From NCBI RefSeq assembly GCF_016859285.1, contig NC_053402.1, positions 4,269,031 through 4,333,030 of the forward strand: 64,000 nucleotides of DNA, read 5' to 3'. How positions within the stretch are numbered: position 1 is the stretch's first letter; each line of letters starts with the position of its first letter. This stretch comes from Xiphias gladius. Lineage: Eukaryota > Chordata > Actinopteri > Istiophoriformes > Xiphiidae. The translations under genes were made by a program, and so were the position numbers. This document shows, piece by piece, positions 1 through 64,000 of the stretch. Under the pieces are notes generated by a model, which saw only the letters and a program-made list of their open reading frames with translations, was not told where the DNA came from and searched no databases.

Positions 1-1830
1 CACCACCGTGGCTCAGTGACTTATTTTGCCCTTCCATTCCTGTTATGCTCACATTTTGGGACTTTTACAGTGCATAATTATGGTCCCCGCTCTCTCACAG
101 CAGCAGGTATGTTATGTGATTGGAGTGTAATTTTTTCACCCTGACCATTTAAAATAGACTAGACAATTTTATTTTTAAATCAGTAAATAGCAAAGCTGAC
201 TGTTTTATTACTTTATATTCATGTACTAAATATATGAATGTCAAATAGATGTTAATCTGCATGAGTTACAAAGAAAAAGAAAAAAAAAATCGGTTATGAT
301 AATCATCAGCTTATAGTAATCACTTTGAATTGGAATGGTTTTGATCACTATAATTGGTTTCCAGTGTATTTTTTTTAAAGAACAATAATTTATTGTTACT
401 TAAGTATTTTGTTAAAGTGTTGTACTTCGCTACATTTCAGGTCACATTCGTTACAGTGTAGGCACAAAGGTCAGATGAAACAGTCATAATAAACCGTGGG
501 AGAATGGAACAGAAGAAAAGCAGCCAAATCAGACGCACCAGCAGCAGAGAAGTTGCTGATGTTGAGTCTACAGCTGCAGAGAGATACATTTTGACTCACT
601 TACTTTTAATTTAAATCAATAATTAATTTAATTATTCTAATTAATTGGGTTGGGTCCTTTATGATACTTCAATATTCTTTAAGTCTCTAAGGTCACAAAT
701 GCATATTTTTCTTAACTGTTTCAAACCAGGCTTTGATTAGTTTGAAAACCTTAGCTCTTTATGGAACAGATTACTCTTGGATTAGTTTGACTGGTTTACT
801 CAGGTCAGGATTTTCACAAAAAAAAATGCTTCCTTTATGCAATACTGTTAGGGTCCAGTTTTCTCATATTACCAAGTGGATCAGAATCACTTCGGAGATC
901 TACAGAACTGCTGTGAATAATCGTTATTGGATAACGTGAAACTTTACACTCCAACCTGGACTGAAAAGTGAGTGTGTTTGTGTGTCTCTCTTACTCTCCC
1001 TGCAGGGGTCCAGGGATGCTGGTTCTGATGAAATACTGCCTCTCTGTTCCTGTCTCCAGCTCTCTAAACAGATGGACACCACAAAAACACAAATGTCTAA
1101 ATATGATGATGTGGTATATAACATAATCTTGCATTCATTTGCTCCTCAGCTGGACATTCAGACTTAAATGGACATATAGCTGCTTTACATATTTTCCAAG
1201 TTTGCTCTGTGTTACTTCTTTGTGAAAAGTTGTAAGTCCATTATCTCAAAGAGCACTAGTGTCTGGAGAGGGAGAAGGGAGAGACTTTCGAGTAACAGAG
1301 CTAGAATGTATAAAGTGTCTGAAACAGAAGTCCAAGTCAAAGGTTTAACAATCCTCCCAACTTCATTGAAACCACAGGATCATCAGAAAGCCATTAATGT
1401 AACTTTTGGTCATTTCCCTGCTGTAAGATTTGATGACTGTTTTTCTAATTACAAGAATAAGGACAATAGTCTTTAATCTTACCTCTGTCCATCCCCCAGG
1501 AGCCTCATGGCTTCACTCAGATTTTTGCCCACTTGAGCCAGCGCGGAGTCCAACATCATCAAAGGTCAATGTATAGGTGTGTGTGTGCTGGGAGAGAGTT
1601 TAACAGAATATTCAGACAATCATTTTATAATCAATCATTACAACGGCTGCAACACTTAGTTATGTGTATAATACAGAATTTACACTGTGAATACGCATAT
1701 ACACATTTAGACACAAAGACACATTTTAAATTTTAAAAATTTAAAATGTGTGTCTACAATGGTAAAATACATTTCCCACAGGTAAAATGTTGTTAAAGTT
1801 CTTATACAGGTCATTAACTAGCAAAACATT
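1..1830. other. AT-rich stretch without recognisable gene
   Basis: Only short open frames occur here, all without recognisable domains, and several overlap on both strands as expected by chance. I see no tRNA, rRNA or repeat family I can name. Confidence 0.5.
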
Positions 1831-2056
1831 TACAAAAATATTGCATTAACTATTTAGGAATTACAGCCATTTTTATACATAGTCCCTCATTTTCAGAGGC
1901 TCAAAAGTAATTCGACAATTGACTTTACAATAGCTTTCATGGCCAAGTGTGGCCTGTTTCCTCGTTATTTCATGACAAATGAAGCAGATAAAAAGGTCTG
2001 GAGTTTATTCCAAATGTTGAATTTGCATTTGGTAGCTGTTCATGGGAACTCTTAAT

Positions 2057-2433
2057 ATGCAGTCCAAAGATGTGTCGATGCAAATGAAGGAGGCCATCAT
2101 TAGGCTTTAAAAAAAAAAAAAAAAAAAGCCTATCAGACAAATGGCAGAAACTTTAGGATTAGCCAAATCAACAATTTGGTACATTCTTAAAAAGAAGAAA
2201 TTCACTGGCGATCTCAGCAACACCAAAAGGCCTGGACAACCACAGAAGACAACTGAAGTGGATGATCGCAGAATTGTTTCCTTGGTGAAGAAAAACCTCT
2301 TCAGAACATATAGCCAGGTGAAGAACACTCTCAAGGAGGTAGGTGCATCATTGTCAAAGTCTACAATAGAGGGACGCCTTCATGAATGTAAATACAGAGG
2401 GTTTACCACACGGTGGAAACCACTGGTAACACC
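2057..2433 (+). pseudogene. Tc1-like transposase, N-terminal DNA-binding half only
   Basis: Reading starts at the ATG at 2057 (MQSKDVSMQMKEAIIRL), then hits an in-frame TAA at 2108 at the edge of a long A-run. It continues in the same frame from 2141 with helix-turn-helix text (AETLGLAKSTIWYILKKKK, then TKRPGQPQKT and SLVKKN). The typical Tc1 segment SQVKNTLKEVGASLSKSTI follows and the similarity ends at about RWKPLV (2433). Both paired-like HTH subdomains are visible. The whole DDE catalytic domain is absent, so the protein could bind inverted ends but not cut. The stop probably arose by slippage or substitution in the A-run. Confidence 0.85.
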
Positions 2434-2572
2434 TCCTCCTGAAAATTTTACGAAGCACCAGCACAAAATTTACAGAAATATCATTGTGCTGTTTTATTTT
2501 AAAGGAAAGAGTCACAAAGTGAAATAGTGCTTTAAGGGAAAAACTATCATTAAATAAAATAGTGACAATTAA

Positions 2573-2614
2573 TAGTGTCTATGTTTAATAGCAATCTATT
2601 AAACATAGACACTA
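2573..2614. repeat. Perfect 19-bp hairpin inside the Tc1-like element
   Basis: Two perfect 19-base inverted arms (2573-2591 and 2596-2614, TAGTGTCTATGTTTAATAG) are separated by CAAT. The hairpin sits in the 3' remnant of the element, downstream of the truncated transposase. It may be the trace of an aberrant gap repair at the internal deletion. Confidence 0.9.
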
Positions 2615-3072
2615 ATTAATAAATTTACAAATGTAAACATTAGGTATTTGGTCAGTACATTACTGTCATTACAGCAAATGTGCTGCAATTCCATCAGTGC
2701 ATGTCCATGCATAGTTTAGGCTTCATGCTGTCATTGTGCTTTACGAGTGTTTCATGTTAAAAGCTTGCAGTCAAGTTGACAAACTTAGTTTTTCCTGGCA
2801 AATGTTTGGCCACAGCAAGAGCAGTACATACCATACATGGCGTTCCTTCCTTTGCAAAATCTCAGCCACGCAAACTGCGTGAGCCATTTCTGTCAGGAGG
2901 AGTAGATCGTGGCCTTTTTCAACATAAAATTACCTGCTCATTCCTCGTCTGATTTATCCTTATCAGAAATTTTGTTTCATGGTGTATCCAACTGATTTTG
3001 AGCCTCTAAAAATGAGGGACTATATATAAAAATGGCTGTCATTCCTAATTGGTTAATGCAATATTTTTGTTA

Positions 3073-4863
3073 AACCCCTTGAATCAAAGCTGAAAGTCTA
3101 CACTTAAATCAAATCTTGATGGCTTCCTTTCAAATCCACTGTGGTGGTGTCCAGAGGCAAAATTACAAAAATTGTGTCACTTTCCAAAATACTTAACCGG
3201 ACTTAACTGTATTTGGGATAAAATAAGAACAGACATGCAGCAGCAGACTACTTAAATACTCAGAGTAGGCTGAAAAAAATCTCTTCAAGGCTCTTGATAC
3301 AAAGGTAAATACAGAAGAGTTCATAAATGTAGCATCACAATTATTGTGAAATAATAGTAAACTTGCTCAAATGGAGACCTCTAGAGCTGTCTTAAATTTT
3401 AGAGGATTTTTTGTGTAAGTAGGAGTAAAAGTGAAGGCTTATTATTTTTTAAGTCCACTTTTCGTTGTTTTATAAAAGACGAGCCCTTGTCCTCATTATT
3501 CACATCATTGTATGACTAAAAGGTGGTCACAGCAAAAATTTACTTGATTTAGTTTTTTTCTATTTACTGCACTTTGTATGAAGTTAATTATGAATAAAAA
3601 AACTATGGAATCATTTTTGAAAACATCCTCACTCTACTGTTAGTGAACAGTAAAACTTTGCACAGTACTGTTTTAGCACATTGGAAAAAATTTCAATGTC
3701 CAAGTGCTTATGTGTCTGAGACTTTAATGAGGAGCCGAAAATTAGGGCCGAAAATTCTATTTACGACCACAAAAAGCCAGCAGGCTACGAAACTGAACTA
3801 AGTCATATGTTCTGCCCATCTGACAATCGATCTCTTCTGTTCCCTTTAAGCAGGCTACTATCACAGCATGGCACCTACACACAACAAACAGCACTGTCCG
3901 TGGTTCTGAAACAACAGCTATATTGCACAAAATTTATTTACAGATTGTGATAGCGACAAAGGAGGTGCCGGATCCAATTAAATAGGTGCTGGTCCCAGTC
4001 TGGGAAGTCCTGGATCCTGTTCCAGCAGGATCTGGCAGAAATTAAGTCCTGCTCCCAGTGTTGCCTTAGGGAGGGTGAACACAGGCACATTCTTCATTTG
4101 CCGGTTATGTACTTTGCTGGGAGCTTCAAACTATCCTCCCAGGATCCCGCCCCCACCTCCAAACCTGTGCCTACACTAACCATTAGGCATCAATAGCTCC
4201 AAAACATGATCTGCTATGTGTTTTATGAGCATCAAGCAAAACCAGAAGCACTGCTGCCAGGCAGAACTGGGCTACAGTGACAGGACAGTGCTTTTAAGCT
4301 ATGACAGCAGCATGGCCATATCCAAACTGAAATACTGTATCTCAAACTCTACTAGATGGATTGGCACAATATTTGGTACAGACATTCATTTCACTGTCAG
4401 GATAATTTGTAATAACTTTAGTGATTCTCTCACTCTTCATCTGCCAACATCAGTCAATCAATCAATCCGTCTAATTTGACTTCAACACATGCCAAATATG
4501 GGATTCACTTTGTACATCTTTAGTGAACATTTTATCATAATTACAGACTTTATCTCATCCATTCCAGTGCCCAAAAAAAGCTGGACATTTCTCTATACTT
4601 AATAGGCTGTAATTTCAGGTTTCAAGGATAGGATACAGTGTAGCATTCAAATGGGTGTGGACACTTCATTTGGAAACACATTCAACGTGTGTTTACTTTG
4701 GAAAGCCGGAGCACAGAGACCATCAACACATAGTTTTATAAAGTATTGCCTATCACTTAAAACTTGACTGGTTGAGCTACTTAGTGATTGTCCTTAAGGC
4801 GTGATATACAGTTTAACTTAAATTTTCTGATTTTATTTATCTACCAGCTATTCCTAGATAAAA
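3073..4863. other. Non-coding stretch
   Basis: No coding similarity is visible. At about 3960-4110 the words GGTGCCGGATCC, GGTGCTGGTCCC and GGATCCTGTTCCAGCAGGATC recur, which suggests an old interspersed repeat fragment, but I cannot place it in a family. Confidence 0.4.
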
Positions 4864-4871
4864 AGTGAAAC

Positions 4872-5245
4872 CCTAAACTGCAACGATTAGTCGCTTAATG
4901 GATTAGTCAGTTGAGAGAAAATTAATCTGCAACTATTTTGATAATTGAAAAATTGTTTTAGTTATTTTTGAAGCAACAAGGCCAAACAGTTACTGGTTCC
5001 AGCTTCTCAAATGAGAGGATGTGATGCTTTCCTTTGTCATACATCACAGTAAACTGAATATCTTTGGGTTTTGGACTGTTAGTCAGTCAAACAAGACATC
5101 TGAGGATGGCTTCTTGGGCTGTGGGAAATTACAACAGGAATTTTCACTATTTTATGACATTTAATTTTCAAAACAAATGATAGATTTATGGAGAAAATAA
5201 ATCGGCAGATTAATCGATATTGACAATCATTATTTGGAGCCCTAG
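4872..5245. mobile_element. hAT-type MITE of the 'gggctgcaac...' teleost kind
   Basis: The block opens with ACTGCAACGATTAGTCG and closes with the inverted counterpart AATCGATATTGACAATCATT...GGAGCCCTAG. Internal words such as GATTAATCGA and TTTGGGTTTTGGACTGTTAG are typical of a short non-autonomous element common in teleosts. The flanking octamers AGTGAAAC (4864-4871) and AGTCAAAT (5246-5253) match at 6 of 8 positions, which fits a decayed 8-bp hAT target duplication. It has no coding capacity. A fragment of the same family lies at about 10125-10235. Confidence 0.65.
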
Positions 5246-5395
5246 AGTCAAATATAAAATATAATTATGGTCCTTGACCATAAATATATATATAGTGAGA
5301 GCAGTATCTTTGGGAAAGTGGTGTCAGACTTTTGGACCTCACTGTATAATAATAAAGTAAGTATTAAAATATAGACATTAAAAATATATAAACAC

Positions 5396-5480
5396 CAGGG
5401 GTTCCCCAGAGTAGTCGACTTGTCATTTTTATTGCTCTGCCATGACACTTTAAGCTTGAAGTCGACTACTCGCTGATCCA
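5396..5480. repeat. Putative hAT 5' end with subterminal inverted repeat
   Basis: CAGGGGTTCCCC at 5396 resembles a hAT terminus. Just inside it, AGTAGTCGACTT (5410-5421) is repeated in inverted orientation as AAGTCGACTACT (5459-5470). Subterminal palindromes of this sort are common transposase-binding sites in hAT elements. The transposase remnant starts immediately downstream. I could not find the matching 3' end. Confidence 0.45.
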
Positions 5481-6612
5481 ATGATTATGACACTAACAAC
5501 ACGGACGCCTCAGAGAAGAAAACAGGCGAACAGTGGTGCATCAACTGTTTGGAAATACTTCACTAATGATGAAACCTTTACTACTGTCACTTGCAAAATA
5601 TTCAAGTCCGTCCTGAAATGCAACAAAAGTACAATTGCCATGCATACTCACCTGAAAAGGCATCCACTAATGCTAGTTGAGGAAGGATCCAAATCCTCTT
5701 GACAGCAGTCAGTTAGCGACTTCACCAATGACTTGTCGCAACAGAGCAAAGATGGCTGCAAATCACCAATTTGCCAGTGAATTACATTGTCAAAGATGTT
5801 AGACATTTAGCTGCCCTACATGGAGAAGGCATCAGAGAAATACTGAATTTTGTTGAACCTGGCTTCAATGTCCCATCCTACAATACATCTATGATGCCAG
5901 AGAGACATACTCCTGCCAACATTGCAGATCATCTGTCTGACACAATCAAGGAATACAGCATACTGGTGTTTTGAACAGTCCATGATAATGCAAGTACCAT
6001 ACCCACGGATCTACTTGAAATTATTCCCAAAGATCTGGGATGCACTGGGCACACTCGACAGCTGGCAATAAAGATTGATTTAGTCTTATCTGATGTTTTA
6101 GGGCTACTGATGCAGCAAGGAGAGTTGTCAGCCACTTTCATCACTCAGCAGTGACCACTTGCACCCTGTGGAAAAGGCAGGAATAACTTGGCATCTGGAT
6201 CAACAAACTCCGGACTGACCGTCCGGTCTGGTGGACTTCCACAGTTGTCATGCTCCAGCAGCATTTTGAGCAAAGGGTCACGGTGCAATCTCCACTCACA
6301 GATGAAACAGTCACCAAACCAAGCATCCAGAAGTCACTTGCCATGAGAGCATCACAGTGGGATATTTATTAACACCACATATTCCCACCATGGAGTACCT
6401 GCTGCAGTGGTGGACCTACAACCACGACAGATCTCCCCATTTGACCAAGCTATGCACAAGCTACTTGGCTTGTGTATAGTGCTGTGCTGGTGGCTTGGTC
6501 CCAGCCACCAGTGGATGAGAGGATTTTTTTCTCTGGCTGGGAATACCATTACACAAGAGCAGGCGAGCCTTCATCCAGCCCACGTTGATGACTTTATGTT
6601 CTTACACGCAAA
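5481..6612 (+). pseudogene. Decayed ZBED-type hAT transposase
   Basis: The first frame (5481-5702) carries a BED-finger-like segment (STVWKYF ... then STIAMHTHLKRHP) that has lost part of its Cys pairing. A second piece (5771-5974) resembles the linker after BED fingers (ALHGEGIREILNFVEPGFNVPS), followed by TVHDNAST-like and LGCTGHTRQLA-like fragments near 5979-6065. A third piece around 6530-6610 is the C-terminal hAT dimerisation motif (FSLAGNTITQEQASLHP then HVDDFMFL). Several stops and frameshifts separate the pieces and the catalytic core is shortened. The order BED, core, hATC matches a plus-strand hAT transposase, now dead. Confidence 0.8.
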
Positions 6613-7019
6613 CCAGATCGAAAAGGAAAAACTCTGGCTGACCGGGATTATGAAAGGGAGTAGTTACATGCTAGATCTTGCCTTTTTGTTTTCCTCCCCA
6701 ATCTTTATATCGACTTTCTTCTTTTGCACTTAAATGAGTTGTAAGAAGATACAACTCTTAGATAAGAATCTAAACATCTAAAGTCCACTGTGCTCTATAT
6801 GTGTGTATATTCAAGTACATATATTTTTTTTTATGTTTTATTTTTACTTGTTTGCAAACCTGATTAGTATACAAATTAAGTTGGATTAAATTATTATCAG
6901 GGTCTCTTTATCCCTTTTAGACCAACAATAAAAGGCATTAAGTTTTTAGTAAGCTATCGGTTATCTTTAGTAACATTAACACAGTGAGTATTTTATGTTT
7001 ACATCTGATATAGGCTTCA
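6613..7019. other. AT-rich tail after the hAT remnant
   Basis: Long T/A runs and no frame with similarity. This may include the 3' untranslated end of the hAT element, but no matching terminus was found. Confidence 0.35.
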
Positions 7020-7560
7020 TATCTCCATGGACGTGGCTGTAGCAGGTGCACTGCTGCTCTCCTGCCAACGGAGGAGGATCCTCTGAGAGTTGAATAAGCG
7101 GCAATCGATTAGGCTGATGTCTCCTCCTCGCTTGGCAGAACCGCAGTGTCAGCGGTTGTCTTTCTTTCAGCTGAAAAATTAGTGATGAGGCGAGAGCAGC
7201 TGCAACAAAATACACGTTTCACAGAGCTTCCACACCCGCAGAGAAGAGCAGGACACGGTCTGCTAGCTAGCAACAGACACACAGCTTCACACAGCAGACC
7301 GAGCTCTCCCTCGCTGCTCTTACCTTCACTGCTCACGGCTGAAAGCCGAACAGAAGATGCCGAAAATCCGTGGCAAGGAAACGCCGCGATGGCCCTTCGA
7401 GAAAGCGTACTGAAATATTTGACTTTGACACGTATTCACTGCTCACACTTCTGTCTGTATCCCGTAGAATGAACCGGACAATTTACTTCCTGGACTCGTG
7501 CGCGACGTGCGTTCCACGCTGGCAGTGCCGACGTCACGCTTTACCACAGAACTGGCCAGT
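7020..7560. promoter_or_regulatory. CpG-enriched segment, possible promoter or first exon
   Basis: This stretch is clearly richer in G+C and in CpG than its AT-rich surroundings (for example GCCGCGATGG, TTCGAGAAAGCG and GTGCGCGACGTGCGTTCC near 7380-7515). Frames of 65-108 codons open on both strands, none with a domain I recognise. A sequence that keeps CpGs is either a CpG island (promoter or first exon) or a young insertion. I cannot tell which, and I see no convincing TATA box. Confidence 0.3.
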
Positions 7561-9282
7561 CAGGTAACTGTTGATGACAGTGGATTATTGTAATTTGTTA
7601 ATTTATTTTGTTGTACACGGAATCATAACAACAAAAATATAAGATATGTTAGGCTATTAAAAACCCGAGTCTGAGAGAAGAGATCAACTTTCTTATTATG
7701 AGACTGAGAAATAGCATCAGTGTATAAATAAACTTAAAGGGAGTGAGCATTTTTGTTTTTGTTTAAAACCATCCACAACTTACTGCAGGAAAAATGTTTA
7801 GGCGTGTCCTACACCTTTCCTGCATTGGTAGACTTGTCCATGTGTGAGGCATTCACTGACACTTCAGCTTCTACATTTTACATTCTCCCTGATTAAAATA
7901 TGCCATTTCACTATGATATTTCAAATGTAATTTTTTGACTTTCGCAGTGGACAAAGTCATACTGTTTCTGTCATTTTGGGCTGAAAGATTTTAGGAAATT
8001 ATTTGATTGCAACTGCTTTTACCAATGTTGCAATTTATGTTGTATATGTTATGTTTCCACATTGACATTAACATAAAATAGTACAGTTGTTGAGTTTTTC
8101 TTTTAATAAACCAGTCACATGAAATTCAACTTCAGTAAATTTGCATAGTTTTCTGCAGAAAAACTGAAGATGTATCTTGATTTTATTAAGATTTAAAGTA
8201 TTATATATTAATATTATTAAAAATAACCTTCTTTAAAGTCTAATTCAAGGACCTCCCAGCTAGCACACGTTCTTTTTAAAACTGAATGAAGAGCAGCATG
8301 GCACACAAGTACAACGTAATCTGTCATCTGGTTAAAAACATTTATTACAAAGGCTGTTGCAGAGATTAGTTACAATAGTTCCGAGGGATAATTAAAATGC
8401 GAAAATAAATTATTGCTCCACAAGTTACTAAAACTCCACTAAAACAAGGCAATGACAAATCCAGAAAGCAGAGGGAATCTGAAGAGTCAAAGTAAAACAG
8501 GAAGAGGGATATTTAAATGTCAAACATGGCTCTTGTCTCTTGCATCCACCTGGCCAGATTCATGCCACTGGCTCTCTGATCCTCACGTCACTCTGTTTGC
8601 TGACGAGGACACCTAGGGAACAACAAACAAACCGCAATTATCAAGTATACAGTGCCTCGTTGCCCAGCCCAGCCTATCCCCTGACAGAGTGCCCTTCACC
8701 ACAGAGGCAGCTACACACGCAGCCAGACAGAGCTGAAAGCTCTGCCTGGGGTCTCTGTCGTCAAGCCTGTAGCACTCTCAGCTCCACTGGTTCGTTGGCA
8801 TAGACGATTCTTAAGTTTCTTCCTGCCTCTGCATCTGTTACGAGGCCTGTCTCCATGCTGTCATCTGTTAACGCCATTGGCCTATCACCACCTCATCTGT
8901 CAGCATTGGCTCAAAAAACTGTTAAATACAATGAATCTAGTCTAGGTGAGGGTAATATACTGAATGTTACCAGGATAAGACAATCAATACATTAACCACC
9001 AACAGAGGGAAGGACAAGGAATTTGCACAAAACATGCAAGACAGAAAATACAACTCACCAAATAACTAAAACATTGAACAACAAAACATGGTTTGATGAG
9101 CAACAAACACACAAATAGTGAATCAATTATCTGTACTGTATCTGCAGTGTAACACATACATACAACAGGCCACTATCTCATGGATTCACACAGAGTGAGA
9201 AGAGACAACAGATACTGTGAGGGGTGGAAGAAACTATTTGGAGATGACAAAAAATGTAGTTAAGAACATTTATTAAAATTTA
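7561..9282. other. Non-coding stretch
   Basis: No recognisable gene. Around 8640-8800 a C-rich section gives a chance 87-codon frame without domain similarity. Confidence 0.4.
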
Positions 9283-9401
9283 GAGTCACCAATTGATGTG
9301 CATGTTTTTTGGGATGTGGGAGGAAACCAGGGAAACCTAGAACCTAGAACCTAGAAACCTAGGGAAAACCCATGCAGATGTCGGGGAGAACATGCAAACA
9401 G
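9283..9401 (-). repeat. Teleost SINE fragment, reverse orientation
   Basis: The segment TGGGAGGAAACCAGG ... CGGGGAGAACATGCAAAC is the reverse complement of the middle of the SINE seen at 13013-13300. It includes the spacer rich in AACCTAG repeats (three tandem copies near 9337-9360). Only the middle of the element is kept. Confidence 0.6.
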
Positions 9402-9736
9402 CTGTTCTCCCTTCATAATATTTACATAATATTCAGTCTTCTCATCTTTCTGTGTCCACTGGGCTGGAGGCAGGCAGGGGCAAAGTTGGTGGAGAGGGTT
9501 GGTTCAGTGGAAGAACTCTCTGGCACTGAAAAAGAGACAAGCTTTATAACATTTCATGAAAACATTTTACCCAACAGATCCACTGCTGAGGAAAAAATAC
9601 ACTTTCTTAACAGATTAAATGGAATTTTCCATTGAATGATGCAATATTAAAAGACTGATTTTTGCATCTGCACGATTTTTAGCAAAAATATTTACATTAT
9701 GCTAAATATTATGACTAGGCCACTTGTGATAAATGG
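9402..9736. other. Non-coding stretch
   Basis: A chance 87-codon frame is present, with no domain similarity and no repeat family I can name. Confidence 0.35.
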
Positions 9737-10080
9737 TACAGTTAGGGCTGCACGTGTAAAATGTCTACATTTTGGAAATCGGGTCATTTCAACATACACC
9801 AAGCGGCCACAATTTAACAAAAATTGGAAACCATTCACAATTTAGACTATATAATTTTAAGTAATTTTATATTCAAAAGAAAACAATAGTGTTGCTTATC
9901 TATGGAACGAAAAACTGGCTAGCAGACAAAGGCAATCTTAGTATTTATCTGATGTGATTTGATCCCCAAGAATCACATGAAATTAAATTAAATCAAAATA
10001 AACTGAATCAGGACTTTCTAAATAGAAACCGAATCATAATATATGTCAATATCCAGTTGTACATCTATGAACTTGACCAC
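9737..10080. repeat. Probable 'gggctgcac' MITE fragment
   Basis: It opens with GTTAGGGCTGCACGTG and contains AATCACATGAAATTAAAT and CATAATATATGTCAATATC, words that recur in hAT-like MITEs of fish. A second partial member begins at about 31330 (ATAGGGCTGCATGATTC). Boundaries are approximate. Confidence 0.35.
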
Positions 10081-10124
10081 CATCAGACATCTTATAAAAA
10101 AACTTCCAGGTTGGCCATATTAAA

Positions 10125-10235
10125 TTGGGGGTGGCAACTAACAGTTACTTTCATTATCTGTTGATTATTTTTTTGATTAATCAATTAGTTGTTCAGTTGT
10201 AAATTAGTTGTTCAGTAGTAAATTGACCAAGATTT
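10125..10235. repeat. Fragment of the same MITE family as 4872-5245
   Basis: GTGGCAACTAACAGTTAC followed by TTTCATTATCTGTTGATTA and TTGATTAATCAATTAGTTG matches one end of the 'ctgcaactaacgatt' MITE. AATTAGTTGTTCAGT is locally duplicated near 10185-10215. Confidence 0.55.
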
Positions 10236-11879
10236 TCATAGTGAAAATTCTAAAATGCTAATATTAAGAGCAGGAAGAATGCTTACCATGTTCACAATCT
10301 CAGTTTGACAAAATAGCATGCTAACATTTGCTAATTAGCACTGAGCACAAAGATATTAGCTAGCATGACTACAAGAAGTGAATCAACTTGTATAGAGGTC
10401 AGCTTTGAATCACAGTGTAACATATATATTGTTCTTGTATCGGGGTGAGTATGCAGAGTTGTCAGGCCCACGGTTTCCCTTTTCTAATTGGGCTATTTTT
10501 TAAGTGTTGCCACAGGATTAATTTTTTTGTCCGCTGGTTGTGTGGACCTATTTTGCATGCAAATTACATGAATAATATCTACCAAGAAAAAATCCATATT
10601 TTAAATGAAATAATTTATTTATACCCAAATCTTAACAAAATGACTCCAGATCAGCATGTACACACACGCCAACACACCATGTGCAAACACACAAATACAC
10701 CCACACAATGTGCTGTCATGCTCTCCGCTGCCTGGCACCAGCCTCTCGATCCCAACTCTGCTAGAGAAAGAAAGCAAGACAACCAAGATTGCCAGGTCCG
10801 GGTATCTAATTACACAAGGCCATTTTAGGACCTAGGTGAAAGAACTGTTTAGGAAAAATGCTTTTAATGCTGGCACACAACATTTATGGTGTTACTTTAT
10901 AGATATTACAGTCATTTGGCGATGATAATAATGCTGTTGGACTTTAAAAATTGTGTATATGGTTTGGAAAAGGCATATTTTGAGTTCTGGTATTGGGCTG
11001 GTTTTTGGGCTGGTTTTGATTAGCCATTGTGCTGGGTTTTTTCACACAGACATGGCAACCTGGTGTGTTCAGCTGATCATTTTTCAAAGAGTTCTCCCTC
11101 TTTAATTCTTAGTGCTTTTTTTGTGCTTTTCCTCCCAGAAAACATCCAAATGTTCAGAGCCATATTGCCTCGTTTCTGCCACTCTAAATTTGCTACAGCA
11201 GAAGAGAAGAGAGCAGAAGAGAAGATTAGCATGTTTAAAACATCACAGCACCAATGGGGAGACAATAAAGAATTGAAGAAATAAAGTGATAAAGGCTGTT
11301 TTCAGTGTTTATAGGGTGATCTTACTGGTTGCCATCCTCCAGCTGTCTCCTCTATGTCTCTGAAGTCTTCTTCCTGTAGCAGTCTTAGTTAATTAATCCA
11401 GCCAAATCAGGAATCTTTTTCGAACACTTTTATCTCTCTGTAAATACCAAACTGGAGTGTAATATTAATTGCATTAGAACTCCATTGTTGTCCGAAAACA
11501 ATGTCAGTGAGCAATGCATTATTTCCTCCAGTATGTTTGATTAAAAGTACAGTAACCAGCTGTTTTAGTAAATTACTGAGCCATTTTTAAAAAATAAATT
11601 ATTTCAGTCAGAAAGTACTGAGACATGGATTAACACATTTTGTTTTTTGTTTTTTAATGGGATTTTTTGACAACAAGTAAAGTAAACCTATCCTTTAAAA
11701 GCAGGCAAGGATATCTTGGCCAACACTCTGTTATTGTGCCTAGACACTTACACCACATTTTTTAAATTCTATGAAAACAAATATCGAATTGCAATTTAAT
11801 TTGACAAATATTACAATTCAAGTTGTGATATTTTCTATTAATTCAACTGTGTTTGTCAGTTTGGCTGCTTAGGTACGTT
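10236..11879. other. Non-coding stretch
   Basis: The longest frame (127 codons from 10445) has no domain and is rich in low-complexity Thr/His text. Nothing else is identifiable. Confidence 0.4.
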
Positions 11880-12345
11880 CTAAGTTATTCCCTCCGTGTT
11901 TTGCTCTGTGCTAGTTATTGTATCCTTGCACTCAGGATCACTGCATGCCTGCCAGCTTGCCCGCTCACATATCTGCCTGCCATGCTATCAACAAACCAGC
12001 TTTGCTTCAACAGTCTCTATCCTCCATAACCCACCATCTCACCTGCTTGCTTCCATGCTCATTACCCTGCCAGCCAGATATCTAGCCCCGTTCTCCACCT
12101 CGCCTTCACTCCTCTCTCAGCTCAACTGCCTGCCCATTCCCCAGCTCATTCCCCAGCTTGCCAAGTCAGTCATCCAGCCCCACTCACTACCCTTTCTCCA
12201 TTCCCCACTCAACTGTTCCCTGCTGGGCGCCTGCTCCCCCCACTCCCTGCATCCTATTACCAGAACCCTCATTCCCCTTCAACCTTTTTTTCCCGAGATA
12301 AGGTAATAAACTTTCTGTTGGGCATTTGAGCTCTGAGTCTGTGTC
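11880..12345 (+). repeat. C-rich block ending in AATAAA, possibly an LTR or SINE tail
   Basis: A pyrimidine-rich block with repeated CCAGCTTGCC, CCCAGCTCATTCCCC and CCTGCC words ends in GGTAATAAACTTTCTG, then GAGCTCTGAGTCTGTGTCC. A C-rich body with a polyadenylation signal and a GT-rich downstream element is typical of retroelement 3' ends. The 136-codon frame within it is Pro/Leu/Ser-rich and looks like a by-product of composition. No partner LTR is visible. Confidence 0.3.
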
Positions 12346-13012
12346 CTGTGTATGGGTTCACCTACTGTTTTTAACAACATGGTCACAAACTTGTTTGTTT
12401 CTATATTAATAAAATCACATAAAATAATGCAGTTGTTGGTCTGCCGACTCACAGTATTAACAGAAAACTACTACAGCAAAAATTTGTCTGCAGGAGTTGT
12501 CATTATAGCCACTGAAATTAACAATTTCTGTTTTAAACCTTGGCTTCCAACACTTGTTACACTGTTAGTTATGTAAATCATGATTAAAATTGTGGTTCAA
12601 AACCTTTAAACACAATATAGGATATATTTCTTTGGTGATTAATGTCTAATTGCACTGAGAAATTCACCAAACACATTTTATCCGATTTATATTTTATTGT
12701 ATTAATGTTTTATTTGGACATTTTAATATGTGGCCATTTCAGAAGCTAATGGGGATCCTGCAGAATAAACAAATATCTCCCCAAATTAAAGTATACAAAA
12801 CAATATGTTGTAATTCTGTTCACATGAAACAAAATTTTCAAAACGTTACTTGGGATATCTAAACTTCACTTCTGTAAAGTTCTGCCAGCTTTGGGAATCA
12901 TAGCAAACACTACTCTCCCAGTTCGTTTTCCTGTTTTGTAATTGCATCAATTACACTTTATCAGTGAAAGTAGCAGGAACTGTTATATATTCAAAATAAT
13001 ATTCAACAAGAA
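12346..13012. other. Non-coding stretch
   Basis: AT-rich; nothing recognised. Confidence 0.4.
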
Positions 13013-13300
13013 CAAAGGATGGATGGCAAGGTGTTGCAGTTGTTAGCATTGTTGCCTCACAGGGCCTTTCAGTGTGGACCTGTATGTTCTCCTCCCACTT
13101 CTCCCACAGTCAAAAAGACATGCAGGTTAGGTTAATTGGCAACTCTAAATTGCCCGTAGGTGTCTATCACAAGTCAGTCCTGTGATAGAGTTTTGACCTG
13201 TCCAGGGTGTACCCCGCCTCTTTCCCAATGTCAGCTGGGATTGGCTCCACCCACCCCCGTGACCCGCAAAAGGATAAGGGGTATAGCTAATGGAATGGAA
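13013..13300 (+). repeat. Teleost SINE (L2-like tail)
   Basis: In order I read GTTAGCATTGTTGCCTCACAG, TGTATGTTCTCCTCCCAC, AAAGACATGCAGGTTAGGTT, CTCTAAATTGCCCGTAGGTG, GACCTGTCCAGGGTGTACCC, CAGCTGGGATTGGCTCCA and GGATAAGGGGTATAG. This order is that of a SINE widespread in fish, with ATGG repeats at the end. It is almost full length. The reverse fragment at 9283-9401 belongs to the same family. Confidence 0.75.
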
Positions 13301-14374
13301 AAACAAATGCCTATCTTGACCTTTTCAAGGAAGGTGGTGACCATCTCTAAGTCCACACTAGTCTCAGCCCACTCCAATCTTTGTAAAACACTCAGGGACT
13401 TTCTTCCTCTCCGTGTGGCAGAGGATCTTGTTGGTTGTCGGATGGAGAACTTTTGATTCATCCTCTTCTCTTTGACCTACACTGTGTCCAACCTGACCAG
13501 TAGATGTTTCCAAAATGAACTTTTCTAAGATGGTACTTGACCTTACAGCCTATGAATAGTAATTGTACTAAAAGTTCCACGGTGATAGTCGTTACAGGCT
13601 TTTTACCCGTAATGAAGACAAAATGCTTTACTGTGCTGTAGTAATGAAGTGTAGTGTAGGCCATGCGAATTTTTGGTTTGCTATACTTGGCGTCGTTGAT
13701 ATTGCGAGTGTAGAGCCATCCCCTACCATAATTAATATCGGTGGGGTAGACAAAATAATAGAAACACCTGTTAATGTGACACAGTACAGTTCAACAGCAC
13801 CACAAAGTACATTCTCCCAAAATGATCATGCATACAATAAAATATGAAATATTTCCGTATTTGGTGTAATGACAATCACAGTGATCAATCCTTTTATCAC
13901 TTTAATCAAATGTGACAGCCCAGTTTGTGTCACAGAAAGGGGGTATATACTTTATTTTTCTAAATTTTGGGTTTTAATGAGGTTAGAAGATGTTTTAGTT
14001 AGCATTATTATTTTAACACATACATCAGTGGGGTCTGTTGGCCCCCAAACAATGCTGAAGTAACACCTATGTCAAAAAATATCAGGGTTTTTTTGCACCA
14101 GTGATTTGATTAATTGCATTTTTAATTTGAGAATATATATCACTTAAGCACAGTATCATCTCAAACGGTAAGCATAGCTTCTGCATTATTACTTGTCTTT
14201 TCTCCCTCTCTGGTAGAGGTCCTGGCTTATCAAAATTTACATGCTGCATATTTCTAAGTAAGGTGACTTAAGATAAGATTGAACTTCTTTCATCATGTGG
14301 GAAATTTGTGTCCCCACGATGCTCAATATAAATAGTGGGATGTATGAACACATAGTAGAAATGTACTATATATA
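13301..14374. other. Non-coding stretch with one possible repeat
   Basis: Around 13735-13840 the phrase GGGGTAGACAAAATAATAG then AAACACCTGTTAATGTG resembles a dispersed fish repeat; I am not sure of its class. No gene seen. Confidence 0.35.
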
Positions 14375-15810
14375 CAGTGCATTCAGAAAGTATTCAGACC
14401 CGTTCACTTTTTTACATTTTGTTGGTGATGTTGTAGCCTTATTCTAAAATTGTTTAAGTCCTCTTTTTCCCCTCATCTGTCTACACTCAATACCCCATAA
14501 TGACAAAGCGAAAACAAAATTTTAGAATTTTTGCAAATTTATTAAAAAGGAAAAACTGAAATATCACATTGACATACATATTCAGACCCTTTACTATGAC
14601 ACTTTAAATTTAGTTCAGGTGACTCCCATTTGTCTTGATCATCTTTGAGATATTTTTACCCCTTGACTGGAGTCCATCTTTGGTAGATTCAATTGATTGG
14701 ACATGATTCGGAAAGGCACACACCTGTCTATATGAGGTCTCAAACTTCAGAACGCATATCAGAGCAAAAACTAAGCCATGAAGTTCAAGGAACTGCCTGC
14801 AGAGCTAAGAGACAGATTTGTCTCTCTTATTTAATGAGAAAGTGTGGAACAACCAGGATTCTTCCTAGAACCGGCCGCCCGGCAAAACTGAGCAACTGGG
14901 GGAAAAGGGCCTTGGTAAGAGAGGTGACCAAGAACCCGATGGTTACTCTGACTGAGCTCCAGAAATCACGTGTGGAGATATGACAAACTTCTAGAAGGAC
15001 AACCATCACTGCAGCACTCCTTGGATCTGGGCTTTATGCCAGAGTGGCTAGATGGAAGCCTCTCGTCAGTGAAAGATATATGAAAGTCCACTTGGAGTTT
15101 GCAAAAGCGAGCAATTAACGGACTGTGAGAAGCAAGATTCTCTGGGGCACCGGGCACCACTAATGACCTGCCCATTACCATCCCAGCTTTGAAGCATGGT
15201 GATGGCAGCGTCATCCTGTGTGGGAGTTTTTCAGCTCCAAGGATAGGGAGACTGGTCAGGATTGAGGGAAGCTGAATGGAGCAAAGTAAAGCGATATCCT
15301 TAATGAAAACCTGGTCCAGGACCTCAGACCTCAGACTGGGCTGAAGGTCCACTTTCCAACTGAACAATGACAATAAGCACACTGCCAAGACAACAGAGGA
15401 GTGCCTTAGGGACAACTCTGTAAATGTCCTTGAGTAGCCGAGCCAGAGTCCTGACTTGAACCCATTTGAACATCTCTGGAAAGACTTTAAAAATGGCTGT
15501 TCACCGATGAGCTTGAGAAGATCTGCAGATAAGAATGGCAGAAAGTCCCCAAATCCAGGTGTGCAAAGCTTGTCGTGACAAACCCAAGAAGACCCGCTGT
15601 TGCCAAAGATGCTTCAACTAAGTACTGAGTAAGGGGTCTGAATATTTATGTCAATGAGATATTTCAGTTTTTCCTTTTCAGTAAATTAGCAGAAATTTCT
15701 AAAATTCTTTTTTTCACTCTTTCACTCATTATGGGGCATCATGAGAAAAAAAAGAACAATTTTAGGCTTTGAAAAAAAAGTGAAGGGGTCTGAATACTTA
15801 TTATTCAGTG
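14375..15810 (+). mobile_element. Tc1-like transposon, full length but decayed
   Basis: After TA the element begins CAGTGCATTCAGAAAGTATT, a common Tc1-like terminus, and it ends in the inverted counterpart (GGGGTCTGAATACTTATTAT near 15785-15803). Extended subterminal matches around AATACCCCATAATGACAAAG (left) and CATTATGGGGCATCATGAG (right) support long inverted ends. Length about 1.44 kb. The 3' terminus is worn, so its last bases are uncertain. A fragment of the same family lies at 55754-56188 in the other orientation. Confidence 0.85.
14779..15622 (+). pseudogene. Tc1-like transposase, multiply broken
   Basis: The start MKFKELPAELRDRFVSLI is at 14779. A stop follows within 20 codons, and the paired-like HTH and DDE regions can only be followed by switching frames. 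Recognisable stretches include VERYMKVHLEFAKA-like text near 15070, the core around TIPALKHGDGSVILCGSFS (15178-15235) and the third catalytic region near EPESDLNPFEHLWK-like text (15440-15485). Stops, indels and lost Asp codons show it is long dead. It was one mobile-element gene between the inverted ends. Confidence 0.8.
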
Positions 15811-15825
15811 TCTTCTCCATTACAA

Positions 15826-16142
15826 TTCAGAGGGAGATATTTGCTTTTTATTTCACAACATTTATTTGACAAATTACTAGATCTTTACTGATTAAGATTA
15901 CATACAAAATATATTGTGAGTTTATAAAATGTACAGCATTGTTATAGATTAAATTGCCTAACTACATCAATAAACTAACACATTGAAGCATCTGTAATAA
16001 TAATACAATGATGTAATAAACAGTCACTAGGGTCAGTCACTGCATTATGAGTACTTTAATTTTCAGTACTTTTGATACTAGTACATTTTGCTAATAATAT
16101 GTACTTTTACATCAATTTTTGGTGCAGGATTTTTACTTACTT
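15826..16142. repeat. Fragment of a 'paced GTACTT' dispersed repeat
   Basis: Repeated GTACTTTTA/AGTACTTTTGA words with GAGGGAGATATTTGC at the start and AGGATTTTTACTTAC at the end match the second half of a dispersed teleost repeat. The complementary half occurs at 17238-17345. It abuts the 3' end of the Tc1 element. Confidence 0.45.
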
Positions 16143-17237
16143 ATTCTATTTTGGAGTTTTTTAATAATGCGATATGGCTGTGAGTAGTCTCACCCAAAAT
16201 CACCTTTCTGAGAAAGCCAATCATTTACACCACAACCTATGTAGCACCTTCCAAACTTCTAAATACAGAAACAGCTACGGCTACACAGAGCACATAAAGC
16301 CAGAATGACTTCAGTAATTTTTCTAATTGTCTCCCTTTAAAAGTATAATGGCTTAGTTATGGATGACTTGATCTTTTTAAATGAGTTTTCTCTGAGTTCA
16401 CCAGAGCAACCAAATCCAAATTCCAAAGAAAAGCCACTACAAAAATATTAATCTGTCTGTCTGAGAGCTGGTTCTAACCCAAACACAAAATCATAAATGT
16501 GTTCATTGTTGAACATGCCAAGTGTCCCAGCCCAGCAGCTGACTCTTAATAAACAAGTCAGTCAATGATCTACTGGATACAGCTGCTCTGATAATATGTT
16601 GTAAGACAAGCAAACACACACTATATTAGGTTGTGTAATCTTACAACAACCTCAGCTCTAAAAGTTGGAAACCTTCCCAAAAAAAGTTAAAGTTCATTTT
16701 GAGGCTAATGTGTGTTAATGTCTAATTTAGCTGTGTATTATAACCATAACAATTAAAACTGTACAAATAAAAGGGCTGCAATCGTGTTACAATTTTATAT
16801 TACATATTACAAAAACCAAAGAGTGCAGGAGGCAGCACAGTTGGGTGCAGTTCATTTTTTTAATCAGCCACTTCTCTGTGGAGTTTTTCTTTGCCATTGA
16901 CCAGTGTCAGCTAAGGAGTGTGAAATAAGAAAGAAGGAAAAAAGAAGTGGCTGCATAACAGTGGTCAGTACCTCCTCCTCATTAGCATTGGGGATGGAGG
17001 AGTTGGCAAAAATCCTCAGTTTGCTGCTCCCATGGGTGGTCATGTGTCCATTGCAACAAGTGGAATACTCTGGCAACTCCTATTAAAAGTTATGAAGCTT
17101 TCAAATCTGGCAGATATTGCTGTTTGGTATCTGGATTCACCTAACTGCCTGGGAAGACTTTATTTTATGGGTCCCATAGATTCCTGGTAAGAAACTGATA
17201 TAAGCCTGTAAATACATAGGATATTTCCCTGGAAAGC
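16143..17237. other. Non-coding stretch
   Basis: Nothing identified. Short overlapping frames on both strands near 16864-17086 lack domains. Confidence 0.4.
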
Positions 17238-17345
17238 ATTGGCGGGAAGTAACTAATTACATTTATTCAAGTGCTGTACTTAAAATATAATTTTGACTTG
17301 TACTTTACTTGAATATTTTCATTTTATGCTACTTTAGACAGAAAA
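17238..17345. repeat. First half of the 'GTACTT' dispersed repeat
   Basis: GAAGTAACTAATTACATTTA, TCAAGTGCTGTACTTAAAAT and TTGTACTTTACTTGAATATT are followed by TTTTATGCTACTTTAGACA. Text resembling its continuation (ACCTAAGTACTTAAGTATA, GGAATTTTACTTATAACAG) resumes at about 18006-18080, so this copy may be interrupted by the block 17346-18000. Confidence 0.45.
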
Positions 17346-17443
17346 GATTAGGTAAAGATTAGAGAAAATATACAGATGTATGTAGCAGAACTTTTTTTTT
17401 TTCTTTCTTCCTTTCCCATTAATCTTCTCATCAGCCTGACCCC

Positions 17444-17953
17444 TGTAAGGGAAATCATGTTTTCTTAATCTATTATTCTGATTTGGTGTATTAAATTGTA
17501 TTTAATTGTGTGATAATTATGTAAGATGTTCTCTCTGACCAGACAGAGTGCATGTGTGTATGTTTCAATGAACTGTTTAAGTAAATAGTACTGTACTCAA
17601 TGACTGGTCTTAGACAAACTGGAGCCTCTGCATCAGAGAACAGCGGATGGAGTTTGAACTGTTTATGTACGAGTTACATCACAACATGCATCCACCATCT
17701 ACTTGTGTACGTGACAGCTGCCTGGACTTTCTGCATTTAAGGGCCGTGATTTCAACCTCTAGTGTGTCAGTTTCTTGAAGCCTCCAGGCTGACAGACTGC
17801 ACCCTATTCGGCCGAATAGTTAGACTCTGACTCTGTTTGCTGACTGTTGTTGGTTGTTCATTTTAATTTGACTCAATACTCTGTAATAAATTCTTTAAAT
17901 CTGAGTTTGAGCTCAGTGTTATTAAGGCATCTGTAATTTCTTGTTCCTCACCA
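17444..17953 (+). repeat. Solo LTR candidate
   Basis: The block starts TGTAAGGGAAATCATG and may end in TTGTTCCTCA. It contains a TATA-like GCATTTAAGGGCC (near 17735) and a polyadenylation signal AATAAATTC (17885) placed as in a retroelement LTR. It lies inside the split dispersed repeat, as an inserted unit would. Target duplication is not clear, so boundaries and class remain open. Confidence 0.35.
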
Positions 17954-18227
17954 TAGAGCAAGAGGTTTTTTTCCTCAACAACCCCCAGGTTGGGAACCAC
18001 TTTGATACCTAAGTACTTAAGTATATTTTGCTGTTAATACCTGAGTAAGATTTTGAATTCAGGAATTTTACTTATAACAGATTTTTTTTAAATTATTATA
18101 TTATTAATTTTTTTAAAATTATTTTTAATTATTGTATTATGTTGTATGATTGTATATAGAGTAGACTGCTTGACAACTAATGCTGCTTATGCAATGATAC
18201 ATAAGTGTTAATCATCTAATAATGTAA

Positions 18228-18482
18228 TACACTCACCAAGCACTTTATGTGGAACACCTGTACACCTGCTTATTCATGCAATTATCCAATCAGCCAAGCA
18301 TGTGACAGCAGCGCAATGCATAAAATCATACAGATACAGGTCAGAAGTTTCAGTTAATGTTCACACCAAACATCAGAATGAGGAAAAAACATGATCTCCC
18401 TGGCATGACTGTTGGTGCCAGGTAAACTGGTACTTAGGAAACTGCTGATCTTCTGGGATTACGTTCATGTGACACATGCTGC
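18228..18482. repeat. Dispersed repeat beginning ACTCACCAAGCACTTTAT
   Basis: The run ACTCACCAAGCACTTTATG, AACACCTGTACACCTGC, AATCAGCCAAGCATGTG, CATCAGAATGAGG and CTGTTGGTGCCAGG then GAAACTGCTGATCTTCTGG follows, in order, a very common vertebrate/fish dispersed DNA repeat. It is diverged and truncated. Confidence 0.55.
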
Positions 18483-18555
18483 TCATCTGTGTTAATCGTA
18501 ACGCAGCTTTTTATGACAAGTTGCTCAAAATTTAATTAAGCATTTATGTGATAGT

Positions 18556-18662
18556 TTAGGATCGTATCGGATTGTACTTTTTTTCCAATATCCAATCCAG
18601 TGATTTTGGCCAGTATCGGGCTGATACCAATACTAAGTATCGGATCACCATGTCCCTGATCG
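18556..18662. repeat. 'Tatcggatc' MITE fragment
   Basis: TAGGATCGTATCGGATTG, GGCCAGTATCGGGCTGATACC and AAGTATCGGATCACC are typical of a hAT-like MITE family rich in TATCGG words. Truncated. Confidence 0.45.
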
Positions 18663-19158
18663 TTTGGACATTGTTACTTGGTCAGGCTTGGTAAAAACAC
18701 AGCTTCAGTGTTAAACACAGGTACCTAAAATTATAAACAGCTGGTCCAGGGATAGCTGTCCAGGGATGAAAGCCAAACCTAACATAAAATTTAATGAGCT
18801 AACGCTAGCCACCGTTAACCTGACTAGATGTTTGACATACAGTAGTTATGGTGGTATAGATTTATGCAAACTGATAACATGACACTTACCGTTGTCACAA
18901 CGTGTGGTAAAACAACCATGAGCCTGCCTCGTCTTCTTCTTTGGTATTAATGGGGGGCAAAAAACATGTAATTTCCTGTCCTCATAGCTATCCCAAGTTG
19001 GGAGCCTCCACTGAAGGCATCCTTATGTGGAAGCATGCAGACCCCTCTCGGTCTGGCTGCAGAAACACAGAAACACATTAGAACTTAACTGTAAGGTACA
19101 TCTATAGCATTGTTTAATTATTACCAGCTGTGACAGCATGGCTGGTACTGTTTTCACG

Positions 19159-19159
<1 letters not shown>
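18663..19159. other. Non-coding stretch
   Basis: Nothing recognised. Confidence 0.4.

Positions 19160-19224
<65 letters not shown>
19160..19224. repeat. (TG)n microsatellite
   Basis: An uninterrupted TG run of about 32 units. Frames that read it as Cys-Val or Thr-His repeats are artefacts. Confidence 0.98.
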
Positions 19225-19225
<1 letters not shown>

Positions 19226-19420
19226 GGTATTTGTGGTTTACAATTTCATCTGAATACACACCACTCTGGGTGGACATTTTGTATTATGAGGACAGGGCCA
19301 GTGTCCTCATAATATGGACAACGTGGACAACTCATGAATATTCACACGTATATGGTTTGGCAGGTTTTGATTGGCTGACTGTCAAAAGTCCCCATAATAA
19401 GGGGTTTTGTCAAAGCCACT
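19225..19420. repeat. Repeat flanking the GT microsatellite
   Basis: TTGGTATTTGTGGTTTACA, ATTTTGTATTATGAGGACA and GTGTCCTCATAATATGG follow the GT run. This order (GT run, then ATGAGGACA...GTCCTCATAAT hairpin) recurs in a fish dispersed repeat. The ATGAGGACA/TGTCCTCAT arms at about 19287-19312 form a hairpin. Confidence 0.45.
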
Positions 19421-19492
19421 GTGTTAATTGGATTTCAACACAGAATCTTAAATTATCCAGGAAACCTCAGCGGCCACAACTTTACAATTTTT

Positions 19493-19570
19493 GTAAAGTT
19501 GTAATGTAATCATTGTAAAGTTGTAATGTAATCATTGGGGAAAGTAAAGGTACATTCCCCCAATGATTTT
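19493..19570. repeat. 22-bp tandem duplication plus hairpin
   Basis: GTAAAGTTGTAATGTAATCATT occurs twice in tandem, and the second copy leads into AATCATTGGGG ... CCCCAATGATT, an 11-base inverted pair. Confidence 0.8.
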
Positions 19571-20909
19571 AAATCACTAATAATCCACTAAGATCCACAT
19601 GTATTCTTCCTGACACATAATTGCTATACTGTGCTTGTTTGTAATTAATTATTCCGACCCTTTCTTCTTCCTGTTGCTGACCGTAACACCTGCGGAGGAG
19701 AGGAGGCGCAGGAGATAAGACTGGTGATGAAACTCAAAACACACAGCTACACTTCAAAACTAGAAACTGGTTTTAATTTAAAAATGGTGGCTGGTTAAGA
19801 GTGAAATATTCTACAATCGTCAAATTAATTAACATTAGCAGTTAGCGCTAGCTTGCTTGGGCCATGTGTCAACATTTATCTAGCATTTGTCAGAAAGTAA
19901 CAGATGTTTATTTAAATGTACGTATATTATTTGCGATTTTTAACAAAAGTCTGAGCAAGCATTTGAAGATATTACGAGTGACTGTGATTTAGTGCATGAC
20001 TACATGAAAATAAAAATACCGTTACGTTAGCATGCTTTACCAACAAGACAGGCAACTGAAAACAAGGGGTAATACGGTTAACAGCTCTATAAAAGATAGC
20101 ATGCAAGTATGGTTATGTGGGGTGGGAAAGCTCGAAACTGACTGATTAAATAGCTGACTAGGCATGTTATTGCCAGCATGAGATTGAATTTTGTACAAGA
20201 TATAAGGAAGTTAATGAGTGAACACAGTGAACTCAGTGTTTCTCTGGGCTGTCTGCTTTTGTGCTAAAGATTTGAGCTAATTATCCTAGTGTGCACATCG
20301 CTGACCAAAAAATCAGGACCTTTGGCCTACTAACTGCTAAAAGTTGCTTTCTGCATTGTGAAGGAAGGTCACGCTAGCCTATTTGGTGACTCTAATTAAT
20401 GCTGTCCTTATTCATTAGTCTGACACAACTTTGTAGGTTGCTGTTACTTAGCGGTCATGTGGCAGCGTGTCTCTATGGAGATTCTCAGCTAAGTAAGCAT
20501 ACAGCCTGTACATGCTAGTGCCTGTCATAATGTCTCTCTTTATTGATAGTCACAGCGTGGTTGCGAGACAGTGAGAAAGCAGCATGTGAAAATTTGATGC
20601 TTCAAATATGTTTTGTTCAAAAATGCTGAATGAACTGATTTACCTTAGTCACGGTTCAAATATTGCACTAGTTCACTGGTATGGTTTACTGGTACACCTA
20701 AATAGTACAGATCTATCACTGCTGTTCTTATTACCAGCTATTTTCTTCACCTTTATTACAAATAAAAGTGTAAATTCGTAGTTGATTTGGTCAGTGAATA
20801 ATGTCATGATCAGTGACACTGACCGTTTTTTTTTTTTAATCGGTCAAGATGTCTTAATAAAATATGTTGTATAGTGACTGTAGACATTATCATTGGGCCT
20901 TTGCTGGAG
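19571..20909. other. Upstream region of the SET/recombinase gene
   Basis: No gene recognised. A short G+C-richer patch at 19675-19720 (CACCTGCGGAGGAGAGGAGGCGC, read in two halves) could belong to a promoter or 5' exon of the gene that starts at 20910, but nothing in the sequence proves it. Confidence 0.3.
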
Positions 20910-21026
20910 ATGGCGGCAACAGGGTCCCGGAGGGCCAAGATAAAACCTACGAATGAGGCTCCATATTTTTCATTCCTGTGTAAAGACAAGGATGGTTTTG
21001 TATAATGTACATAAATTCATTCAAAG
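20910..21026 (+). pseudogene. Exon 1 of the SET/recombinase gene
   Basis: The ATG at 20910 opens MAATGSRRAKIKPTNEAPYF followed by SFLCKDKDGF. A one-base deletion near 21000 then shifts the frame; the other frame reads YINSFKG up to the donor CAAAG|GTGAGT at 21026. The KDKDGF...YINSFKG text leads directly into the SET domain of the next exon. I chose this start because it is the first in-frame ATG and sits in a favourable context (GAGATGG). Confidence 0.65.
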
Positions 21027-21103
21027 GTGAGTAACACAGACCTATGTTTAAGTATTGTTTAAATGTTCTCACTTATCCTGTCTGATCATCTGTTCTTTGT
21101 TAG

Positions 21104-21263
21104 GTTGAGGAGTGTTCAGCTGCCGCCACTTTCAAAAAGGAGAATTCCTTTTTGAATATAGAGAAGTCATAACAAAACAAGAATATGAAAGTAGGAAGAG
21201 AGCGTACCATGTAGCGCTTCAATTTTTTATGTTTCAATTTTGTTTCAATGGAAAACAGTTACA
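21104..21263 (+). pseudogene. Exon 2: N-terminal part of SET domain
   Basis: The acceptor TTCTTTGTTAG precedes 21104 and the donor GTATGT follows 21263. The reading is GVFSCRHFQKGEFLFEYREV, then ITKQEYESRKRAYH and FMFQFCFNGKQL, which is the first half of a KMT5A-like SET domain (pattern G-x-G-V-F...F-x-K-G-x-F...E-Y). The codon before GVF is TGA (21106-21108) where Arg (CGA) would give the expected G-R-G-V-F; this is a single CpG transition. One codon after YR also seems missing. Length 160 nt, phase 1 in and phase 2 out. Confidence 0.75.
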
Positions 21264-21489
21264 GTATGTATCTTGCTGTACTTAATTTTGCAACGTCTTG
21301 CTTAAGTTGTAGGTCGCCTAGAGATACAAACTCTGCTTTTTTTTACTCCATACTAGTAAAAGTAGCAGTAATTTTAAATCGATGAGTAATCCATCCAGAA
21401 ACATGATTCTTTGATTTGCATTCACTGCTTGTGTGTTTCAGTCTCTATTAATACACCCTGTAATTAGTATTGAGTTCTTACTGTTTCAG

Positions 21490-21682
21490 GATTGTGACTG
21501 CCAAAGAAGACGGCTCTCTATGGAGACTTGTCAATGATGATCAAGTGACCCTGAAAAGCAAAATGAAAACAATCACAGTGGATGGAAAGCTCCATCTGTG
21601 CTTATTTGCACTAAAGGACATCGGTCCTGGGGAAGAGATCAGATACAACTACAGAGATTCTGACTGGCTGTGGAGAAGCAAG
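21490..21682 (+). pseudogene. Exon 3: C-terminal part of SET domain
   Basis: Acceptor CTGTTTCAG, donor AAG|GTATTT, 193 nt with no stop. It reads AKEDGSLWRLVNDDQV, then HLCLFALKDIGPGEEIRYNY and RDSDWLWRSK. GEEIRYNY matches the C-terminal SET motif (G-E-E-L/I-x-Y-D/N-Y). The usual N-H-S motif, which helps bind S-adenosylmethionine, reads N-D-D here, so methyltransferase activity is doubtful even if the exon were expressed. It joins exon 2 in phase (L-Q-I-V). Confidence 0.8.
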
Positions 21683-22329
21683 GTATTTACAGATGGAACT
21701 TAACTCTCACAAAGACTGAACATTTGGCCCTGACAATCTACTATCTTTTAACGTCATTTTCACAGAGAAATCAAACTTCACTATGTCGAGTGGTTTTGAA
21801 TAAAGTTTCAATTATAGTCAAACTTTTTAAATCATTGTAACATGGAAAAATGCAACTGCTATATCTACTACAAGCTATTCATCCTATTCTAGATGACTGC
21901 TCTTTGTTGTTAAGGAGATGATCTGTGACTAAGTTAAGAGGTGAACATTGTACCTCAATAGTTTTAATATATTTATACACAGGGGACTTCAGGGGAAACC
22001 CAGAACATTAAATGCTTGCTTCATATTTCACATGGGACTCCAGACATAGAACAAAAGTCAAATGGTTGAGTCAGCTGTGTAGCAGAGCATGCACCAGAGA
22101 AGGTAAATGTCTATGAGTTTGTCTCTAACCTGGAAAGCTACAGACTGTGAGAATAAGGAAATGAACTGAAAATGCTACTGAAATGTAGTAACTTATTTCT
22201 TTCTTCCTGAAGTTCAACAAATGTTTTACGTTTACAGGTAGACAAGGCTCAATGTCTGTCATCTCCTCAATTTCTACTGTGCAAAATTAGATGTTTAATT
22301 ATCAAACTTTTTTCTTTGGTCCCCACAGG

Positions 22330-22380
22330 ATTTCAACTGAGACAGATACTAAAATGAGACTGAATGACAACATTTGATTG
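22330..22380 (+). pseudogene. Exon 4: acidic 17-codon exon, copy A
   Basis: Reads ISTETDTKMRLNDNI and then TGA-TTG before the donor GTGTTT. The acceptor reads CACAGG instead of CACAAG in copy B. It is 51 nt, phase 0 on both sides, and is the duplicate of 22745-22795. The stop and altered acceptor suggest copy A is no longer used. Confidence 0.6.
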
Positions 22381-22744
22381 GTGTTTTAATTACCATTGAA
22401 CTTTGGCAAGATGATACAGAATGTCAAAAAACTGTGTAGATTTTTTCTCTATACATTAAAATATAGATACACTGTCCTCACAAAGCCTGGGCCTGAGAGC
22501 TACATACACACTGAGGACTGTGTGTTTGTATTGAGTAGTGTAGATACACTGACCTCACAAAAACCGTACCTGAGAGGTACATATACACTAAGGACTGTGT
22601 GCAGATACTGTTTGGATATCACCTGTATTATCTGCCATTCTCTCAATACATAGTTGTGTTGAGAGACTAAAAGCATCAGCATGTACAGCCTTGGCGTGAA
22701 AAATAACGTTAAGTTATCAAACTTTTTCCTTTGTTCCCCACAAG

Positions 22745-22795
22745 ATTTCAACTGAGACGGATCCTCAACTGAGACTGAATGACAACATTCAACAG
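22745..22795 (+). pseudogene. Exon 5: acidic 17-codon exon, copy B
   Basis: Acceptor CCCCACAAG, donor CAG|GTGACT, 51 nt, phase 0 on both sides. It reads ISTETDPQLRLNDNIQQ without a stop. The upstream intron block (TTATCAAACTTTTTCCTTTG) is shared with copy A, so exon and intron end were duplicated together. Confidence 0.6.
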
Positions 22796-23027
22796 GTGAC
22801 TGAGTTACATTAAAAAAATTACCGTAGACATTTCTCTTATGTTATTTGAGTGCCAAAGTCCAATCTAAATTTTAGGATGGATGGATACTGGAGATTAGAA
22901 ACATTTAATTTATGCTTGCTCACATATTTCTTGTACTGTGGCACAGAAGGGCCCTTAATTGTTCAACATTAAATGCTTGCTTCATATTTCACAGGGGACT
23001 TTTACTTTTTACTTTTTTTCATGAAAG

Positions 23028-23102
23028 CTTTCAACTGAGTCAGATCCTCAACATGCTGATATGGCAATAACAAATGACGTTCTCAATGACAACATAGATC
23101 AG
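23028..23102 (+). pseudogene. Exon 6: acidic 25-codon exon
   Basis: Acceptor ATGAAAG, donor CAG|GTAAAT, 75 nt, phase 0 on both sides. It reads LSTESDPQHADMAITNDVL then NDNIDQ, a relative of exons 4 and 5 with an eight-codon insertion. A worn further relative may lie at 23840-23908 (LLNEPDSAMAMPP). Confidence 0.55.
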
Positions 23103-24164
23103 GTAAATTATTAACGATTATTAAAGTTTGAGGATTAAATAAAATAAAAATTGTAGTATTTCTAACATTAAATACATAACCTTAAATTTAAAAAATCCTA
23201 AGATTTATTAAGAGTTTAACATTTAAAAAATTCACTGATCAACTTTTGATGAAAATATTGCTGAACTCTGATTGGTGCAGAGAAATATGTGAACTTTAAA
23301 CAAGTGAAAAGAGCAGAGACAAAACAAAAATACAGACATTTTACAAGTAAATAGGTGGCTTAGCGAATACAGTGCTGTGTGATACTGAACAATAGAGAGA
23401 GATCAAAAAGTAATTTTAGAGTTGTAGAGAACCCTTAGGCATCTATTTTAAACCAACAATCTAACATTTGGGGTGAGATTGTGCTTTGGAAAATGTAATC
23501 AAAGTTTTTGTCAGTTGACACTCAAACACACACCCACCCTTTATTGTTGTAAAAGCTACGACCCACAAGCTAACAGTCAGTTATTGATGGGCAAATTGAG
23601 TTATCTGAAATATTATAATGTTTTACAGGAGGAGAAATGAGGGGGATTTTGTAATACAAAAACACATAAAACTTATGTTTTTATTTACTTTTTGCATTTT
23701 AGAAAAGATTCCTGAACAGTTAACACAGGGTCACATGATTAAAACTTAAGAGATTTTATTTTTTACTTCACTGTATATGTAAGTATTAAATATGTGTGTA
23801 ACTTCACTTCATTTTGTGTTTTTTGCGGCTTTTAAATGAGCCGGATTCTGCAATGGCCATGCCACCTCTGATGTTTGACTGTCACACAAAAAACATTAAT
23901 GAGTGAAGTTGTTGATAATTTAGTTTCTTTAGTTTACCCATATTAAACTGTCCAGTGAATTTAAAACTTATTTATAGTGGAAAACATAAAGAGAGAGAAA
24001 AAAATGGTTGCAAGGCAGGCTGTAGTTTTTAGATATATGCCAGTTGACTTGTATTTATTTAAAGTATTTCAGAATGTTTGATTGTTTGAATATTTGTATA
24101 GATGTTAGGTTTTTACTGTGTTTGTGGGGAATCAGCAATGTTTTGCCTTCCATGTTGAGGTAAC
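23103..24164. other. Intron of the SET/recombinase gene
   Basis: Contains the possible worn exon relative at 23840-23908 and otherwise nothing recognised. Confidence 0.4.
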
Positions 24165-24369
24165 AGTTTGTGTATTATGTGTTGTGCATCCCCATACATA
24201 CTGCTGGTGTCATATTGTGTATTGTGGGGAATGGGCAGAGGTGTTTTTCTCGCCACATTCAGGTTGGACCACGGTTTGTGTGTTGTATGTTCCCAATAAT
24301 TACTGCCGGTGTCATACTGTGTATTGTGGGGGGTGGGAAGAGGTTCAGTTTTTCTCTCACCACATTCAG
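24165..24369 (+). repeat. Minisatellite, left part (two ~110-bp units)
   Basis: Two units share GTTTGTGTGTTGT...CATACTGTGTATTGTGGGG and CGCCACATTCAGG. The same units continue at 25475-25760, so the array is split by the element at 24370-25474. Confidence 0.8.
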
Positions 24370-25474
24370 AAGCCTGTACTACAAAGCAAGTACAACATAC
24401 CCAGGATATCTTTCTCGTTTTCTGGCTTCAATGAGCCTAACATTGGGCATCCTCCATAACCTGTATCAAGAAGCTGGTTATCAACTGGCTCCATTAAGTC
24501 TGGGTTTTCCTAGTACTTAATATGATGTGAGTAGAAACAGTGCAGTTAAATTCACTTATAGCCACAGACAAAAGTTATATGCAGCAAGGTGAAATGTTAA
24601 CAATATGATCACATAGCTAGAATAGAAAAGAAACACTAGAAAATAATTTCCAGTTAATAAAGTCAGGCTAAGGATATAATGTAAATAAGTAGAGGAACTA
24701 TTATTAACTCTTCCTGAGTATTTTTGTTCTTCTGTCCGATGAACAAACTACAGTATGAATATGTGATACAGATTAAAAAAGATTAAAGTAGTGTCAAACT
24801 GTTTCTACTTCCAAAGGGAGAGGAGAAGGAAAGTAGTTAATGTCTGATGAGGTCAATCTGACTGTCATGTTCATTTATAATCATGGGAAGTATTTAATAG
24901 TGTATGGATAATTTTTCTAATAATCGTCAGAGTCTCTTCATGTTATTTTGAGCTGCACTAATAGAATATGAGAGTAAAATCATCAATACTGTCAGGAATC
25001 CTTTTGGGAATCAAATAATCTTTGTTCAATTAAAATTAAGCTGTAATAGTTATTATGTAGTGACTTAGTGTGAAAATCTCTCCCTCCTTTTATTAGAACA
25101 TCTCTTTTAAAACCAGAGTGGAGACATGGAAAGTCTAAAACAGCAAAACGATTCAACTGGGCTATAAAAATATCTATTGCTCTATAATTATTTTTCATTT
25201 TATTGTAAACCCTTTTGTCCCTGTGAGTATCCTGTAGGAATGGTGACTCTTGTTTTCCAGTGATCTGATTAGTCAGTAGTTGGGTGTTGACAGATTTTGA
25301 TCTTATCCTCTAGAGTTAACCTGCTCCGGAGCAGGTTAGGTGTGCAGCATAAGTTAACATGTAACGTGGCGTTGTGTCCCAATAAGAAGTGAACCACTGT
25401 CGCAACCCTGAAAACCCAGAGTTATACCTGAAGTTACCTTGCTAACCACAAATCCTGCTTCATAGTACAGGCCT
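24370..25474. mobile_element. Harbinger-like non-autonomous element with CAG target duplication
   Basis: The left end AAGCCTGTACTA and the right end, read inverted, AGGCCTGTACTA match at 11 of 12 bases, and the match continues into ...AAGC. CAG flanks both sides (24367-24369 and 25475-25477). Removing the element restores CACATTCAGGTTGGACC, identical to intact minisatellite units. A 3-bp duplication fits PIF/Harbinger, although TWA is the usual target. About 1.1 kb, no transposase seen. It holds a 22-bp perfect palindrome at 25317-25338. Confidence 0.8.
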
Positions 25475-25760
25475 CAGGTTGGACCATGGTTTGTGTGTTG
25501 TACATCCCTGTACTTACTGCTGGTGTCATATTGTGCATTGTGGGGGATGGGGAGGGCTCAGTGTGTCTCTCGCCATGCTCATGTTGGACCATGGTTTGTA
25601 TACGTCCCCATACTTACTGTTGGTGTCATACTGTGTATTGTAGTGGATGGGCAGACGTTCAGTATTGACTTTTGCACATTTAGATTGGATCTCCATTAGT
25701 GTATTATACCTTTAACTGCTGGTGTCATGCTGTGTTCTGTGGGGAATGGACCGGACTGTA
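25475..25760 (+). repeat. Minisatellite, right part (three ~110-bp units)
   Basis: Units repeat GGTTGGACCATGGTTTGT, CTTACTGCTGGTGTCATA and TTGTGCATTGTGGGGGATGG with substitutions. The last unit is the most diverged. Short frames here are chance readings of the repeat. Confidence 0.8.
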
Positions 25761-26125
25761 GGTGTGGGTACAGTTTGTATATTTAAAAAAATTGTCAAAT
25801 GAAATTTATTCAAACGCTTTTGTAAACCATCTAGTTACTTCTAGTTAACCTCTCAACATCTAGTTAGTTTATTTCACTTCAGAATGGATAAGAGTTGGAA
25901 AAAAAGTTTTCATGCATATATTTACTTGTTTAAAAACAATACCAAAGTGAATGCAATACATTTGTGTTTGTTTTTCAAACTAATTTATTTTTGTGATTAT
26001 TTTTCAGTCAGACACTAAAAATTGCATATAAGGAAGAATGTTTAGAATGCATGATTCTTTCTAATCAGTTGAAGTGTAATTTGATATTCATAATATAATA
26101 TCATAACCACTATTTTTGTCAACAG

Positions 26126-26231
26126 AACTGCAACCATGACTTAGTCTCCTCAGTATTATCAAGCTTAGGTAAATGTGCAGGCTGTAGTGGACCCTTTCCT
26201 GCTTTTAGGTGGATCGGTGTGAGATGTAAGG
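26126..26231 (+). pseudogene. Exon: zinc-binding module, first half
   Basis: Acceptor GTCAACAG, donor AAGG|GTGAGT, 106 nt, phase 0 in and phase 1 out, no stop. It reads NCNHDLVSSVLSSLGKCAGC then SGPFPAFRWIGVRCK. It supplies C-x2-C and the first Cys of a second pair, completed by the next exon. Confidence 0.65.
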
Positions 26232-26585
26232 GTGAGTATTTTGTTCTGATAAATAAAAACATTTTCTATAAATGCTTTACCATAAAACTTCAAATTATCA
26301 CAGAGGTCTTTGTTTTTCCATTACATTCAAAGCAGTTTTCTACAAATGTATTTTATTTTAAAGAGGGCAACAACTGCCTCCTGGTATTTATTACTGCCTC
26401 TGAGAGTTGAACTTCACATAGTTATACAACAATTTTTTAAATAATCTGATGATGTTATATTTTTCTAATAAAATGTTCAAAATCTGTCATTTTCGTTTTT
26501 ATGAAACAAATCATTTAATCCTTTAAATGCGTGTAAATGCAAATGCAACATAAATATATTTATGTTCATAACATCCTCTGTCTAG

Positions 26586-26656
26586 TTTGCTCCTGCTTCT
26601 GGCACAAATCCTGTTATGATAAAAATCGAAAGACCAGTCTTGAACCCCTGCTATTG
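26586..26656 (+). pseudogene. Exon: zinc-binding module, second half
   Basis: Acceptor CTGTCTAG, donor TTG|GTAAAT, 71 nt, phase 1 in and phase 0 out. With the split codon it reads VCSCFWHKSCYDKNRKTSL then EPLLL. Joined to the previous exon the pattern is C-x2-C, a 13-residue gap, C-x2-C-x-C-x2-H-x2-C, like a small PHD/treble-clef zinc module that could bind chromatin or DNA. Confidence 0.65.
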
Positions 26657-26699
26657 GTAAATACATTTGTGGAATTATCTTTGAAGTTATGTACCTTTT

Positions 26700-27625
26700 T
26701 GGCTGGACGGCAACGGCAGGGTCAGCCCTATAAACGTGAATGTTGATGACTGCCTGACTGACTGACTGACGAAGTTACACCATCGGTCAACCAAATGCTG
26801 CGTGACTGAGTGATGACATTACACTATTGGTTGGCCGGCCAAGTGTTGGAGATTCCCCATTGGCCATTGCCCTTTCAAAGTGAATTGGCGCAAACAGTTT
26901 CTATTATGTCATCGAGGGAGCATACATGCAGTGTTGCCAACTTGGCGCCTTTGTCGCTAGATTTACAGACTTTTCAGACCACTTTTGCAACATTTCTTCA
27001 ATAAAGCACTTAGCGACAAATCTAGCAATTTTTTGGAAAAACCTTAGCGTCTCATTCAATTGACTGCACATCAGCTGACATAGACATTAATGAGTTTCTA
27101 ACTTTCTTTCTGAGTGATCATTTAACAAGTAAATATAGCTATAATCACAGCACAGCTGTCGTCTTATGTGTAACTTATGTGTCTAGTGATTTTGTCAGAC
27201 GACATTGCGATTGTAAAATCAGGATTTTAGCAGTGCAGACCAGCAGCTTGGAAGTGACTGCTGGTTAACATGTAGTCTTAATGGGCCGTATTTCAGTCAC
27301 TGTTACATACTTCTTCCGTTGTCTGACAACAGAAATAGAAAAACATGTAAATGAAAACAGCTTTATTGGGAATTCGGCTGGATTAAATTGCTATATATGG
27401 ACGCACAGACAGTAGGCGGGAAGCAAACAGATAAAGGGATGAAACTTGTGGACACTAGGCAGAATGCAAATATGACACGATGACATCATTAACATGCTAA
27501 TTAGCACATTATGTCATCTAGCGACATTTAGCAACTTTTCAGGCAGGCTTTAGCTACTTTCCATTGAAAATAGTTACAGCGGTTCACAACAGTTTTCAGC
27601 TGCGTCCTCAATTTCACACATTGGC
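26700..27625 (+). repeat. Dispersed repeat, copy 1 (inside intron)
   Basis: The body includes ACTGACTGACTGACTGACG, GTTGCCAACTTGGCGCC, GTCGCTAGATTTACAGAC, CATTTAGCAACTTTTCAGGC and GCTGCGTCCTCAATTT. The same order occurs in reverse complement at 56190-57120. Non-coding, class unknown. Confidence 0.7.
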
Positions 27626-27710
27626 AATATGAAGTCTAGCCATATTTTAAGTTTTGACCTAGTTTTGTTTTAAGGACAAAATGTATTAATTACTTTTTTT
27701 CCTTTATCAG

Positions 27711-29693
27711 AATTCAGAAGAACAGATTTCAAGTGAGGAATTACTGTCAGATGAGGATTATGTACCTGATTCTTACAGTCACTCAGACAGCTTTTAAAAT
27801 ATGATCACGCTAAACATCTCTCACAAGTTCAAAACATTGAAATGTCCTGCATTGAGTGTACCTCAGGACTTCAAAAAAGCAGACACTGCCAAGAAAGCCT
27901 CACCGCTGAAGAGTCATTGCCTAAAGATGTAGTCAGCACAGCACAGCTTGAAAAGTCCTGTAGGAAAGGCAAGCAAATACAAGTAGTAGAAGTTCACAAT
28001 AAAGTTATGATGTGCTATACTGAAGACATATCTGTTAAGGATAGCACAGGAGCTGGGGAAGATCCATGCATACAGTCTTCTAACATAAACCTCTTCAGTA
28101 AGTAAGAAGAGCTACTGCTACATTTGTGGAAAATCCCAGTCAAAATTTGTGCGTCACTTAAAAAAATCCAATATCCAAACAATATGGATGTGGCTCAGGT
28201 TTTGGCACTGCAAAAGCACCCTGAAGAATGCAAAAAAAATGCTGGACAAACTACGGATCAAAGGGAACTACAAACACAACAGATGTTTTAATGATCAGGA
28301 CTGGATTACTAAAACTTAAAAGAACATCACAGAAGAAGTATGGTCCAAAAGAGTATGTGCATTGTATGTATTGCCAGGCTATGTTTGTCTGGAGAGATCT
28401 GTGGTGACACATTTGAAAATCTCTTTCAAAACGAGTGCAAGGCAATGCAAGGTCAGGAAGAACTAGAGTTTTTTCCGTGGCCCCGATGTCAGAATCAGCA
28501 CTGTGTCAACAGATATCCCAGGGTGTTTGGAAGCTGTTAACTGTGATGAAAGATGGTGACATCTCTGCTGCTGCGTGCAGTGATGTCTGCATTCTTCAGC
28601 TAGCCCAGTCCTTTTTCAATAAACATGGACAGGATCCCACCAAATGTGACTTAATTCGACAGAAGTTCCATGAAGTTGTAAGACTTTTGCTGACAACACG
28701 TAGAGAATTTTTGATACATAACCTTGAGGATGCTGTGAGACCTGCAAAGTTTCATATGGTTATCCAAGCTGTTAAGAATGTGTCAGGGTTTGATGAAGAA
28801 AAGCACCGCTACCAAACTCCAAGCCTTGCTCTTAAGGTGGGCCACTCACTGCAAAAGACATGTGACATCATACACTGCATAGCTCTAATGGCAAAGTGGT
28901 CTGAACTTGTTTCATACACAGCTTTGACCACCTTGAATGAGGGGCACTTTAACAAGCCATCCAACCTTGCTTTCACAGAGGATGTGCAAACATCTTCACC
29001 AGCATCTTGAAAAGATTGCAGGCTTAGCATCAGAGAACCTAAAAAAGATGCCATCTGCACAAGTATATGGGGAACTTTGCAGAGCAGCTCTGGCAAAAAT
29101 AATACTGTTCAACTGAAGACGTGGAGGAGAGGTTGAAAAGTTGCCACTAAAAGACTTCCTAGAGAGGGACAGCTGCCCTGCATAAGGATGTTGCAGTCGG
29201 CCTCACAAAGTTTGAACAAAAACTTCGTGCACATTTCAGTCGGGTGGAAATTAGGGGTAGAAGGGGGCAAAAAGTTGCTGTGCTACTATCACCATACATG
29301 GTTGATGCCTTAACACACCTCATAAGCAGAAGAAAAGAGTGTGGAGTCCCAGAAGAAAACATATTCCTGTTTGCAAGACCCAACAGTTTGACTCCTTACA
29401 GAGGACAAGACTGTCTGAGGATTTATGCAAATGAATGTGGTGTGCAAAACCCTGAACTCCTCAGGTCAACACAGTTATGCAAACATGTTGCAACTTTGTC
29501 ACAGGTTCTGAAGCTAAAAAACCACTAGTTGGACAAAATTGCTTATTTTCTGGGCCACGTTATACGAGTCGACAGAGTATATTACAAGCTTCCAGAGGCT
29601 GCAACCAAGCTGGCCAAAATATCAAAACTACTTCTTGCCATGAGGAAGGGTCCTTTACAAATCCTCAGGGCAAAACACTTGAGGAGGTTGAAG
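27711..29693 (+). pseudogene. Large exon: acidic linker, zinc-finger-like pieces and tyrosine recombinase
   Basis: Acceptor CTTTATCAG, donor GAAG|GTATTG. It opens NSEEQISSEELLSDEDYVPD, then hits TAA at 27796. Further on are a C2H-type piece YCYICGKSQSKFVRHLKK (about 28107) and a second, CMYCQAMFV (about 28360). From 28435 a 191-codon frame is helical and DNA-binding in character (SQQ/QISQGVWKLL, LAQSFFNKHGQDPTK, FDEEKHRYQTPSLALK). The recombinase follows: box I text RRGGEVEKLPLKDFLER (after TGA where Arg is expected), LRSTQLCKHVATLSQ with the second Arg changed to Cys (TGC at 29478), a stop TAG at 29526, then FLGHVIRVDRVYYKLPE with the box II His and nucleophile Tyr region (29556-29585). Frameshifts lie near 28100, 28992 and 29173. 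Confidence 0.75.
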
Positions 29694-29897
29694 GTATTGC
29701 TATTTAAAGTTGTTCTAAATTTTATTTTGTAGGTTAGTGTAAAGGTTTCCAAGTAATCCTAACCTATAGACAATCTTTAACATAACGAATTTAGAACTTT
29801 AATAATGTTCATCAAATGTCAGATTGATCTTTATATGTTAAGTTAACATTTACAATGTTAAACGTATTTGATGCTTAAAACATTCATTTTTTGTTAG

Positions 29898-29942
29898 ATG
29901 ACATAGACTAAGTGCTAAGTGAAGACAGCGAGGCTGGAGAGG
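29898..29942 (+). pseudogene. Tail exon: short acidic
   Basis: Acceptor TTTGTTAG; phase 1. Reads DDID, a stop, then VLSEDSEAGE. The donor is GCATAT (altered from GT). 45 nt keeps phase 1. Confidence 0.5.
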
Positions 29943-30449
29943 CATATCCACTGATACAAAATGGATAATTGCAACTAAATATGCAAACATGAAATTATTT
30001 AAGGCGACATGAGAAGTGTAGCATATGATGCACTCCAAAATAGTAAGATAGTTCAGATATACATGGCTGTTACTAATGCAATATGGTCAATGTACTATAA
30101 AGACATATGGTTAACATATGCCAAGTAAATTTCAAGTGATTACAATGTCTTAATTGCTGATGGGCTGATGTAGATATGCTGCTTACACTTGTCATGACAC
30201 TACCACAAATATAGAACTATGTGAGTTATACCTTGACACCAAAATGCCTCAAAGAAAAGGACCCACCAAATCATTGAAAAAAAAAAAAACATTAGAGCAT
30301 GCAGTTTTAACTGCCCCTCTGTGATGCTGACGACATCCTGCTAGAGATTGAAAGTTATTCCATAAGAGTTTAGAGCAGTATGTGTTTATGAAATGTACGA
30401 ACATATGACACCAAACCATTTATGTTGAGCTATACTATTTATGCTGCAG

Positions 30450-30500
30450 GGCTGAAGACAGCTAGGCAGCCTGTTGAGGAACCTCCAGGCACCTCAGACA
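30450..30500 (+). pseudogene. Tail exon: GLKTARQPVEEPPGTSD
   Basis: Acceptor ATGCTGCAG, donor ACA|GTATGA, 51 nt, phase 1 on both sides, no stop. Confidence 0.5.
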
Positions 30501-30615
30501 GTATGACCATCTATCTCAGTCCACCAACATGTCCACTGTTTGATTCATTACACGTAGTCCAAGGACTACTACTGTTTGTTATGATGTATTTTAAGTTTTA
30601 ATTTTCCATTTTCAG

Positions 30616-30648
30616 ATGTTGACTCTGCCCTAGAAGGTACATCTCAAG
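30616..30648 (+). pseudogene. Tail exon: VDSALEGTSQ
   Basis: Acceptor TTTTCAG, donor CAAG|GTATGA, 33 nt, phase 1 on both sides. Confidence 0.5.
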
Positions 30649-30823
30649 GTATGACATGAATAAAAGGTTATTAACTACCATGCTATTTTTAAAGATATAT
30701 TAATAAACATCAACAACTAATTTTGACACTATGAGTGCCCTTCTGATCATTGTTTTAACAATATTTGTTATGATCCTTGAAGTCTTATGAGATCCCCTTC
30801 TAGATGATTTTATATATCTTCAG

Positions 30824-30844
30824 TCTCTGTAGGATGCTCTGAAG
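30824..30844 (+). pseudogene. Tail micro-exon: SVGCSE
   Basis: Acceptor TATCTTCAG, donor GAAG|GTAATA, only 21 nt, phase 1 on both sides. It is supported mainly by fitting the phase of its neighbours. Confidence 0.35.
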
Positions 30845-30979
30845 GTAATAAAAAACGCAGTTTAGATTGTTTTGGAGATGTAGATTTATAATATAATGTA
30901 AGTGACATAACAGTTGAAATGAAGATTAATATTAACCACAGTGTTAGGATTGACGTGGAATTTTTTTTTCTCTTCGCAG

Positions 30980-31045
30980 CAACTAACAAAAACACTGGTG
31001 GGAAGGACAAAGTGCCAAGCAGAAGGGAACCACATTTACAACCTG
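30980..31045 (+). pseudogene. Tail exon: TNKNTGGKDKVPSRREPHLQ
   Basis: Acceptor TCTTCGCAG after a T-run, donor CCTG|GTAAAA, 66 nt, phase 1 on both sides, basic Lys/Arg-rich text resembling a nuclear localisation segment. No following exon could be found. Confidence 0.5.
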
Positions 31046-32229
31046 GTAAAAACACAAAAACACACAAACAAAGGAGACTCTGCTGCTGAATCCTGTTTTG
31101 AGAGTGGAGACTGAACTCCAGGCAGGCTTAATAGGAGCTGTGTCAACAAAGTTTTGTCCTAGCATGAGGCAGGCCACTGAAATGTCTAAATAATTACTGT
31201 ATAAACATTAATATCACAAAAGTTTGTTATTACGGGTATGATCTCCAATTTGATGGTGACTTCAGATGTCTCCTAGACAGTTACAGGACAATAACCGGAG
31301 GTTACTGAAAAACTCAGTTTAAATGAGGGATAGGGCTGCATGATTCTGAGTAATATGAATATGAATCCATTTTTCTTACTTATCGTTGTTTTTTACGTTC
31401 CATATTGTCATTATGAAGACTAAACAAATCATTTAGTCAATACCGAAATGGGTTAGTCACATCAACCTGCCTGGTTTTTAAAAAAACATCTCAGGAAATA
31501 CTAAACATAAACTGAAACTTTGTCCACTCTCCATTATAACACCTTAAAACAAATGTTTTTCTTTGTCTCTGTATATGTTTTTGAACATTAGTGAGTCTGA
31601 CAGAGAGCTACAGAGCTGCTCAGAATGTAAACTAAACAATACTATCTAATCTAACAGGAAAATTCATACCCAGGCCACTGTAAACCTAGAACATAGCCCC
31701 TTTAAGGCAACAAATTGCTTAAAGATTTTTGGCCAAGAACAATACTAAATCAACCTTTTGATCCTTCAAATAGGAGCGGAGGCATGTTACTATAAACCCC
31801 CAGTGCTGAACAGCCTTTCTGAACAAGAACTTGGAGCAGGAATACACAAGTGTTAACTGACCAGCATAGAAAAATTTGTTGTGTTATCCTGGCACTGCAA
31901 CTCTCGCAAAATACTGCTTGCACACGATATCTTTTGACTCTCGTTGTCTTCTTTGACTTCAAAAAATGTCAACACAAGTGAATGTGACCATTTGTCGGGA
32001 CAAGCACAAATTTTTTGTTCAAACTGGGGTTGAACACTGGCAAATGTATCTTTACATCAGCAAGGAAAATATTTGAAACCACCGATAGACAGTTACAACA
32101 GTCCTGTAATGTTAGTTTAAGCCATTTTCTCACTCATACATGGCCGTTAAAGGAAATAGAATATATATAACAGCCGAATAAAATTTTAGATGACAGATGG
32201 TGTAATGTTATGTTAAATAAAAGCAGCAG
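31046..32229. other. Non-coding stretch with MITE debris
   Basis: GATAGGGCTGCATGATTCTG at 31327 opens a worn MITE fragment. No coding similarity. Confidence 0.4.
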
Positions 32230-32232
32230 TGC

Positions 32233-32490
32233 ATAAATTACTTGTTCCGCCTGTTCACTGCATTTTAAACAAGACGCTCCAGGATGCTTTTGCTTCAAGT
32301 GACCATGTATCGCAGTTGTACTGCTGTGACAAGCCATTTCCAATTTGCAGAGCTTTGGTGTCTGTCTTAAATAGTCCCACACTTTAGATGATCCTATGTG
32401 ATGTTTTGTAGCTGCAGATTGTTTTCTGGGAAATCCATGCTTTGACTGGGTGCAGCCATCTTTGTGACGTGCCATTGTTGTAATCAATCA
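32233..32490 (-). pseudogene. BED-finger fragment of a hAT (ZBED-type) transposase
   Basis: On the minus strand [16 protein letters not shown] and then [20 protein letters not shown] form a BED zinc-finger region: Trp, a Cys pair (spacing partly lost) and H-x-H-type ligands HGHLKQKH. The rest of the transposase is absent. The match to the hAT piece at 5481 is only at family level. Confidence 0.65.
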
Positions 32491-34140
32491 CGTTGGTTAC
32501 GTGGATGCGTTGCCCCAGACTTAACCAACCCTTGTTTAATGTTTCTTGTTTCTCAAGAACCACTTGCTGAAAGATCTCCACAGTGGACACTGCACTTCTG
32601 TGTGTGTATTACACAACCGTTAAGTTTGAAGTTGATTGGATGAGCAGTTGTCGAGAAAATCGAAGGACAGAAAGAAAGACAGACACAGAGATTCCTCCAT
32701 TTATAGTTACATTAATCGCCCTAATTAGAGGTATTCAGATCAACTAGATCCAAATCCAGTGGTTATAGATAGTTATTAAACAAATGTTATTAAACAAATA
32801 TTAAATGTGGCATTTTTGTGATTATCAGTTCTCAGGGTCACAGTGAGCAACTGCCTAGGTTTTTATTGCTGCAGCAGTCTGTGGTAAATAATATTGATGT
32901 ATTTATTATAGTGTGCTGGAAGTGATTGTGTCACTCAAATGGCACCTGTTGTGCTCTGTTTGTTTGCTGCAAGGATTTGATGTCTAAAGTTATTGCTGAT
33001 AGTAATTCATTACGTTCTGCATCACTATAAAAGCATTATAGTACAAAGTTAGTTGTAGGATTTTATTATGAAACTAGAAGTTTCGACAGTGTGATGAAGG
33101 GACAGCTTATCTTAACCAAAAACTGATCAAACATAATCTTATTAAAACAAGGTTTTCACATTTGCTTTTTTGATTGTGTGTTAATATTTTAAAACATTGT
33201 GAGGATGAAGTCTAGTGTTACGTGTCACAAAGTTTGAAAGGAGAGCAAAGAGGGATAATGTTATGTTTCTGTAACTATTAACAGATCATTTAAAAAATAT
33301 TTTGTGTTACCCTGCAAATACAAGAATGAGCCCAGTGAGCTTTATGCAATTGGCATCTTATCAGCACATTAAGTCCAGGGCCATGATTTGCAATATCAGA
33401 ATCACTATTAGGGGACAAAAAGTCTGATATGTGCATCCTTTTACATTTTTTTGAAATTGTAAATTTACTAAGTAATAGAACAAATGTAAAGACAATTTAA
33501 CGTTAACCCCAGTGTTTGGGAATCTTTTGTAGTGTTTTGTAGTGTCTTGAAAATGCTGCTGAAAAGGATGATCCTAGGAGGAAACAAGTAGTGGTCTTCA
33601 AAAGAGGTTGCAGCAGTAATGAGACATTTCAGTAACCACATCGCCAGGGGGGAAACTAGCCACTATGAATGAATGCAAACGATTCAAGACTGCTGAGCAT
33701 CCTGCTTTGGATAATTAACCTATTCAAAACATAAAACTGTTTTTTGTTTGTTTTTTATGTTTATGCGTAGAGGAATTGTTGTAGACCTTTGAAAACTTTT
33801 AAGATGCTTTCAGAAATGTTTATAAGCTATTTTTATATGTTCATAAATGTTTCTTACGGGAAATGCTCATAAGTTCTCCACCTGTTAAGAAGACTTTTAG
33901 TGCCTGTTAGTCTTAATAATTGATTTTTCATTTTGATTTAAAAAATTCTATCAAATCCTGCTACTGTTGTGATGCAACATACAGTGTATATGAGTTTCGT
34001 TTTACTGTAAAAATACACACTAAGCAATAAGCACAAGTATCACTTAATTATAAGTTAAGCAAAACCACTTATTGATTTCATAAGTTATCAGCTTTATGTA
34101 GCCTGCTGCTTCGTATTTGTATTATATATATTATTATATT
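32491..34140. other. Non-coding stretch
   Basis: At 32640-32720 GAGCAGTTGTCGAGAAAATC, GAAAGAAAGACAGACACAG and AGATTCCTCCATTTATAG are a tail typical of a dispersed fish repeat. No gene. Confidence 0.4.
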
Positions 34141-34495
34141 GTAATGGCCCACCCATCTGGCTTCCTGTGCTGCTCTGTTTTTTTCTTGTGGAAGCCTGGG
34201 TGGGTCGTCAGAGCAACTGCCTTCACCTGAAAAAAGGGAGAGGCCAAATGTACAAAAGGGTTGCTCTCCTAAGCTGTGCTGGGCAGGCTCAGCCTATCCT
34301 CATGTCCTCTACACCTTTTTAGTTGGGTTTGGGCTTCCATCTGTTACAACACTCAGACATTTTCATTCATCCATACATGCTGCACATTACTGACTCCATC
34401 CATATTATTTTCTTATTAATTAAATAAATTGGCTTTTGACTTTTTTGTGTGTGGACTCCCTATGTTGTTACAAGCCTGAGCCAAGTTTGTAACAA
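34141..34495 (+). repeat. LTR candidate followed by a primer-binding site
   Basis: The block starts TGTAATGGCCCACCC and ends GTTTGTAACA, with a polyadenylation signal AAATAAATTGG near 34423. TGGAGACTCATCTGGGAT follows two bases later (34498-34515). This matches the known proline-tRNA primer site TGGGGGCTCGTCCGGGAT at 14 of 18 positions, all differences being G-to-A or C-to-T. A purine tract (CCAGGGAGGGGGG, about 35176-35189) lies downstream, but no second LTR is seen. Confidence 0.5.
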
Positions 34496-34515
34496 ATGGA
34501 GACTCATCTGGGATC

Positions 34516-35489
34516 TTAGGTATCCCTTAAGAAAATTTCTTGTTAGTGTTTCTTCAGCAGTTAGGTGTTTCTCCTCAATGTGTAATAAGGTTAGCTGGTC
34601 CACCTTAAAGGTCAGTCTGCCTTAAGTCAGCCTGATCAGTTTCCAATGGGGACCAGGTATCACTCATTTATGCTCCACTATATATATATACTGTATATAC
34701 CATGCCAACCCTCAGGCTGTAAAGAAAGTGAGTTAATTTGAGGTATTTATTTGAGCTGCTTTTTTTTCTTTTATTTGTGTGCATTGGCATCCAGTATGTG
34801 GCTTAGAGGGTTGACTGACTGTTTTAATTTTGCTTGCCAGATTTTTACTTGACTGCCAGCACTGTCCCTGGGTTGTTTTTGACTGATGATAAAGAGGTGA
34901 ATCTCCTGCCCTAAGAGAGAGCTGATTTAACCTTTTCATAACTGCTACATTAAACCAAAGAAATCCTCCTTTAATACCCATTCTTGGTTTTGATCATTGT
35001 TTTTTTCTTTTTTTCTTTTCTTGCATTGGTGATTGCTGTTTCACCTAGGTTTTATCTTTATATATTTTGTTTCTGTACTACTTTTTAAGAGGATTTTCTT
35101 AATCGTAGTAAAGGTGTCTTTAATTTCCATCTGCCAACCCTAATGCTCCTTTCTGTGTTATAGGCTGGAACTTGATCCAGGGAGGGGGGTCATGAACCAG
35201 TCATGGGTCAATCCGGGGCCTAGTATGCTGGGTAACCATTCTTTCAATTGCACAGTTGAGCATTTGCTGTGTTTACACCATGGACTTTATTCTTAATTTA
35301 GATTGTGTGGTTGTGGGTGTGTGTGAGATGTCATCACCCTTTTGCATTTGCCTGGAGTAGGCCTTCCGTAATTTTTCCTGGCTTGATAGGCAGCAACCCT
35401 TCCCCCTGACTAGTAGTTCTTACTTACACAGTGCTACAGCCTTACTTTTGTGTTTTTGGCTGTAGTTCCTCCTGACATTGTTTTACATG
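34516..35489 (+). other. Internal remnant of the LTR element, no coding
   Basis: Leader-like text with a purine-rich tract at 35176-35189 and no recognisable gag, pol or env. Most of the element is probably deleted. Confidence 0.35.
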
Positions 35490-36136
35490 TGTAGGGGCTG
35501 CCCTGCCTGTAGCCTACAATGCCCATAATGCCCTGCTTAACCTTACAGATAATTTCCACCCATCTTCTCACCTTTCACTGTAACAGTATTGGATTCAGTA
35601 GTACTGTAAGAAGTGATGCAATTTCACCCTTAAAACTGCAGTGAAATTGCAATTCTCTCTCTGGTGGTGGATTCCACATGTGTAAAGAGATACTGTTACC
35701 CTGCAGGAAGAAGAAAAAAGAACAGCAGAGTGAGCTGTTTGTACTGGACCGCTGGCCAAGGTTTAATGTACTTTCCCTCGCAGATTTGCTACTTTCATTT
35801 TGAACTGGTTAATTTTACTGCAGCTCATGCAGTTTCACTATTGATTGTATTTGTATTGTATTTGTATTATGTTTTAATATTTTTTTTTAGAATAAACTGT
35901 TGTCCTGCCTGTTTTTTGCTGCAATATTCATTGAAGCCATCCTCTGCAAAGTAAAGTACTCCTATTGCCTTCCTCATATTGTCATCTAATTGGTATTTTA
36001 AACGTAGTCGTAATATAATTATAAATGATTTTAAGCAGATAAATTTTGGAATTTTAATTTAAATTAAATATGGTTAATTATCTGTGAGACTAATCTATGA
36101 GATTGAATCAGTGAATCCCTTCCCATTTTAAGGACA
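35490..36136 (+). repeat. 5' LTR of endogenous retrovirus-like element 1
   Basis: It starts TGTAGGGGCTGCCCTGCC. The first 330 bases match 41701-42010 in direct orientation (for example CACCTTTCACTGTAACAGTA, TTGGAT(T/A)CAGTAGTAC and TCTGGTGGTGGATTC(C/A)ACATG). The last shared block is ATCTGTGAGACT...GATTGAATCA near 36085-36110. Part of the middle differs between the two LTRs. Confidence 0.8.
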
Positions 36137-38099
36137 CTTTAAACATGTTTTGAGTTGTAAACTAAATTGTATCACTGTACTGTGATGTAACACATAAATA
36201 CTGGTGTTGACATTTCTTTCCAAAGTTATAAAAAATCTACATTGAATGGATTGAATCTACTGTTTTAAATCATCCTGAACCTTGCAAGGCCACATATTAA
36301 AAAAAAGCAATGTTAATGTCCTCTAATCAGAGGTGGGTGGCCCACCTCCCTCAGCGCCTGTCCTTGAGTCTTTGAAACCGCACTAATTTTAAAATATATA
36401 CTGATCGAGACTCATTATTTACAGGATTTTATGCCTTTTTTTGCTAACCCTCTACTTAGTATTTTTTCTATTTTGGCGCAGTGATTGGGACTTGTGCTTT
36501 TGGCCACTGTAGAAGCACCACCGGACTGCATTCTTTCCCCTCAGACCCTCATATGGCTCAGCACTAGCGACAGATGGCAGCAGGTCCTTCAATAGCAAAA
36601 TACTGTTATGGACATTTGCAATCGGATTTTTTCACGAGAGTGCTATTCTAACTAAATGGTCGGCTCCAAGAGCTCCTCCCTCAGGCATTACCGGGGCAGG
36701 AGCCAATAGCTCGAATCGGATTGCGACCTCCATTGTCCTCTAGCATAGGCGCCTTGAGGTCACCGAGCAACTCCTGCCTAGTGCATCCATCCCATAGCAA
36801 CCTATACAATCAGTGTGTGCTGAAAAAAAAATCTGGTGTTCCTACACAGCCTTGGCTCTGCCAATGGGATATAAACAAAGTGGCTCGGACTGACAATTCC
36901 AGCCAATCAGTATCTGGGGGCACACAGAGACGGCTGGTAAAAAGACTGATGGGACCGGTAAAAACTTTAGAAGATTATGGATTTTGTAATGGTCCACTGG
37001 CCCACCAATGCGGCTACCCACTTGACGGCCCACCAGGATTTGAAAGTTGAAAGGCATGAAGATGGATGCAGAATTTGCTCTGTTTCTGTTTGACTGGTTT
37101 GTAAAACAATTTTGCTATTTTTCACAGAGCCATTAGGTCAGTATTGTTTTGTCCTGTTTGCTATTGTTTGTGATAGCTAATCCCAACTTGTTGGTTAGCG
37201 AGCAGGTACTGGTGTGACATTTGTGTGTCTGGTAAGGATAAATCACTTGCCCGCTGACATTTGGCTTACTTTCTAGTTTGCCAAGATAAGGTGTTGGTGT
37301 GATGTTAGCTATAGTAGCAGGAGAGTAATGAGTATTGCCGTCTGCAGTTGGTGTGCTGGCTCTGTGAAACCGTCTTGTCCTCTCTGCATGTTACCTTCGC
37401 AGCAGCAACTGTAGTGACAGTTTGTTGTCTATATATCATGCTCTATGTCATGGTATTTATCCGTAAACTCGCAAAGGGTTTTATACCCACAAAGACCTAA
37501 AAACAGAAGTTTGCTAGCATAGTGGAAGTATTTTAATTGAGGTATTATTCAAAATGCTATGCCAGGTAACATTACCTTCCTTGTTAGCTTAGCTACAAAC
37601 CTACGATCCTCTCTTCTGTTACTGTAGTTTTGTAAAAATAACCTAAACAACTAACTCTCGCTAGTTTTTACTTTATGTTTTGGATGCTTTGTTTGTGTGC
37701 ATGTTATTTGTTTAATGACGTTTTATATTATAAGGTTTGTTTTGTTTTATAGTATCCACTTCCATGCCTTATAAGAGGTTCTGGATTTTGCCATTGTGTC
37801 ATTGCCTTGGCAATGCACTTCCATGCATTTAGGGGGTGGTGCTTTTGAAGGAGCACTGAGTGGAGGGGTGAATTTTTTTTGCTATTAAGTTGAACTATCA
37901 AAATGTCATCAACATCATCAAGTTTTTCTACAGAATTGCTTACTATTCCCTTAAATCCATTATGTACTGAACCCCCAATGTGGAGTTCTTACCATTCAGG
38001 TACGGACAAACCTTGCTGGAGAAGCAGATGATTTGAGATTGCAACTCCACATACAATTTGCCTTTGTCGTCGGTCGTGAAGCCAATCGACAAGTGGATA
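36137..38099 (+). other. 5' internal region of element 1, no readable gag
   Basis: A CpG-richer piece at 36550-37050 gives a 109-codon frame without domains. At 37790-37870 GCCTTGGCAATGCACTTCC and GGGGGTGGTGCTTTTG look like a separate dispersed repeat. I cannot see gag. Confidence 0.35.
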
Positions 38100-39900
38100 C
38101 ATTGGTTTCTGGACCCTAAAAGGGAGACCCTGTCGACCAGTACAATTTGGCCTTCTCCTTTGGCAATTGACAGTTCACATGGAACCGGTACCTATTTGGA
38201 TGTTCAAACTCCCAATCCAAGTTCAATTTCTTCCCTCACAAGGCCATGAGTGATGTCACCACTTTTCAAGCACACTTGATTGACATCAGACATGTGGTCA
38301 ACCAGCCAGGGCCAGGGCGAAACTGTCATTTACTAAATCGCAGTGGGGGGTTACCAAAGTTGAATATGTCGGGCTACTTGTCAGCACTAATGGCATTGAA
38401 CCCCAGACAGGGAGAGTTCAGGCCATTCATGATATCAAGACCCCAACTACCATTTCAGAGCTCAGAAGCATCTTAGGCATTAGCAACTACTCCAGACTCT
38501 TCATTGAGGACTATGCAATGATTGCTAGACCACTTTTAGGAGTTTCCCTGGGGAAGCTCTCAAGAACATGCTTTTTGAAAGCTAAAACAGAAATTATGCT
38601 TAGCCACATGCCTTGCTTATCCTGAGAAGAGTAGGGAGTTCTATCTAGAAGCCAACTTCTTGACCCTGTGCCTAAGCACTACAGAAGTATGTTAAAGACA
38701 GATGAGTAGCTGCCTACGCTAGTCGCTCCCTGAGTGGCATTGAACTGAAGTACTCTGACTGCAAGAAAGCCATGCTAGCTATAGTTTTGGCCACTGAACA
38801 CTTCAACAGAACCAGAATGGAATGAAAATGCCTGAGGCAAAGATTTAAAAAACTCTGAACTTTTCTTGGCTTGTGACAAGTTCGCAGAGATTATGGTATG
38901 ACTGTGTTTTGGAAAATTGTAAAAGGACACTCACATCCCAGGTCCCGACAAAATGGGCAATGATGATGTTGTCCACCTTGCAAAAGCAGGAACCATGTAT
39001 GGCCCTCATCGGGAGTTGTAGGAGGAATGACTAAGTTGCGCAGTAAATGCCATTACTCGCCAACAAGCCAGGGAAGGTCGCGAAAACACTGAACCAAGGT
39101 TGAAGACACTCCATCTAGGTAGACAGCCTCGCGATGCCTACTTGGTTGCTATGTGTTAAGGGACCCAGTGATCAGAAGAGTCCGGCAGTTTCGTAGTAGA
39201 TCCCCAGAGGTTCCCCATTCTGGTACCCTTGTTACAGCAATCAAAAGACTTAAGTCACCTTCAGAATTTACATCAGAGCCTGATGATTGAGAGAGGACTG
39301 CTAGTGTACATCCCCTGTCACCAAGGACCATTCCGTTGGGTTGTCTCAACTGACCATAGGGGGGTTATGATGTTGCACGCTCACAACGCCCCATGCAGAG
39401 GCTATAGGAATCGCCAGGGCCACATACATGACCCTCCATCAGGTAGTTTACTGGCCGTTCATGACCAGTGACATAACTGAGTATGTCAGGGGATGTTTAG
39501 TCTACTGCCAGTTCTTTCCGTCTCAGCTGCTAAACTGAGCCTCACTACAGGTTAGAGGGATGTGAGTGTAGCCACAGCATACACAGCACATCAATATATG
39601 AGAGACTTATGGCACCATATGACATCTTCAGTCCAAATTTGCGTGGGCCCAGAGGAATCTTGAAGCCAGTGTCAGGGGACAGAAGGCATACTATGACAAG
39701 AACGCATCTGGTCACGAGTACCTGACAGGTGTCCTGAACTTCAAATTCACCAAGCCAGTGGGAGTCCAGCCACTATGGAATCGTGGGTAAACTTTCACCA
39801 GTTGCATACTGCATCAGCGTGTCAAAGTGAAAGCAGACACCAGCATACAAGTGGGTCCAAATAAATGAAATCAAACCTTTTGAGCAGTCCCCACTCCAAA
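38100..39900 (+). pseudogene. pol remnant of element 1 (RT end, RNase H, integrase)
   Basis: In order: the end of reverse transcriptase with KVEYVGLLVSTNGIEPQ (about 38355) and SELRSILGISNYSRLFIEDY (about 38455); RNase H text AYASRSLSGIELKYSDCKK (about 38717) and HIPGPDKMGNDDVVHLAKA (about 38932); an integrase zinc-binding region HAHNAPCRGYRNRQ (about 39376) with CLVYCQF (about 39492); and a C-terminal integrase-like piece (about 39650-39860). Many frameshifts and stops; protease and the RT catalytic palm are missing or unreadable. The order matches a vertebrate retrovirus-type or gypsy-type pol on the plus strand. Confidence 0.7.
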
Positions 39901-40199
39901 GGGGGTTGGATAACCAGTAGCAGTGTTACTCTTACTACCACTTAACACTGTAAACCCCGTGTCTATTGCAGAATGAACCTCTCGTGGATCCCTTGCATCC
40001 GCCTCACCCAAAAATCCGGCCAGTCCATTGATGTGGTGGAACCCGAATCTCCAATTGGCACTGTCCTCCAGGAGGCTCCTTGTCTCCTTCTCACCAATTG
40101 CCACATTCACACCCAGTGGGTATATGTCCATCTAGACCCCTGGGACACGTACTACAAGCAAATCACTATTGCCCCCTCAAATGTCCAAGGATAGATTCG

Positions 40200-41345
40200 A
40201 GAGCCAAACCCAGGACACAATTGAACATCCACATGCTAGATCAGTTGCAGTTGTAATTTCTTAGTAAAAGAGGAAGAACTGAGTGACAACAAATGCCAGA
40301 AAAGATTACTCAGGAGACCACTTACAGCAGCATCTGCAATTGGATCACTGTTCTCAGTTGGCCTCTCCACAACCACTTCTGTAAGACTGAGCGCCTAGAG
40401 GAGAGATGTGGGTGCTCTTAGGGAGGAGATGTGAGAAATCCAACAGATGCCGCTTGCCCAACAAGAACAACTGCAGGGTATAGGCAAAATCCTGCAGGGA
40501 ACCATCCTCACAGTCAACATGCATTCAGAATTAATAAATAACATCCTACATGCCTTAGACAAGTTGTCAGATAGTGTGCAGTCAGATATAACCTATGTAC
40601 ATGTAGTTAAAGATCTGATGCAGGATCTGCTGAGAGAGGTTAGTAGTTCAGTCAACAGCTTGAGTGGGGGTGACCTTACCCGGTCCTCTTAGCATGGTTG
40701 AGAACATACTCAAATCCACTACCACTACTAATGTATATATCTCTAAAGTACACATGTCATATAGTCTTGGCAGTGCTATTCACATATTCATAACTGAAAT
40801 CTGTCCTGAATGTAGGATTCTGGAAGGACACCATTCACATACACATCAAAACACCACCCATGTTGGTATACGAGGACAACCACTTTTCTTTTTACCTTAT
40901 CCCTAACTTGAACATGTTCACCTCCACCAAAGATATTCACTGGGTCTGCCCAAGCAACCCATTCATAAGAGACACAATTGATTGCCTATGTGGCCTGAGA
41001 GTTGATGCCCCAATACAAACATGTGCAGATAACACTTCCACCAAGGATCAGGGCACAGAAACTAGTTTAGAAAGAGCAGATAATCAATGGGTTGTTAACA
41101 CTCCAAACACTGAAATCTTTGTCTTACAGCTTCTGGCCTAAAGGACCAAAATGGTAAGGCACAGCCTGAAACAGACTGCACTCAAAACCGTATTTTCCAA
41201 CCATTTCCATTTCCAATCATCTGATTTGAAACCCCATCAGTGTGGTGGGCTTGGGACTCCTCCTTATTGGCTGAGTCATCACAGCAAGCATTGCATACAT
41301 GCTGTACAAACACATACCAGCAATTTACCTCTGACAGCTTGAAAT
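40200..41345 (+). pseudogene. Envelope-like remnant of element 1
   Basis: It lies between pol and the 3' polypurine tract, where env belongs. A leucine-zipper-like helical region reads ILHALDKLSDSVQSD with heptad spacing (about 40549), and a Cys-containing ectodomain piece reads HWVCPSNPFIRDTIDCLCGL (about 40940). Several stops and shifts break it (40690-40860 needs two frame changes). No fusion peptide or transmembrane span is clearly readable. The assignment is by position and weak similarity, so a different product is possible. Confidence 0.45.
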
Positions 41346-41689
41346 GCTACCGTGTCTCTTTCTCCCCTGCACTGCAAGCTGCCATTTACTGTCCTAAGGA
41401 ATAGGCTTATTAACCCTTATTACTAAGACCCCTTCTTTCATTTTTATCTATACTTGAAGTGTGTCTAATTTTTAAGTGTTGAATGGTTCCTTAGTCTTTG
41501 CTTAGTTTACAAAAGTAGTAGAAATGTCATCTGCCTAGATGCTCAAGGCCTGCATGTTTGCCCAGATGCCAAAGCCTATATGAACTGTCAACGTTACTAG
41601 GATGTAAAGACTCTGATGGACTATGGACACATGGACTATTTAGCCTTCTGTTGCTCTCACGGACTATGAAAAAATCCTAGCCCTAAGAC
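41346..41689. other. Region between env-like remnant and polypurine tract
   Basis: No frame of note. Confidence 0.4.
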
Positions 41690-41700
41690 CAAAGGGGGGA
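41690..41700 (+). other. Polypurine tract of element 1
   Basis: AAAGGGGGGA directly precedes the 3' LTR start, the place where plus-strand DNA synthesis is primed in LTR elements. Confidence 0.75.
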
Positions 41701-42010
41701 CGTAGGGGCTGCCCTGCCTGTAGCCTACAATACCCATAATTCCCTGCTTAACCTCACAGATAATCACAACCTATCTTCTCACCTTTCACTGTAACAGTAT
41801 TGGATACAGTAGTACAGTAAGAGGTGATGCAATTTCATGCTTAAAACCGCTCTGAAATCAAAATTCTTTCCCTCTGGTGGTGGATTCAACATGCATAAAG
41901 AGATACCGTTACAATGCAGGAAGAAGAACAATGAACAACGCAGTGTGCCATTTATACTGGACCTGTGGCCAAGGTTTAGTGTACTTTCCCCCTTGCAGCT
42001 GCTACTTTTA

Positions 42011-43440
42011 CACTGCATGCACGATTATTAGGCAGGTTGTATTTTTGAGGATTAATTTTGTTATTGTACAACTACAGTGCTCTTGGTCAATCCAAAATGT
42101 TAACGAACCCTCAAACGTGAACATTTAAGTAGTAAAAGTGAAGTGTTGGCTTTCTTAAGAGAATATCTATATGTACACCATTATTAGGCATCTATTAGTG
42201 TGCAGAATTATTATCCAACTAAATGAAAAACAAAGATTTTCCCATCTCACTTGTTTATTTTCACCTGTTAAAGTGAGAATAATAAACAAACTCAAAATAT
42301 ACAAATAAACATTTCTGAAATTTCAAAAAAAAAAACCTCAGTGACCAATATAGCCACCCTTCTTTTCGATAACAGTCACAAGCCTTTCATTTACGGAGTC
42401 AGTCAGTTTCCTGATCTGGTCAGAAGCAACCACAGCCTCCCAGACACTATTCAGAGAGGTGTACTGCTTACCTTCACTGTAACTTTCCTGCTTAAGAAGG
42501 GCCCAACAGTTCTCAATAGGGTTTAAGTCAAGTGAAGAAGGGGGCCATGTCATTAGTTTTTCATCTTTAAGACCTTTACTGGCCAGCCACGCAGTGGAGT
42601 ACTTTCATGCATGTGATGGAGCGTTGTCTTGCATAAAAATCAAAATCTTTTTGAAAGATGCAGACTTTTTCCTGTACCACTGCTTGAAGAAAGTGTCTTC
42701 TAAAAATTGGCAGTAGGTCTGAGAGTTGATTTTGAGTTCATTTTCAACCCAAATAGGTCCAACTAGCTCATCTTTAATAATAACTGCCCATACCAGTACC
42801 CCACCTCCACCTTGCTGAGTCGAAGTGGAGCTCTGATCCAACCACAGGCCCATCCATCTCGTCCGTCAAGAGTCATTCTCATCTCATCAGTCCACAAAAC
42901 CCTTGAAAAATCTGTCTTCAGATATTTCTTGGCCCATTCTTGACGTTTCAACTTATGTCTCTTGTTCAGAAATGGTCGGGTTTCAGCCTTTCTTACCTTG
43001 GCCATGTCTCTGAGAACTGAACACCTCATACTTCTTGACACTCCAGGTAGGTTGCAGTTGTGGAATATGGCAGCACTGGAGGATAATGGGTTCCTGGTAG
43101 CTTCATGTTTGATTCTTCTCAAATCTTTGGCGCTTAATTTACGTCTTTTCTTCTCTGAAAGACTTTTTACAAGTTTTGCCTTTTCAGAGTCAGTTAAATC
43201 TCTTTTTTGGCCCTTTTTCCTGAGGAGAAGAATCTGCCTAATAATTATGCACACCTTGATATAGGGTGTTGATCTCCTTAGGCCACTAAGGAGATCCCTC
43301 CCTCCTTACACAAATATACATCACTTGATATGCATTAAATCTAATAAGCATTCAAGTTTATACAGCTTTGAGTTGGAAATTATGGATAAAATGATGATAT
43401 GGTCAAAATATTCACTTGCCTAATAATTGCGCACACAGTG
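42011..43440 (-). mobile_element. Tc1/mariner element nested in the LTR (DD37E type)
   Basis: Ends: CACTGCATGCACGATTATTA at left and, inverted, CACTGTGTGCGCAATTATTA at right, each followed by GGCA. TA lies on both sides (42009-42010 and 43441-43442). The transposase reads on the minus strand. Length 1.43 kb. Confidence 0.9.
42338..43254 (-). pseudogene. Tc1/mariner transposase with DD37E spacing, broken
   Basis: The N-terminal half (43254-42763) has an HTH-type DNA-binding region (RDLTDSEKAKLVKSLSEKK, then NPLSSSAAIF) and the first catalytic Asp in RVLWTDEMRM. A frameshift near 42800 leads to a frame carrying VLVWAVI and the second Asp in FMQDNAPSHA. A stop follows at His-Ala, and the same frame continues to DLNPIENCW with the catalytic Glu. 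Counting through the stop, 37 residues separate the second Asp from the Glu, so DD37E rather than the usual DD34E. Two lesions suffice to inactivate it; the rest is well kept, so it is fairly young. Confidence 0.85.
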
Positions 43441-43812
43441 TAGTTTGAACTGGTTAATTATACTGCATCCCACGCAACTCCTTATCATTCGCTGATGAGC
43501 TGTGGTGTAAAAGAATTGCTTCCTTGGACCTGCACCCAACGCTTTTCACCAGACAACAAAGATGCAACATCGATTGCCACACAAGAGTGACCTCAAGTGA
43601 GGCTGGCATCTGGGCAGAGTTAGTCTTAGTGGAAATTTTAAATAATGTGAGAAAAGTTCTGTTATTTGAATTCCTTTGTGATCTAGATCAAGAATTTGGT
43701 TTTGACTACTTGACTACTACTACAAAATTCCAAAATGTATAGTTTATTATCTGTGAGACTGATAATTTATAAGACTGAATCAATGAATTAACTATCCTTT
43801 CCCTTTTTAAGT

Positions 43813-44117
43813 GTGGTACCACGAGGTGGATTTAATGTAAATTAAATCCTATTACCTACTGTAATTATTAGTACTTTTTGATAGACAGAAATCTGATAAC
43901 CCAGTTGCACTTACACAGGGTTTTTATTATTGTCAAAATAATTGTTCCCAAACCTTGTTTTTAAGCAGTGTTGGTGTTTAGTTTTTCTTAGTATATCTAA
44001 CAAAAAAAATACAAATTAACCAATTTAACTAATTTTGTATAATCAAAATATTTTAATAAATTATCCAAGGTTACTGAACAGAAGATAGTAAAAAAACTTG
44101 AATAGTGAAAAAAATCA
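43813..44117. other. AT-rich stretch
   Basis: Nothing recognised. Confidence 0.4.
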
Positions 44118-44154
44118 AACAAAAAATGTACCAGGTATACAATTATTGTCACCC

Positions 44155-45913
44155 TTCACTGGCAGCCTCTAAACATTTCTTGTAGCCATCTAGAAGCTAC
44201 TTGCTACTGTCTGCTGGTAGTTGCTGCCACTCTTCCATCGCTATGCGTTCAAGCTCTTTTAATTTTGCAGGAGACATTTTTGCAACGGCAGATTTCAGCT
44301 CTCTCCAAAGGGTTTCAATAGGATTTCGGTCAGAGCTCATTGCTGGCCAGTTTAAAATAGTTTATCTTTCCCTTTTCAGCATTTCCTTTGTGCTGCTGGC
44401 TGCTGTGTGTTTTTGGTCATTGTCCTACGCAAAGACCGGCTCAAATCTGGTTTTCTGACTCAGGGTCACACATTTCACATGTGGAAGTAGGAAATTAGTA
44501 TAGTCTGTAGAGGCTGTAATGGTGAAAGATCATATCATACTGTGGAAGTGCATTGCTGTATTACTGTCACTTCATGTATCATAACCTATTATGTACTTGT
44601 ATTTGCAAACATGCAGTCATTAACCAAGCTCTGTCTCAACTGTTACATACGTATGCCTTGGTTATTGTGCAAGCACATTTGGTGCGAATAGTTAGGTGGC
44701 CAATTGAGAAAGATATTTGGCGATGGCTGAGAACTAATTGAGAGGCCGGGGAACTATGTATACTAAATTTTCCTGGTTTCGAGACAACAATGTCAGCTGT
44801 AAGGGAGTGACACTGAAATAGTCCCTTGAGATGGTATTAGTTGTATAACCAACAGTCACACAATGAAGACTGCCAGGTTACTGAGACCTGGCAACAATTA
44901 GGAGGAAAACAGAGCATGCAAAACGGGACACCTTTTGGATTAAAAATACATATCTTCACAGACAGTCTATTGTGTAAGGATGTTCCAAATCTAAGGTCTG
45001 TGGCTGTAGACCCCAGACGGCTGCTAGAGTCCTTCCCGCCGAGATTAGGGTATATAATACTGATGTTTTTCTTTGTTGGGCAGTTGCTCTAGAGACAACT
45101 TGGTTTGCTTGTGCTTATTGTTAGTGCAAATAAATCAATGGTGATGGAATTGTACTCAGTCTCTGTGATTCATGTGTTGATAAAATCTCTAAAAAGCCTA
45201 CAGGTTCCATTCTATGTAAAATAGTCATTGCTGAAGCCCTGAACAACAGAAGAAAGAATCTACCACTCACTCTAAAATACCATGGTAATCTTCTGATTTC
45301 ATTATTCCTTTGATACATTCAAAGCCTCCAGTACCAGAGGCAGTAAAGCAGCCCCACATTAGATAGAACCTCCACCACGTTTTAATGTAGGTAGGGTGTT
45401 CTTTTCCCTATAGGCTTCACTTCATTGCCAATAACGAAACTGATGCACTGCATTCCCAAAGAGCTCTACTTTGGTTTCATCTGTCCATAGAACATTATCC
45501 TAGAAAGACTGGCTCATCTATGAAAGTCTTTGCAAACATTAGTCTTGCCTTTTTGGGCCTTTCTTTCAACAGTGGTGTGCTCCTTGGTCTTCGCCCATGG
45601 GGTTTAGTATGGGGTGTATGGTATTGGCTGAAACCACCACTCTGGATTGCTCTAGCTCAGCCTGAAGCTCTTTAGATGTCTTGCATGGTGTTTTTTCCAC
45701 AATCTGCATCAACCTTCACAGACATCTGTCATTGAGTTTCTTCTTAGTACCACATCCTGGAAGCGTCTTAACTGAGAAACTTTACAAACATTACAAACTG
45801 TTGAAAAGGGATGTCAAGATCTTTGGCAACTGCCGTGTAGCCTTTGGAACTGTTATGTTTTTTGATAATAACATTTCTGATGCTCTCAGACAGCTCTTTT
45901 GTCTTTGCCATTG
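44155..45913 (-). pseudogene. Tc1-like transposase in two pieces
   Basis: Starts at ATG 45913 (minus): MAKTKELSESIRNVIIKKHN, then SSKGYTAVAKDLDIP, a paired-like HTH. A stop follows near 45795 and the remainder is readable only in patches (KTSKELQAELEQSRVVVSA near 45650). The C-terminal piece reads DRNPIETLWRELKSAVAK near 44325 with the catalytic Glu region, then LKELERIAMEEWQQLPAD, and ends near LLDGYKKCLEAAS. The middle is lost to the inserted block and to decay. Confidence 0.75.
44470..45210 (+). repeat. LTR-like block inserted in the Tc1-like element
   Basis: Begins about TGTGGAAGTAGGAAATTAG (44478), has a TATA-like GGGTATATAATACTG (45046) and a polyadenylation signal GCAAATAAATCAATGG (45128), then CTCAGTCTCTGTGATTCA. 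The layout fits a solo LTR. Clear target duplications were not found, so the exact ends are unknown. Confidence 0.45.
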
Positions 45914-46236
45914 TGAAGAAGAAATTGGAAACCATCATCTCCTTTTTTTCCAGTAAACAAGTTCATTGGTTAATTCAGGTCATGTGAACACTGAAAATTA
46001 AGCACAGGTGAGTCTTATTAGTTTTTTATTTTCTTTGAGGAATTGAATTAAATTAATCAAAATGGTGCCAATAATTGTGTCAAGTGAACATTTTTTGTCT
46101 GTTGTCAGTAACTTTGAACACTTTATTAAATATTCTAATTATACATAATTCGTTAATTTGCATTCATTTCTGAAGATATCCTAAATTCTTTACTTAAAAT
46201 TAAGGGGGGTGCCAATAATTTCAACTAGGACTGTAA

Positions 46237-46909
46237 GTAGTTACTATACACTGTGGCGAGAAAATAAACTTTTTTTGTGTTTTCTGTAACACCTGTCAGC
46301 ATTTTTTGGGTAACTGACATTCGTAAACACTAATGTGAATGTACGAGTAAACAGTGGTTTTCATTTGAGTTGTCCATTTAGAGGGGTCTAGTTTCTTGTC
46401 GACACCATAGGACCTAGATAATGCAGTAGGTGTTAGTCTGGTGTGTTTCAGAGCATGCACTGCTATTGGTTATGACTCAATTTCCTGTTAGGCTTAAGAA
46501 ACGTTGTGTGGGTGACTGGCCATGTTGCTTCTTGAATTTTGTGCATTAATGTGGCTATAGCAATTACTCGGAGACACTAACGTCTTTGTTTAGTTGGGTC
46601 ATGCTGTTCGCTTAACCAACTCATTGGGCTTTGTGTTTAATTTACCCTTTTGCATAAAGTCTAGGGGTTCACTTAGCTCATTAGATCTTTGGTTAAGTAG
46701 ATAACTAGGGGAAAGCATGCTCCACATACGATTGCTTTTTTACAAACCAGTTTGAAAGTTGTTGTAGCCAATGTACCCAGTAGTGTGGTAGCTCAGTTTC
46801 TTCTAGGCTGGCATAGCTGTTTTCTAAGTAATTTAGTATGCTAGGCTTTGGTTTTGATTTGACTTTGTTGTCCAGTTTGATCAGGTTGGGATACTAGCTA
46901 CAAGTATTA
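46237..46909. other. Probable 5' leader of the gypsy remnant
   Basis: TACACTGTGGCGAGAAAAT opens a stretch of T/G-rich sequence without frames. No LTR could be defined. Confidence 0.35.
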
Positions 46910-47940
46910 GATGTGGACATGGCCTCTGTAACTGAGTTTGTGCAGAATCTAGTGAAGAGTTATTCAAGGCCCTCAGTAAGGAGCAACAATTAAAGGTTGC
47001 AGAGCAGTTTGACATTGAGTTCCATATGCAATTGTGAAAGGACATTATTTTGTCTACATTAAAGACACACCCGGTTGAGCAGGAGGTATTGCCTAATGAA
47101 GGAGAGTGGAGCACTGAGAAAATGCCCACTGCAGTGACTAGTAGTTCCTCATTTTAGTGGTTTTAGAGCTACTTTAATGTTTGAGCCACAGAAGGAACTG
47201 CAGCATCAGCAGACATTAGAACGCAAGGAACATGCCAAAGAGCATGCTTTTGAACTTATGAGACTAGGACTAAATGTCCACTAACGTGAAGCTGAACTAA
47301 AACAGCAGCAGGAAATATCAGCAAATCTTAGAGCACTACCGTCAAAACCTGATGGATGATAAGTTTTCTGGTCCCTCAAAAAGTAACCAGTCAGGACAAA
47401 TTAGTTACTTTGATGTTGTCACTAACTTGAGACTGGTTCCTAAATTTTCGGAAGAGGATCTTGACACATTTTTCCTGTCATCTGAAATGTTGGTTAAAAG
47501 GTAAAAATTGCAGTTTAAAAGCTTACAAGCTAATGCCAGAGGCTTAGCGACAAAAATTTAGAAATTCTAGGAGACAAAAGTACAAAACGTGGAGTTTGTT
47601 GGAGAGTTAATTACTCTTTTTAATTGCTAGCGAGTTGCATCTGAAGTAGAGACCTTCCCACATTGTGTGAGCTTCTTTTGTTAGAACAGTTTAAGTCTAC
47701 TCTTCCTGACCATATAACTACTTACCTCACTGAGCGCAAGGTAAAAATGGCATCTAAGCACTTCAGAGTCATAGCAAATGATTATTCCTTGACTCACAAA
47801 GTCCGTGGGGACTGGAGTCAGCAGCTGGAAGATGGTTGGGTTAAGATGTTAAACCAACACTCATTTGGCCAACGTGAGTTTTGGTTGCATGAAGCAAAAA
47901 TGAAAGCAAAACTTGTGAGAACATCAGGTCCCTGAACAGT
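46910..47940 (+). pseudogene. Ty3/gypsy gag remnant (SCAN-like region)
   Basis: N-terminal text near 46918-47040 (ASVTEFVQN, then LFKALSKEQQLKVAEQFDIE in a shifted frame) and a later SCAN-like capsid segment in frame 47663-47935: LLLEQFKSTLPDHITTYLTE then VIANDYSLTHK. Stops and shifts abound between them. Gag builds the particle of LTR retrotransposons; the CCHC knuckle expected afterwards is not present, because the similarity stops where the minus-strand element begins. Confidence 0.65.
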
Positions 47941-48209
47941 CAGCCACCCTCACAGTGGTTTTCCCCAATACCATTCTAGGAGAAAAGAAAGAAAACACCA
48001 ACCAGTATCTTGCAAAAAGAAAAAACATCAGATACAGATTATCACATTATAATGAGATGTGAAATTCACAATATCATACTTTCACATTATCTCAAGTTAA
48101 CATTCACATTTCCATTTCCCCCCTTTGATTATACCACTCCATAGTAAGAGACTACAAAATAACTAAATACTATCGAGAATAAATGCATAAAGTATATGAG
48201 ATTACATAT

Positions 48210-50372
48210 TCACAATGGATATTTCTCAATCAATTTGCATTCTACCACCAGTTCCTTATTTTCGTCATCTGGGTCAGTCTTATGTAGTAGTGGCATCTGA
48301 ACCTGATCTCCAGGCATCACAACTCCAACCCATCTTAATATCATAGCTTTCGCAAGGGTCAGTAGCAGCGTACAAAAACAAAACATCACACACAGTGATA
48401 TAATAACTGCTATCAAAATCTGAATCAACGCTGCACCTAACACTCCGAATCTGTCTCGTAATCAAACATTAGCAGACCATCCAGCTCCTTGCGATGCGCC
48501 AAACGCATCCCTAATGTGCTTCAATGCATCTACAACACTAGTGATATTATCAGAGTTGTCAGGAATCAAAGTATACCAGGCATCACCAGCTAAGTTCAAA
48601 GCCACACATAGGCCACCTTGTTTAGCCAAAATATAATCAAGATATAATCAAGCCATATCATGTTTCAACAACGTCAGTCTGTGACTCCTTTGAGTATTTG
48701 ACATGTATTGAAACCCTTTTGTATTTTCATTTGTAAAACCATGTAAAGTGTAGGTGACATTATCAATATGATCAGCTAAAAATGTTACACCAAACCACGG
48801 AAATATTCCTATACCCCATTTCTCTCCAAGACTAATCCTCAAATGGTAGGACTCCAGATTGTGAAATTGTGCCAATTCCCTTTTCTTCCAACTGCCAGGA
48901 GCAGCAGTAGATTTGACCTCATCAGGTGCTTTTCCCTTCTGGACTGCAAGAACTTCATATGGAAGCTTTAACCTTGCCATGTAACAGCATCCGGTCCATC
49001 CATATGGCAGAAATAAGTATGCTTTATCACCACAAATTTCTACCTGCGCATGGGTCTGAAATTTCTAACACCGAGGCATCAAATCCATATGCTTTCCACC
49101 TAGTTTCTCTCTTTTGTAATGCTCGGTAGGATTCAGTCATGTCGTCTGGTGTCCGGTCAAGGTCATCAGGGTCATTGGTCATGTCTGACAGAATCCTCTG
49201 GATTGTTACAGATGAATCTAAATCAGTCTTGTTCAGAATTGATTCCTGAATTTCAGATTCCTTACTACTACTGTTCAAGCTAATCTCTATTCACAACATA
49301 GGCTTTTGAGTCCCATTAACAAAGTCCTCAGGTTTCAAAAGTCTCATAACAGGCATCTGTGTCCTGTTTACAAGCTCAGTCGATGTTTTATTTGTGGCTG
49401 CCCCTGTCACAACCTTAATTGTAGAATTTCCCAAAGTAACAGATGTGTCGTCACCAACATTATTGTACTATTTATTCCCTTCTGAGTCGTAACTAAAGTA
49501 TCAACTGGAGTCTTCATATTAACACTCTTAGTTGCTTCTGGAGCTAAAGTAGTATGTATCATCTGTCCACTATATATCCCCAAAGTAGTTGCTGTGGTGA
49601 GTTGCTCCTGAACTTTTCTAACTGTGGATACTTGAACAGGAATAAAACTTATCACAAGTGTCACTTTACGAGTTACGTATCCCTCCATCCAATAGTTTCG
49701 AAATGATAAAAATTTTAAGTGTGGTTCAAAATAAGTGCATGTATATTCCCCTTGGTCTTCCCAAGTAGCATTGTTCAAGACAAGCGAACAATCACCCTCT
49801 ATTTTCATCCACTTCATGTCATTGTACAACACATACTTCCTTTGATCACGAGGCACAATGTCAACATCAGGTCCTACTAACACTACATCTTAATCGCAAC
49901 TATTTTTCCACTTAGGAGGATTATTGCCACCAACCTTCCATTTACCACATGGACATGGAAGATAAGCCGCACTGCCTAATTTTGCCCTAATCACAGAAAT
50001 CGAAGAAATTGGTGTCAGTGTAGTCGTTCGAGGTGCAACTGTTGTTAAGAGCAATGCATTTGAACTTTCAGTAACCTTCAGGACTGGGAGGATAGGTTTC
50101 TGTTCCTTTTTCCCAATTTCCGGCCAGAGAGTTGACGCTGTAGTTGCCAACTCTCTTACTTCTTTAACAACTTGGAGTTGTGTGATCGTACTTGCATCGA
50201 TTACTACTAAAGTCAATATCCTAGTTCTAAACCCTGTCTCTGACCCCTCACTTTGAACTTGTGGATCATAATAAGAACACCTATAATCACCTTGATCCTC
50301 TTGCTGATGCCATCGTTCATAAAGGCTACGGTCACCTTCAATTTTTATTCTCCTCAGGTCATTAATTAACAC
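48210..50372 (-). pseudogene. Envelope-like gene with two Ig-like domains, broken
   Basis: Read from 50372 downwards. First an Ig V-type ending with DQGDYRCSYYDP (Cys of strand F), then a Ser/Thr-rich linker. A second Ig-like domain starts at YLPCPCGKW, crosses a single in-frame stop at 49890-49892 and ends DQGEYTCTYFEP. Another Ser/Thr-rich linker follows, then an ectodomain region (49278-48648, needing a frame change) and a membrane-anchoring end with ILIAVIISLCVMFCFCTLLL followed by a short acidic tail (to 48210). The transmembrane subunit pattern resembles retroviral envelopes: a conserved helical stretch with a Cys, then the hydrophobic span. The typical CX6CC motif is not visible. At least three lesions exclude full expression. 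Ig modules in an envelope-like protein are unusual. Confidence 0.6.
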
Positions 50373-50397
50373 ATACTTCCCTAGTGGTGATGCTGAC

Positions 50398-51240
50398 TCA
50401 TTTGCTCATCAAGCCTCTCTTGCACATCTTCTTGTCTTTGCCTTCATCACTGTCCTTCTTCTTTCCATGTTTAGCTCTCTCCTTTTCTAAAAATTCTCTC
50501 AAAGACGATGGACCCTTGCTCTCCGAGTCTCCATCGCTGTTTCCATTCTCACTTTCATTGCAGCTGTCATCTCCTTGGTCCTTTTTTCTCCACCTTTTGA
50601 CTCCTCTTCTCTCCGTTTTAGCCAGTATCCATCTGACTGCTGGGTCATATCCACCCATAATTTCATCCGAATCACTCTGATGATCATCTCCAAATTCCTT
50701 TCTCTTGATCCTTAGTCCACCCTTAGTTTCCAAACGAGCCATTAACTTTTTATTTTTGGTGCTTGTATACATCTTTATGGTTGTCTCTGCTCTTTCCATT
50801 TCTATCACTGGAAGTTGGAGATAAATCTCCTCAAACTTCACCTCCTTCTCATAAGGTGGGGGTTTTCTTTATTTGGGCCGTATGTGAGAATGGTGTATTC
50901 GTTTCTGCCAATAATTTTTTTGTTTCCTTTGCATTCTTGTTCTGCTCCTTTCTCCCTGTTATATTTTGCAGCTTCCAATAATTTCTGTCCCTCATTTTCA
51001 AACAACTGGAGAATGCCAAGCTCTGTTTGTCTTTTTTCTTTGTGTTTCGGTCCCTTTTTACCTTTCTTCTGATCTGCATTATATGTGGATATAAGCACCT
51101 GCATTGTTTTAATTACATCTGGGTTGAGTGTCCCTTACACTGGCCAAGGTTGGTCAATTTCAGGCCAATGCTTATGCCACTTTTCCGACATTTTTTCTAC
51201 ACCTTTAATTAGGGGATTACTCTTCTGCACAACATCAACC
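50398..51240 (-). pseudogene. Gag-like charged region of element 2
   Basis: From about 51200 downwards: EKMSEKWHKHWPEIDQPWPV, a stop, then QVLISTYNADQKKGKKGPKH and the basic segment to 50838; a second frame 50841-50398 reads IYLQLPVIEMERAETT, then a highly charged tract (RRGVKRWRKKDQGDD and runs of Ser/Glu/Lys). Position between primer site and envelope, the matrix-like start and the PVI-type text suggest a gag polyprotein remnant. No capsid fold or zinc knuckle is recognisable. Confidence 0.4.
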
Positions 51241-52434
51241 GGAGTAACCTCTCAAAGAGGCTCATGATTTTTATCAAGACGTCCCCCTGAAAGAGACTTT
51301 TGTATATTTAACATTAAAAAACAAACATATCTGTCCTTATGAATCAATAAATCACTTATTTTCAACCACAACCTATGTGTGGCTGTCACACATGAACCTT
51401 CTGCAGCCAGTCACACCGAGCTGAACCACCGCTGACACACCACGCAGCAGGCACACACACACACAGACCAATCGTTGAACAAACAAAGGCTATGAGCAGT
51501 TTACACAAAGCAAAAAATCACAGCAAACTCAATCATCATCCCAAATTTCTCAAAGTTAACTCATTCATACTTTTCCCTACTAAATGCACATTTTTGCTGC
51601 TCACTTTTCTCTTTTTCCTAAATTTATGCTAACTTAATGAGATGCAGACATTTAAATGAGAGGTCGCTTCAGACATTGTTCATCAACGAATGTTTGAGTG
51701 GGAGCTTACAATTGAATTTTCTAATTCTGCACCTCCAGTTCTTAGAACTGACCTGAGACATCCCCTAGTGACATTCCAGGTGTTATGGCCCGTATAACAC
51801 CGCCTTCCTAAGGGCTTCATCTGAATCCGCAGCTTGTCCTCTGTATTTTCTCTTTTTTCCTTCATATTACCTCTTTTACCATGTTACTTTCTCCTAATTC
51901 CTCCAGGCCTGGAGTTATGTTTCTATTTTCCATTCAAATTCCACTATTCTTTAAAAGCCAACTTTCACGCAGCGGCTAACCCGCATGTCTTACCGTTAAG
52001 AAAGATAAGGGCCCTGTCTTCATTAATCTTGCATGGCGTTTATTTAGCACACTTTACCGTTACTAATTAGTCTATTCTACAGTTTCCTACTTTAACTTCT
52101 TATTTTCTTCACGTCTTTTCTACTTTAACTTCTTATTTTCTTCACGTCTTTACTACACTACTCCCCCATTTGCAGTGCCCTAGCAATGCAACAAAACCCC
52201 AATTTAGAACGGAGCACCAAATCAAACATCAACACATCATGACATGCACACACAAATGATTCTTTTGTGGTGTGTCCGACCAGCAAATACAACAGCCTCA
52301 ACGAACAAACCAGCGTCCCAAGAATGTGAGGAATGCTCACCTTAACTGCGTGGAGCGGGAGTCAGCACGCTGATGCTGGTGAAGATACTGCAGGGCACAA
52401 CACGACCAAGTTCGTGACACCAAATTCTTGTAGT
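51241..52434 (-). other. Leader of element 2 and tandem repeat
   Basis: Contains the primer-site-like sequence at 52406-52422. A 33-bp unit (CTACTTTAACTTCTTATTTT...) is duplicated in tandem at 52087-52152. No coding similarity. Confidence 0.45.
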
Positions 52435-52748
52435 TTATTAGGTGGTGATGATGATGTGAAGAGGATGAAGGAGACTCTGCTGACACTGCCTTGATTGCAT
52501 ATAAAGGTTTATTACAAAGAAGTACAGCGTCAAATCAAACATCTGCAGATCTGCTTGTGAGAGGGTGTGAAGCCAATGAGCCACTCTGAAAAATAAGGCA
52601 GTAGTTTTCCTAAGAAAAGTCACTAACGTATGGTTTCAATCACTAAGCATTAAGTCCCTTTTCAGCCTGGGAGGCATCCTCTGAGGTCCCCCCAACCTAG
52701 GGCCTCTATGAGAACATATAAATTTAGCTCTGCATATTTAACCTTACA
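52435..52748 (-). repeat. 5' LTR-like block of element 2
   Basis: On the minus strand it starts TGTAAGGTTAAATATGC and ends AATAAACTACA, followed closely by the primer-site-like sequence. TGTAATAAACC and CTAATAAAC could serve as polyadenylation signals. Confidence 0.5.
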
Positions 52749-53025
52749 CGTCAAAGTACACATTCACCTCTCTGCTTTCCCATAAAGTGACTCCCTCTTT
52801 CCTGCAGTGGCCTGTGGATGCACTGTGCCTCCTGTGCCGAGCTCCGTCTCTTTCCCTTTGCCTCACCTGTAGCTCAGATGGGATGTCAGCTGTTCTCCCG
52901 ACTTTTACAGTCTCCTTTTTTATGACCAGTCCATAGTCTTGTGTGTTCCCTTCATTCTGGTTGTGTTTTTCTACACTGCTCAATCGCGGCATCCGTGAGC
53001 TCTGCTTCTCTAACGACTGGAACAC
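52744..53025 (-). CDS. Unidentified 93-codon frame next to the LTR
   Basis: An uninterrupted frame MFQSLEKQSSRMPRLSSVEK ... ends VNVYFDV. It is hydrophilic and basic, with no domain that I know. On the same strand CTCTATGCAG (about 53055) could be a splice acceptor just upstream. It may be a host exon next to the insertion, a transposon piece or chance. Confidence 0.15.
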   Translation of the reverse strand: MFQSLEKQSSRMPRLSSVEKHNQNEGNTQDYGLVIKKETVKVGRTADIPSELQVRQRERDGARHRRHSASTGHCRKEGVTLWESREVNVYFDV

Positions 53026-53211
53026 TGCAGGCTGCTTTGCATCTCATTACCTGCATAGAGACAGGTGGAAAAACACCCCTACAGAGACCAGTGCACTAAT
53101 AACTACATGCTGAACCCAAGTGTCTTTTCAGGTAATTGTAAAACCCTGCAAAAGCCCAGAGAGTTCCCAACCAAAACTAAACCACCACCAGGACCAGCCA
53201 TCACATACATC

Positions 53212-53217
<6 letters not shown>

Positions 53218-53303
<86 letters not shown>
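53218..53303. repeat. (AC)n microsatellite
   Basis: About 43 uninterrupted AC units. His-Thr or Cys-Val readings are artefacts. Confidence 0.98.
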
Positions 53304-53305
<2 letters not shown>

Positions 53306-53339
53306 CAGTCACCCTGGGACACTTGTAACTACTGTCTGG

Positions 53340-54285
53340 GAAAAGGGTCTCAGTCCCTGCAGCTGAAAAAGCTGAGGTTACAGCTGCTGTTCAGTTGCTT
53401 ACTAAGACCATTAAGACAGTTGCCCCTTGCATTCCTGTGGTTTCCTGGGTTAGCAGATGAGCCTAATTTACAATCAGTTTTGTGTCCTTGGTGGGGAGTG
53501 ATAAAAAGGTGCATTTTAGCATTCTCAAGGATAAAGGTCCCTTGGAATCTTTCATTTTGGAATCTGCTCCTCAGACAGTGACACTGGTGGTTGCGCCAAA
53601 GTTCAGAGAATGGGTTTCGAAGTTCTCACTGTCCCTCTACTTAACCTCTTTTTGCCTTCGAACTTAGTGGAAAATGAAGTTTCGCTTGGTGTGTGTCCTG
53701 ATCAGCAGTGCTGATCAGTGTGCTGTCTCATTCTAATTCTGAAAAATGTATAGAGGGTGAGCAGAAAAATCTATCAAATGTGTGTTTCCATTACCTGAAT
53801 TTTTGCAATCTGTCACTCGTAGTGAGTTGATACAGGAGCAGAAAGATGACTCCTCCCTGCAAGAACTGTTCTATCAGGTCCATCCAGCTGATGAGTTTGA
53901 GAGTTCTGTAAGGGTTATTCCTAGAGGATGTCTTGTGGTGAGAAAGTGGGTTCCTCAGAATGAAAATTTTGTTCGGCATGCCATTTTTCAAGTTATAGTT
54001 CCAACTAAACTAAGAAATCCAGTTTTGCAGACAGCTCATAATACAGTGGCAGGACATTAAAGGGTTCAGAAAATATATGATAGAGTTCTATGTTTTTTCT
54101 ACTGGCCAAGGGCTAAAAAGCGACATCTCGGCTTACATCAAAACCTGTCATACTTGTCAGATCACAGGCAAGCCAAATCAGCCCATCAAGCCTTCACCTG
54201 TGTCCTATAATCAGCAGCCAGTCAGCCTTTTGAGAATCTGCTTATTGATTGTGTTGTGCCTTTGCCCCAGTCTAAGGCTGTTAGC
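53340..54285 (+). pseudogene. Gypsy pol remnant: integrase zinc-binding domain
   Basis: A first frame (53782-54060) reads ELIQEQKDDSSLQELFYQVH, then RKWVPQNENFVRHAIFQVIVP and LQTAHNTVAGH, with the His pair of the integrase HHCC module. After a stop and a shift (54060-54076) it continues FYWPGLKSDISAYIKTCHTC with the Cys pair, then QITGKPNQPIKPSP. The catalytic DDE core does not follow, and at 54290 a mini-element interrupts. The upstream part 53340-53780 has gypsy-like but unreadable text. Same strand as the gag remnant at 46910. Confidence 0.7.
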
Positions 54286-54288
54286 ATG

Positions 54289-54352
54289 TGCACTGACCAG
54301 CAACAACATTAAAACCGGTAACTGTTTTTAATGTTGTGGCTGATTGGTGTAT
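54289..54352. mobile_element. Mini-element consisting almost only of two inverted ends
   Basis: TGACCAGCAACAACATTAAAA and the inverted TTTTAATGTTGTGGCTGATTG face each other with only about a dozen bases between. The end sequence is that of a known Tc1/mariner-type fish element; nearly the whole interior is deleted. Confidence 0.7.
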
Positions 54353-55753
54353 CTGCTAACTGATGTGTTAAAGTGCATGCTACCTTTTGCACAACATCAC
54401 AGCAAAGGCTGTTGTCTTTGTTTTCAGACAGTGAAGAGGACCATTACTTTCATCAGGGCTGGGGAGAAGGCAACATCAGCTGCCAGGACCACCTCCTCAC
54501 AACGTGGAGCCATATTACGTTAGACACAACCCAGGCCAAAACTGAGAAAGTTGTGGTGTTCACAGGTTATAGGAGCAATCACTTTTGTTGAAGTGATCAC
54601 AGGTGCAATCACTTTTGTTGCAAAGAGGTTGTACTTAGGGCCTGGATTTTCAATGTGGTCTATGTAACCTGTTTGTATTTAATAATACATGAGATCAAAT
54701 ATCATACACTTCAACTTAAAAAATAATATGATTAATATAATAATTTTTAATCATTTAACATTTTAGTGATATTGCAAAGAGATGTACTCATTTCTGTTGT
54801 ATACTTTATATTATATGTGACAATCTAGGTAGAAATAATGTCACAATGTAAAAAACGTGGGTACCTATGTGCTATTACCTTGTTTAATGTCCACATTTTA
54901 GAAGGGTATCCATGGAGCCTGAATGAGCACTAGGTAAACTTTGTAGGTCCCACATGTTTAATAACATGGGTTACTTGTGGCAAGCAAACGTAGGCAGACA
55001 ATTTGGGCCAAATTGGCATGCACTGGAGCTCGCTACCCATCTGGATTTGTATTAACATAGCTGAACATCCCAGTTATTTACAATTATAATATTGTCCAAC
55101 CATTAATTTGTATAAATGTAGATACTCATGCGTGTGTGACTGAGCACAGAGCCGATTCAAACCAGAATGAAGCAGTTCATGGGACTATTTACTCTTCTAA
55201 CATGTTTCCAACTCAGAATTTAAGTTATCAAATTTGGTGAGAGGTTACACTTTTATAAATATGTCTGTGACCTGCTACCTACACCTTATAAGCCTGCTAA
55301 TGCTAGCTAATGAACGTTAGCAGGCTAATATTAGCTCTTTGTTTATAAAAAACCATTAACTACTTAAAACTTGCAGTTCGTGATGTGCTGAATTCACAGC
55401 CACTGTAGAGCTGAAAGTTGGGATTCATATAGCTATATAGGGCTACAGGTTTGTGTGAAAAGAGCCAAAAAACTGCCCGCTGGCCTCCACTGTGGGGACA
55501 CTTCTGGTGGAGGCCCTGCTCTTAGGACAGCTCCAGTGTCGGGCAAGAAAATGCCACCAAAATAAAACAAAATGCACAACACCTCCACTGTTAAGCAAAA
55601 AGACCACAGAGCTATTTACTGCCAAGGCAAATACACATTGCTGTTTTACATGATTTTGTCCTATTAAATAAATCTATCAACAGGGTAACATTAATATATA
55701 TTAAACATACCAATGGAAAATGATTGGAAAATGATTGCTCCAATTTAGAAATA
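54353..55753. other. Non-coding stretch
   Basis: A short direct repeat (GCAATCACTTTTGTTG, 54575 and 54605) is the only structure noticed. Confidence 0.4.
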
Positions 55754-56188
55754 CAGTGCGTTCACAAAGTATTCAGAATTTTTTCACATTATGTTACATG
55801 TTATGTTACCAACCCCATAATGACAAAGCAAAAATAGAATTTTAGAAATTTTTGCAAATTTATTAAAAAGGAAATCTAAAATATAATATTTGCTCCGTTA
55901 AGCTTTCCCTCAACCCTGACCAGTCTCCCTGTCCCTGCCGCTGAAAAACATCCCCACAGCATGATGCTGCCACCACCATGCTTCCCTGTTGGAATGGTAT
56001 TGGGCAGGTGATGAGCGGTGCATAGTTTCCTCCAGACATGACGCTTAGAATTAAGGCCAAACAGTTCAATCTTTGTTTTATCAGACCAGAGAATCTTGAT
56101 TATCACAGTCTGAGAGTCCTTTAGGTTCTTTTTTGCAAACTACAAGTGGGCTTTCATGTGTCTTTCACTGAGGATGTGTTTGTCCTTC
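55754..56188 (-). pseudogene. Tc1-like transposon fragment (one end plus DDE core piece)
   Basis: It opens with the family end ACAGTGCGTTCACAAAGTATT (as at 14375) and AACCCCATAATGACAAAGC. The minus strand then reads [20 protein letters not shown] (first catalytic Asp region), [20 protein letters not shown] and [20 protein letters not shown]. The C-terminal third, with the second Asp and Glu, is missing between end and core, and the N-terminal end is cut by the next repeat. The frame is open for 76 codons, so this piece is less decayed than the copy at 14779. Confidence 0.8.
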
Positions 56189-56189
56189 T

Positions 56190-57120
56190 GAAAAATTGAG
56201 GACGTAGTTGAAAATGTTGTGGAAGTAGCTAAAAGCCTGTTTGAAAAGCTACTAAATATTGCTAGATGACATAGTGTATAACATATAAAATATTGTATAA
56301 CATATGATGATTGTTACCATATTCATGACTTCATCACGTTGTATTTGCATTCTGCATAGTGTCAGCCGGTTTCAGCCCTTGATCTGTTTTCTTCTCTCAT
56401 ACGCTCTGTGTTCACGTATACAGTATTTTGATACAGCGGAATTTCAAATAAAGCCGTTTCTTATTTACATGTTTTTTGTTTCTGTTGTCATACAACGGAA
56501 CAAGGATAAAATAGTGACTGTAACGCAATCCATTAAAACTAAATGTTAACCAGCAGTCACTTCCAAGCTATTTCCACGATGCTTGTCTGCACCTCAAAAT
56601 CCTGATTTTAGAACCACAGTGTCATCTGACAAAATCATCATACACATAAGTTAAAGACAACGGCTTTGCTGTGATTTCAGTTATATTTACTTGTTAAATG
56701 ATCACTCAAAGAGAAAGTTGGAAGCTCATAAACGTCTATGTCAACTGCCATGCGGCAAATTGAATGACACACGTAGAGAGGGGTGCCTGTTGAGGGAAAG
56801 CCTGACCTCGCTCTGACCACCTGACTACCTCTTTTTCAGGGGAAAGTAGCTAAGGTTTGTCCTACAATTCGCTAGATTTGTTTCTAGCTGCTTATTTGAA
56901 AAAAAGTTGCTAAGGGGGTGTGAAAAGTCGGTAAATCTAGTGACAAAAGCGCTAAGTTGGAAACACTGCCTGTAAATGCCCCCCGATGATGTAATACAAA
57001 ATGCTACCTAGGCTGACCGATGCTGTAAATTTAGCTGTCCCTCAGTCAGTCAGTCACTCAATCAGCGACAGACATTCGCATTTATTGGGCTGGCCTCGCT
57101 GTTCTATTCTATCAAAAAGC
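56190..57120 (-). repeat. Dispersed repeat, copy 2 (inverted relative to 26700-27625)
   Basis: Reverse-complement match over its whole length: for example CTAGATGACATAGTG / CATAATGTGCTAATTAGC region, GTATTTGCATTCTGCATAG, AAAGTCGGTAAATCTAGTG and CAGTCAGTCAGTCACTC. Non-coding. Confidence 0.7.
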
Positions 57121-57525
57121 TGTCACAAACACCAAATTCAGAGCCTGTCCTGTCTCGTGATTTTGTGCTGTCTGTCTTTCCTTTGCTGAAAGTCTCTCTC
57201 CTGCGTACTACTTGCTGCTTCTACCTGGACATCTTCACCTTTCTGCACGAGTTCCTGGCTGAAAAAGTATTAGTATTATTCCTTTTAACTTACAGTAAAC
57301 ATATCACATGTGCAGTACAGACGTATAATATCTAAAATAAAATCAATTCAATGGTAATCTTCAAAATTTACCATTATCTGACAATGACAAACTCTACTAA
57401 CAATGGAGAATCCTGTGTTTTCCTGCCTTAATATGTCTCATTACTGCAGATCTCGCACAGAGAACCTTACATCTTGATTAACGGAAAGGAAAAGATGTCA
57501 AACACGTTGACCAAGGTGATAAGAC
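57121..57525. other. Non-coding stretch
   Basis: Nothing recognised. Confidence 0.4.
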
Positions 57526-58486
57526 CAGAGCCAGTCGTGACCTCCCTGGGGCCCTAAGCAAAATTCTGCTAATGTGCCCTCCCACCTAAGCCTTGAGCCA
57601 TGTAAACAATTTGCCATTGCAACGCAGTCACACCTGAAACCCCAGTGCTCCCACTACAATCCTACCTCCTTTAGAACAGTTTTCTCAATCTCTCAGTCTA
57701 AGAATAAGCAGACCTGTACAGAACAGAGTTAGGTATAAACAAACAATAATTATTGAGCAGAATATTTTCTACAGAATCTTAAGAGACGTGATTATTTACA
57801 TGAATAAGAAATTGGAGAAAATATAAAATGTAGAAAATAATAAAATTAAACACTGAGCTTTGGCTCTGCTACCTGGTAATTAGTCCAGTCCTCACAATAT
57901 TATACAATCAGCTTTGGTAAACATAAGCCCATACAATGTAAACAGAAAAATTTCATTTTGTGCATGCACATATGAATGCATATTATATATATATATATAT
58001 ATATATTTGTGTATATTTGTGTGTTATTTTTTTAAGCTTTGGTGTATAAACACCGTTGAAAACGTAATATTTCGTAATATTTCACTCTCACTTTTGTCCA
58101 GCACAAAGTCACAGAACACTGCCCTGGGAGTGGCTGGCAAGCAAAACACAGACAGACCAAGACATGCACTGCCCAGCGAGGTTAGCAAGACAGACAGACT
58201 AGAGAGAGATGCACTGCAAGCTAGCACATCAACTTAATTTTACTGCTATTTGCTGACATCAAACTTTGAGAGGAGAGAGCAAAAGTTTACCTGATTGCTG
58301 TTCCAGCAATTCATTCTCATGCTATTTTTTCTCTTTTCCTGACCATAAGGATAGTTCCACTTCATCCTCTCATTTACGTTGTAAACACTGACACCCGCTT
58401 TGAAACGAGGGCGAGGTGGGGCCCTTGTGTAAATTGCGGGGCCGTACTCAACTTGCGCGGTGAGCATATAGGGCCGCCTGGCTCTG
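57526..58486. mobile_element. hAT-like non-autonomous element
   Basis: The ends CAGAGCCAGTCG and, inverted, CAGAGCCAGGCG match at 11 of 12. Next to them GGGGCCCTAAGCAAAATT and GGGCCCTTGTGTAAATTG face each other. The flanks GATAAGAC and AGTAAGTC are a poor 8-bp match (5 of 8). It contains a (TA)n run (57984-58006). No transposase. Confidence 0.55.
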
Positions 58487-59729
58487 AGTAAGTCAATTTA
58501 TACCGATTTGAGGTGATAAATGACAGTGTAATTTTATAAATGCTACTGCCACTTCTTAATGCTTGGGAAGAAGACTGTATAAGTATATTTCTAATGCGCA
58601 AGTACAGTTTCCACACTGCGTGCAATATCATTACTGTCTCAGAACAATGGAAGCTGAGTCGAGGGCAGCTTGACAAGCATATTTGTCTGTTGCTAGCTAC
58701 AGCTAGTCACCCATCAAAGATTCCAGGATTATCCACAATGTGCATGCCCAAATGTCCAAAAAATGCTGCGCCCCCGTCTGCTTGACAAGGCCCAGGCTTT
58801 GTCATCAGCAGACGGCCATTCCCACTAAAATAGCAGAAATGATAGATGCAACAACTGAGACAATAGCATACTGGAGCTGCAAGAGACTAGTAAATTACAA
58901 GATGGATGCAAACAGGCAAATTCAGATTGTGGGAAATATTTACCTATGCACACTTTTCAGTAACCTCATGTAAGCAGTAATCAAATCACTTATGAAAACA
59001 TAATTCAAATGTTTGATGATCACATAAGTATTTTTTATTAATCAACGCTGTGGAAACATTACACCATTGTTTTGGAACTATGACATCTAGTAGTAGAACA
59101 TTACACCGTTGTTTTTTAATTAGTACATCTAGTTGTAGAACGGGACTCATATTACACCATTATTTATGAGATCTGGCAAGGGGGCATAAAAAAGAAAAGG
59201 CACTGGAACCTAGGAGAAGTAAGATTGGAAGCCCCACAAAGGGCATGATAACAGACATGATATAAATTTGAGTGCTTTCACATTCAAATTCAGTTGCTCC
59301 CAGGACCAGCTCGGTTTATTGTGTGTTTTCAACTAGAAGCAATAAATCTAACTCAAAAGCACCAGACCAAAAGACTTATTTTAATTATTTCTGTGATAAA
59401 AAGAGTTTTTTGAATCGAGCACTAAACTGTGTGGTGGAGGGACCTAGGCCTTCTAGGCATGAGTGTGGGCCTTCTCATTTCCCACGACAAGATCCTTATG
59501 TGCTCTATCCCAAAGGTCCTTACATGAGATGTAAGGAGAGATGACACTTCTACTTTGGTATCCTTACTTGTCCTGACAGTACAAGACTGTGTAACATTTA
59601 AGATTAGCCTACCCTTAACATCAAGTGATGAATCCCATTCTGAGGGTTGATGCTTAATATAAAATACTGTCATTAGATGTAAAAGTAAAATTCCACACAC
59701 TGACTGGTGTGAGATTTGTGTGCGTAAAT
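58487..59729. other. Non-coding stretch
   Basis: ACATTACACCATTGTTTTGG-like phrases recur two to three times at 59058-59165. Around 59280-59400 GCAATAAATCTAACTC with flanking text looks like the end of an LTR, unconfirmed. Confidence 0.35.
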
Positions 59730-59771
59730 TTCTCTCTCTCTCTCTGTCTCTCTCTCTCTCTCTCTCTCACA

Positions 59772-59852
<81 letters not shown>
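59730..59852. repeat. (TC)n-(AC)n compound microsatellite
   Basis: A CT run interrupted by one G (59730-59768), then about 40 AC units. Frames through it are artefacts. Confidence 0.97.
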
Positions 59853-59857
<5 letters not shown>

Positions 59858-59869
59858 AGATCATATTAA

Positions 59870-60390
59870 ATAATAACCCCACATACCTGTCCTCTGGCAT
59901 TGCAACCAAGTATAATGGCTCAGATTCCACGTCTCTGAAACGTCTTTTCACAGCCTCAGGGAAAATGCCTTTCATGGTCTTCATTTCCTCATCAGCCTCA
60001 TTTTTTCGAGTGAGAATGCAATCTAATGACACTGACAATGGTAACGACTTCAGATGCAGATGGAGATGAAGAGCTTAGCTCCCTTGTCAACTCCGCAAAA
60101 GGGACTAGAGCTGTAATGGTCTTTTCCACTACCCCTGACTGGTTTTCAGTCAGTGTGGCTGGCAGGTCAGACAGAGGGCCTTATTCTGTGCAAAGAGGCT
60201 CTTGATCATGGAATATGTACTCTTTCACCTTGTTCATACATCTTGTTTGGGATGGTTAGGCAGCATATTCAGCTCAACTTGTATGTCCTCCAAGTGTGAA
60301 TACACAAGAGGTGAGTGCTTGAAGTGACCAACAATTTTTCTACCAATAGCTAATGCATCACTTATACTTACACTGTGATAGTCCTTCTGT
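59870..60390 (-). pseudogene. hAT (ZBED-type) transposase fragment
   Basis: Minus strand: SDALAIGRKIVGHFKHSPLV (about 60355) and YSHLEDIQVELNMLPNHP, then STYSMIKSLF (the R-W-N-S-T-Y region, with the start lost), and after several stops EMKTMKGIFPEAVKRRFRDV then ESEPLYLVAM (about 59900-59980), which leads towards the usual D-P-R-F-K motif. It is cut there by the microsatellite. The BED finger and the hATC end are absent. Confidence 0.75.
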
Positions 60391-60559
60391 AAGTGCTATG
60401 CGAAGGCAACTGGACTTGGACTTCTAAGTGACTAGTGGGGAGTTCCAGGTATTTATCCTCTGGTGAGACCAGCAACACTTGTGAGTTCAGAGCCAGTTAC
60501 TCAACGAGAGGGTGAGACAAGTACATTTTACCATTGATGCCCTTAAAGCTAGGACTTAA
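60391..60559. other. Boundary region between hAT and Penelope-like remnants
   Basis: No feature recognised. Confidence 0.3.
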
Positions 60560-61805
60560 AAGATGCTCGAGGAGTTGACATTACATCTTCCCAGTGAAGT
60601 ACTGGAACAAGTCTCCAGGTTTGTGGCTAAGGCACAGGCTTTACAACACACCAAAGGCAAGGAATGACAGATACGCAAGTTCTAAACCTTGCAGTCACAT
60701 CTCAGCACTGCTCACAAAACCCAGGAACTGACCTGGAGATGGAAGTACAACCCGACAACACAGCTGGACGCTCAAGGAAAATGGGTGAAGAACCTGTCTG
60801 ACAGGAACCTCACTCAACTAGAAAAGGATGTCTTATCCAAAGGACTAAACTTTGCCATATTACCAGGAACAGGTACCAGTCTTAAACCTCATCACAGGCA
60901 CAGAAGCAGCCATCAGAAACAACAATTTGACTAATACAGAGGTTGAACAATTCAGACTGAAGGTCTCAGCCGCTCTCGACAGTGCGAAAGCACCGCCTTC
61001 CAACCTCACCGTCCAAGAAAGGAAGGCACTGACATTGCTCGAAAGAAAGCAGAACATCACCATTCTTCCAGCCAACAAAGGAAGATGCACAGTGGTGCTA
61101 AACACATCTGATTATCACGCCAAAGTGACCAGTCTCCTCAGCAACACAGCCACCTATGAGGCACGAAGACGAGACCCCACCAGCGGCTACAAAAAGAAAG
61201 TAGTTAGTTGCCTCCCAATAGGACTCACAAAGATGCACAAAGAAGGAGTCCCACTCAGACTGATCATCAGCAGCATTAACTCGGTAACCTACAACATTGC
61301 TAATCACCTGGCTACCATCCTCTGGTCGAAAACGCTGCACATCACATCAAGAACTCCCAAGACTTTGCCAACAAGGTTGGAAAAATAAAACTGGACTCAG
61401 ATGAAACTATGGTATCCTATGATGTCACTTCACTCTTCACATGTATTCCTACCACAGAAGCAGTTAGGAAACAACTGCTACAGGATAGCACTTTACCCAA
61501 CAGAGCCAGCCTCACCCCTGACCACATATGCGCCTTGTTTGACCTCTGCCTGACTGCCACCTAGGTTTCTACAGACAAAAGCACGGCTGTGCCACGAGCT
61601 CCCTGGTATCACCATAGTGGCTAATCTCTACATGGAAGAAATAGAAAGCAGAGCCCTGACCTCTTTTCCAGGAACTGACCCCAGCCACTGGTTTAGGTAT
61701 GTGGATGACACCTGGATCAAAATCAAAACCTATGAAGTTGAATCCTTTACTGAACACATTTTTTGGAGTATCAATACTCTTTCAGTAACTTGTGATCATG
61801 AGACT
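60560..61805 (+). pseudogene. Penelope-like element reverse transcriptase, broken
   Basis: N-terminal text GKWVKNLSDRNLTQLEKDVL (60767) and KGLNFAILPGTG, then LTVQERKALTLLERKQNITI (60998), ILPANKGRCTVVLNTSDYH and RDPTSGYKKKV. An internal deletion joins this to TKMHKEGVPLRLIISSINSV (61225). Motif A follows as SYDVTSLFTCIP (about 61418) and motif C as HWFRYVDDTWIKI (about 61690), with YVDD, the metal-binding Asp pair. Frames change at 60895, 61385 and 61565. The order is that of Penelope-like elements; the GIY-YIG endonuclease that normally follows is absent. The element was probably truncated on insertion and decayed. Confidence 0.8.
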
Positions 61806-62520
61806 ACATAGATGATATGTGCAAAGTTTGTTGCAGATCACACTTACAGTCTAGGACTAGTTTGAAAAAATAATTATAGCATTTGTCATGGTTTTGCAAC
61901 AAAAGCGCCGCCTAGTGGCTGATTGGTACCAGATTTTGACCAAGTTTCCTGTTGAGGAGTGATTACTGGCAAGATATGCAATAATTCCTGTTTCGACGAC
62001 AAGTGTTTTGTTTATAACTTTTGCATTTATTGGATTATAAAAATTCTTCTTATAAGATTTGTATCATGAGGGTTCATAGATTCTTTGTGCAAAACTTCGT
62101 GCAGATGGGAATCACAGCTGAGAAGTTCGAAAAAGTGGGTTTTACATATTTCACACTTTTGGGTAAAACAATTACAGGAAGGAATAGGTGGGGCTTATAT
62201 CACATGATTTAGCTGCATTAAGGAAACGTGCATGTAATGTTTTTGAATGTGTGATGAACAACGTGGGGGTTACAGGCCAAAACACACTTTGATTTACCTT
62301 GATTAGAATGCCACCTGCTGGTGGACGTGTCATTTTTGGTGTCTGACATTCTATACCTCCCCAGAAAATTTCACATTCATGACTTTTACAGTGTATGCTA
62401 CGGTACCACTTTTACCAACAGAAGAAAAAAAAAAAAAAACCTGAGCAGCGCTGGTACTGGGAGCCATACTGCTTTGCATGCATTGCCCCCAGCCCCCGTG
62501 GGCTTGGACCCCTAATAATA
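61806..62520. repeat. Unclassified dispersed repeat
   Basis: GCGCCGCCTAGTGGCTGATTG, TTGACCAAGTTTCCTGTTG, GGTTCATAGATTCTTTGTGC and the end TGGGCTTGGACCCCTAATAAT follow the order of a repeat I associate with many fish genomes. The end motif suggests a complete 3' end. Frames inside are short. Confidence 0.45.
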
Positions 62521-64000
62521 CTTCACATATAGCTACAGCGCTTGGTGCAGCAGTCTGTGCACTCGATGAGTAAAGTTGATAGCTTGGGTAAAGGAATAAA
62601 AGCTGCCTTTACAAATAAAGTGCAAAGATACTGCAATACCTGATACAATCGAAAGCTCCAGAAGAGGCTAGTAAGTGGACCCTCAATTGGGATTGTTTTA
62701 TTCAGACCAAGAATTAGTTAAATAATGATAACATTGAGAGATATCAGTTAGTTACTTTCTGTCAGCAGCTGGAGGTAAATATTAGTTTGTTGGGAGGCTG
62801 ATGGATCTTAGTGGTAAACAGATAAATGGCTGTTGGAGAAATAACCCGCACACATCATTTTTAATTAGCTCCACATTTTCAGTCTTGTTACTGCTGGCTT
62901 TGCACATACCTCAGCACCACACAATCATGAAACTTGAGGCCACTTACTTACACCGCATATCATGAGTAATTATTATTATCCTATACGCTGAGCCTTTTAA
63001 GTATTTAGACAGCAACATTTCATAAATTCAAGAAATGCCACTTCAGCCTCAAACATTTGTATGATATCACAGTCAAATGATTAGAGCCCAGACACAAAAC
63101 ACCAGTGTACTTCTGTTCAAATACTTAACTCCTCCCAGACTACTGAGAACATTTCAGAATCCTTTGTTTGGTCATGTTTTGCACTAAAATGGCGAGGATT
63201 AGACATAGGTAACCATGAGCAGCACTATCAGACCAAACAAACACAATAAAATGTCTTCAGCATATTAAAGATTTGTCTAGAAACATCAGCTTAGTAGATG
63301 CACTAGATAAACTTGTATTTAGGGATACCATCATGCACCTACAGTATGTCACATTCCATTTCTTTCTATGACTGTGTTGAAACACTGCGATGGATTTAAA
63401 TGTTCTTTCCTTTCTGATTTGGTAATAATGTGTTTCTACAGGGTCAACAATTTGGGTTTCATGCCTGTTGATCTGAAATCTACGGTATGATTAACTGCAG
63501 TGAATGTGTGGGACAAATAGGAGAATGTATAGTGCAAAGTATCTGAGGCCGTATTTAGGAAGTATTTTATCTTACCAGAACAAATTTTCTAAGGCGGAAA
63601 TAAAATGTACTTGCCTTTTCTTACCGTTTGGGTTTGTTTGTTGTAAATTAGGAGCCCTCTCTACTATCCCAAACTAGAGGAAGGCATTAGCAATATGACA
63701 CAATTACTAAGTTTAGCTAACTACTCTACTAAACTGTTTATTGGCCCATAATCACACTTTGATGCCGATGTTGCTTCCTGACTGTTTATATTAATATATA
63801 TGTCCACTGCTTTTGTAGATGTGTATAATTCATGTAACTTAAACCAGTAAGATTATCTCCTCTGTAATTTTACCTTTCGTGGTTTCTGTGGCTGCCATGG
63901 TTACATGAGGAGCCGAGAAAGCAATCTGAAAAAACTTCAACCATCATCAATTCAAACAGCAATCACAAACAGCTATTTTCAAGAAAGCGGCAGCTCTTCT
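62521..64000. other. Non-coding stretch
   Basis: No gene, RNA or named repeat recognised up to the end of the window. Confidence 0.45.

Follow-up and report, generated by a model that had tools for sequence, protein, structure and literature searches.

The window, a stretch of 64,000 nt of the Xiphias gladius genome, carries on its plus strand (nt 20910–33745) the parts of a gene colinear with intact teleost proteins, namely a KMT5A-like SET domain, acidic repeats, a zinc module, two fingers, a tyrosine recombinase (YR) and a Myb-like tail, the label "Myb-like" having been given by eye. In tblastn with the intact proteins P0005 and P0009 against the window, E-values were printed as 0.0, so that chance colinearity was excluded. 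Read through, the three SET exons matched Pfam SET with an E-value of 1.7e-14 (54.5 bits; cut-off, 22.4), and the modules after SET had the same strand and order as in the intact proteins. The features, all on the plus strand, are as follows.

19542–33889, plus: block common at the DNA level with sister copies, introns included (blastn; right motif placed; ends approximate)
20910–21028, plus: SET exon 1 (MAATGSRRAK...), with TAA at 21003–21005 and a frame change (tblastn)
about 21104–21261, plus: SET exon 2, with TGA at 21106–21108 (start inferred from an AG splice site)
21485–21682, plus: SET exon 3 (KEDGSLWRLVNDD...GEEIRYNYRDSDW), open (tblastn)
22043–22108, plus: remnant of an acidic repeat exon, with a stop (tblastn, weak, E 0.31)
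22742–22798, plus: acidic repeat exon (KISTETDPQLRL...) (tblastn, E 0.001)
26120–26230, plus: zinc module, first half (CNHDLVSSV..CAGCSGP) (E 1.6e-11 with P0009)
about 26586–26656, plus: zinc module, second half (VCSCFWHKSCYDK) (limits deduced from splice sites)
27711–28103, plus: acidic stretch (SDEDYVPDS...) opening the large exon and interrupted by stops (tblastn)
28104–28440, plus: two C2H2-like fingers (CYICGKSQSKFVRHLK; VHCMYCQ..), frameshifted, with TGA at 28405 and 28414 (tblastn)
28441–29700, plus: broken tyrosine recombinase, with an 18-codon deletion near 28894, TGA at 29114–29116, TAG at 29526–29528 and frameshifts (tblastn)
30446–30505, plus: tail repeat (GLKTARQPVEEPPGTSD) (E 3.8e-4 with P0005)
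33592–33745, plus: C-terminal Myb-like piece (WSSKEVAAVMRHF...), frameshifted, with a stop (E 4.6e-10 with P0005)

The original prediction had placed the gene at nt 20910–31045; the locus is longer, as the Myb-like piece and the common block extend beyond that range. A search of the window against Rfam gave nothing at the gathering score, and two minus-strand ORFs had no match in Pfam.

The window copy is dead, being a decayed member of a teleost SET-YR gene family. Stops interrupt two SET exons, and the finger/YR exon, compared with P0003, has six frameshifts, four stops (28405, 28414, 29114 and 29526) and the 18-codon deletion; among the recombinase residues, Arg replaces Lys and Cys replaces Arg II. 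Ka/Ks was 0.55 against the copy on contig C979 (66 codons) and 1.74 against that on C20 (64 codons). A working spliced gene had been predicted here; its SET exons and later modules were recovered in order by tblastn and the Pfam SET match, but the stops, frameshifts and deletion are incompatible with a working gene.

Intact relatives and their conserved residues

Three protein searches covered the best 120 of 181, of 694 and of 318 matches. The intact SET-YR joins are database protein models. Of 133 listed relatives, 68 were at least 950 aa long, with SET preceding YR in 54 of them, and in the genome of the window a SET match lay upstream on the same strand in 7 of the 13 loci with a YR match. 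Given these proteins and loci, the two parts are not always separate genes, and the predicted union of SET and YR in one protein was supported.

KMT5A (SET8) is a histone H4K20 methyltransferase. It was the nearest to the family among solved SET chains (E 5.7e-24), and P0005 scored 72.6 bits with Pfam SET; in NCBIfam, a SET effector family matched at 1.7e-6, below its cut-off. The KMT5A residues are here taken to be R295, N298, His299, Y334, Y336 and the MYYF motif, letters and numbers that agree with the alignment to the solved chain. Across 56 aligned SET domains, R295, N298 and Y336 were kept in 55 and Y334 in 54. The family SET differs from KMT5A in having Asp for His299 (54 of 56), in the replacement of both Tyr of MYYF (one by Phe in 52, the other by Glu or Asp in 50) and in its fusion to a recombinase.

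In the recombinase, the two Arg, the Lys, the late His and the nucleophilic Tyr (R, K, R, H, Y) of the tyrosine recombinase/topoisomerase IB superfamily were all present together in 113 of 120 relatives among the matches listed, and the His of HxxR was Thr in 117 of 120 among the same matches. A predicted structure (A3) had a tyrosine recombinase fold with XerH as the best match, model confidence being low (42–65) at residues 541–580, which include Arg II, His and Tyr. This model superseded a first one (A1; mean pLDDT, 63) that gave weak matches, with XerH at the top at E 0.59. The modelling, proposed together with the original prediction, supports a catalytic fold of this superfamily in the relatives. 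The motifs quoted for the predicted recombinase layout at the locus sit in different reading frames. Profile A1 found nothing among PDB sequences up to E 1, and no relative was confirmed with it in viral and prokaryote contigs. For the family, Pfam listed no match to DUF3504, nor did it for P0135, P0252 and P0121, and PHROGs gave no named match; in NCBIfam, XerA matched P0018 at E 0.017, far below its cut-off.

Sister copies, tree conflict and altered branches

In the genome of the window, DNA-level matches to the SET region were confined to contigs C3, C979, C1226 and C20. By blastn, the copy on C20 covered the whole length of the block in pieces, introns included and the YR exon absent, and those on C979 and C1226 covered its left part, to about nt 23000. 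No element ends, target-site repeats or empty site were found for the window block and its sister copies. The left edge at nt 19542, which at first seemed common to three copies, was rejected as an element end. No ends are claimed, because C20 and C979 match each other beyond this edge and the right edge adjoins an interspersed repeat (39 of 43 matches). These missing ends, repeats and empty site count against a mobile reading, as do the small number of contigs, few for a transposon, the many introns and length of about 14 kb, unusual for a YR transposon, and the Thr at the HxxR position.

Vanacampus had copies on three contigs with protein identities of 97.9–99.8%, and Nothobranchius and Parambassis also have intact copies that are almost identical. 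Trees of the family disagreed with fish phylogeny, with clades crossing fish orders, and identity across orders was high. The mormyrid P0043 was placed inside sequences from cypriniforms and siluriforms. In the acidic linker it shared 67% identity with Carassius P0055 versus 34% with the mormyrid P0090, and each of its modules was nearer to Carassius than to P0090 of the same genus. A single clade of the mormyrids P0043 and P0064 was rejected (p-AU 2.9e-63), the tested groups having been picked after a tree was viewed. The tree conflict, cross-order identity and near-identical Vanacampus copies suggest, at the level of sequence, a mobile element moving horizontally. Old paralogues could account for the trees, which is a further point against mobility.

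Two branches have altered recombinases. On C24 in the window's genome there is a tandem SET-YR pair with open frames of 780 and 681 codons and altered recombinase residues; Ka/Ks between the two was 0.17 for SET exon 3, 0.56 for SET exon 2 and 0.41 for the finger and YR region, and the pair grouped with Mugil P0121 (SH-aLRT 99). Being open, under apparent purifying selection, changed in its residues and common to species, the pair looks like domesticated host genes. The gene on C15 of the same genome corresponds to si:dkey-117m1.4 of teleosts and has an open frame with an altered recombinase. In the best 120 of 318 matches, all 120 proteins of this type had a YR 86–100% identical; the catalytic Tyr was replaced in all 106 rows that aligned, out of 120, and both Arg were kept. 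This gene, too, looks domesticated, judged by its conservation across the listed teleosts and the loss of Tyr. On the question of one SET-YR fusion event for C15 and the window family, blastp with parts of P0005, the SET at E 1e-6 and the tail at E 1e-5, matched none of these 120 C15-type proteins (best 120 of 318). A paralogue on C12 matched the tail of the family (E 8.9e-4), and Pfam SET was present in P0135 and P0252. In the open-licence PMC literature, no paper was found under the zebrafish name si:dkey-117m1.4.

Known systems and interpretation

SETMAR, a primate SET-mariner fusion, resembles the SET-YR family in that SET is joined to a mobile-element enzyme, but that enzyme is a DDE transposase of the mariner type, not a tyrosine recombinase. 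No description of a SET-tyrosine-recombinase fusion was found in the open-licence PMC literature. Cryptons, as described in PMC3212892, are animal DNA elements with a tyrosine recombinase, occur in many copies in medaka and, in animals, are without terminal repeats, which were not seen in the SET-YR family either. The same source gives R-H-R-Y as the Crypton catalytic set and lists KCTD1, KIAA1958, ZMYM2-4, QRICH1 and WOC as Crypton-derived host genes with DUF3504. Unlike Cryptons as described there, the family has numerous introns and, besides SET, zinc and Myb-like modules. The DUF3504 host genes are conserved genes with a recombinase without catalytic residues (PMC3212892), as are the C24 pair and si:dkey-117m1.4, but the SET-YR family has SET and no listed DUF3504 match, and the C15 gene, having lost Tyr, retains both Arg.

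The family could be a Crypton lineage of the ordinary kind, one that Repbase may already list, with a SET domain captured by chance. The modelled fold and the abundance of Cryptons in medaka are in keeping with this, and the missing ends would fit, because animal Cryptons are without terminal repeats (PMC3212892); the tetrad, however, is broken at His by the Thr and no DUF3504 match was listed. This reading is unlikely. The Crypton membership originally predicted is not established, in view of these two findings and the absence of detected element ends. Also unlikely, and slightly more so, is a plain host multigene family, in which an old SET-YR fusion gene, immobile ever since it formed, was spread by gene and segment duplication with many losses, the window copy being an ordinary pseudogene. 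The multi-exon gene, the tandem pair on C24 with its Ka/Ks values, the conserved C15 gene and the missing ends are what such a family would offer, whereas the recombinase residues kept in most relatives, the position of P0043 nearer to Carassius than to its own genus, the clades spanning orders and the near-identical Vanacampus copies speak against it. That a SET fragment merely came to lie beside an unrelated recombinase fragment has next to no probability. In its favour are the damage to both parts and the distance of about 6.4 kb from the last SET exon to the fingers, but module order is identical in intact proteins and in 7 of the 13 YR loci, and the intact colinear proteins rule this out.

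The preferred reading, to which a probability of about 0.6 is given, is that the copy in the window is a decayed member of a SET-YR family in which the residue-keeping branch is, or recently was, mobile and has crossed fish lineages and other branches serve the host. In its favour are the colinear intact relatives, the recombinase residues kept together, the modelled fold, KMT5A as the nearest solved SET, the Vanacampus copies, the placement of P0043 and the intron-containing sister copies on C20 and C979; the low model confidence around Arg II, His and Tyr is, besides the points already given, against it. A single protein of this teleost family joins the KMT5A-like SET, acidic and zinc modules, tyrosine recombinase and Myb-like tail. 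The branch retaining the recombinase residues may be, now or recently, a mobile element at the DNA level, whose recombinase would cut and rejoin DNA through a tyrosine-DNA link, probably with an excised circle as intermediate, a route that has been proposed for Cryptons, and which would have crossed between fish lineages. SET may act as a methyltransferase on a histone or some other protein in the chromatin of the donor or target site, and thereby help the element to be expressed, targeted or tolerated. Other branches would have lost recombinase residues, remained open and come to serve the host; the two original alternatives, element and host gene, may each apply to different branches. The fuller proposal falls somewhat short of even odds: a large intron-containing YR transposon with its own histone methyltransferase, passed horizontally between distant fish orders and domesticated at least twice, once as the C24-type tandem genes and once as si:dkey-117m1.4, with SET-recombinase chromatin factors of the host as the outcome.

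If true, a recombinase with its own chromatin writer would give a DNA element in a eukaryote a direct means of marking, or selecting, the chromatin at which it acts, and would make it testable why mobile elements capture chromatin enzymes. The two domesticated-looking branches would be natural versions with altered recombinases, si:dkey-117m1.4 being highly conserved over the listed teleosts.

Organization and decay of the locus in the window

A three-frame reading of the window revealed SET exons at approximately 20.9–21.7 kb and recombinase-like sequence at approximately 28.1–29.7 kb, spread over frames with stops. Comparison of intact relatives with the window by tblastn gave a colinear plus-strand series with the following order of modules.

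20910–33745, plus strand: SET (three exons); acidic repeats; zinc module (two exons); acidic stretch; C2H2-like fingers (two); tyrosine recombinase (YR); tail repeat; Myb-like piece at the C terminus

The labels "zinc module", "C2H2-like" and "Myb-like" were assigned by eye, and the only Pfam matches to the zinc module of the relatives P0005, P0043 and P0059 were sub-threshold matches to C1_1. No further match to six family proteins was found elsewhere in the window. A minus-strand ORF in the last intron (32134–32487), which resembled a BED finger by eye, gave no Pfam match at E 0.01. Directly 3′ of the homology block starts an interspersed repeat some 230 bases long (33892–34119), which accounted for 39 of the 43 matches in one DNA search and occurs on many contigs.

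The window copy is dead. SET exon 1 contained a TAA (21003–21005) and a frame change, SET exon 2 a TGA (21106–21108), and the finger-recombinase exon, relative to the family protein P0003, six frameshifts and four stops, with 18 codons deleted; as aligned, the catalytic Lys was replaced by Arg and Arg II by Cys. The original prediction of a spliced gene at this position is contradicted, as far as a working gene is concerned, by these stops, frameshifts and the deletion.

SET and recombinase in one protein

The joining of SET and recombinase in one protein, also predicted, was borne out by the protein models of relatives. A read-through of the pieces, searched with its recombinase part at an E cut-off of 0.001, matched 181 proteins; in the best 120, those named were all teleost, bar one record's second label, and among the matches listed many named proteins of approximately 950–1400 aa also possessed a Pfam SET. 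Two protein searches, pooled, gave 133 listed proteins, 68 of them at least 950 aa in length. These 68 predicted proteins included 55 with SET (before the recombinase in 54), 61 with the zinc module and 51 with the tail, while SET was present in 1 of the 65 shorter relatives, several of which were from short contigs. P0033, a tilapia family protein, additionally bears a ferret label in nr, probably through contamination. The intact models P0005, P0011–P0013 and P0022 were filed as isoforms of PAK1 (Parambassis) or NCK2a (Vanacampus), as though SET-recombinase genes lay within these loci or next to them.

Among solved chains, KMT5A was the closest to the SET of P0005 (E 5.7e-24); the KMT5A residue letters and numbering used below were consistent with the alignment of the two. 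R295, N298 and Y336 were retained in 55 of 56 aligned SETs and Y334 in 54. Asp stood in place of His299 in 54 of them, and MYYF had its Tyr pair replaced.

Copies in the genome of Xiphias gladius

A search of the assembly (690.8 Mb, 1298 contigs) with P0005 found 39 matches; it scored 38 of 173 candidates, so that locus counts are lower bounds. Recombinase matches occurred at at least 13 loci, on contigs C24 (two), C19, C1, C3 (the window), C16 (two), C14, C15, C462, C12 (two) and C23, seven of which (both on C24, C1, C3, C14, C15, and C12 at 10.36 Mb) had a same-strand SET match upstream. C20 carried SET, zinc and tail parts with no recombinase match, and C979 (L046) two tandem sets of SET exons without recombinase; C1226 (L047), 99.7–100% identical to C979, may be its second haplotype. 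DNA of the window aligned, introns included, with C20 in pieces across 19542–33842 and with C979/C1226 across the left part of the block. Since DNA matches of the SET region were confined to C3, C979, C1226 and C20, the window branch is low-copy in this genome, where no intact copy of it was seen; comparison of copies did not fix the ends of the putative element.

The recombinases of the tandem genes on C24 (L039–L040, C24:21310001–21329000) lay in reading frames open over 780 and 681 codons. Arg I was changed to Lys in both, accompanied by Lys to Arg, Arg II to His and late His to Gln in C24a and by late His to Arg in C24b, with Tyr retained in both. Ka/Ks for the pair was 0.56 in SET exon 2, 0.17 in SET exon 3 and 0.41 in the finger-recombinase part, and the pair appears to be domesticated, judging from sequence. 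A quick tree, in which long branches were flagged, grouped it with Mugil P0121 (SH-aLRT 99), adjoined by a Pungitius protein with the residues retained (SH-aLRT 97). P0121 had both Arg changed, and Lys, late His and Tyr retained. This model appears to extend over the two genes of such a pair, which annotation may therefore fuse into one.

Paralogous genes on C15 (L049, C15:16387001–16397000; si:dkey-117m1.4 in several records) and C12 (L048, C12:10353001–10362000) possessed partial SET, finger, recombinase-like and Myb-like parts. All of the best 120 of 318 matches to the C15 recombinase part, ranging from Conger, Megalops and Albula to percomorphs, shared 86–100% identity, and 104 of the 120 carried a Pfam SET, as counted from the listing. 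Arg I, Lys and Arg II were retained and Tyr was lost in all 106 rows aligned, the other 14 not being cut out by the anchors. The SET was partial (profile positions 70–104 in P0135 and 11–104 in P0252) and blastp with the SET or tail of P0005 matched 0 of the 120; a fusion event common to the C15 gene and the P0005 family is thus not demonstrated. The C15 gene is apparently domesticated, with an uncertain position in trees; no paper on si:dkey-117m1.4 was found in open-access PMC.

Possible mobility in other fishes and proposed mechanism

Vanacampus carried copies on three contigs, distinguished by their lengths, with P0013, P0017 and P0018 sharing 97.9–99.8% protein identity, and an additional distant copy at 51% identity. 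In recombinase trees, P0043 from the mormyrid Paramormyrops was placed among cypriniform and siluriform sequences. It shared 91% (YR), 83% (SET) and 67% (acidic linker) identity with Carassius P0055, versus 76%, 70% (76 residues aligned) and 34% with P0090 of its own genus; between Conger and Plectropomus, two linkers of the conserved host gene shared 51% and 42% identity. AU tests, on groups picked after inspecting a tree, rejected as clades both P0043+P0064 (p 2.9e-63) and P0009+P0079+P0086 (p 5.2e-81); for the Cypriniformes within one group the rejection was weak (p 0.047). Old paralogues could lie behind such splits, and the short distances speak more strongly for mobility; from them we infer that family members may have moved in other fishes.

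No description of a SET-tyrosine-recombinase fusion was found in the open-access PMC literature, the scope of the search. Module order, conserved residues and decay were established, as was the fold, by model. By analogy with Cryptons, for which PMC3212892 proposes a circle route, the putative element would move via a circle. The recombinase Tyr would cleave and rejoin DNA, and the SET domain would methylate chromatin at the site of recombinase action.
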